Below are positions 1-49,012 of a stretch of 49,012 nt of DNA, piece after piece; position 1 is the first letter of the stretch; each line of letters starts with the position of its first letter. Position numbers and translations under genes: made by a program. The notes beneath the pieces were generated by a model. It saw nothing but the letters and a program-made list of their open reading frames with translations, was not told the origin of the DNA and did no database searches. This DNA comes from Cochliopodium minus (taxonomy: Eukaryota; Discosea; Himatismenida; Cochliopodiidae). Location: positions 80,958-129,969 of the forward strand of contig JAMYWO010000084.1 in assembly GCA_024220525.1 (NCBI GenBank), written 5' to 3'.

Positions 1-1331
1 GAATAGACGTTGAAGGACAAGTAAAAAATAAAAATAAATAAAAATAAAATATTGTTAAAAATTCTGGTGATTTAAAAATATTTAAGTAAAATTAAAAATT
101 TGAATAAAATAAAATAAAAAATAAAATTAAATAAAAATTTGAATATAAATTTGAATATAAATTTGAAAAATAAAATTTGAATAAAAATAAAAATAAAAAA
201 AAAAATTAAATAATAAAAAATCAACAAATATAAAAAATAATTTTAATAATGAAAAAAAATTAAAAATAAAAAATAAAAAAATGATAATAAAAAATAAAAA
301 TTTAAAATTTTAACAATAAATAATAAAGGTTGCAACTGCAGTGACAATGGTCAATTTTGAGCAACATTCTCTTGTTAGAACAGGACCTGCGAAAATTCTC
401 ATTACGATATTCATCATTGCAGAAGATTTTATTTTTCTGTAAAAAAAAAAACATTTGTTATTTATTTTTGTTTATTTTCATTTTTATTTATATTTTTATT
501 TATTTTTATTTAAATTTTAAATTTTTTTTTTTTTGATGAGATACTGTCATTCCTTTGTGTCTTTCTGCATCAACATTATTTAAACATGAAATAAGAAATT
601 TGGAAGATCAAAGAAGACATTGGTAATTCAAACAAATAAAATAAAAATAATAAATATAAAAATATATTTATTAAAAATAAAAATAAAAAATAAAAAATAA
701 ATAAAAAATAAAAAATAAAATAAAAAATAAAAAAATAAAAAATAAAAAAATAAAAATAAAAAATAAAAAATAAAAATAAAAATAAAATAAAAAATAAAAA
801 ATAAAATAAATTAATAAATAATTAATTTAAATTTATTCTTTGAAAGTTATTGCATTCCTGATGAAGGAGCAAAGAGGTTCGAGTCACATTACAGGACTAT
901 CCAAACATAACTTGTATAAAAGTCAGAAGGTGAAAAAGAAAAATCAGTGTAAGAGGTAACAAAAAACAAAATAAAAAAATACAAAAAAAAAATTAAAATA
1001 AAAAAATAAATAATTTATTTGAAAATAAAAATAATTAGATGGAAACCCATATGGAAAGCACATTATAATCATAGACGATTTAGTACAAACAGGAGGAACT
1101 CTATTAGAATGTGCACACAGCCTCAAAGAGTTGGGAGCCAAAAAAATAAGTTGTTGTTGCACACATGCTGTCTTTCCAAACGATTCCTGGAAAAAGTTTG
1201 TGTTGTCTCCTCTCATTGACAAGTTCTATGTGACCAACTCTCTTCCTACCACTGTAGAAAAGTTTAAAAATGAAGATAAATTCAAAATTTTGTCCCTCGC
1301 TCCTTTGATTTTGGCTTATCTTGATTATTGA
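1..1331 (+). CDS. Ribose-phosphate diphosphokinase (PRPP synthetase), 3' part, frameshifted
   Basis: Makes PRPP from ribose 5-phosphate and ATP for nucleotide synthesis. Exon pieces seen: about 1-20 (RIDVEGQ), 329-440 (VATAVTMV, RTGPAKILI), 535-628, 838-955 and 1039-1331. The last exon is intact and holds the PRPP-binding loop DDLVQTGGTL, then LGAKKISCCCTHAVFP, which resembles the plant-type class II enzymes. The 5' end lies outside the window. Reading the family pattern requires small insertions near 403 (to give YDIHH), 857 (FPDEG), 894 (YRDYP) and 926-939 (VREG), mostly one base missing from a homopolymer. This fits raw long-read error or a decaying copy. Family is clear; integrity is not. 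Confidence 0.85.
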
Positions 1332-1611
1332 GATTTAAATATTAAAAAAAATTTTTTCAACGATTTATTTTTTCAATAATAAAAAAAGAAATAAAAATTT
1401 TAATTGAATTAAAAAGATTTGAAAAAAAAATAAAATTAAAAAAATTTAAATAAATTGATTGAATTTAAAAAAATTATTTGAATGGATTTTTAAAAAAAAA
1501 AAAGATATAAAATGAATGTATTTTTAAACTGTCAAACTTTTTTATTCATTTTTTCATTTTTACAAAATTTTTTAAACAGTCTCAAATCCATTTTTTCTTC
1601 ATTTCAAACCA

Positions 1612-1887
1612 ATGGAATTGGCTCAATACGATCCACAAGTGACCTCACCAACAACATTCTTATCAAACATTACCATTTCCCTTTTAAATTTTGAATACTC
1701 AGAAAAAGTTCTGGAATCAACACGAGCTCTATACTTTCTTGGAGATGGAAATGCTTCTTCTTGTTGTTGGTTAATTTATATTTTCTCTTTTTATCAGAGA
1801 AAACTTGTTGGATCTACAAAAAATTTGAGTAGACTCTCGAAAACAGTTGTTACCTATCAAGGTAGTGGGTTTTTTAAAGTATTTTAA
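1612..1887 (+). CDS. Possible small protein, unrecognised
   Basis: An open frame of 91 codons begins MELAQYDPQV and ends GSGFFKVF. Its base composition is richer in G and C than the flanking (A/T)n sequence, and AT-rich stretches lie on both sides, as at true exons here. The middle part (SCCWLIYIFSF) looks like translated intron, ending at TTTTTATCAG near 1798, but no donor in a matching phase was found. I recognise no family. It may be a single-exon gene, part of a larger spliced gene, or a chance frame. Confidence 0.3.
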   Translation: MELAQYDPQVTSPTTFLSNITISLLNFEYSEKVLESTRALYFLGDGNASSCCWLIYIFSFYQRKLVGSTKNLSRLSKTVVTYQGSGFFKVF

Positions 1888-2049
1888 GGATCTTTCATTC
1901 GATTTTCTAATTTTAAATAAAAAGAAAAAATGGATTTCTCGGTTTAATATAAATAATTGATGATAATAAATCCCATTTAATTTTTGATTGTATATTATGA
2001 ATCAGCATGTTGGATTTAATCTTAAATTCTTATATTTTATATACCAGTA

Positions 2050-2405
2050 TATATCTTCCCAACTAAATTAAATGAGGTGATTTGAACCACTATCTTGCTG
2101 ATACCACACCTTTGAATGAGAAAGATTAGGTTCATTTTCTAGTCTTTTATCATCTTTAAATTAAATAAACGATAAGGATAGTTATTGCCCAATGCTCGTT
2201 CCTTTTCCTCTGTTCATATATCTTGGTTCTTCATAAATTTTGATTCCCACATCCTGCATAACAAAGATGTTTCATCTTGTCTCATTTTTTTTTTTCAATT
2301 CATCATTTATCAAAGCGATTCCAGAAATAAGAAAAGAATCCAATAACGAGTCAATTCCAAAATTCAAATTCAGTTTGATCAGATCATGGTGATTATATTT
2401 TTCAA
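2050..2405 (-). CDS. Possible minus-strand gene fragment, unrecognised
   Basis: Three short minus-strand stretches read like exons of one small gene. About 2395-2290 gives IKLNLNFGIDSLLDSFLI and continues to NDELKKKN. About 2258-2190 follows an acceptor-like TTATGCAG and gives DVGIKIYEEPRYMNRGKG before a stop. About 2112-2070 gives VWYQQDSGSNHLI and a stop. The second and third are alternative 3' ends unless an indel is present, because no GT donor joins them. No family recognised. Confidence 0.25.
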
Positions 2406-2445
2406 GATTAACTTTTTTTTTATTTTTAAAAAATTGATTGAATTT

Positions 2446-4001
2446 ATGTCAGGGAGAGGAAAGGGTGGAAGACCTCCAATAACAACCGCAACTCTTAAAT
2501 TGAAATCAGATACAAATGTAATTTTTTTTATTAACACAGATATGCAAAAGAAAATCTGAATAAATTTGAGTATCTCCTTTGATATTCGAGTTAAAGTCTT
2601 ATCATTTTTATCAATCAGGAAGAATGGGAATTTAATTTAGATATTGATACATCAAACGAAGATGTAGAGGAGATAACACAGCTGATAAAAAATAATGAAA
2701 AAATAAAGAGTTTTAAAGTAGATTCAGGAGGAAATAAGGAGATCCAAATAAAACTGAGCTTCAATTTTGAAAGGATATATGATGCACTCAAAAAAAACAC
2801 CAGCATCACTTCGATATCCTTCATCTCGACCAACATGAGGGATGATTTGATAAAGAATCTTGCAGAGATAGTAATATCCAATCCATCCATTGAAAAAATA
2901 AAAGTGAAAAACGATTCTTTTGATATTCAACCTTTGTGTGATGCTATCCTTGTTCATAATTCCCTGAAAGAACTCCTTCTTCCAGGTTGTAGTTGTGATA
3001 TGGAAATCATTTCGCAAGTACTCTCTCTGAGTAATAGTATTCAGGTCCTGTCAGAAACTATTTTTAAAAAAAATTTTCTTTAAAAATTATAAGATTTTAT
3101 TCACAAGTGTTATTTAAAACAAATAATTTTCAATAAAAAAGTAAAAATATTAAATTTATTTTTTAATTTTTATTTTAATATTTTATATTTAAAGAAAAAT
3201 TCTTGTCAATAATTTCATTAAAAATATTTTAAAAAACAAATAATTTTAAAGTTTCACATTTTAAAAATAAAAAATAATTACCTTTATTAAATTATTTTTT
3301 TTAGAAATATTGAAAATAGTTTTGGAGACATGAGTCTTTTCCCTGATCTACTGGAAGGTCTCCAAAAAAACAACTCATTGAAAGAGATCAACTTGCTATT
3401 CAACACCATCGATGAAGAAGATGTCGAACCCATTGCACAGTTGATTAAAACAAAACAATGGAGATCTCTTAAACTATATTTCGGATGCTGTACATCGTTA
3501 ACACATCTTATCACTGATGCAATGAAAGAAAATTGTTATTTAGAAGAATTAATTTTGGAAGATGGTGAAGAAGAGAAAATGATGGAATGTCTTGCTTTCA
3601 ACAAAACTTTGAAAAAAACAAATCTTTATGTTGAAAAAAACAGTTTTTCAAGTTTTTTAGAAATGATGAGAGAGAATCATACTTTGGTTGATATTGGAAA
3701 TGATAGTTTGATTGAAGGAGTTCAAATTTTGTTGGGAATAAACAAGAGATTGTCTCACAAACCTTGTTGGAGTTCAGATCGTCATTTTTTGTTCGAAAAA
3801 GAATTTGGTCAACTTCTCTTCACTTTTTTTTTGTGTCAAAATGCTTTTCTAAAACAAAAACCCTTTTTAAAGATTCCAAAACCCATTCTTTTCAAGATTT
3901 TTGACGATATTTCAATTAACTTTTTGATAAAGTTCAAACAAAACTATAAAAAGGATGTATTAAATAACAAAAGAAAGAGAGTTGATTCTGATGAAGAGTG
4001 A
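2446..4001 (+). CDS. Leucine-rich-repeat protein (ribonuclease-inhibitor-like repeats)
   Basis: Exons: 2446-2517, 2619 to about 3043, and about 3305-4001. The first intron (2518-2618) is GT-AG and phase 0. The protein starts MSGRGKGGRPP and then carries degenerate repeats of the form L..N..L..L.L..N.I, for example NNSLKEINLLFNTID and ENCYLEELIL. The C-terminal third has no repeats and ends in a basic nuclear-localisation-like cluster, NNKRKRVDSDEE. The second junction does not splice in phase with a canonical donor (see findings). LRR proteins of this type bind other proteins; the partner is unknown. The histone-H4-like first eight residues are probably chance. Confidence 0.65.
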
Positions 4002-4176
4002 AAATAACTAAAAATTTCAAACTTCATTTTAATATTTCTTTTCCATCAAAGAAAAATTTTAATAAATCTAACTATTCGTCTCAATGATCTTGAATTTATT
4101 TTTATTTTATTTTTTTTAAATTATACTCAGAAAATAAAAAATTAATTTGATCTTATCTATTTTAGACTTAGGGTTT

Positions 4177-5196
4177 TTAATAAATTATTCTGTATGGATT
4201 CCAAATTCCTTGAATGGAAGGAGTATAAGTGAACTTGATCTTTTGCATGGAGTGAGATTTGTTTCCCCATCTGTTTCTGATTTCGTAGAAGACATCCAAA
4301 ACCTCCTCAGGGGTCTTGTTCTTGACACAGTACTGAATAGGCTCCTCCTTGGCAATCTTTTTAATGTGACCTGCCTCTGATCTTTGGATGTGGAAAGGAT
4401 GGAACTTTGGATCTTTTCTGTTCACTCCTTTTTGAAGATCTCTCCATGCTTGTACACTCTTTACATATCTTCCATTTTCTATTTATCAATCGAAATAGAT
4501 AAAAAATTAAATTTTTTTTTTATTGAACATATTTTTGGTTTGAGATCACAACAGCTCACTTAATTTTAAGAATTCTTTATTTTTCAAGATATAAATTGAT
4601 ATTAAAAGGCATTTATTATAATTTCCTTCAATATTGGAAGGTATCCTCTCCATCATATCAAGATTAAAATTTAATATAATGAAAATAACAATGTCATAAG
4701 AAAAATAATTTGCTTAATTATGCGAATCAACATAGCTGTATGTAAAATATCAATTGTGATATCTCCAATTGAGATGAATGATTTATAGTGTTAAAAATAT
4801 TAGATACAGAAAAAGAAAAAAAATTTCCCTTTTGGTTATCTTGTTGGGATTATATTTCTTTAATAAGATGGATTATATTTCTTATATTTTTCTTTTTACC
4901 ATAACTTCCCCATATGACAGGATGTTTGTTTCTTCTTAATTCTACTTCCACTTCGAGTCCTGGTATTGTTTCTTTAAATTTTTCATAATATTTGTCCATA
5001 AATTCTCTAAAAGATGAGAATTATTGTTATAATAGCAATTGAGGAAATTATATCAAAAGAATAAATTATATTGTTGAAGTGATAAGAATATTTTGTGTCT
5101 TCAAAAATTTGTTATAAACCTCATTCCAAGTGATGAACCTCCATAATCACAATAAGAGATCTTTAATTTTTTTAATTGCCAAATCCCGTTTTTCAT
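4177..5196 (-). CDS. MRPL43: Mitochondrial large-subunit ribosomal protein mL43 (L51/S25/CI-B8 fold)
   Basis: Three exons, 5196-5120, 5006-4900 and 4478-4177, join in phase into 161 residues. The N-terminus, NGIWQLKKLKISYCDYGGSS, is the mL43 signature. It is followed by REFMDKYYEKF, HPVIWGSYENG and a second half with KNKTPEEVLDVF, RNRWGN and the typical C-terminal SIQGIWNP motif. It belongs to the thioredoxin-like L51/S25/CI-B8 family and acts in the mitochondrial ribosome. NDUFA2 shares the fold but lacks the C-terminal tail seen here. The gene converges on the LRR gene, 175 bases apart. Its presence argues that the organism keeps mitochondrial translation. Confidence 0.88.
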
Positions 5197-5328
5197 TTTT
5201 TTTTTTTTTAAATTAATAAGAAGAATCACTTAGAATTGAATATATAATCAAAGAATAGGATAATTGAGTGATAATATGTGATGAAAATTAATTTTTGAAT
5301 AAATTATTTTTTTTAATGAAAAAATTGA

Positions 5329-8300
5329 TCATTTTTTCTTCAAAATCTCAATCTTCCCTATCAGATCATTAATCTGATTTTTGTATAAGGATTTCACTTC
5401 CTCCAAATCGTTTTTAAGTTCCCAAGTTTGCTCCTCCTTTTCTCCCAACATAATGAGAGCAGTTTCGTGTCTCTTTTTGAGTTCCTCAAGTTCTTTGGTG
5501 CCTACAAAAAAAAAAATAAAAAATAAAAAAATAATAAAAAAAATAAAAAAAATAAAAAAAATAAAAAAATGAAAAAAGAAAAGAAAAAATGAAAAAAAAA
5601 AAAAAATAAAAAAAGAAAAGAAAAAATAAACTAAAAATAAATAAAAAGAATTGATACAATTTTTGTTTTTGTCTAGTCTTTGTTGATAATCATTGTTGAG
5701 ATCTGTCATTTTAGAAATTTCGTTTTCGAGTTGCTCCAACTTCTTTTCGAGGAGAGAAATTTCGTTTTTGAGGGATTCTGTCTCGAAATTAGTAGGAGCG
5801 TAAACTAAACTCGAGTTGTGTATTGACTTGTTCATTGATTTATTTGAACTGTTATTACCTAAAATTCAAAAAATTTTTAACAAAATAAATTTAAAATAAA
5901 AAATAAAAAATTAAAAAAAAACTTTATAAAACAAAAAAAATTTTAAAATAATAACAATTTTTATTAATTGGAAATAAATAAAAAAATAAAAATTTTTCCA
6001 AAAAAAAAAAGTAATAAAAAAAATAAAGTAAAAATAAATAATTACCAATAACCGATTTATTGTTGTTGTCAATGGAAATGTCATGATTGCTTACGATAGG
6101 ACTTGAATTATTAAAATTATTGTTATTGTTAAGATTGTTGTTCTTCAAAGAAGAAATGGTGTTGGACAACTTTTCGTTTTGAGTGGTGAGAAGATTGATT
6201 TGGGAATTAAGCTTCTTCATTTGCTTTTCATTTTCAAGAAGGGAGGTGTTGTGTTTGTTCTTTGCGTTGACTAGTTGGTTTTCCGTCTCTTGAAATGTTT
6301 TCTCCTTGAATTCCATTTGGTTTTTGAGGGAGGTGATTTGGAGTTCGAGGGATTGGGTGCTTGATTTTGATTGGGAGAGTTCTTGTTTCACTTTGTTTAA
6401 TTGTGACATTATTTCTTTATTTTTTTGCTTTTTTATAAAAAAAAATATTTAAAAAAGAAATGCAAAAAATAAAAATAAAGATTATAAATTAAACAAAAAA
6501 AATACTAAAAATCAAAACAAAAAAATTAAGAATAAAAAATTTAAATTCGAAAAATGTTAATAAAAATAAAATAAGAAATAATAAATAAATTAAAATGAAA
6601 TTAATAATATTTAAAAATAAAAATAAAGATTCGAAAATGTTAATAAAAAATAAAAAACAAAGATTATTTGGAAATTTTATTAAAAAATAATAATAATAAA
6701 ATGTATATAAAATATGTAAAATAAAAAATAAACAATTAAAAATGTTAATAAAAATGATAAATCAAAAATAAAAATAAACAATTAAAAAAAATTCATAATA
6801 ATAAAAAAATTAATAAATAATATTATTTCGAATAAAAAAAATGTGGGCAGAAAAGCAAGTGAAATGGCTCCTACAAAAGGGTAGCAGAATTGATAAAGCA
6901 AGAATCACAAGCCTTCAAGTAGATCAAGCGGGAACCTTTTATTCTTTCAGACCGGACAAGAAGCTTAATACATACATGACTCTCCAAGAGTTCCAAGCTT
7001 TTGCCGGTTACAGAATGGGAATCCCTCTCTACAAGAAGGACTCTCTTTGTAAGAAGTGTAAAGAGAGAGTAGATGTTTTTGGAGCCCATACCTCTACCTG
7101 CAAATTTGGGAAGGAAGTTATAAATAGACATGACAAAGTCAGGGACACCCTTGGAGAAATTGGCCAGCAAATGGGATTGGGAGTAAAGAAGGAAGCAAAG
7201 TTGCCTTATAGCAAAGACAACAAAAGACCTGGGGATGTCCAATTCAATGGGCTGAAACCTGGTAAAACCATTAACATTGATGTCACACTTAAATGTCCAA
7301 TTTCAACCTCTAATATTGACAATGCTATCGATGGTAGCCTCTTAAAGAATGCAGAGGAAAAAAAGATTGAGAAATACAAAAACAAGAAGAAGCAAGCAAC
7401 ATTCCTTGANTCCATTTTTAGAAAAGAAGAAATTTTGTTTTCATGAGAAAACTGCATTTGTTGGATTTGTTGCAAGAGAGGAGCAGTGGTGTTCAAACTG
7501 TTGGAAGAAACGTTATCGTTTTGATGTTCCAACTCCAAAACTTTTTTTCTGAGTGTTGTTATTTGTTGATTTAATTGTTCCTCCTATTAAAATAAAAAAT
7601 AAAAATAAAAAATAATAAATAATAAATAATAAAAAATAAAAAAAAAATAATAATAAATAAAAAAATATAAAATATAAAATATAAAAATTAAATTTTAAAA
7701 ATAAAATAAATAAAAAAATTAGAAAATTATAATAAATATATATTGAAAAAAAAATAACAAATAAACAAATAAACAAATAATAAATAATATATATTGAAAA
7801 AAAAATAAAAAATAAAAAATAAAAAAATATTTTTTTGCCTTGTTGATGTAGGATTGTTGTTCGCGTGAGAGGGTCCCACGGAGGGAATTGATGGTATAAT
7901 TGAAGTTTTCTTTCTCTTCTAAAAATTCTCTTTTTAAATTCTCTATCTCTGTTGTTTGCTCCTTTTAAAAAAAAAAAAGATTAAATTAAAAATAAATAAA
8001 TTAAAAGAAATAAAGTAAATAAAGTTTTAATAAAAAATAAAAAATAAAAATTAAAAAATAAATTTAAAATAAATATTAAGATTAATAAGAAATAATTAAA
8101 AATTAAAAAATAAAAAATAAAAAATAAAAATAAAAAAATAAGAAAATGAGAATAAATATTTCCAAAAAATTTTTTTACTTTTTTCATGTTCTCAATCAAA
8201 TCTGTCTCCTTCTGAGAATAAGTAACAACGCTCCTCTCAAGCTTTCCATTCAACTCCTTGACCTCATTCCTCAGCCTCTCGATCTCCGAGCCCCTTTCGT

Positions 8301-9374
8301 TAAGCTTCAAATTGAGTTCGGTCTCTTTCTGTTTCAATGCAAGAACATTCTCATTTGTAGAAAGAAAGTTGGACTCGGTGTTTTTAAGTTTGGAGGATTG
8401 TTGGTTGAATTCTTCTTTAAAGTTGTTGTAGTTTTCTTGCATGTTTTCGTAGTCTGTTTTTATTTTCTCGTATTTTTGAGAGAGGTTCTGGTTGATTTGT
8501 TTTTCTTCGTTTAGTTGGATTCTCGTTTGTTTTAATGAGTTTTCTATTTTAAAAATGTTTAAAAAATTAAAATAAACATATAAAAACAATTAAAATTAAA
8601 ACATTTTAAAATAATTATTTGAAAAAACATTTTAAAATAATTATTTGAAAAAACATTAATACTATTGGACAATTAAATATTGAAATAAAAATCAAAATGT
8701 TAAATTAAAACTAAAAAAAATTAAAAAATTTTAATAAAATATCATATTAAAATAAAAAATATTGAAATAATAAAAATCAAAATCTTAAAACATGTAAAAA
8801 ATTAAAATAAACATATAAAAACAATTAAAATTAAAACATTTTAAAATAATTATTTGAAAAAACATTAATACTATTGGACAATTAAAAAATTAAATATTGA
8901 AATAAACAAAAAGAACAATTAAAAATACAAAATAAAATTAAAAAATTTTAATAAAATATCATATTAAAATAAAAAATATTGAAAAATAAAAATCAAAATC
9001 TTAAAACATGTAAAAAATTAAAAAAATCAAAAATCAAATATAAAAATGTAAAATCTTTATAGAACAATGAACATAAAACATTTAAATAAAAAATTAACAA
9101 AAATAAAAAACGTTGAATATAAAAATATTGAAAATATACCCAAGTTCATGATTTTGATAGAAAGTTGGTTTCCTTCTTCTCTAATTTGTTTCATTTCGAG
9201 ATTTTTTTCGTCCATTTTCTTCAGGCTGTCAGAATCTTTCTTCACTTTTTCTTTGAGCTCCTCCTTCTCTTTCAAAATTTTGTTGACTCTCGTTTGCATG
9301 GTGGACAACCTCTTGCTAAACTCTTCTGTCATCTCCTCTTTCTCTATCACCATCTTTTTAATATTTTCTTCCAC
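5329..9374 (-). CDS. TMF/ARA160-type golgin (coiled-coil, TATA-element-modulatory-factor domain), interrupted
   Basis: Minus-strand exons lie near 9374-9140, 8545-8178, 7965-7845, 7590-7411, 6418-6046, 5858-5660 and 5502-5329. All encode heptad-rich coiled coil. The last exons match the TMF TATA-binding-domain family: LEKKLEQLENEISKMTDL, then LEELKKRHETALIMLGEKEE and EEVKSLYKNQI at the very end. The first exon has REEGNQLSIK, which resembles the TMF DNA-binding-type coiled coil. TMF golgins tether vesicles at the Golgi and bind Rab6. The exon at 7590-7411 runs straight into the N at 7410 without a donor, and a plus-strand retrotransposon fragment lies just beyond. The true N-terminus is missing; a possible further exon sits at 9450-9538, ending at another N. 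Confidence 0.7.
6420..6840. repeat. Low-complexity AT sequence (intron or insertion flank)
   Basis: About 420 bases of A-rich sequence with short tandem units such as AATAAAAAT and no open frame. It lies between a TMF exon on the left and the retrotransposon fragment on the right. I see no other signal in it. Confidence 0.8.
6841..7409 (+). mobile_element. 3' end of a non-LTR retrotransposon: CCHC knuckle plus restriction-like endonuclease domain
   Basis: An open frame of about 190 codons is unlike its surroundings: roughly 45% GC, with no introns or Asn runs. It has a zinc-knuckle-like CKKCKERVDVFGAHTSTC (C-x2-C-x9-H-x3-C), then NRHDKVRDTLGEIGQQMGLG, RPGDVQFNGL and INIDVTLKCPI. The spacing of GD and DVT matches the PD-(D/E)XK-type endonuclease at the C-terminus of some non-LTR retrotransposon polyproteins. 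No reverse transcriptase core is present; the left flank (6420-6840) is low-complexity AT. The frame runs into the N at 7410. It is a 5'-truncated copy, or a fragment brought next to the TMF exon by assembly. Confidence 0.7.
7410..7410. other. Single N at a context break (retrotransposon / TMF exon)
   Basis: Left of the N is a plus-strand retrotransposon frame. Right of it is the middle of a minus-strand TMF exon with no splice site at the edge. Probably an assembly join or a gap of unknown size rather than one ambiguous base. Confidence 0.6.
8561..9030. repeat. Imperfect tandem duplication of about 235 bases inside a TMF intron
   Basis: Copy 1 runs from about 8561 to 8795 and copy 2 from about 8796 to 9030. 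Both contain TAAAAACAATTAAAATTAAA, then AACATTAATACTATTGGACA, TATCATATTAAAATAAAAAA and CTTAAAACATGTAAAAAATT in the same order. Copy 1 also carries an extra 26-base internal repeat of CATTTTAAAATAATTATTTG. It is non-coding and lies between two TMF exons. Confidence 0.8.
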
Positions 9375-9449
9375 TAAAAAAAAATTCTTAAATTAAAACT
9401 TTCGAAAATAAAAAATAATTTGTGAACAACCCCAAGAGAAAAAGTTACT

Positions 9450-9538
9450 TCAATTTCGCTTCCCTCCTTTTCTTTTATACTCAATATCATCTGATCTTTT
9501 CATCTTTTCCCAATGTTTGAGTCTTTGTCTATTAATTT
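9450..9538 (-). CDS. Possible exon remnant ending at an N
   Basis: On the minus strand this stretch is less AT-rich than its flanks. It reads LKHWEKMKRSDDIEYKRKGG in one frame (then a stop) and ILSIKEKEGSEIE, followed by GTAACT, in another. The second reading resembles TMF coiled coil and could be the upstream TMF exon, but its phase does not match the next exon without an indel. It is cut by the N at 9539. Confidence 0.3.
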
Positions 9539-9539
9539 N
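9539..9539. other. Single N at a context break
   Basis: The N separates minus-strand coiled-coil-type sequence from a (TTTTTA)n tract and a plus-strand gene without its start. Both flanking genes lack their 5' ends, so this is probably an assembly join. Confidence 0.55.
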
Positions 9540-9622
9540 TTTTATTTTTATTTTTATTTTTATTTTTATTTTTATTTTTATTTTTATTTTTATTTTTATT
9601 TTTATTTTTTTATTTTATTTAG

Positions 9623-10059
9623 GCTTTGGAGACACAAAGGTCATTGAGTTACTTAGATTTGAAGAACACGGAATTGATTCCTTCACAACAACAAAAAATC
9701 AGGCAGTTACCTGAAAACGGAGATCCAACCCCCGAAACAGTCAAATGTATTTCTATAATTTTAATTTATATTTTTATTTTATTTTGTTTTTTTACATTTT
9801 TATTTTTTATTTTTTATTATTTATTTTTTATTTTTTTAAAAAAGGTATTTTTCAACGCACTTCATACTTCAGAAAACTTTTGCATGAAGCAGGATTTTCT
9901 TTGTCCAAACAAAAATTTGATGAGAGACACATAGAGATTGTGCAACTCATCAAATCGTTTCAGGATACCCACAGAATTTTTCCTTCTGGCTCTTTCACTT
10001 CAGAAACTACTCGTAAGTTAGAAGAGTTAAACATGAAGAGGAAAAATAGGCAATTGTAA
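9623..10059 (+). CDS. C-terminal part of an unrecognised protein
   Basis: Two exons, 9623-9746 and 9845-10059, join in phase into 112 residues ending in KRKNRQL. The first exon follows a long (TTTTTA)n stretch and an AG acceptor, so the N-terminus lies upstream and is lost at the N at 9539. The second exon contains FQRTSYFRKLLHEAGFSLS and later VQLIKSFQDTHRIFPSGSF. The latter vaguely recalls helical peptidoglycan-binding-like repeats (FQ...G.FpsGsf...T...L), but the match is too weak to name a function. It converges on the dehydratase gene, about 95 bases away. Confidence 0.55.
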
Positions 10060-10153
10060 TTAAAAAAAAAGTCAAGAAAATTAATTTATGAGGAAAATAA
10101 ACCTTAAGAAAACAAGTTTTTATTTTTTGTTTATTTTTTTGTTTTTAATTTTT

Positions 10154-11834
10154 TCACAATTTTGAAATATTTTTTTGTGAGGGATTTTTGGTGAGAGTTT
10201 GTTTGTCATCGTATTCCCAGTGTTTATGTGGGATGGCATAGTTGATGTACCATTTGATGGTTCTTTTCAAACCTTCTTCAAAAGAAGTATTAGGTTTCCA
10301 TCCAAGTTCTAAATGTTAAAAAAAAACAAATAAAATAAAATAATAAAATTAGAACAAAATAAAAATAAGAATAAAATAAAATAAGAAAAAAAATGAACCT
10401 TTTAGTGATTTTTGGTTAACTATATATCTTGAATCATGAAATTTTCTATCTTCAACAAATTTGATAAAATTTTCGACATTTTGATTGGGTTTTATGGTTT
10501 TGATAAGCAAAGTGGCCATTTGCAATGCAGTGAATTCTTCATCAGTCCCCATCTCATAAATCTTTCCCACTTCCCCTTTATTCATGATCAAAAAATAAGC
10601 TTCACAAGCGTCCTTTACATACAAATACTTTCTCTTTGCTTGTCCTGAATAAAATGAAATACAAAAAAAGAAGGTAAAAAAAATTTATTAAAAAAATAAA
10701 ATGAAAAATAAAAATAAATAAAAAAAGAAAAATTATTCACTACAAATTAATCTAAAAATTTTTTTGTTGATACCTTTTCCATAAACAGGAACTTTTTCAC
10801 CCTTGTTCAACAAATAAACAAATTTGGGGATGATTTTTTCCCAATACTGATTTTCTCCATAGACATTGTTAGATCGGGTGATAATGAGGGGAATTTTGAA
10901 GCTTTTGTGATAAGCCTTACAAATTAGTTCGACAGATGCCTTTGTAGCAGAATATGGGTTGGTAGGATTATAAATGCCATGTTTCAAAACTTTTTTTTCT
11001 GTTTTTTCGTCGGAGATCTCTCCATATACTTCATCCGTGCTTACCAAAATGAATTTCTTCAATTTTGAATATTTTTTACAGCCTTTTTATGAGAAGAATT
11101 TAATTTTTCAAATTTATTTTCAAATTTATTTTTAACAAAAAATCTTATTTTATTTTAAATAAATATTAAGTTTATTTTATTTTATGTTTATTTTATTTTA
11201 TTTTTATTTCTTCTGTCTATCCAAAAAATTTAAGTAATATTTTTTTGTGATTACTTTGAAAGAAATTTTGTTACTTTTAATTTTAAAACTAAAATAAGAA
11301 AAATAGTATTTTAAAGTAAAAAATATCAAAGGAGTTTTTTAGACAAAAGTGGACATTCAAATTTTTTTTTTTGAAGATAAAATAATAAAATAATTTTCTT
11401 ACTTTCTAACAAAATGAGGGTGGACTTTATATTATCTTCAACAAACAAGATTGAATTCAAAAAGGATTGATCGACATGTGTCTGCGATGCGAAATGGTAG
11501 ACAATCTCGATCGAATGTTTCTCAAGGATCTCCCCCACCAATTCAGAATTGCTTATATCTGATTGATAGAAGATATAATTGTGCAGATGGGGATTTACCT
11601 TGATCACATCCTCCTCGTAATCATATTTTTTGGTGATATTCTTTATATTCGATGAATAATTCATCTTGTCTATATTCACCACCAAATGATCTCCTCTTTC
11701 CAGGAGATATTGAATGAAATTGCTTCCTATGAAGCCACATCCCCTTTTCAAAAAAAAATATTTTTTTTTTAATTTTTCTTTGTGAATAGAAAGGGAGAAG
11801 TTTACCCTGTCACCAATATCCTCTTTTTATCCAT
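10154..11834 (-). CDS. dTDP-glucose 4,6-dehydratase (RmlB/TGDS family), complete
   Basis: Five exons, 11834-11806, 11743-11403, 11082-10774, 10644-10399 and 10308-10154, sum to 1080 bases and 359 residues in one frame. It is a short-chain dehydrogenase of the extended NDP-sugar family. The N-terminus has the Rossmann motif VTGGCGFIGSN. DKMNYSSN and YHFASQTHVDQSF follow. The catalytic STDEVYGE contains the Thr-Asp-Glu of 4,6-dehydratases, and YSATKASVE carries the catalytic Tyr and Lys. It converts dTDP-glucose (or UDP-glucose) to the 4-keto-6-deoxy sugar, the first step to rhamnose-type sugars. The short first exon splits the nucleotide-binding loop. The length matches the family. Confidence 0.93.
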
Positions 11835-12137
11835 TCTATCCAACTGAATTATGAATGATTTCAATATTTTTTTTTATTATTTGCCACATTAAATTAAAAT
11901 TTGATAAATTGTTTGATTCTCTTCCATTCTAGTTCAGTATACCTTTGAATCAGAAGTTGGTACAAAGATTTAGTACATGCGAAGATTACACGGTGATTTT
12001 TATGAATTATTTCTTATCAAAAAAAAGGATTTAAAATGTTTGAGGGAGAGATTAGAGATCTATTCTAGTTCCATTATTATATTCCTCTTTAAAAAAATCT
12101 GCAAATTTTCTTCATTTTAAATTTTCAAATAAAAAAA
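11835..12137. promoter_or_regulatory. Divergent intergenic spacer between dehydratase and myosin genes
   Basis: About 300 bases separate two start codons facing away from each other. It is AT-rich with a less biased core at about 11920-12080. Both promoters must lie here, but I see no defined motif. Confidence 0.4.
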
Positions 12138-13264
12138 ATGTTGGAAATTTCTTCAAAGGAGACCAATGATCAAGAAAAGATTGATGATTTGACACTTCTC
12201 AAAGATGTAGAGTTAAATAATGAATCAATTCTCAAAATATTGAAAACAAGATATGAAAAAGATCTCATCTATACCAAAGCGGGAGAATCTTTGGTTGTGA
12301 TCAATCCAAATAAAATGATAGATATAAAGAATGAAGAGTTAATAACAGGTTATCAACAAAAATTAAACAAGCAACCTCATGTTTATATGATTTCCGAACA
12401 AACATACCATAATTTATTGAATGATGAAATGAATCAAACAATAATTATAACAGGGGAATCGGGATCTGGAAAAACAGGTGAAAAAAAATCAAAAGAAAAA
12501 TTCATCTGTTTCAAACTGAAAATTAAAATTGAATTGTAATTAATTAATATTACAGAATCCCAAAGGAAAGTGATTCAATATCTTTCTAAAATTTATGGAA
12601 GCAAAGTTAAAGAAATAGAGAGAAAAATAGAAAAAGCAGATATTTTATTGGAGAGCTTCGGAAACGCAAAAACAAAAAGAAATGACAATTCCTCAAGGTT
12701 CAATAAGTTTATTTGTCTCCAATTTTATGAAGGAATTTTAGTAGGAGCTAAATTTCATACTTTTATGTTGGAAAAAAGTAGGGTAGTCTCAAAGTTCAAT
12801 AGCGAAAGAAACTTTCACATTTTTTACCAATTATTTGCGGGTAAAATAAATTTAGAAATATTTCAAACTTATTTACTATTAAAATTTTAAATAAAAAAAA
12901 AATTTTTTTAAAAATTATTTTAGAGAAGGGATTTAAAGAAGAAAAACTTCTTTCAAAGGTGGAGGATTACGATATTTTAAACAGAGATTCCGTCAAGTTC
13001 AACACAATTAAGCAAAAACGCGATTACAATAAAACTATTGAAGCAATGAATACATTGGGAATAACTACTGAAGAACAAAGAGGAATTTTCAAAGTTTTGT
13101 GTGGTATACTGAATCTTTCCAATATTGAATTCGAGGCGGAAAGCGGAGGTGAAGGTTGCAATGTGAAAAATCCAGAAAAGTTTCTAACCAAAGCAGCAGA
13201 ACTTTTAGGTGTTAACGTAGAAAAATTGAGAAATTCAATAATTCATCCAATTATAACAGATTAA
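12138..13264 (+). CDS. Myosin motor fragment, 321 residues, stops after about half a motor domain
   Basis: Exons 12138-12477, 12556-12840 and 12924-13264 join in phase with a TAA stop. The order is that of a myosin head: a start region with TKAGESLVVINPNK, the P-loop GESGSGKTE, LLESFGNAKTKRNDNSSRF (switch I; family NxNSSRFGK), LLEKSRVV-like LEKSRVVSKFNSERNFHIFY, then TLGITTEEQRGIFKVLCGIL and the HF-helix region. It ends at NSIIHPIITD. Switch II (DISGFE), the actin-binding cleft, SH1 helix, converter and neck are absent. No GT donor follows the last codons; a (TAAAAAA)n run does. It could be a real minimal ATP-binding fragment, a pseudogene, or a gene cut by assembly. Confidence 0.85.
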
Positions 13265-13330
13265 AAAATAAAAAAATAAAAAAATAAAATAAAAAAATTT
13301 TATTCAATTTTTGTTTTTGTTTTTTTTGGG

Positions 13331-14316
13331 TTAGTTTTTCATCCATTTTTCGATATCAGAAACAGTTCTCGGAGCAGTGGACAAAAAGCGATAAGAAGTG
13401 TTGGTGATCAAAAGGACATCTTCTATTCTCACACCTCCCAAACTCAAAAATTGGTTCATTCTATCAACATTTATAAACGAAGTGAGCGTATCATTTTTCA
13501 ATAAGTTTTGTTCAATAACAACTTCAAATTTAAAAAAAAAAATTTATTTCTATTTTGATATTTTTTTTGATTTTTTAAAATTTTTTTTTTACCTCTAAAA
13601 ATTTTTCAAAATTTTATTTTTTTATCAAAAAAAAAAATTTAAATTTAACAAACCTGTTAAAATAAATTCCCGGCTCAATAGTGATCACCATTCCTTCTCT
13701 CAAAACAGATGGTGAAGAATATGTATCTTTTCAAATAAAAATTAATATTAAAGTGGATAGAACAAAGATGGACAACAAAATTTTTACCATGAACATCCAA
13801 ACTGAAAAAAATGAAATTAAAAAAATATTTTTGAAAATTTGAAAGAGCAAAAGAAAAATAAGCCAACCCAACCAAGTGACCTAATGTGTTTTGAAAAATT
13901 AAAATTAAATAAAAAAAAATCCCAAAAAAGAATTTAATAAGAGGAGTAAAAATTAATAAATTTAAAATTAAATATAATAAAAAATGTTAAAAATGAAATT
14001 TAATAAAATAATGAAAAATTAAAAAAAAATAAATAAATGTCAAATAAAACAAATTTTTAAAATTTTTTACCTCTGGAAAATTTTCAAAAACTTTTTTAAA
14101 AAAAAAAATAAATTTTTCTTGTTTTTTTTTACAATCCGTGCAAATAAAAAATTCTCATGAGAATGTTTGTATATTGAGGACTTTCACGCAAAGAAGGTTT
14201 GAAAATATCCAAAGAGTAAAGCTCGTCTACAATAAGACTGTTGGCATAAGAGCTCAAATTGTTCCAAGTTAAGCCAGGTTGTAAAATATCGATCGATTTT
14301 TGTTGTACATTTAAAA
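13331..14316 (-). CDS. M24 metallopeptidase (Xaa-Pro dipeptidase/aminopeptidase P type), 5' half missing
   Basis: Cleaves X-Pro bonds with two metal ions. Pieces on the minus strand: 14316 to about 14135 (LQPGLTW, up to the metal ligand in LHG), 13880-13868 (13 nt, HLVG), 13801-13788 (14 nt, LDVHD), about 13727-13657 (LREGMVITIEPGIYFN, with the metal-ligand Glu) and about 13530-13331 (GGVRIEDVLLIT, second Glu ligand, then APRTVSDIEKW). The two Asp metal ligands and the N-terminal domain would lie upstream but are absent. The sequence there is an AT tract leading into a DOCK gene, whose intron phase does not match. Two of the joins need an extra AG dinucleotide (see findings). Confidence 0.8.
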
Positions 14317-14334
14317 CTTTTAACAAAAATTTAT

Positions 14335-14520
14335 TTAAAAAAAATAAAAAAATAAAAAAAATAAAATAAAAAATAAAAAATAAAAAACAAAAAACAAAAA
14401 AAAAACATTTGAAATTTGAAACAAAAAATTTGAAATAAAAAATAAAAAATAAAAAATAAAAAATAAAAAATAAAAAATTTGAAATAAAAAATTTGAAATA
14501 AAAAATAAAAAGAAAAGAAG
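14335..14520. repeat. Low-complexity tract (AAAAAT)n with TTTGAAATAAAAAA units
   Basis: Built of AAAAAT hexamers plus copies of TTTGAAATAAAAAA (for example 14459-14505). The same mixed unit ends the window at about 48960-49012. It separates two genes each missing a half: the DOCK 3' half and the M24 5' half. Confidence 0.85.
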
Positions 14521-14529
14521 GGGGATTAC

Positions 14530-17500
14530 AGTTAAAGGATCAATGACTTTGATACGAAGATCACCAAAGTTGTTTAAGACGAGAGCACGTTTGGTGGAAG
14601 AAAAAGATTCAAGAGCGAGAACATCAGTAGAAATGAAATTGAGACAAAGAGCCAAGTAATCTTTGGAAAGAGTCATTTCTTTGGGATTATTGGGAGAACA
14701 GTAAGAAGGAAAATAATTTCCTAATTGAAGAAATTGACCAATAGTATCAAATTGAAACATCAACAATGCCCACCAGGTACTGTCATAGATAGGAGATTGA
14801 ATGACAGACAATAAGAGATGAAGAAGAGAAGATAAAAAAGGAAGATGAGAACGAAGGGGAAGAAGAGAATACTGAATGTAGGTGTTTATGTTTTCATATC
14901 CTACCAAAAACAACATTCCCAACAATATCGTCACTATCAACTCTTTCTTTTGAGGAGAGGTGGTGGGAAGAGAAAAAGAAGAGGAAAGGTAAGGAAGAAG
15001 AGAAAGAATAGAGGTAGGAATGTTATAGTTTTTAGTTTGAAAAGAATGGAGGATGTCAGTAATCAAATTTAAAATTAAATCTACTTGGTTTTCTTCTCCT
15101 TTTTCAAAATACTTTTGAAAATTTTCAACAAGAGTAGTGATAAAAAGTTGACGAGAACCTTCAGAATCTAAAAGAATAGAAGAAAGAAGAGTATCCATCA
15201 ACTTTAATTTATCAGTGACGAGAACATGAGACTTGGTAGAAGTATCATGAAAAGGAAGAGAATTTAAGAGTTGACAAGTGATTTGAGTGAGTTTATCAAT
15301 ACCAAATATAATTTCCAATTGTTCAAACCATAAAGGAAATATTTTAAAGATCGTACCTTGTATAGCCAATAAATTGTTGGGATCATCTTTGGAAAGAAGA
15401 GAATTGAGAGAAAGAAAAAAGAGAGAAAGACCTTCTTGTAAATCTTGTTTATTGTTGCCACTACTGCTTTCTTCAAATAATTTTTTAGAACGAGACATGA
15501 ATTTAAAGATGTAATTGAGAGATTTTAAAGAAGCAAGAACATTTTTAGTACCACTCCCTTCTTTCAAACAATTTACAAGACATTTACCAAGAATGATATG
15601 TGCATTTTTATTTTTGTATTGAGTATTGATGTAGTTGTCTAAAAGAGGTTCAAATTTGGTAAACTTGCTACTTCTTGAATCTGTCAATAATCCTACTATT
15701 TTGGTAAGTGCTTCAAACACCATTTCAGAGAGGTCTTCTTGTGCTTCCAAGATTTGAAATAAAGAGTTGAAAGTTTCTTCTAAAAACTTTATTATTTCAA
15801 ATGCGTCTACATAGGTGAATCTACTCAGTATTTCTTTCACTCTGTTTGGATATTCTTTCCAATGCAACAGTTGAAGCATAGAGATATTTTGCGTGAGACC
15901 AGTAGAACAAAGTTTTATGTTTATTTGAATCTTTTCTTCTTTTTTAATTTGAATTTTGGAAGAAGGATTCATCATGCTTGCTTTCGTCGCATTTTTGGTA
16001 GGCTTGAAAAGATCAACAAGGTGTTTCCCATCATTCAGAACGGTCCCATCCGTTTTGGTTAGTTTTAAAAAAGCGTGTGCATATTCTGCCGTTTTACCAC
16101 TTTTACATTCAAGAATGGTGAGGTACAAATACATTTTCGAACATTGTTTTGCATCAATGTTTATCCTTATTCTTTCTCCCCATTTTGGATTGTTTCCTAC
16201 TTTGTGAGTCACCCATGATACGTATTCTGCTTTTTTTGATTTGTTCTTATCTACATAATGCGTGATGCAATTATCCACCACGGTTCCATCCTCCAACAAA
16301 ACTTGCATATGTATCTCCAATGATTTCTCACTGCTCAATTGTGCACTATTCAACTCTACAAACAACTCATTTCTTGTTTCTCCTGGTATCATATTCTCTG
16401 GAAATCCCCATCTCAATGTTTCTGGATAATTTTTTATTGTATTCCAGATCTCTTCATTCTTCAATTCTGAATAATATCCCTTTATTATAGATGTTGAAAC
16501 ATGAACTCCTTTATTAGCAGTTTCAAAAAAAAAAAAAGTTTAGAACTTGTGAAATAGAAAAGATCATCAATAAAATATATTTTTTTTTACCTTGAGATAG
16601 AGGAACCTTTTGAATTTCAGTTCTATTTTCAATGATGGCTTTGTGTATATCAAAAAAGGAGGACATATTCTTATCAGAGAAGCAATAAAGATCCATCACA
16701 GCATCCTTTGGTTTGTCTTGCAATAAATCTTTTGTTAATTTCAACACTGCACCTGCAAAGGGTCTTCTGAAAGGAGTTTTGGAAGGTTTTCCTTTTTCCA
16801 AATTCATTTTTCCTTTTCTAATAATATTACAAACAAGGTAAAGATCAGAATTTCCAATTTCCTGTTCGGAGAGATCCAAGAAGAGGGTGTACATATTATT
16901 GATATATTCATGATCATCTGGCATTCCTGATTGATTCAATTGAACAACGAAATTCTCACTCAAAAAACCATTATTCTGTCCATTTGTGTTATTGTAAATT
17001 GAAAACACTAATTCCATTGGTTCTCCCACTTTTACAATTGCCGTTTTCATCAATAAAAGGATATTCGTTCTTTCTATCACTTGTTTCTTGACTTCCATTT
17101 CCATTTCAGATTTAGAATTGGAAATTGTTTTCGAAGCTAATTTTTTGGGTCTCAATGATGTTCCATTTTCATTTCCAGACATTTTTTTATGTTCGAAATA
17201 AAGATCAAAAATTCTTGTATTTTTGCTTGTCATCACTTTAATCACAAAAAATGATTAAATATGAAATCAATGATTAATCTTTGAACATAATACCTCCTTG
17301 TTCATTTCTTACAAGTGTATCCAATTTCAATGCCCTTCTCCCTTGTTCAATCTTTTCAATAACTTTGGTTTTTAATAAATTTCTAACTTCCTGAGAAAGA
17401 TTTGTATCAATTATTCTAATAGGAAATGAGATCAAAAATATTTGTATACTTATAATAAATTAATACCTATTATAATATCCTTCTTGTAAAGTTGATATTC

Positions 17501-17932
17501 TGTCTTTTATTGTTTGAAATTCTTTTATTTTTCTCTCAGAGTGAAAAGAGATTAATAATTGAGCCCATTCTTTTAAAGTATCCAATAATTCATTCATTAC
17601 TCTATCTTGTGGTTTATTTTTTGATTTTTTTTCAATATGAACATAGGAACAAGGAAAAATTCCTCTTGCTCCAGTGCTTGTTATAGTACCTTAATAAAAT
17701 TTTTGTTCATCAATATATTAAATTTATTTTATTACTCATTCATAATTTTTACCTTTGAACCAATCATTGCATCTTTCTTCTATTTTCAATCTTTGTCCAG
17801 GATATATTGAAACCTCATATTTTCCTGTAGCCTTAAACACATGAATGGCTTTCAAAAGAAATTAAAATTTGATCTAATAATTAAATTAATGATTAAACCT
17901 ATTCCAAATGCATCAAATACTTCCCAAGACAT
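14530..17932 (-). CDS. DOCK-family Rho GTPase exchange factor, 5' half (SH3 plus DHR-1)
   Basis: Exons start with MSWEVFDAFGIG (17932-17899). An SH3 domain follows over exons at about 17850-17755 and 17689-17467 (EVSIYPGQRLKIEERCNDW, ARGIFPCSYVHIEKK), then exons at about 17415-17293, 17240-16591 and 16490-14530. The region with LFLDLSEQ, LYLVCNIIRKGKM and FRRPFAGAVLKL, and the C2-like DHR-1 with PENMIPGETRNELFVEL and MYLYLTILECKSGKTAEYAHA, follow DOCK1/DOCK2 order. The last exon ends FGDLRIKVIDPLT, then GTAATC. DHR-2, the catalytic exchange domain, is not downstream. A DHR-2-encoding half lies at 46728-48800. SH3-containing DOCKs act with ELMO on Rac. The start codon is 97 bases from a divergent gene. 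Confidence 0.9.
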
Positions 17933-18029
17933 TCCTTTTTTTTATTTGATTGAGGAAAAATATTTTTTTATTATTTTTTAATTTATTGAATAATTTAAAT
18001 CAAAAAAAAAAAAGATCATTCAAAATAGT
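17933..18029. promoter_or_regulatory. Compact divergent promoter between DOCK and rRNA methyltransferase genes
   Basis: Only 97 bases, almost all A/T, separate the two start codons. Both core promoters must fit here or overlap the 5' exons. No specific motif is recognisable. Confidence 0.5.
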
Positions 18030-19555
18030 ATGTTATTTTTGGATAAAAATCTCAATCAGATTCTCAAAAATAAGAATATTTGGAGATTACCCATTAATTC
18101 TATTAATAAATATCAAAATGGGATAAATCATTTTGTTGATAATCAAGATAAAAATTTGTTTGGTAACTTGCTCATTGATAAATCACTCAAATGCATTCAT
18201 GTCATTAATTATGAATCAAATAGAATTGATGATAAATATATTTCCTCAAAAATAATGGATTCAATCAAATTAAGGAACAAATGGTCTTCAGAAGGAACAT
18301 TATCAATGACAGATAAAGATGCATTTAGATGTTTTAATTCAACCTATGATGGGATACCAGGGATTACGATTGATGTATTTGGGAAAAATGCAATGATTCA
18401 TTTATATTCAAAATATTGGGCAGAATATTTGAAAGTAATGAGTGAAACATTAATTTCTAATCCAACAAAAAGAATTTCCACAGTTTATCTTTCTGATCAT
18501 ATCAGATATTTAGAAAATGAGAAAATACCAAAAGAATTTGAAAGGAAAATACCAAAGAGTAATCCAAAGAGTTTTTATTTTGATGGAGAAAAATTAGAGA
18601 GAGAAACAATAATAGTGAGGGAGAGAAATTTGAATTTTTATATTAAACTTAACAAAGGAATGGCTTGTGGTTTATACTTGGATCAAAGAGAAAATAGAAA
18701 TAAACTTTCACAGCTCGTTAAAGCACTTTCTTCTCAATTGGGAGAGAAAAAAGGGAAAATTAAACTTCTAAATTGCTTTTCTTTTACCTGTTCTTTCAGT
18801 TTGACCGCAGCAATGGAGGGAGCAGAAACAGTAAACATTGATCTTTCCAATGCAACATTGGAAAGGGGTATGGAAAACTATGTTTTAAACAATTTTGAAG
18901 AAAAAACACTTTTAAAAAATTTAACTCCCACTCCTTTTTCTTCTCATCTTTTTTTAAACAGTGATGTTTTAAAAAGATTAACAAGTTTTGAAAAAGAAAG
19001 GAAATCTTTTCATTTTTTAATATTGGATCCTCCCACTCTTTCTCATGTTCACTCTAAAAACTCCAACTACTCTACACAACATATTTTCTCTGTAGAAAAG
19101 GACTATGCCAAATTGATTCGCCATTCCGCTCCTCTCATTCAACCTGGTGGTTATCTCATTGCTTTTGTCAATTCTCATTCTATTTCTCAGCAATCTCTCC
19201 TTCAGTTTTGTAACGATGGTTTCGAACTAGCCAAATCTGAGTTAAAAGAAGAATTTCAAAATAGAATTTTCTTATCTAAGAGAAAGAAACTAAGAAAAAT
19301 GAGTAAATTTTTTTTTTTTTCCTGGAAATTTTTTATTTTTTTTAAACAGATGTCAGCCCAAACAAAAGAACAAAAATTTTGGAAAAGATAGATTTTAAAT
19401 TGGAAAAAGAAGATATGGACAAAATATTCAATTTTCAAATGATCGATTTCTGGTCTCAATCTGTTGATTTTCCATTCAAAGAAACTGATACACATTCTAA
19501 TTATTTGAAGGGATTTGTTTTTAAAAGATTGCCTTTTGATAAAAAATATTTATAA
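18030..19555 (+). CDS. RlmI-like class I SAM-dependent rRNA methyltransferase
   Basis: Two exons, 18030-19302 and 19350-19555, give 492 residues. The middle has the family motif GLYLDQRENR (around residue 213), then the SAM-binding core NCFSFTCSFSLTAAMEGAE with NIDLSNATLERG, and the catalytic-loop-like ILDPPTLS. These are the marks of the RlmI/PUA-type m5C methyltransferases (family COG1092), which modify large-subunit rRNA. The long N-terminal part contains YDGIPGITIDVFG, typical of the EEHEA/PUA-linked segment. The C-terminal exon, ending DKKYL, has no known motif. Probably organellar or acquired from bacteria; localisation cannot be read from the sequence. Confidence 0.85.
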
Positions 19556-20106
19556 ATATAAATTAATTCAGAAATTTAACTTTCTGTATCTTTTGAAATA
19601 AATTTTTCATACTGTCCAATTGTCGAATCCAGCCGAAAATTGACTCAACTTTTTTCCATTTAAACTAGTTAATTGAGTTAAAATAAGAATTGAAAGAAAA
19701 AAACTTATTTTTATCAGGAATCAGAAACAGCGCTGAGTGGTTTGAGAGTTTACATTGGTTTGACAACTTTTAGTAAAATACTAAGATTTTGACAAAAAGA
19801 AGACATCATGAAATCTTTCCGTAAGTTACTTGAAACAAGAAAAATACAAAATTTTCATTCTTTTTCCAATAGTTTGATTATTTTTTTTGTAAACAAAATT
19901 TTTTTTCGTAAACTACTTTTTTTTCGATTACTTCTTTTCACAACTTGTTTTTTCTTTTCCAAACCAAAATGAACANAAAATAAAAAATAAAAAATAAAAA
20001 ATAAAAAATAAAAAATAAAAAATAAAAAATAAATAATAAAAAATAAAAAATAATAAATAAAGAAATAAATAAACAATAAATAAAAAATAAATTAGTTTTA
20101 TTTTAC
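19556..20106. other. Gene-poor stretch with N join and (AAAAAT)n tract
   Basis: 19556-19900 has mixed composition with no convincing frame; a short start, ATGAAATCTTTCCGTAAG, at about 19809 looks like an exon followed by a donor but leads nowhere. 19976 is an N. 19977-20060 is an (AAAAAT)n array. The OSBP gene is cut here. Confidence 0.5.
19976..19976. other. Single N at the truncated 3' side of the OSBP gene
   Basis: The N stands at the edge of an (AAAAAT)n array. To its right an OSBP gene runs towards it and loses its C-terminal exons. To its left is unrelated sequence. Probably an assembly join. Confidence 0.55.
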
Positions 20107-22492
20107 CAGAACTTGGAGGTGCAGGTGGTGCGAACAAAAGGTCAAGAGCGAGTTTGTTCTTAGGATCTCTGAACTTTGCGACTTCGACATACTCCATAAC
20201 TCTTTCTCCAAAAAGAAGACCGCTGATGATGGTCCTATTAAAAAATGAAATTGATTTAAAAAAATAAATTAATTAAAAATTAAAAAAATAAAAATAATTT
20301 TTAAAAAATAAAATAAGATGGAAAGATGGATATTCATAAAATTAATGGCTGAAAGAATTTTTCATTTTGAATTCAAATGTATATGTTGTTTCTAATCATA
20401 ATATCCAAAAAAAAAAAATGGAAAAAGAAAAAAAAATGTTAATGAAGTTGAAAATAGTAAAAACAATATTCAAAGAAAAGAAAAAAATAAAAATACAAAA
20501 TAAAAAAATTAAAAATACATAAAAACAGAAATAAACAGAAATAAATAAATAAAAAAATAGAAATGACGATTTAAAAAATAAAAAAATAAATAAATGATAT
20601 AAAGTTAAAAAAAATTTTAAAAATAAAATTAAAAAATTAAGAAAAGGAAAAGATGATTAAAATAAAAGAAATGATTAAACAATAAATTAATGAAAAAAAT
20701 TAATTTAATTAAAATAATTAATTACCAAGGCAATTCAAAAGAGATTTTGGTTCCATCTGGAAAAGCAGCAACCATAGGACCAGATTGTCTTCCCTTGACA
20801 CTGTTAGCACGGAAGCCCGCACTCCATTCCCCGTATCCGTACAAGTGCCAGCTGCCGTTAGGCCCGAGAATTTCAAAGTTGGAAACAGGAGGGTGATGGG
20901 AGGATTGTTCCATGAAGATTTCACTTCCGTCTTCGTAGGTTGCTATCAAAAAAGAAAAAGGATTATTAAAATTACGAACTATAATAATTAATTAAAATTA
21001 AAAAGATTAAAGACGAATAAAAAATGAAAAAAGTTTTGAACTAATATTGAAATAAAATTTAAAAGATTAATGAGAAGAAAAAAAAAATTTTTGAACAAAG
21101 TTTAAAAAAATAATAATATTAAAAAATTAAAAAAATGAAAAAATAAATGAAAAGTTAAAAAGATGGATATTCATAAAATTAATGGCTGAAAGAATTTTTC
21201 ATTTTGATTCAAATGTAAATGTTGTTTCTAATCATAATATCCAAAAAAAAAAGTAAAAAAAAAAATTCAAATGAAGTTGAAAATAGTAAAAATGATAAAG
21301 AAATAAAATTTTAAAACTGAAAGTACCTTCATATGTTTCTCCTAAGATAGGGTTGAAAGGCTTGATTTGCTTGCAAGTGTTATGAAGCCCGGCAACCATC
21401 AAGGAGACGATGCATTTGAATCTCTCGACTGGGTCTGTCGCTTGTACATGAAAAAAAAAAAAGTTTGCTCGGTAAGTAAAAGTGGGAGAAATGATTTAAA
21501 AAATGATTTTGAAATTATCTTTTATAATGAAATAATGAAGGTATAATAAAAGATAATATTGAAATTATCTTGATAATCAAGATATTTTGAATGATATTTG
21601 AGGTATTAAAGGTATAAAGATGTAAAAGGATGATATTTGTTGCATTATTAGAGGATACAAACAAGAATTATTATTATAAAGGTATATACATGATTTTAAA
21701 ATGGAATGAGGTATTGAATATAAGGAATTTATCTATATATAAATGTTATATTGCATAATAAATCCGAGGATATTAATATTTTGAGATTATATTGATAGAT
21801 AATAGATTAATGAAGGATAAAATATCTTTTGAGCAAATATTTAAAGTTTATACAACGTAGATTATTAAATAAAACTAACAATTAGGTGTTTTTTCAAAAA
21901 AAAATTAATCAAGTTTTAAAAAAAAACATATCTGCTGCTTTCTTCATGAAATGAGGAACATAGCACCAATTATCGGTTATTCTCTCGAGATAAGATCTTG
22001 GCTCGAACAAATATACAGGCAATGAAACGTTTACAATGGATCTTTCTTCACCTCCAGAAATCAAATTTTGCCCAAATTGTTTTGCCATATCCCAAATAGC
22101 ACTATAAGTATTAATATTCACCGAAATAAAATTAATTGTTAAGGATTCTTAAAAAAAATAAATTTATATTACGTTCTTTGTTTGGATACAATTTCAGGAT
22201 CATTGAAATGAAATCCTCCACTTGTTCCATATTGTTCAGGCATACAAATCAAACTGTGATAATAAAAAAAATATTTTAATTTTATTTTATTTAGTGAGAA
22301 TGGTGAACAACAAGAAAATGATTATTTTTAGATATTCTTAAAATATCAGTATTTTAGTATTGTATAATCATAAAATATTTTTTGAGGAATAAAATTTTTG
22401 AAACTAATATTTTCTTAAATAAAGTTTATATTCAATGATAATCTTTATTCTATTTCTATATTGGAAATTACTTACGGTTTTTCTTGTGACAT
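20107..22492 (-). CDS. Oxysterol-binding protein-related protein (ORD), C-terminus missing
   Basis: Minus-strand exons: 22492 to about 22476 (MSQEKP), about 22252-22173, 22104-21930, 21440-21327, 20943-20727 and 20235-20107. The order follows the sterol/PI4P-transfer ORD domain: NVSLPVYLFEPRSYLERI, then ATDPVERFKCIVSLMVAGLH, KPFNPILGETYEG, and the fingerprint EQSSHHPPVS (family EQxSHHPP) where phosphoinositide is bound. It continues to the beta strands GFRANSVKGRQSG and LFGERVMEYVEVAKFRDP and stops at FAPPAPPSSG with a GTAAAA donor. The last 80-100 residues of the ORD would follow but are lost at the N at 19976. No PH domain: a short ORP type, as in other amoebae. Lipid exchange at membrane contact sites. 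Confidence 0.92.
20328..20406 (-). ncRNA. Conserved intronic element copy A (possible snoRNA-like RNA)
   Basis: A 79-base block inside an OSBP intron, almost identical to the block at 21165-21242 in another intron of the same gene. It is bounded by GGATATT and AATATCC, perfect inverted 7-mers that would close a terminal stem in RNA from either strand. On the OSBP sense strand an ATGATTA follows the 5' stem, similar to box C. A clear box D is not seen. Confidence 0.35.
21165..21242 (-). ncRNA. Conserved intronic element copy B (possible snoRNA-like RNA)
   Basis: 78 bases, differing from copy A by one deleted base in TTGATTC and one substitution in AATGTAAATG. The same GGATATT/AATATCC ends are kept. 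Similarity extends about 50 bases on the 3' side (plus strand) through AATGAAGTTGAAAATAGTAA and then fades. Confidence 0.35.
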
Positions 22493-22976
22493 TTTAAATT
22501 AAATATTTTATACAGTTAATTTTTTTTTATTTTTTTCATTTATTAAGTATTAACACCTCATAACATTATAAAAAGTTAATGGGTGATGGAGAATTGAAAA
22601 TATAATTAGAATTGAAAAATGGACTCAAACAATTATTCCTTTTATAATGAATTATTATTTTGGGAATATAAAATTTTTTGTATTTTGAGAACTCCAAATT
22701 AAAATGGTCAATTAAATCATTGAAAGGTAATAAATAACACTCAATTTGTTATTTATAATATTTTCAAAATCTTTTTCTATATCTTATGTTTGTAGCTGAA
22801 AAAAAAATATTTTCAGTTTTATTTTTAAATGAAAAATTATAAATTAGGGAATCTTCACTTTAATTTCAAAAGAACAATTGGATTCTCATTGAATCAAATA
22901 ATTTTAACATTTTATTTTTTATTTAAAATATAAATATAAATAATGATGAATTAATCCACAATTTTTAAAATTTAAT
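22493..22976. other. Intergenic spacer upstream of OSBP
   Basis: About 480 AT-rich bases between the OSBP start and the stop of the hydrolase gene, both on the minus strand. It must hold the OSBP promoter and the hydrolase 3' UTR. No frame, repeat or motif recognised. Confidence 0.5.
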
Positions 22977-23880
22977 CTACAATATTTCATTATCCTTATC
23001 TACAGAATCTCTGTTATTGTCTCGTTTCATAGTCTCATCCAAATTATCAACGAGAACCCTGGAACTCTTGGCGAAATGATGGAAGTTGTTTTTGTAATCC
23101 GAATGAACTAAAAACCCAGGAAAATGTTCAGAGACATCCTAAGGGAAAATATAAAAAAATATAAAAAGTTATTTTATTTAAATTATTTTAATTATTTTTT
23201 TATTTTAAATTGAAATTTTATTTTTTTTACAAGGGTTTCAATGTCATTGTATTTATTTTTTAGACCAGAACAACCAATGGCGTCATGAAAATGCATTGAA
23301 TAAAACAAGGTCTTGAGAGTGTAGTCCTGTTCAGTATAATAAATATAGGTCTTTTCCTTTGCAGGACCCGAGATGAGAATATCATCACAAGTTTCCTCTG
23401 AGATAGCAGAAGCACAAAAGTGTATTCTTTTTAGAAAAATTTAAATTTTAAAAAAAGTTGGATATTTTTAAAATCAAATCTTTTTATTTTAGTAAAATAT
23501 TTTAATCTTTTTTTCATGTTTTTTTAATTTTTTTTTTATTTTTTTCATTTTTTTTTTTTTTTTTAATTTTTAATTTTAATTTTTTTTCAATCAAAAGAAT
23601 CTTTATTATATCTACTAAATTTTATTGTTTATTTTATAATCAATAATTTACATGTAATCATTTTTTTTTATTTTATTAATAATTTTTTGTTCATTTTTTT
23701 AATTTTTATTTTAAACAATTACTCGTTTGGTCTCAGCTCGACAGGAATTTCTTTAAGAGACTTGAACAACAGTCTCGAGCCCAAACTATGGGAAACAACC
23801 CTCAAATAATCGTGATTCTTTCTCATTTCCAAAAGTTTCTTCGCCAAAACATGAGCGTGCTCCTCTATATGGCTATTTGC
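22977..23880 (-). CDS. Alpha/beta-hydrolase (lipase-like), 3' half only
   Basis: Three exons at about 23880-23729, 23429-23232 and 23139-22977 encode the C-terminal half of an alpha/beta-hydrolase. The nucleophile elbow is SHSLGS in LRVVSHSLGSRLLFKSL. The acid is probably the Asp in YYTEQDYTLK. The His is probably in FLVHSDYKNN near the end, which completes a Ser-Asp-His triad. This arrangement resembles the DUF726/DUF900-like hydrolases. The first exon begins after an AG acceptor at 23881. Everything upstream (core strands 1-4) is missing because the next sequence is a (TTTTA)n tract and a gene on the other strand. Substrate unknown. Confidence 0.65.
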
Positions 23881-23934
23881 TTTATAATATTGGTAAACGA
23901 TTTGCCCTCCTTTTAATTATCATTTTTATCATTC

Positions 23935-24100
23935 ACATTTTTTATTTATTTATTTTTATTTTATTTTATTTTATTTTATTTATTTTATTTATTTTATTTA
24001 TTTTATTTTATTTTATTTTATTTTATTTATTATATTTATTTTATTTATTTTGTTTTATTTTATTTATTTTATTTTGTTTTATTTTATTTTATTTTATTTT
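23935..24100. repeat. (TTTTA)n/(TTTAT)n low-complexity tract between two 5'-truncated genes
   Basis: About 165 bases of TTTTA and TTTAT units. On its left a minus-strand hydrolase lacks its 5' half; on its right a plus-strand dehydrogenase lacks its 5' half. There is no room for the missing parts. Confidence 0.85.
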
Positions 24101-24109
24101 ATTCATTAG

Positions 24110-25438
24110 GTAACATTTGGGGAGTGGAAAATGGAATGGATAATTTACAAAGAGCAGATTTGGGAGGGGATATCCACAACGAAAACCCTGGTGAAGAAAT
24201 CAACCGTTTCAACATTTCTGGAAAGTTTTATGGGTAACAAAAAAATAAAAAAATCCAAAACAAAAAATTTAAAAATAAAAAATAAAAAATAAAAAATAAA
24301 AAACAAAAAACAAAAAATAAAAAATAAAAAATAAAAAATAAAAAATAAAATAAAATAAATGAATAAAACAAAAAAATAAAATTTTATTTTTAAAATAAAA
24401 GATACCCTTATTGTTGGAGTGAGTACCTTGTGCCTGTCAATGCCACAGGGAGAAATTCTCAACATTATGCCCCTCAATTCGTTGGTGTTTACAACGACAC
24501 TTGGTGTAACGATCCTGAAAATGTGGTTAGAGTAAAAACTTTCTTCAAAAAAAAAAAAAAATTCATTATTTATTTTTTTATTTTTTTATTTTTTTATTTT
24601 TATTCAAAAAAATTATTTAATATTTTTTTTTTTTTTTTTTAAAACCAGCCCGTCTTCCAATTGGAGCCTCACACTGCTCCTTTGGATTTGTTATGGTACA
24701 ATGGAACTTCCTTCAAACCTATCGTTGACATGAAAGCAGCCAACAAATCTAATGTCATGTTTGGTAAATAATCTTTTTCATTTAAAAATAATTTTTTTAA
24801 TTTTTTTATTTTTAAAATTTTTTTAAACAAAAAATTTTAGTTACACAACATGGATCATGGTATTTTCTTCCCAAAAAAAAAAAATTTATAACATTCTTTT
24901 TGATTTTTCTAATCTTTTTAAAGGAACAGAAATCCTCCTAGAGGTTACAGAGTCTCTTACTTGGAGTTTGATAAAGGCATTTTTTTTCGTTCTTTAAAAC
25001 TTTTAATTTTTATTTTAAACTTTTAAATTCAAAAAATTTTCAATAATTCTATCCAATTTTTAATTAATTTATTTAATTTATTTATTTAATTTTTTTTTTT
25101 AAAAAAAAGACTTCAACCCAACACAAACAGAGGAAACACCTTTCTTCTCATTCAACTCAAGCTCCGCAGAAACAGGAGGAGATTGGCCACACAGACCAGT
25201 GTCATTAGTAACAGGTCCATGTCCTGTCTTCAAAGAATGCCTCTTCGTCACCTCTGATTCCAGTCAATCTATTTTTGTGATTGCTTATGATCCTGGTTTT
25301 GTTCCTGCTAAGGGAAGAGACAACACCATCTATTATGTTCTTGGTGGTATCGCTATTGCTCTATTGGTTGTTGTTATCATTGTCGTCGTTGTCATCGTTC
25401 ACAAAAGAAAATCCAGAAAGAACTACACTCATTTTTAA
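24110..25438 (+). CDS. PQQ-dependent sorbosone/glucose dehydrogenase-like protein with C-terminal membrane anchor, 5' half missing
   Basis: Exons: 24110-24233, 24402 to about 24522, about 24649-24763, 24841-24859 (19 nt), 24924-24976 and 25110-25438. The order matches the C-terminal half of the six-bladed quinoprotein sorbosone dehydrogenases: NIWGVENGMDNL, GEEINRF, FYGYPYCWSEY, HTAPLDLLWYNG, then VTQHGSWNRNPPRGYRV (family HGSWNRxPPxGYKV) and RPVSLVTGP. After it comes AKGRDNTIYY, one transmembrane helix (VLGGIAIALLVVVIIVVVVI) and a basic tail, HKRKSRK. It would be a type I membrane protein with its sugar-oxidising domain outside the cytosol. The catalytic N-terminal blades are lost upstream. 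One intron has a GC donor. Confidence 0.78.
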
Positions 25439-25867
25439 AAAATTCTTAAAGATCAAATCATTAAAAATATTATTGATTCCTTTAATAAAATTAATTGGAG
25501 ATTTCTTTGATCCATTTTTGAACAAAATATTTTTCAATATAAATTCTTTTTTTTTTTCATTCATTGAAATATATGAGTCAGATTTAGATTGGATCATATT
25601 AAAATTTTTTTTTAATAACACTAATTCCCATTTTTTTTGCTTTCCGATATACTAATAATTAGAGATAGCAATTGAATATTAAAAAATAAAATAATTTACA
25701 CTTAAAATTTTGTTTATTATTGTTTGATGTTAAAATATATTATTTTATTTTGTTAAGCAAGACTGTTTGAATACATTAAAAAATGGATCTGAGAATAAGA
25801 ATCAAAAATTAAAAAAAGAAATAATAATAAAAAAAAAAAAAAAATCAAATTTAAAAATTCAGAAAAT
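25439..25867. other. Intergenic spacer
   Basis: About 430 AT-rich bases: the 3' flank of the dehydrogenase and the upstream region of the beta-trefoil gene. No frame, repeat or motif that I would defend. Confidence 0.5.
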
Positions 25868-26602
25868 ATGTCTTACCTCGCACACGGATTAAAAGTACAA
25901 TTCAGATCTCATCATGGAAATTACCTCAGAGCAGATAATAATGGAACTGTAAATCTTGCTCCTCACGCAAAGGAATGGGAACAATGGACTGTTGAATTTG
26001 TAGGAAACAAGGTACAACTCAGATCTCATCATGGAAATTACCTCAGAGCAGATCCAAACACATCTGTGAATCTTGCACAACAACCAAAGGAATGGGAACA
26101 ATGGACTGTTGAATATGTAGGAAATAAAGTACAACTCAAATCTCATCACAATACCTTCCTTAGAGCTGATACCAATGGAACTGTAAATCTTGCTCCACAT
26201 GCAAAGGAATGGGAACAATATACTGTTGAAGTTGTTGGAAATTATTTGAGCCATCATCGTCAAGTCTCCTTCAAATCCCATCACGGAAACTTCCTTAGAG
26301 CAGATAACAATGGAACTGTTAATCTTGCTCCACATTCAAAGGAATGGGAAAGTTGGAAAGTTGAACATGTAGGAAACAAGGTACAATTCAAATCTCATCA
26401 TGGAAATTACCTTAGAGCAGATAACAACGGAACTGTAAATCTTGCTCCACATGCAAAGGAATGGGAACAATGGACTGTAGAATATGTAGGAAATAAAGTT
26501 CAATTCAGATCTCATCATGGAAATTACCTTAGAGCAGATAACAACGGAACTGTAAATCTTGCTCCACATGCAAAGGAATGGGAACAATGGACCATCAATT
26601 AA
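25868..26602 (+). CDS. Fascin/hisactophilin-like double beta-trefoil protein, six near-identical repeats
   Basis: A single exon of 244 residues without a signal peptide. After MSYLAHGL come six units of about 39 residues starting at residues 9, 48, 87, 132, 171 and 210. The consensus is KVQFRSHHGNYLRADNNGTV followed by NLAPHAKEWEQWTVEYVGN. Three such units make one beta-trefoil, so the protein should fold as two trefoils, with a YLSHHR linker at residues 126-131. The repeat (KSHHG.YL.A) resembles hisactophilin and fascin, cytosolic actin binders; His pairs in every repeat suggest pH sensitivity as in hisactophilin. Units 1, 5 and 6 are almost identical in DNA. The function by family is actin or membrane binding, not proven. 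Confidence 0.8.
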   Translation: MSYLAHGLKVQFRSHHGNYLRADNNGTVNLAPHAKEWEQWTVEFVGNKVQLRSHHGNYLRADPNTSVNLAQQPKEWEQWTVEYVGNKVQLKSHHNTFLRADTNGTVNLAPHAKEWEQYTVEVVGNYLSHHRQVSFKSHHGNFLRADNNGTVNLAPHSKEWESWKVEHVGNKVQFKSHHGNYLRADNNGTVNLAPHAKEWEQWTVEYVGNKVQFRSHHGNYLRADNNGTVNLAPHAKEWEQWTIN

Positions 26603-26822
26603 AGTTTTTCTGAATTTTTAAATTAAAACAATAAAGTTTTCAATCAAATTCAATTTTTTCTATTCTATTTCTTTGAATAACTCATCTTCCTTTCTCAAAT
26701 CCATTTATTCAACAATGATTTTTTTTTATTGAGAATTCTTTATAAAAATTTGAGAAAATAAAAAAAAATTGAAATCATCAAGATCTTCTTTGTTTAATTT
26801 GTTAATAAAAATCATTTCAATA

Positions 26823-28023
26823 ATGGATAATTTCTTTTGGTCAGCAAATATTGATTGCAAAAAACCTTATTTCAATTTCTCTCCACCATATAATCTGAGA
26901 ATAACAAATGCATCTCTCCATTTCGACACAAAAAATGAAGGAAAACAAATATTGCAGATGATTTTGGATGGAAAAAAACATCCCATCTGTACTTTATCTT
27001 TGGGAGGAGTGGAACAAGCTCCATTAAATTTATTTTTTTATGCAAAATCAAATTTATATTTCACTGCAAAAGGAAGTGGAAAGATATCAATATGGTATAA
27101 ATTAATCCTTTTTTTATTTCTGAATAATTTATACAACTTAACACATAATTAAAAAAATATTTTTTAGCGGGAATTTTATACCAGATGAAGAAGAGGATTA
27201 TGAAGCAGAGTATTCATCCACATCTGATGAAAATGAGATTTTCAACGAAAATACAATCCTCCAAGAATTCTTTGGGGATGATCTTTTGGACTCTTCTGAC
27301 GATGAAGAATATCAACAACAATATTCCGACGATGATTTCAATAATTACAATGAACAAGAAGATGAAAATCAACAACCAAAAATACAAGTGATGGAGAGCG
27401 ATGAAGAGGAAGAATATGAAAAAATAAAACAAAGAGCAACCAAAGAACAACTCAAAGCTTTGCCTGTCGATAATTCCACTCAAGATAAAGAAGTTTCTGA
27501 ACAAAAGAAAAAGAGAAAGCACAGCAAAGAAGAAGAAAAACAGGAGGAGCTACCCAAAAAAAAGGAGAAAACCAAAAAAGCCAAAAAGAATATCAACAAA
27601 GATAATGATCTCTATCTCCTCACCCCCAAAAACAAAGGTGTCTTGTTGGACTCTGATTATAGAAGATCTGGTGATTTTTTCACCAAGGATTTGACTGGAT
27701 CTCATAAGGGCAGAATTGAAACTGGTTCTCTCATTCATTTGTACTGTGATATCTATGATAACAATTATGTCAAGCTTGTCTCTTCTGAATCTTCCCATCC
27801 TGTTTCTTTTCGTTCCAATGTTAATAAGGTCGTTGATTTCATCGATAAAACTATTGGCAGCATGCGTTGGTCTTGCTTGAAAATCATCAAAATCCCCACC
27901 CTCAAGATGCCTCCTCACAGAAGGGAATTTTTTTCCAAATATTTCAACATCACTGTCCAATCCACCGATAAAATTTCTTACATCTATCTCAAAGTATGTC
28001 CTCTTCAAAAAGCAACCAATTAA
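26823..28023 (+). CDS. Nucleoplasmin-like domain, acidic/basic linker and degenerate FKBP domain
   Basis: Exons 26823-27094 and 27168-28023 join in phase into 375 residues. Residues 1-97 start MDNFFWSANIDCKKPYFNF and match the nucleoplasmin-like (NPL) domain of FKBP39/FKBP46, continuing PICTLSLGGVEQAPLNLFFY. Long acidic runs follow (PDEEEDYEAEYSS, SDDEEYQQQYSDDD), then a Lys-rich region of about residues 180-215 typical of nucleolar histone chaperones. The C-terminal 130 residues keep the FKBP outline (GVLLDSDYRRSGD, IETGSLIHLYCDIYDN, HPVSFRSNVNKVVDF, GSMRWSCLKIIKIPTLKMP) but lack the usual YxGxL, FDSS and active-site aromatic residues. Expected role: nuclear histone chaperone with an inactive prolyl-isomerase fold. 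Confidence 0.75.
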
Positions 28024-28195
28024 AAACTCCTTTTATTATTCATCCTTTTTTTTTTGAATATCTCATTTTAACCTTCGATTTTAATTTTTCAATTTTTAAT
28101 AATAGTAACGAAATCAATACTCAAATTATATCAAAGTTTCATCAGTTTGATTATTTCAAACAGAACAGGTTAAGAATTCATTTTAAAAAAAAAAA

Positions 28196-31100
28196 ATGAA
28201 AAATAATAAAATGTGTAATAATTGTAAAAAAGTTTCATGTATTTGCTTTACTCAATTATGGAAATTTTTGTTAAAAATGAATTTAACTCATTTATATGAA
28301 GTTTTTGCCAAAAATAAAATTGAGAAAGAGGATGATTTTGTAAATATTGAGAAGCAAGATTTGAATAGATGGAATATCAAGGGTACTTATCATGATAAAA
28401 TCTTGGAAATTGCAGAAATGCAAAAGGTAAAGATTATTAATTATTTAATAATCCTTTTAAAACTTTATATAAAATTAATCATTATTAGAATTACAATTTA
28501 TGTATCAGCATTGAGAATATGAAAACATCAACCACAAAAGATTATTTTGAAAGATTTAAAAGATTGACATTATGTCAAAAGGAAAATTTCGGAGAGTGTA
28601 ATTAATTTTTTCTTTATTTAAATACTAATACAAAGAAGTTATTTTTAATGAAAACAATTTGGGTGTTTTTTCCTTATTTCTACAGAAGATTGAAGAATAT
28701 TTGGAAGGTTCTTCTCTTAAGAAGAATTTTCACCATGTAAATAATTTGGCTAATTATCTTTTTGAAGAACCTTTCTTTGTGGGAAGGGAAAACATCTTTC
28801 TAGAAGCTTCGAATTCCATTTTTGCAAAACCTATAGAATCCTTTAGAAAGCGTATCTTAGCATTTATGGACGTACCTGGGTCAGGAAAGGTAATATTATA
28901 AAATGAGACAATAACCTTTTTTAATCAAAAAAAAAAAAGAGTCTGCTCCTTACTCATTTAATGAGCTTGTTTTCGAGTGGAAAGATGGGAATTAAAATAA
29001 GAGAATTAGATTATTCTTCCCACTTTTCAAAAGAATGTCTTTCAATACTCAATGAGCCTTTCATAGTTTTCTTAGCGACCTTCAATGATAAAACTTATTT
29101 CGTTTCAGAGAATTATTCAGAAATAGAACAAATACAGGATTTATGTTTTAGATTCTTTTTTGGGTATTTAATTTACTAATTTACTACAAACTCTTAATAA
29201 TTTTTTGTTTAATTAGACATTACTTTTCCTTCAATAATTCTATTGTAAGAAATTTTGTTGATGCAAAGAAACTTTTACTTCATACAATGCCTAAAGAGGT
29301 TATTAATTTGGTAAAGTTTATTCTATTGGAATCTTATCAAATAAATGAACTTGTTGGATTGCGTATTGGATTTGGAATTGATGAGATTCATCGTGTGGGT
29401 ATTGAAAGATCAATCCAACTCGTTACTCAAATGAAAGATGTCAGTTTAAGTCTGTTCGAATCGAACCAAATTGAAGAGAAAAACAATCATATTTTTATGG
29501 CGATGGTAACCTTAAAACCAAAGTGCTTCATCCAAGATAAAATGGAAAAAAAAAAATCTCTCTCCCCCTCAAACATCAAACCAATCCATCTTGAAAATTT
29601 CAATAATGCTGAAAAGATTGAGATAATTCAAAAATTAGAAGAAGAAAGAAAAGTTAATAAGCTCGCTTCTATCACTTCATTTGACCTACTTTCTCTTCAG
29701 CTCACTTCTCACCCAAGAACTCTCTCAAATATTGTGCACCATTTGAAAACACACCCAATTGAAGTGTATGGGGACATCTTTCCTCTTTTAAATTCAATTA
29801 CTTTAAATATTGAAGAAGATGAAAATGATGTCGAATGGTTGTGTGCACCTCTTTTAAACTTAACTGTTTCAACTAACACATTAATTGGGAATAATTATGT
29901 TTCAAAATATTTGCTAAGTTCTCAATATGAACAGTCAGAAAGCAACAAGTGTACGTATACATTTGAAGAAATCTCTTCAACAAAAGGATTGAATTTGAAA
30001 GTAACTTCAAGCATGGCATTCATCTTCCATTTTGCCCATGATGTTCAAAAAAGAGATACTAAATTTATTGCTAGTAAGAACAAATTTCATATAAATTAAA
30101 TTATTTTTTTTAACTTTCTTTTTAAAGAGATAAAAATTTTACTAAAGACAATTTTTGAGAAATCATTTCACCTTGATTCAATTGAATTTGAGACCATAAC
30201 TTCTTTACTACTCTCTCTTCGCTCTTCGCTCTTTTCTCATTGTGTAAAGAAGGAGTTTTTGATCAATGAACTTTCTCTTTTAACTTTTTTGGGAGAAAAG
30301 GTTCATTGTGCTCAAAATTCAGCTGATCCCAAAGATTTGTTTTTCAACATCAAAGAAACCAAAGTCACTGAAATTCTATTCCCGAAAGATATTGTCAAGG
30401 AACTACCTCTATTATCAAGAATAACTGGATATGATTGGACCACTTATTTGAAAGAGAATTACCAAAACTCAAACAAATTTGTTCCCAAACTTTTGAGTAA
30501 GAAAGATTTGAAAGAGATCGGCGAACCAAAATCAATGAGCCAATTACTTGATAAATTTTGGATGCCTGAAGTGGACCATCTTTCAATTGATTTGTACTAT
30601 TTTTGCTTGATAAACAATGAGTTTAGTTTGATCATGTTCCAAATAAAAACAGACAATGAAATGATAAAAAACTCTAAAACTCTTCTTCGCTCTCGTCATA
30701 CATCCGAACATACTCATGACTCCACTTTTGAAACTTGTTACAACAATGCTCTCAAATATAATGTTGATTTTTTGAAAAAAACAATGAAAGATGTTCCAAA
30801 AAAATTTTATTTGTGTTGGATCTCACAAAAGCAGACTGATTCCTTAAAAGAATTAAAGATCGATAAGAATTCAGGTATTGATGGGTTTTATTCTGTAACT
30901 GATTTGAGAAACATTTTCTCTCCATCTCTCTATCCTTTTCTCTCTATGCTTTTACAAGAATCTAAAACAATAGAAAGTCCCTCTCTCCCATTCAAAGAAA
31001 AAGAGAAACAAATTGATACTAACAGTCTAACAGATAATATCATTAAAAGAAACAAAGAATTTATCTCTGAAAGAATGAAGAAATATCAAGAAAATGTGAA

Positions 31101-31305
31101 GATTAGAATCAACCTCACCGAACAAACAGAATTGAAAGAAACAGTCCAACAATATTCACCCGAACCAAACAAAAAAAATCTTAAAAAACACAAAACCAAA
31201 CTACTCAAAAGCGAACTTCAACCGAAAAAATTAATAGACCATCTTAATTGGGAGAGAGTTGTCTTTTTTATTTTTATTATTTATTTTTGTTATTTACAAT
31301 TTTAA
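28196..31305 (+). CDS. Crinkler-like protein: SAM-like header, P-loop NTPase, PD-(D/E)XK-nuclease-like C-terminus
   Basis: Six exons, 28196-28426, 28489-28597, 28639-28889, 28940-29163, 29217-30073 and 30128-31305, give exactly 949 residues. N-terminus: a Cys cluster MCNNCKKVSCIC, then a SAM-like helical segment (LTHLYEVFAKNKIEKEDDF, LNRWNIKGTYHDKIL). P-loop: FMDVPGSGKS at residues 189-198, split by an intron. Walker B: FGIDEIHRVG. Around residues 707-731, VDHLSIDLYYF and LIMFQIKTD give an Asp...QxK pattern like a restriction-endonuclease fold. The C-terminus is Lys-rich. This order (header, NTPase, nuclease-like tip) is that of Crinkler/RHS-type eukaryotic effectors, which are often mobile and variable. 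Domain identities are by pattern only. Confidence 0.6.
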
Positions 31306-31449
31306 AAAGATCAATAAACATAACTTTGATACACAAAAGTAATAAAATCTTCAAAGTTAACCATTTTCTGAAGAATCTAAAAATCAAAAATTAAATAAAA
31401 AGTTGTGTTGAAAATTACAAAGAAATCCTCAAAATCAGTGATCTAGACA

Positions 31450-32848
31450 ATGTTGGCAAAACACAAATTTGATGTAAATTTAATTCTTCCCTTCGAGAAA
31501 AAAAATATCAATTCAATGAAAAAAAAAATTGCTTGTAATTTTCAAAAAAAAACTTTCTTTTCCTCTATTTCATTGATGAGTAAAACGAATAAGAAGCGAA
31601 AATCAATTGATATCAAATTCGAAGGTGAAATAAAGAATGAAAATGAAGAAATGTTACAAGTTTTAGAGGTAAAGTAGAGTATAATCTATATTTATACATC
31701 TAAAATCCAATTCAGTCAAATAAAACAATAGAAGAAAAATATTCAAATATAAAGAAAGCTCCAACTAATTGGATCAAAATGTGGGAGAATATATCAACCA
31801 TGAGATCATATTTGGTTACTCCAGTGGATTCAATGGTGACCCTTTTTTTTGATAAGATGTAATTAATTTTTCATCCTTTTCTGTGTATAAGGGCTGCAAT
31901 AAATTGGCAGATGAAGGTGCGGAGCCAAGAGTGAAGAAATATCAATCTCTTATCGCTTTGATGCTTTCCTCTCAGACCAAAGATGAAATCACATTCAATG
32001 CTATGACAAAGTTGAAAGAACATGGGTTGAATGTTGAAAATATAAATCAAACAGAAGAAGAAAAGTGAATAAAATTATAAAAAATATAATACAATAAATG
32101 ATAATTAAATTTATTCAGGATAAAAGGTAAAGAGTTTTTGAATTAAAATTTAAAATTTTTTTAATTTTTTTTTTAGAGCTGATTTATGGGGTGGGATTTC
32201 ACAACAAAAAAGCCACTTACATCAAAAAAGCAACTACAATTTTAATTGAAAATTACAATGGCGAAGTACCTGGAGAACTAAAAGATTTGTTGAAATTGCC
32301 CGGTGTTGGGCCAAGTAATTTTTAATTTTTTAATTACAAACTTTTATTTTTTAAATATTTTTTTTTTTAACTTTTAGTGCACATTATTTATATTACAACC
32401 TATTTAATTTTTAAAAATTTTTAATTTTTTTATTTTTAAAAAAAGAAATGGCACACTTATTATTGACTCATGCCTTTGACAAAGTGGAGGGGATAGGGGT
32501 GGATGTTCATGTGGAAAGAATAACAAAGAGATTGGGATGGATAAAAGACCCCAAATACACTACCGAAAAAACCCGAAAGGAGCTCGAAGAATGGCTTCCC
32601 CGTCCTCTTTGGCCTCAAATTAATTACCTTTTGGTTGGTTTTGGACAAGTTCATTGTTTACCCAGAGGGCCAAAATGTGAAAGTATTTTAAATTTTTTAA
32701 TTTTATTGTTTAATTTTTTTCTAATTTTTTTTTTTTTGTTTAAATAGGTTGTTTGAATATTGATATTTGCCCATCTTCTACCAAAAATAAACCAAAAGAA
32801 GAGGAAGAGAGCCCAAATAAGAAGAAAAAAGGAAAAAATAAAAAATAA
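31450..32848 (+). CDS. NTH1: Endonuclease III homologue NTH1 (DNA glycosylase/AP lyase)
   Basis: Seven exons, 31450-31668, 31716-31835, 31892-32064, 32119-32126 (8 nt), 32177-32314, 32446-32682 and 32748-32848, sum to 331 residues. It removes oxidised pyrimidines from [17 protein letters not shown] holds the helix start, [15 protein letters not shown] is the HhH motif, [11 protein letters not shown] contains the catalytic Asp, and C-x6-C-x2-C-x5-C near the end ([17 protein letters not shown]) binds a 4Fe-4S cluster. The catalytic Lys should lie in the segment after exon 5 but my reading places a Thr-His there (LLTHAF), so it needs checking. The tail is basic. The start could be 31450, giving an extra 42-residue presequence with FFSSISLMS, or 31576. 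Confidence 0.92.
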
Positions 32849-32894
32849 AGGAAAATTTTTGTTTTTAATTTTTATAATTTTGATATTTCACGTT

Positions 32895-34401
<1,507 letters not shown>

Positions 34402-34545
34402 TTATTGCAGAAAAGGAGTTTCTAATTAAAAAAGGAATTCAACATTCGCACTCAAATAAATGAAAAATAACAAAGGTTTTAGAAAGAAAAATTGAATATG
34501 AAATTGTTTATTTTAATTTGAGCTGAATTTGGTATCTTCAAATAT

Positions 34546-35530
34546 TCATTTTTTAGAAATGTCAAGAAAGGTATAAGGAAGAAATCCGAATTCCTTATTA
34601 TTGACAGAGTAACCATACCACCATCCACTTTTATGTCTATCATAGATTAAGATTTCATCCCCCTTTTTCATAGATAAATGTCTTTCTTCTGGATTACCTT
34701 TGAACCTTAATGTTTAAAAATTAATTTTGAGAAATTCTTGACATTCGTTTGAAAAAAATTTACTCCGAAATAGAATAGCAAGTGATTGGGATTCTTTCAA
34801 TAGTGATTTTTGGTGATGAATTAGGGTTTACTTTTTTGAGAACTGAAAGCTTTTCTTCAAGTTGGGATCTTGTTTCCGATAAATCTTTGCCTTGTGATTT
34901 TAAAAAAAAAAGATTAATTATTAAAATTAAAATAAACGGTGAATATTTATTTAAATTTACAAATTTGTGTCAATGATTCATTTTGTTCCTCTAATAAATT
35001 ATATTTCCCTTGTAATTTCTCATATTTTGATTTCCAATCTATTTCTTCATTTTTTTCTTCATTTTTTTCTTTTTCTTTTTTTTCTCCAAAGGTGTTCAAA
35101 TTTGGTGAGGACAATCTATGGATATAATTCTCTTCAACTGGGCTATCTTCAACTTCTTCATTGGTAATTACTCCTAATTTAAAAATTTTTAAATTTGAAA
35201 TTTAAATTTGAATTCAAATGGTAGAAAATGAGTCACCCATGGAATCATACAATTCAGATTTTTCTGGAAGTAAGCAAAATTTAATTGTTCATAATAAATA
35301 ATTCTCTTTTTTTTTTAACCTCTCTTTTGGAATAAGCCTTTCCTATCAATTGTTTCTCTTGGTTTGGGAACTTTGTTTCTGAAGAAGGAATTAGAATTTA
35401 ATTTTTTATTTCATTTGAAGTGAGAAACAAACCTAATAGTTTTAGCAAAAAAATGGTAAAATTCGCTTGTATTTGTGAAATTTTTAGTATCAATTATTTT
35501 TTGAGCAATATCTCCTGTACTGTCTTCCAT
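34546..35530 (-). CDS. SH3-domain protein with central coiled coil
   Basis: Minus-strand exons from 35530 (MEDSTGDIAQKIIDTKNF, FYHFFAKTIR) through short exons at about 35376-35320, 35260-35238 and 35170-34965 to 34546. The middle has a coiled coil (WKSKYEKLQGKYNLLEEQ). The C-terminal 50 residues form an SH3 domain: NPEERHLSMKKGDEI (RT loop), SGWWYGYSVNNKEFGFLP (double Trp and Pro of the ligand groove) and YTFLDISKK. SH3 plus coiled coil suggests a cytoskeletal or endocytic adaptor. Small exons make the exact edges of the central part uncertain. Confidence 0.75.
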
Positions 35531-35768
35531 TGTTTAAAATTCGATTTTTTTTTTTTTTTTTTTGAATTGATTATCTTTTAAATATTTGAAAATAATCATT
35601 AAATTTAGGACTATTTAAAGATATTATAAGAAGATCTTTGGATCAAACTTGAAACTTTTAAATGAACAAGTATTGTCCTATCTATTTGAAGAAAATCCTA
35701 AATTTATGCTTTTAATATAATTTATATTCAAAATAAAATTGGAATTTATTCTTCTTTTACAAATCCAT

Positions 35769-36100
35769 TCAAAACAATCCCTTTTCTTTGTTCTGCCACT
35801 TAGTTGGCACTAAGAGGTCTTTTTCATCTAGAATGAACAAAAAAAAAAATAAAGATTCAAATCTTCAGTGGTTTTTGGACTTGTCACAAATAGTTAATAT
35901 TAAATCAGTTTTTGTTAAATAGAAGTTACAATTGAATTAACTTTTTAATAATAACATTTGAAAACATTATTTTCCAAGAAAAATTTTACAAAAAACTGAT
36001 TTTTTTGGTTCTAATTTGATTTTGATAGGAATAAAGTTTTCTTTTTTTAAATTTGTTGGTTGAAAAGAGAATTTTGATTCTTTTGATGATGAGTTTATAA
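35769..36100 (-). CDS. Possible short minus-strand gene
   Basis: On the minus strand 36085-35995 reads SSKESKFSFQPTNLKKENF followed by IPIKIKLEPKKSVF. A GTAAAA donor follows, and 35840-35769 after TTCTAG reads EKDLLVPTKWQNKEKGLF and a stop in matching phase. No start codon is seen and the first part abuts the start of the gene on the other strand. No family recognised. Otherwise 35531-36109 is AT-rich spacer. Confidence 0.25.
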
Positions 36101-36109
36101 TAAAAAAAA

Positions 36110-38614
36110 ATGAAGCTCAATAACCAAATCTTTCTTTTCAATCTGATCAATTTTGCTGATCTCAAGTCCATTATAAATTTATCTCATGTATCCAAAGAAT
36201 TATTCATTGCGTAAGATTTTTTTCATCAATTCAAAACTAATAGATTTACTCTTGAATAAAAGATTGAATAAGGATAAGATTTGGAAGAAATTATGCAACA
36301 AAAAAGGGGTTTTCTTTTTCTCAGAAGATAATAATAATAAAATGCAACCTTTATGGTGTTCCCCCTGCAATTGGAAAGATGTAAATCTATTTATAATCAA
36401 GATTCACAAATTTTTACCCAAATTTTTTTTTTTAAAAGTCCTTCATTTACAACTATGGAATTAAATGTAAAGATGCTTTTTCAATAAATAAATTAATATT
36501 AATATATTTTGCCTCAATCCAATTGATATAGTTCTCCCAAAAAAAGAAGATTTCAATTTGAATAATTTGGGTATGATTTTCCTCAAATAAAACAAAATTT
36601 TAATAAATAATCTTCAAAAGAACAAAATGTGCAATTATTTGCAGATCCAAAATTTGAATCCAATCCAGAGCATTTGTGGAGATTATCATATATTGTCCAA
36701 CAAATTAAGGTAATAAGAAATATTGAATAAATAATAAAATAAATTAATAAAATAATAATAAAATAATAATAAAATAATAATTAAACAAATTAAACAAAAA
36801 ATACGAACAAAATTTTTGAATAAAATACGAACAAAATTTTTGATTTTCAAAATTTTATTGTAAAGGATGCAGACGTGAACAATATGGAAAAAGTTTGCAA
36901 AAATCTTCATGACAAAGCGGCAAATTTTATAGAAACATATTGCGAGAAAATAGTGAAGCAAATGGGGAAAGTGAAAATTGATAATTCTGGCATCATCGAA
37001 AAATTGATTCAACAATACCTTCGTTACGCAAAGATTATTGAATGTATCTATTGTCATTTGCGTTTTTGGTAAAAAAAATTAAATCGAACAAAAAAATTAT
37101 TTTTAACATTTCTTTTTTATATTTAAAAAAAAATTTATATTTTTTAATTATTTTTTGGAATATAATTATTTTTTAAATTTTATGTTTTATTTTTTATCAT
37201 AATAATAATTATTTCTTTTTGATTTGTTTGTTTTTGTCAAAAAACTTTTTTTACTTTTATAGGGTGGGTTGGAAAATGCCATTGATGGAAGAAGCAAAAA
37301 ACATTTTAAAAGAAAATTACTTTCAAGAAACAGGTTTAGAGTTGACTTATGAACTCACTCTCCACCTCGACAAAATCCCCAGAAACAGAGAAATCTTCAT
37401 GATCGCTTCTGACAAAAGGTAAATTTCATTTTGTTATAAATCAAACCAAATCTTTTTTCAATTTAATTTGTTTTTTTAATTTTTATTTTTTTATTTTTTA
37501 ATATTATATTTTTACTTTTATTTTTGAAATTCTTTTAATTTAATCAAATTTTTTAATTAATTCCCTTCTATTTAATTCTTAAAGTTTAATTTTTTTTTAT
37601 AAAATTTGATATTTTTAATCTAATTTTAAATTTTCAATTTTTTAGTTTTAATTTTATTCAATTTAATATAATATTTATTTGAAAAAATGAACAAATTTTT
37701 TTTTTTTTTCAAGAAAATTTATCATGAAGTACTATGAGTTGGAATGTGCAGAGACATTGAAGAGTATTGTGGATTTGTTCCCAAAGAACACTCCTCACTT
37801 TCAAACGGACATGAACACCATTTACTTGGACACTATTCGTACTTGGATGGAATTTCATTCTTCTAATCCCTCCCTTGACCATTCTTCTTTTGACAAAAAA
37901 TTTCTCACCACCATGGAACACAAAACCGCCATCAAAGTCTTAGTTGCTGGTAAAAAAAATAATAAATTAAAACTCTTATAATAAAAATAAAATAAAAAAT
38001 GAGATAATAAAATAAAATATAAAAATAAAATAAAATTAAAATAAAAATACAATAAAATATAAAAATAATAGAATATAAAATATGAAAAGATTAAAAATAA
38101 TAAACTCGTTTTTTTTTTGCAGCATACACATGGAACATTGTTGACTTGGTTGAACTTGTTTGCAATGAAATTTCAATCAATTCAAATCTTTATGCGTAAA
38201 ACCATTTTCCTTTTAATAAAGATTTATTTAGATTTTTTTGTTTAATTATTTACACTTTTTTTTGTCAGAGAATGTCCTGAGGACATTAAAACTCTTTTCA
38301 ATATTACAGACATGAAAGAGATAGAAAAAGAGAGGGAGAAAAGAAGAGAAATAGAGGATAGTTGGAATTGCAGCTCTTGTACTTTTTACAATAATGGTCT
38401 CGCAACCACTTGTTCCATTTGTGAGGTTCCTCGTAACTCTGATTCTTCAGGCTCTGGTAACTCTGCTTCTCAATCTGCTTCCAATACCTATCAACAAGAA
38501 CAAGTAAAACAACAACAAATCCCCACCGAAAATTGGAGTTGCTCTACTTGCACTTTTTATAATGAAGCAAGCAATCCCCTGTGTGAAATGTGCGGAGAAA
38601 AATATACGAATTGA
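36110..38614 (+). CDS. F-box / cullin-N-like / Skp1 / double RanBP2-NZF zinc-finger fusion protein
   Basis: Ten exons (36110-36210, 36263-36380, 36439-36466, 36532-36570, 36645-36709, 36866-37068, 37263-37418, 37714-37949, 38123-38195, 38269-38614) all join by GT-AG in phase into 454 residues. Residues 1-48 are an F-box: FLFNLINFADLKSIINLSHV, SKELFIALNKDKIWKKLC. Residues about 105-235 match a cullin N-terminal repeat: FIETYCEKIVKQMG, IIEKLIQQYLRYAKIIECIY, CHLRFWV. Residues about 238-374 are Skp1-like: TIYLDTIRTWMEFH, KVLVAAYTWNIVDLVELVC, CPEDIKTLFNITD, ending REIEDSW. Two zinc fingers follow, WNCSSCTFYNNGLATTCSIC and WSCSTCTFYNEASNPLCEMC, with the Thr-Phe pair that contacts ubiquitin in NZF domains. 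Inferred role: one-chain substrate adaptor related to SCF, without a RING-binding part. Confidence 0.85.
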
Positions 38615-38646
38615 ATAAATATAAATTAAATTCATTTGAAAATAAA

Positions 38647-40098
38647 TTAAGTGATTTTTATTTTAATTAGTTCTGCATAATCTGAAATTTTTAAAATTTG
38701 ATGGTTAACAATGTTGAATATTCTCTTTTCATGAACCAAACAATAGGAGAGAAGAGAAAAAACAGGAGCTAAGATTGCAAAAATCATGTAAAAAAATTCT
38801 AAAAAATCAAACTGAATTAAATAAAGATATACACCAAACAAAAAAGTCAAAAAATAAGAAGAGATGGCTATTTTTTCCAGATTTCTTTCTAAAGGGATGT
38901 AAATAGGTTTAAGCAAATCTCCTTCACGAAATGGTAATTTAACTCTTTTGGTTTTTAGAGAATAAAAAAGAAAAGATGTTCCAACAAAAAAGATGGTTAA
39001 CAAACTGTAAAACGAAAAAAAGCTCCAAACTATTCCTATCACAGATGAGGCAACGTGACAGTCTTATATTTTTTTTTTAGTTGTTTTAATTGAATTTATT
39101 TTTTATTTTTTTTATTTATTTTTTACTTATTTTTTTATTTTTTTTTTATCTTACATATACTTTCTACATTCTGAGGGTAAACATTATCAAAACCTTCATT
39201 AGTTATTTTGAACCAACCACAATAAAAAGAATAGGAAATAATCAAAACCAAAGAAATTAAATAACCAAACATTTGAGTGATTTTAGAGTGAATGATAATG
39301 AGAATGATGAAACTAACCAATGAAAATTTTTGGAAAAATTTTTCCAAAAAAAGCTCCTTGTTTAAATTTTCTTGGTATTCTTCTTTTGTCAGCTTTGAAG
39401 TTTCTTTCTTCATGTCTTTTTTCGTTTCTGTTTTATTTTCTATCACCAGATTCAAATCTTTTTCCGATTTTTCTATCAAATCAAATCTCACCGAAATTGA
39501 TCCTGATACTTTTTCTATTTTGCAAAATAAATTAAATTAAATTGTTAAATTTTTATGTGCAACACCAGAAATTGATAAATTCCTTTATAAGATTGACGAA
39601 TTGTGAAATATTTCTAATTTTTTTTCTTTTTTTTTTTTTACCTTCAAATTTTGATTGTCTATGTCTTAATTCATACCATTTGAGAACTCCATCTTTGATA
39701 GTATTTAAAGGTACGTAAAATAATCCCATAAAATCTCTTCCAACCAAATCATTGTCCCAACATTTGAATTTGACATTTCCCTCAAAATTGTTAAAAATTT
39801 TGAGATCAAGAGAAGATCTTAGTGGGATAGTGAAGGTTGCATTCCAATTAGGATCCAAAGTTTTTTTTATTACTTTTGTCAAATATTTTTTCTTCTGTGC
39901 TGCTTTATTTGATTCGATATCAAAAAATTCAGAAGCTATCTTGTCGAAATAAAAAATGACATAGGGATCCTTTTTTTATTAAATGGAAATTTTGTATATA
40001 AAATTGCAAATCTTTGAAGAAATAAACTATAATACACTCAAACCATTTGAATCTTTTGAAGCTAAATTCTTTCCTTTATCTATAGTGATTTTTAACAT
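38647..40098 (-). CDS. C2-domain membrane protein with several C-terminal transmembrane segments
   Basis: Minus-strand exons: 40098 to about 40040 (MLKITIDKGKNLASKDSNG), about 39973-39640, 39530-39160 and 39060-38647. The N-terminus is a C2 domain with SKDSNG, DPYVIFYF and KKTLDPNWNATFTIPL, then WDNDLVGRDFMG; Asp positions fit Ca2+ binding. A charged segment follows, then two hydrophobic pairs (LVSFIILIIIHSKI, FGYLISLVLIISYSFYCGW and two near SVIGIVWSFFSFYSLL and YFLTFLFGVYLYLIQF). The layout (C2 then hairpin-like membrane anchors) resembles MCTP/ER-tethering proteins, so a membrane-contact or Ca2+-dependent tether is likely. It converges on the F-box/Skp1 fusion with only 32 bases between stops. 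Confidence 0.75.
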
Positions 40099-40291
40099 TT
40101 TTTTTTATATTTTTTTATTTATAAATATAATGGGGATGAATTGACCCATTAGCAAAAACAAACTTTAATCCTTGAACATTTAAAAAGAATATATTAAACG
40201 TTGAAAGGAATTATTTTATACCTTTTTCAAAATTTTATAAAAAATAAAAAAAATATTCATATTAATAATTTTTTGATCACTATATTACAAA

Positions 40292-43200
40292 ATGAGTAAT
40301 ATGGAAGTCAAAAAAGAGAAAAAGAATGCCAATAACCTTCTGATTAGAATTAAAAATGAAGAGAAATTAACAAATGAATTTGTGGAAGTGATGAAAAAGA
40401 AGCATACATTGTCCAGTTGGTATATATTATCAAATAAAATTTCTTTTATTTTCTCAAAATCAATAATAATTGAAATACAGGGAATTTTGGCTTATATGCG
40501 ATATCAAAAATTTTGAATTTGAAGATAAAATTAAAAAAGCGAAAAAAATCAAAGAAACAATAGACACATTCATCAATGAGAATGGAATCAAAGCAATAAA
40601 TTTGAGTTTGCCCATTAAAACAAAATGGATCAATATTGTAAATAATATGAAGATTAATGAAGAAATAGACTTTGTGGAGCTGATAAATGTTTGTTCATTT
40701 TTAAAAAACAAATATTTTATTTTATTAAATATTTATATTTTTGAAAAAATATATCAGGAATCGAGGACACAAATAGAAAAATTGATGTTGATTGATGTAT
40801 TCGAATTCATGAGAGAGAAAGATTGGAATAGTAATGGAAAAGTTAAACCAATATCAGAAAATCCAAAGATGGACAAAAAGAAATCTCGTTTGGCGAAATT
40901 ATTCAACAAAAAAAGAGAGAATACAAGAAATATGGACATCAATGATTTAAAAGATAGAAACAAAGAAATGCCGGTTGGAGATGACAAAATTTCTTTGCTT
41001 ATTGTGATGCCCGAAGAGAATACTCATTCTCAAATATTGATAAATAAGAACATCACTTTGAGACAAGTCTTATTGAAAATATGTTCCAAAAGAGGATGGA
41101 ATTCAGATGATTTCAATTTTCAGAATAATCAAAATGCGGATATGGATATGGATATGCTTGCCTTTCGAATCAAATCAAATGTGCAACCCCTATTTTTGAT
41201 GCCCAACCCCAAAAATACTCAAATTAAATCCCCCAGAAGAAATCTAAAACTTTCCAGTCAAGCCACAACCAAAGAAGAGCTTAAAGTTCCTGAAAAGGTC
41301 CAAACAAAAGTGATCTTGGAAGGATGGGTAGCCATAAGAAGTAATTTTTCAATTTTAATCAAATCTTTCAATATCTTAATTCAATTATTATTCTTCTTGT
41401 AAAAATTAATTGTAATTATTTTATAATTGATTTGGATCTCTGCATTTTTTAAACAAAAAAAAAATCACCATCAATTTAAGTGTTTTTCCAAATTTATTTT
41501 TTTATTTAGTTTTAAGGTGGAAACCTTCCAAAGAGAACAATTCTAAAAATTTGGATCCTTTTGTTGTTTTAAATTTAAAGGATCAAAGCTTTAACACACC
41601 AAGGAGTGTTTATGATGAAGAAAAAAATCAATACATTTTCGAACATTCCTTTTTTGTTTTGTAAGATTTTTGGGAAATTTTATTTTTTTAAAACTTTAAA
41701 TCTCTAATCTCTTATCTTTAAAACTCCAAATCTATTTAGGAAAATTTATAATCCTTGGTTTGATTTCTCTCTTGATGTAATCACAATGGAAGATAATAAC
41801 AATAAATTGATTGCATCTTGTAAAATAAAGAAAGCGGAAGTAAATAATAAGAATGTAACAGAATATAAACGTGATCTTTCGGATGGAAGTGAATTATGTA
41901 TCAATATTGAATGGAGAGGCTTTTTTGAGAAAAATTCAGATTTGTATGAAACTGAAGAGACGATTGATTACAAAATTTTGTGTGAAAAAATTCTTAATAT
42001 GCCAATTACCGTTGATGAAGATATGTTAAAATCTAGAAATGAACATGGTAAATTTTCTTTGATTTACTTTGATATATTGAATTTATTATCATTTTTTTTA
42101 TTTGAATAAATAAAAGAGTATCAGTGGGTTGAAGAAAGTGATTCCTTTTCAAATTCAGAAGATGAAAAGGATAATGAAGAGGAGAGTTCAGATGATGACG
42201 ACGATGATGATGATGGTAGCGATGATGATTGGATCAAAGATTTGGACCATTCTGATGAAAAGAATACAAAGCCCAAACAGAAATTGGATATCTCCTCAAT
42301 GGGAGGATATGGGGAGAATAATAATTTTGTGGTGCCAAATTCGTATTCAGTGAATGGAAATAACAATTTTGATAGTGATGATAGTGATGATATCAAAATC
42401 ATCCCTTCTGGTTATAATCCTCCTCCCATCACTTCTTATTCTACACCCACCAAAAAAATAGTGAAAGATAATTCAGACACTAATACTGATTCTTTTGATA
42501 TTGATGATAACACCAGTTCTGATACAGAAAATAACGATTCTGATTCTTCTTCCACTCACAATTCTACTTCTACTATTGGTTATGAAAATCCTCCCATTCC
42601 TAATTCTTATTCTACCCCTCCCAACCCCACTCCAACCACCGGTTTATACAGCAGTGAGATTCCCAAAACAGAAAATAATAATCAAAAATCAACTTCCCCT
42701 CCCAAACATTTTGGATACAACAATCCTCCTCCCATCACTACTGGATACAATAATCCTAATCTTCCTCCCTTTCCCATTAAACAACCTAACAAAAATCCAA
42801 TCAAACAAAACAATCTTCCCCTCAAAAAAAATCCTCTCAAAACTTCTTCTAAACTTCCTATTAAAACTTCCGTCCCTCCCCTCAAAATTCTTCCTCCCAA
42901 CCCCTCCAATAACCCTCAAGTTCTCTCTAAAACTCCCAGCCCTCCCTCTAAACACAACAACCCTCCTTCTTCCAACTATCTAGTTAATACCAATACCAAT
43001 AACAATACTGGTAGTAATAATAATAACAATACTGGCAATAATAACAATACTAATAGTAATAGTAATAACAATAATAATACTGGTAGTAATAATAACAATA
43101 ACAATACTAATAGTAATAGTAATAACAATAACAATACTAGTAGTAATAATAACAATAGTGGAGGAATAAATTCAAATTCCCCACCAAAAAATCCAAATTA

Positions 43201-46200
43201 TCTTTCAAATCCTTCTCTTAAAACCAACCTCCCTTCTTATTCTCCCCCTACTCTCCCCACTCATTCTTCTCATGTCTCTATCAACTCCAACAACTCCAAC
43301 AACAACAAGAATAACAACACAGGGACAGGAATCATCAACACAGGGATAGGAAGCTATTCAATGCCTATCAAATCTCCCAACAAAATTATCATTAAAAATG
43401 TTTCCAAAATCCCTTCTCCCAACAATAATAATAACAATAATAATAACAATAATAATAACAATAATAATAACAATAATGGTAATAAGAAACAACAAATATA
43501 CAAAACAGATTCACAAGTAATTTCTTCCACAGAATTGATTTCAACCAAAATGGAAGTAAATCCCAAATACAGCACTGTGGACAATATTCCCCAACGTTCC
43601 AAAAACAATCTCTTCAACAGTGACAAAGGATTGTACAACAGTAATGAATACAATCTTTCGGATAGTAGTGGAAGCAGATCTCCTTTTAGTAGATCTCGTA
43701 AACAATCTCAGTCTTCCAAATTGAAAGGAGATTTTAACAGCAGATTTCAAGAAGTGATGGGTTCTCTTTCTGGTTTACACGAGTTGAAACAAGAAGATCA
43801 TTCTATGTTGTCTCATGACAAAGTCAGTACCAATCTTGAACTTATTTCCCTCGTTGAAGATTTCATTTTCAGTGCCAGATGTTACGGCAGAATCATCATT
43901 AGTGAAGTAAATCTTTTTTATTTTATCAATTTTCCTATTTTTTTTTTTTTTGAAATTCTTTTTCTTTTTTTTAACATAATTTGATCTTTTTCATTTAAAT
44001 TAATTTGATCTTTTTCATTTTTTTTTTTATCAAATTTAAAAAAGGTATATTTGCCACCAAAAAAGAAAACAATAAAGCCAGTGAAATTGGGAGGAATATT
44101 GGGAGGAGAAAAATACAGAGTTCATAACATTTTATTCAAGTTTGCATTGGATGTGGAAGGTTTGTTTGGTGGTGATCATCGTTCTGCTTCCAAAGTGGCA
44201 GGTCATGAATTAAAAGGTTGTATCAGTTATTTCAACTGTTCTGTTCCTGGTCTTTATTTTCCTCTCATGACCCTCGTTGATTTCAGTATTATTTTTTTTA
44301 TGGAGTTTCATATTTTTTATTTTTTCATATTTTTCATTTTTTTATTTTTTTTAATTTTAAATTAAATTAAAATTTTTATATTTTATTTTTTAAAAAAATA
44401 GAGGGATTTCGTTTGATTGCATCTTCACTTCTACCTTTGGAAAAAGGATCTTTGATGTATGGAAGTTCTGATGCTGGTGTTTCTTTTCTGAATAAAGGTC
44501 TTTTTTTTTAAAAAAAATTATTAATGAATTAAAGTTTTTTTTATTTTTAATATTTTTAAAAGTTTTTTTCATCTACTTATTTTTTATCGATTTATTCTTT
44601 CTGATTTTAATTTAATTTTATTATTTTTGAAATTGACAATTTTTTATTCTAAAAAAAGATGAGAAATTGTATGATCTCATTAACATCGCCTCTCAAAAGC
44701 TTGGATTGTGCGAACATTTTTGTGGAAAAGAAAATAATATTAAATTGAGAAGTCCTGCTGATTTAGAAGGTTTTATTAATTTTTTATTTATTTTTTTAAT
44801 ATTTTTGTATCATTATTATTTATTTATTATTTATTTTACTTTGTGTTTTATTATTCTTTTTTATTATTTTATTTTATTTCTTATTTATTATTTTATTTCA
44901 TATTTTATTTATTTATTGTATTTTTTTTTTTTTAATAAATAAAAAAAAAAGGACATAGAGGAAAAGACGGAAAGTATTATTTATTGGATTTTTCGAGAGC
45001 GATGCCACCAACATCACCAATACTAGAGGGAACAGAAGAAGAGATGGAATTTTCAAAGAAATGTTCACATTTGTTTCAGTTGTTCAGACCTGAATATTTA
45101 AGAAATTACGGAAAGGAGTTGTGTGCCGATGGTTTTTCTTCTTTTCTTTCTCCCAGTGACATGAGAGATAAAAATGAGGAAATAAACAATGCTACCAAAT
45201 TTCTTGTACAAGTTCACATTCCTAATTTCGCCATCAAACTTGTCACTCAAATTGATTATGAGTTTAAAGGTTGCCTTGCTGATTTGCATATCACTGAAGA
45301 ACTTCATCGTAATGGTATCAATGTTCGTTACTTGGGTAAAACAAATCAAAATTGATTTCATTCATAAATATAAATTAATTAAATAATAAAAAATAAAAAA
45401 AATAAAAATAATAAAAATAAAATAATAAAATAATAAAATAATAAAATAAATAAAAATAAAATAAAATAAAATATAAATAAAAAATAAATAGTAGAAAAAA
45501 AGTAAAACTTTTTTATAAAAAGGATTGGTGTATAAACATTTGCCAAATTCACATAAGGAGATCAAAACGTTGGTGTTGCTAGAGATGGTGGCGAGGGTGA
45601 TCAAAAATTTGTTGAGAGAAAAGTTGAGGAAAAGAGTAAAAGTGTTGAAAGTACCATTAGAAGAACCTTATCAACACTTGGTGGTAAAGTATCTCAACTT
45701 GGTGTACAGTAAATATGATGTAAAGAAAAATGGAGGGAGAAATGTGTTATGGGATAATTATATACCTGATAAGTTGGTTAAAGATTTTTGTTTTCCTCGT
45801 TCCCTTCTTTCTCTCATTAATCTCCGCCAAACAATTTTCACTTCTAAATTTTCTCGTGAAAATTTCAGTGGGGACAGCAAACAATTTGAAATTATAAAGT
45901 TTGAAGGGAGATACATGCTTTTACATCGTCTTTCTGCTCTTGCTGGTCTTTCTTTTCGCAGTGAAACAATGAAAGATTTGTGTACGAATCCTCATCTTTG
46001 GGACTACAAAAAAGTGTTTGACAATTCTGATCTGCTCTCCCTCAATGAAAAAGTCAAACACATGTCTTTCATTTTGTATGCAGAGGGATATATGTATTTA
46101 ACCAAGGGTTTGATGACTGAAAAGTATCAGGGTGAATCTATCAAAGCAGTGAGATATTTCAGAGAAGCATTAAAGAGTTTTGAAAATGCTTTGAACAGTA

Positions 46201-46673
46201 CCCCTAATGATCCTTTGCTTTTGAGAAATTGTGCTCGTGTCTTACACAGAATTGAAAAAACTTTGATTCAAATTGAAAGAAAAAACAAGAAAAAACAAGC
46301 CACCCCTCTTTCTCTAAACTCTTCCTACCTCTCAAGAGCCAATCATTATTTTAAAAAAGCTCTAGCTGCTGCTCCTTCTGCTTATTTGTTGACAGAGTAT
46401 GCTTGTTTTCTTGAAGATTGCAATGAAATGTCTCTTGCTGAAGACAAGTATCTTTGTAGTCTTTTACAAAATCCAAATCAGCCTCATTGTTTAAAAAGAT
46501 ATGGATCGTTTTTGCAAGATATCAAAAAAGATCCTGAAACTGGTGAAAAGTTCTTTCATCGACTTGTAGAAGTACAAAAAAAAGTGGAAAAGTTGAAAAA
46601 CATTAATCAAACCGAAAAAACTTTGATCTCTCAACCTTCTATTATTCAAAAATTGAGAAATAATAATAATTAA
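40292..46673 (+). CDS. RGS-RBD-C2-(Asn-rich)-CLU-TPR multidomain protein, 1716 residues
   Basis: Eleven exons (40292-40419, 40481-40688, 40758-41340, 41510-41660, 41740-42047, 42117-43906, 44045-44285, 44402-44497, 44659-44769, 44952-45335, 45523-46673) add to 5151 bases in frame. Residues 10-130 look like an RGS box (WEFWLICDIKNFEFEDKI, ESRTQIEKLMLIDVFEFM). About 188-262 is a Ras-binding-domain fold (SLLIVMPEENTHSQ, ITLRQVLLKICSKRGW). About 305-420 is a C2 domain (NLDPFVVLNLKDQSF, NPWFDFSLDVITM). Acidic and Asn/Pro-rich sequence fills 465-1000. About 1060-1330 is the CLU (clustered mitochondria) domain: YFPLMTLVDF, GFRLIASSLLPL, DGKYYLLDFSRAMPP. TPR-like repeats end the protein. Likely links G-protein/Ras signalling to CLU-type function. 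Confidence 0.8.
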
Positions 46674-46727
46674 TTGTTAATAAAAAAAAAGTTTCTAAAA
46701 ATATTTATTTTCCATTCAAAAAAATGA

Positions 46728-48800
46728 TTAAAGAGAAGAAATTAATTCTTGCATTTGATCAAATCTGGTTTGCATTAATTTGAGCAAAGGAGCAAATTGC
46801 TCTGTGCAAACTTTAGGCCACAAATCTAAACTCTTTTTACAAAGATGGAGTTGTTCTTTTATCATTTTGGCAAGTCCATCAACATAAATTTTGTGTGAAG
46901 GATTTTGTTCCAAATAAGAAGAAATTAAAAATGCATTTTTATACTTTACAACACCACCATTTACGGCAGCGTCCAACACACCCTGAACAGTTTGGATAAA
47001 AGGTTGAGAGTCGGTAGGTCTACCATCTTCAGAGTAAGTATCTATTCTTTCTTGAACTTGGAGATTCTTTTCTTGCATTTGTTCCAAAGCAAACTCGATA
47101 GGACTAAGATCCACTTCACTCTTTTCTATTATTTCCGTATTTGATTTTTCAGAAGGAAGTTTTTCACTCGTAACATAAAAAATCTTGTTGATCCAAATGT
47201 CCAATACCTCCTCTCCTGTTTTTGATTTTTTTACAGGCTTACTGTAAACGAAAACATCCAAATCAAAGCATGTTTGAAATTTCAAGACTTCAGAGGGCCA
47301 TTTTTTGTCCAGTTTTCTTTCTTCTTTTTTCATTTCCTCTCTTGAAGATGGTTGCACCTGGAATATTTGAAAATACATTTCGTCAGAATCAGTGATGGAA
47401 GAATCTGGTGGATTTGTATATGAAAGAAACTGTGCAGAGGGATATTTCTTTTCGAATGGTTCTCTGAATTCGTCCAATCTTTGTAATGGTTTTGCTTTGA
47501 ATATAAATTCTTTATTTGCCAACTTTCCAAATCCTTTTCCATAATACCCTACTCTATAATACATTGGAAAAAATGCTAATCTGCTCTGTGTCATTGATCT
47601 GATCAAAAAAGATTGATTAACAAATTTATATAATTTATTATATTGAAATATAAAATTATTTATAATTTAAAATAAAAATTGATAATTTTTATATATATAT
47701 TATAATACCTATAAAATTTGGACATCTTTTTGAGTACTTCAGCTCTGGCGATGTAATTGAAAGAATAGGACTCGTGTTTGTCACGTAAAATTTGGAGGAG
47801 TTCGATACTTTTTTCAAAGTATTTTCCTTCAGCAAAAAGGTCAATGGCTTCATTCATCAAATCACATTTTCTGTCATAGTCATTCGTCCAAGACAAAAGA
47901 TTGGAAACTCTCAAATAACAATTTGCTGCTTCCACAAACATTTCCTCTTTTTTGTGTTGTTCTGCAAGAAAAAAAGCCAGTTTCTCAAATGTCTCTATGT
48001 TCCCTTTTTTACTCAAACAATAATTCATTATTCCCAACACTGCATTTGCTCTGTCCACATTGTATGTAGGTGTTGGTGCCAATGTCCTTTTTTTAAAAAA
48101 AAATTTAATTTAATTTGATAAAACTAAAAAGTAAATTAAAATGAAATAACAGAAAAATAGAGTATAAAAAAAAAAGAATAAAAATAATTAATAGAAACAT
48201 CAAGAAACAAAACAAAACAATTAAATTAAATAAATAAAATAAAATCTATAATTAAAAGAAATAAAACAAAATAATTAAAAGAAACAAAACAAAATATTAA
48301 AATAAACAAAATAAAATAATTAAAAGAAACTAAAGAAAATAATTAAAATAGACAAAACAAAATAATAATTAAAAGAAACAAAATAAAATAAGATTAAAAT
48401 AACAGAAAAGAAAGAAAGAAATTGTAATGTACTTGAGGGAGAGGTGAAAAGAGAGATAATCAGAGACGAAAGAAAGGAGATGTTGAGAAACATGCTTGAG
48501 ATCATCAGAAGAAGAAAGTTGAGATTCCAAGTTACGTTGAAAAATAAGAGTAAAATTGGCGAGAAGAGAGTTGGGATGAGAATTTTCGGACATGAAAAGA
48601 TTATCCAGTGCTTTTGCTGTATTTGCTGACCCATTTGATACTCCCCCTGTTCTCTTGTATTCTTGTTTCAAACATGTCACATATAATGACACTCCCAACC
48701 CCTGTATTTCTTTTTGTTCTACAAATATCAAATTGAAAAAGTTTGGTATGAGTGTCTCCATTATTTCTGGTTGTGACTCTGCCAAAAACCCAAACAATTT
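46728..48800 (-). CDS. DOCK-family exchange factor, 3' half (DHR-2 catalytic domain)
   Basis: Three exons: 48800 to about 48433 (LFGFLAESQPEIMETLIPNF), about 48087-47710 and about 47600-46728, in phase. The second and third carry the DHR-2 order: FLAEQHKKEEMFVEAANCYL, AEGKYFEKSIELLQILRD, LKKMSKFYR, then YYRVGYYGKGFGKLANKEFI, where DOCKs have the conserved YYRVGFYG segment, and LSPIEFALEQMQEKN near the end. DHR-2 exchanges GDP on Rac/Cdc42. SH3 and DHR-1 are not upstream: the window ends in an AT tract. The first exon begins in phase 0, as required by the donor that ends the DOCK 5' half at 14530. It ends 54 bases from the convergent RGS-CLU gene. Confidence 0.88.
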
Positions 48801-48819
48801 CTAATTATACATTTCATTT

Positions 48820-49012
48820 TAGAAATAAAATAAAAATAAAAATAAAATAAATAAGAAATAAATTTAAAGGAATGAGAAATAAAATAAAAAATAAAAAATA
48901 AAAAAATAAAAAATAAGAAATAAAAAATAAAAAATAAAAAATAAAAAATAAAAAATAAAAAATAAAAAATTTGAAATAAAAAATTTGAAATAAAAAATTT
49001 GAAATAAAAAAT
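48820..49012. repeat. (AAAAAT)n tract with TTTGAAATAAAAAA units at the window end
   Basis: Starts as mixed AAATAAAAT and becomes regular (TAAAAA)n, then three TTTGAAATAAAAAA units up to the last base. The same two repeat types, in the same order and on the same strand, occur at about 14430-14505 next to the DOCK 5' half. Confidence 0.85.

Follow-up and report, generated by a model that had tools for sequence, protein, structure and literature searches.

A gene of ten exons, spanning positions 36110 to 38614 on the forward strand of the window (i.e., the whole stretch of 49,012 nucleotides of Cochliopodium minus DNA that was analysed; contig C84, 80958-129969), encodes a single chain of 454 amino acids in which a likely N-terminal F-box, a conserved middle domain, a Skp1-like domain and two NZF zinc fingers follow one another; on a second contig of the same genome, C50, a diverged paralogue repeats this order. 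The first-pass annotation had placed an F-box, a cullin repeat, a Skp1 domain and two NZF fingers on one chain; the Skp1-like domain, the two fingers and, as the likely identity of the N-terminus, the F-box were recovered here, and their order is repeated in the C50 copy, but the cullin part was not. In the interpretation that we favor, with a probability of roughly 0.45, the F-box and the Skp1-like domain would be tethered in cis as a module that, together with ubiquitin-reading NZF fingers, may serve as an adaptor or scaffold largely outside the Cul1-RBX1 ligase.

The gene model was rebuilt by a chain search in which the exon lengths were imposed (101, 118, 28, 39, 65, 203, 156, 236, 73 and 346 nucleotides), while GT or GC donors, AG acceptors and introns of 20-400 nt were allowed. 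Given these lengths, exactly one chain was obtained, running from the ATG at 36110 to the stop at 38614 and encoding 454 amino acids with one terminal stop. Its exons occupy 36110-36210, 36263-36380, 36439-36466, 36532-36570, 36645-36709, 36866-37068, 37263-37418, 37714-37949, 38123-38195 and 38269-38614, all on the forward strand. The nine introns, 52-295 nt in length, are all of the GT-AG type, and the GC fraction is 0.344 in the exons versus 0.125 in the introns. The earlier description of ten phase-matched exons giving one 454-residue chain is thus borne out by a unique solution with a single stop and uniformly GT-AG introns, and at the level of the DNA sequence the gene is real. For the short exons 3 (28 nt) and 4 (39 nt), additional support comes from the paralogue, since the residues that straddle their junction in the window gene (IK|FLPK) are read within a single exon of the C50 copy (LKFCPK). 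Elsewhere in the window, two pieces of the DOCK family were seen on the reverse strand, one at 14335-17254 with DOCK_N/C2/TPR parts and another at 46728-47666 with DHR-2 lobes; on the forward strand, 25799-26602 encodes a repetitive fascin-like, beta-trefoil protein (PF06268, E 5.2e-24), and the frame at 6817-7446, which contains one ambiguous residue, resembles by eye the C-terminal portion of a protein encoded by a retrotransposon.

When the window protein was used to search its own genome (44.65 Mb, 598 contigs), one match was retrieved besides itself, on contig C50 (E 9.5e-5), where a gene of ten exons with GT-AG introns and 523 encoded amino acids was found (locus L009, 2837-5771). Its domain order is the same as that of the window gene and its exons are intact. 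The two proteins are 24% identical over window residues 2-448 (BLASTP, E 6e-25 for a nominal database size of ten million). The reciprocal search with the C50 protein returned only itself and the window gene at E<=1; at this sensitivity, the family would consist of two members in the genome. Five segments were then compared one by one between the two proteins, with 2000 shuffles each, and no shuffle reached the observed score in any of them: the F-box with its extension scored 113 (null maximum 62), the F-box alone 89 (59), the middle segment 133 (67), the Skp1-like segment 87 (64, null mean 34.5) and the NZF segment 116 (57). The smallest excess over its own null was that of the Skp1-like segment. 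The intron positions also agree in part, as introns 1, 2 and 5 of the window gene (three of its nine) coincide with C50 introns 1, 2 and 3 in both aligned residue and phase; intron 6 is displaced by a single base, intron 9 by two, and intron 8, which lies beside an alignment gap, by about four, while introns 3, 4 and 7 are without a C50 counterpart.

These comparisons bear directly on a trivial explanation of the architecture, namely that two adjacent genes, one for an F-box protein and the other for a Skp1-NZF protein, were falsely joined when the exons were read. The model was indeed read from DNA alone, and exon 7 of the window gene contains in-frame Met codons at which a second gene could be imagined to start. 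However, the C50 exon that matches the start of window exon 7 is devoid of Met, the middle domain passes into the Skp1-like domain inside exon 7, and the C50 copy repeats the order with intact exons. Because the order is the same, the segments outscore their shuffles and the introns match, a wrong joining of two genes is considered very unlikely, and the falsely joined pair was rejected on the strength of the paralogue and its shared introns.

The F-box was assigned to positions 36140 to 36299 (forward strand; residues 11-46), where it is split by intron 1 (36211-36262). Its Pfam scores all fell under the cut-off: PF12937 (F-box-like) matched at E 0.0026 in the whole window protein and 0.0014 in residues 1-95, and PF00646 (F-box) at 0.005 and 0.069, respectively. 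The N-terminus of the C50 protein matched PF12937 at E 0.079, again under the cut-off, and the whole C50 protein yielded no Pfam F-box match at E<=10. A profile built from the two N-termini matched nine PDB chains (best E 0.016); five of these are F-box proteins by name, and the other four were 'Expressed sequence C85627', ranked second and sharing its entry with an F-box protein, plus three chains of PARP4. The N-terminus is therefore likely, on sequence grounds, to be an F-box. It is followed at 36300 to 36570 (forward strand; residues 47-95) by an extension that is conserved in the C50 copy and includes the motif WK..(Y/F)I.

A search of the genome with residues 1-208 retrieved three further places, C68 (E 2.3e-4), C148 (0.085) and C9 (0.29), all of which matched within the F-box part of the query; likewise, all four alignments obtained by tblastn of both paralogues against these loci were restricted to that part. 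As the similarity is confined to this part, the three were rejected as further members of the family. The C68 gene, whose match also speaks for the F-box assignment, is among the PF12937 matches of the genome, 150 of which were scored, while C148 and C9 lie outside these 150 and are F-box-like by eye only. At the C68 locus (L042, 773-2950), the F-box exon, which is the best match to the window F-box in the genome apart from itself and C50, is followed by exons that by eye encode a JmjC-like protein; the C9 locus reads on, by eye, into leucine-rich repeats.

The Skp1-like domain extends over positions 37390 to 38359 (forward strand; residues about 228-370) and comprises a BTB part and a C-terminal, F-box-binding extension. 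The window protein matched Skp1 in the PDB at E 1.3e-5 over residues 264-371, and a profile of four Skp1 proteins of the same genome plus human SKP1 matched residues 232-367, also at E 1.3e-5 (Z 20000). In hhalign, the window segment reached a probability of 95.5% with a score of 54.5 over 143 columns, the best of 100 shuffles being 22.4. It scored only 8.8 bits with PF01466 against a cut-off of 22.3, and by the combined comparisons the window copy is a divergent, full-length Skp1-like domain as judged from sequence. The C50 domain is weaker: its hhalign match, confined to 64 columns towards the C-terminus, has a probability of 16% and a score of 26.2 (best shuffle 19.6), and neither hmmsearch at E<=10 nor Pfam matched it. 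A profile of the two copies retrieved Skp1 from the PDB at E 1.1e-3, which is weaker than the 1.3e-5 of the window protein alone; nonetheless, 25 of its 26 PDB matches were Skp1 or SKP1-like chains. The preferred reading is opposed by the fact that the F-box scores under the Pfam cut-off in both copies and that the C50 Skp1-like domain is weak when taken alone.

The NYL motif of Skp1 is a contact with Cul1. It reads AANYLDI in human SKP1 and in the C60 and C175 Skp1 genes of this genome, ASNYLDI in C43 and AAYHLEV in C245, and the corresponding stretches of the two fused copies are AAYTWNI and ISYLWDI. Thus, the motif has been replaced in both, but this is only a hint, since the C245 Skp1 also does without NYL; a change of NYL does not prove that cullin binding was lost. 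The conserved residues are also unevenly placed, as 21 of the 32 positions in the Skp1-like domain that are invariant between the two copies fall in its second half and 11 in its first. In PMC5282575, the N-terminal BTB domain of Skp1 is described as interacting with Cullin1, and the C-terminal extension of about 35 residues as folding around the F-box.

The genome at large probably contains a canonical SCF. Six Skp1 matches scored above the cut-off, cullin matches were found on several contigs (that on C207 being nearest to Cullin-1 in the PDB), and an RBX1-type match of 58.8 bits was among the 30 matches to that RING model. The F-box family is very large, as scoring 150 of the 469 candidates already yielded 150 matches at E<=0.01; its members are spread over many contigs (e.g., C11:124180-129978, C28:147656-170721 and C114:73403-87772), in part as local clusters. 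An observation on a different Skp1 gene concerns contig C78, where an open frame with the sequence LPSHLVNKIL and a stretch that is BTB-like by eye (L012, 963-1433) directly precedes a Skp1 exon; it is possibly another extended Skp1 gene, and Pfam returned nothing above the cut-off for it.

With the SCF parts at hand, it is conceivable, though on the unlikely side, that the fused protein is a pre-assembled SCF receptor, in which the F-box and Skp1-like domain would pair in cis and still dock on the CUL1 of the same cell, while the NZF fingers would recognise ubiquitylated substrates, as in chain extension. The CUL1-like gene and the RBX1-type match agree with such a receptor, as does the BTB part, which has been kept in the window Skp1-like domain. 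Against it stand the replacement of NYL in both copies, the Skp1-like segment with the smallest excess over its null (87 versus a mean of 34.5), and the small share of invariant residues, 11 of 32, that lies in its first half. A sequestering decoy is distinctly unlikely; here, the F-box would bind free Skp1 and the Skp1-like domain would bind free F-box proteins in trans, so that SCF activity is lowered. Both halves of the F-box/Skp1 pair are present on the chain, and the genome offers a large F-box pool; however, partner domains carried by one chain would more readily pair with each other.

The C-terminal part of the window protein contains two zinc fingers, the first at 38363 to 38434 (WNCSSCTFYNNGLATTCSIC, residues 372-395) and the second at 38534 to 38599 (WSCSTCTFYNEASNPLCEMC, residues 429-450), both on the forward strand. 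PF00641 matched the whole protein at E 1.8e-11 in two stretches, the second finger alone scored 27.7 bits in the genome search, above the cut-off, and the NZF of RNF31 was matched in the PDB at E 1.4e-4. All four fingers of the two genes fit the signature W-x-C-x(2,4)-C-x3-N-x6-C-x2-C. This signature is given in PMC12383448, where the Thr-Phe pair is stated to be critical for ubiquitin binding; the pair is present in three of the four fingers, i.e., both of the window and finger 2 of C50, while finger 1 of C50 has Ser-Tyr in its place, which counts against the preferred reading. By sequence, the two window fingers are NZF fingers of the ubiquitin-binding type and putative ubiquitin binders. 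In the genome, scoring of 23 candidates gave at least six NZF matches at E<=0.01, spread over at least four contigs (C150, C174, C84 and C50). With numbers this low, NZF fingers have probably not come to share a chain with F-box and Skp1-like parts simply because they are widespread. The Skp1-NZF piece, searched against the same genome, matched C150, C7 and C50 in its NZF part, and the C60 Skp1 gene at E 0.27.

The middle domain (36570 to 37329, forward strand; residues 96-207) is conserved between the paralogues, with 34% identity, and is probably helical by eye. Its best Pfam matches, PF03387 (E 0.0052, 16 bits against a cut-off of 25) and PF05504 (E 0.018), were rejected as identities, being under the cut-off and taken as chance matches of helical sequence. 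It was this domain that the first-pass annotation had called a cullin repeat, and the motif KLIQQYLRYAKIIECIYCHLRFWV on which it drew is present in the segment as letters. The cullin model PF00888 nonetheless matched neither copy at E<=10, and a profile of the two middle segments gave four PDB matches, all with E values of 0.4 or higher and no cullin among them. With a CUL3-rich profile, the best domains in the two segments scored -1.6 and -2.9 bits in hmmsearch. The hhalign probability was 0.23% with the CUL3-rich set and 0.15-2.03% with a diverse set of 15 sequences and a CUL1-type set of four, and the middle segment scored within the range of the shuffled sequences or at its limit. In contrast, when six N-terminal pieces of true cullins were left out of the profile one at a time, hhalign recovered them at 94-100%, which serves as a control for the method.

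A faint resemblance to cullins was seen in some of the pairwise comparisons. When the two paralogues were aligned with seven cullin pieces, i.e., in 14 comparisons, the window segment matched the C117 (p 0.005) and C207 (p 0.017) cullins of the same genome in the register proposed earlier (QYLR...CHLRFWV), p values that are non-significant after correction for the 14 comparisons. The CUL1-type hhalign of the window segment fell in the same register with a score of 18.52, which was reached by one of 40 shuffles (18.94). For the C50 segment, the sole low p value (0.018, with C207) arose in a different register, and its register-consistent hhalign score of 11.7 was near the null median of 10.4. 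A true cullin repeat between the F-box and Skp1 would place receptor, adaptor and cullin N-terminus on one chain. The two alignments and the hhalign score in the claimed register, together with the conservation of the segment, speak for this, whereas the missing PF00888 and PDB matches, the negative scores with the CUL3-rich profile, the hhalign probabilities far below those of the left-out cullins, the inconsistent behavior of the C50 segment, and the lack of any cullin C-terminus among the matches of either copy make it very unlikely. The cullin identity of residues 96-207 was accordingly rejected, as Pfam, the PDB profile, hmmsearch, the hhalign nulls and the pairwise shuffles were all unsupportive, although a very distant cullin origin is conceivable. 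The broader idea of a three-part SCF put together within one chain is likewise unsupported, because no profile test favors its cullin part. The companion statement that the chain has no RING-binding part agrees with our results, since no cullin C-terminal Pfam model matched either copy at E<=10, nor did any Pfam domain for an RBX1-binding or neddylation region. The lone RING-named match was under the cut-off (E 0.11, 13.1 bits against 30.8) and located in the NZF part of C50.

Relatives in other species were sought in a collection of 5.8 billion proteins, the sources of which include EukProt and the NCBI eukaryotes. The window protein had none at E<=1e-3 among 3961 candidates, and the two-member profile had none at E<=10 among 7339. 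The search relies on shared five-residue words, and the closest CUL3 sequences in the collection, judged from the best 120 of 1983, were at most 73% identical to the CUL3 of this genome over the N-terminus; close relatives of the organism may therefore be absent from the collection. Within those 120, the named CUL3 sequences of highest identity come from amoebozoans (Balamuthia mandrillaris, 71%), while the two with the best scores are from a nematode, at 53% and 49% identity. The same order, for which a search had been proposed, was thus found once more within the genome, in the C50 gene, but in no relative among the 5.8 billion proteins. We know of no described protein that combines F-box, Skp1 and NZF on a single chain. 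The literature searched, including accessible portions of PMC6685633 and PMC4209131, yielded no description of a single-chain F-box/Skp1 or F-box/Skp1/NZF protein.

In the preferred reading of a tethered F-box/Skp1-like module with NZF fingers, the N-terminal F-box would be clamped in cis by the Skp1-like domain or, in a dimer, by that of a second copy. As the SCF parts exist in this genome, competition for Skp1 is plausible, and a protein clamped in cis would presumably be spared the competition for free Skp1 that other members of the very large F-box family would face. Work of the module largely outside the canonical Cul1-RBX1 ligase is probable because NYL is changed in both copies and the searches revealed neither a cullin nor a RING domain in them. 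The two NZF fingers would bind ubiquitin or ubiquitylated cargo, the conserved middle domain may bind a specific partner, and the protein as a whole would serve as an adaptor or scaffold that reads ubiquitin, and not as a ligase. An extended form of this proposal, in which the F-box and Skp1-like domain are locked together, the middle domain sits on the cullin face as an analogue or a far-diverged cullin repeat, and the NZF fingers read ubiquitin, would make the protein a cullin-free SCF offshoot that has kept the receptor-adaptor architecture and dropped the ligase; on the present sequences, we regard this form as unlikely. If the tethered module is real, the two diverged fused genes would be a natural single-chain version of the F-box/Skp1 pair; they would allow one to test directly whether such modules can function without a cullin, and whether tethering offers a way round Skp1 competition where F-box proteins are as numerous as here.

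The protein differs from known systems in the following respects. To our knowledge, F-box proteins and Skp1 are on separate chains in all known SCF complexes, an arrangement by which many F-box proteins share one adaptor. Measured against this cullin-RING scheme of separate chains, the window protein has its likely F-box and its Skp1-like domain on one chain, with no cullin and no RING match above the cut-off. It resembles F-box proteins of the FBXW/FBXO type in its N-terminal F-box-like match and the WK..(Y/F) extension that follows, but has its own Skp1-like domain on the chain, and no WD40, LRR or kelch match was found in it by Pfam at E<=10. The Skp1-like part resembles Skp1 (SKP1/ASK) over the BTB part and the C-terminal extension of the window copy, but is placed behind an F-box and before two NZF fingers, has a changed NYL and scores under the Pfam cut-off. 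The likeness to cullins (PF00888) is a short, register-consistent resemblance of the window segment at QYLR...CHLRFWV, while the window and C50 proteins differ from cullins in that the resemblance is without statistical support and no C-terminal domain was found. The NZF proteins Npl4, TAB2/3, RNF31 and RYBP, which are all among the PDB matches, have the same signature with Thr-Phe; unlike them, the window gene carries two NZF fingers on an F-box/Skp1 chain. Roy1 reportedly forms a non-SCF F-box/Skp1 complex, and we know of no NZF finger in such complexes, whether of Roy1 or of Ctf13-Skp1. The latter, as described in PMC5282575, is in yeast CBF3 an F-box/Skp1 pair outside the canonical ligase, as is proposed here for the fused proteins, but its Skp1 is a separate, shared subunit, unlike that of the window gene.
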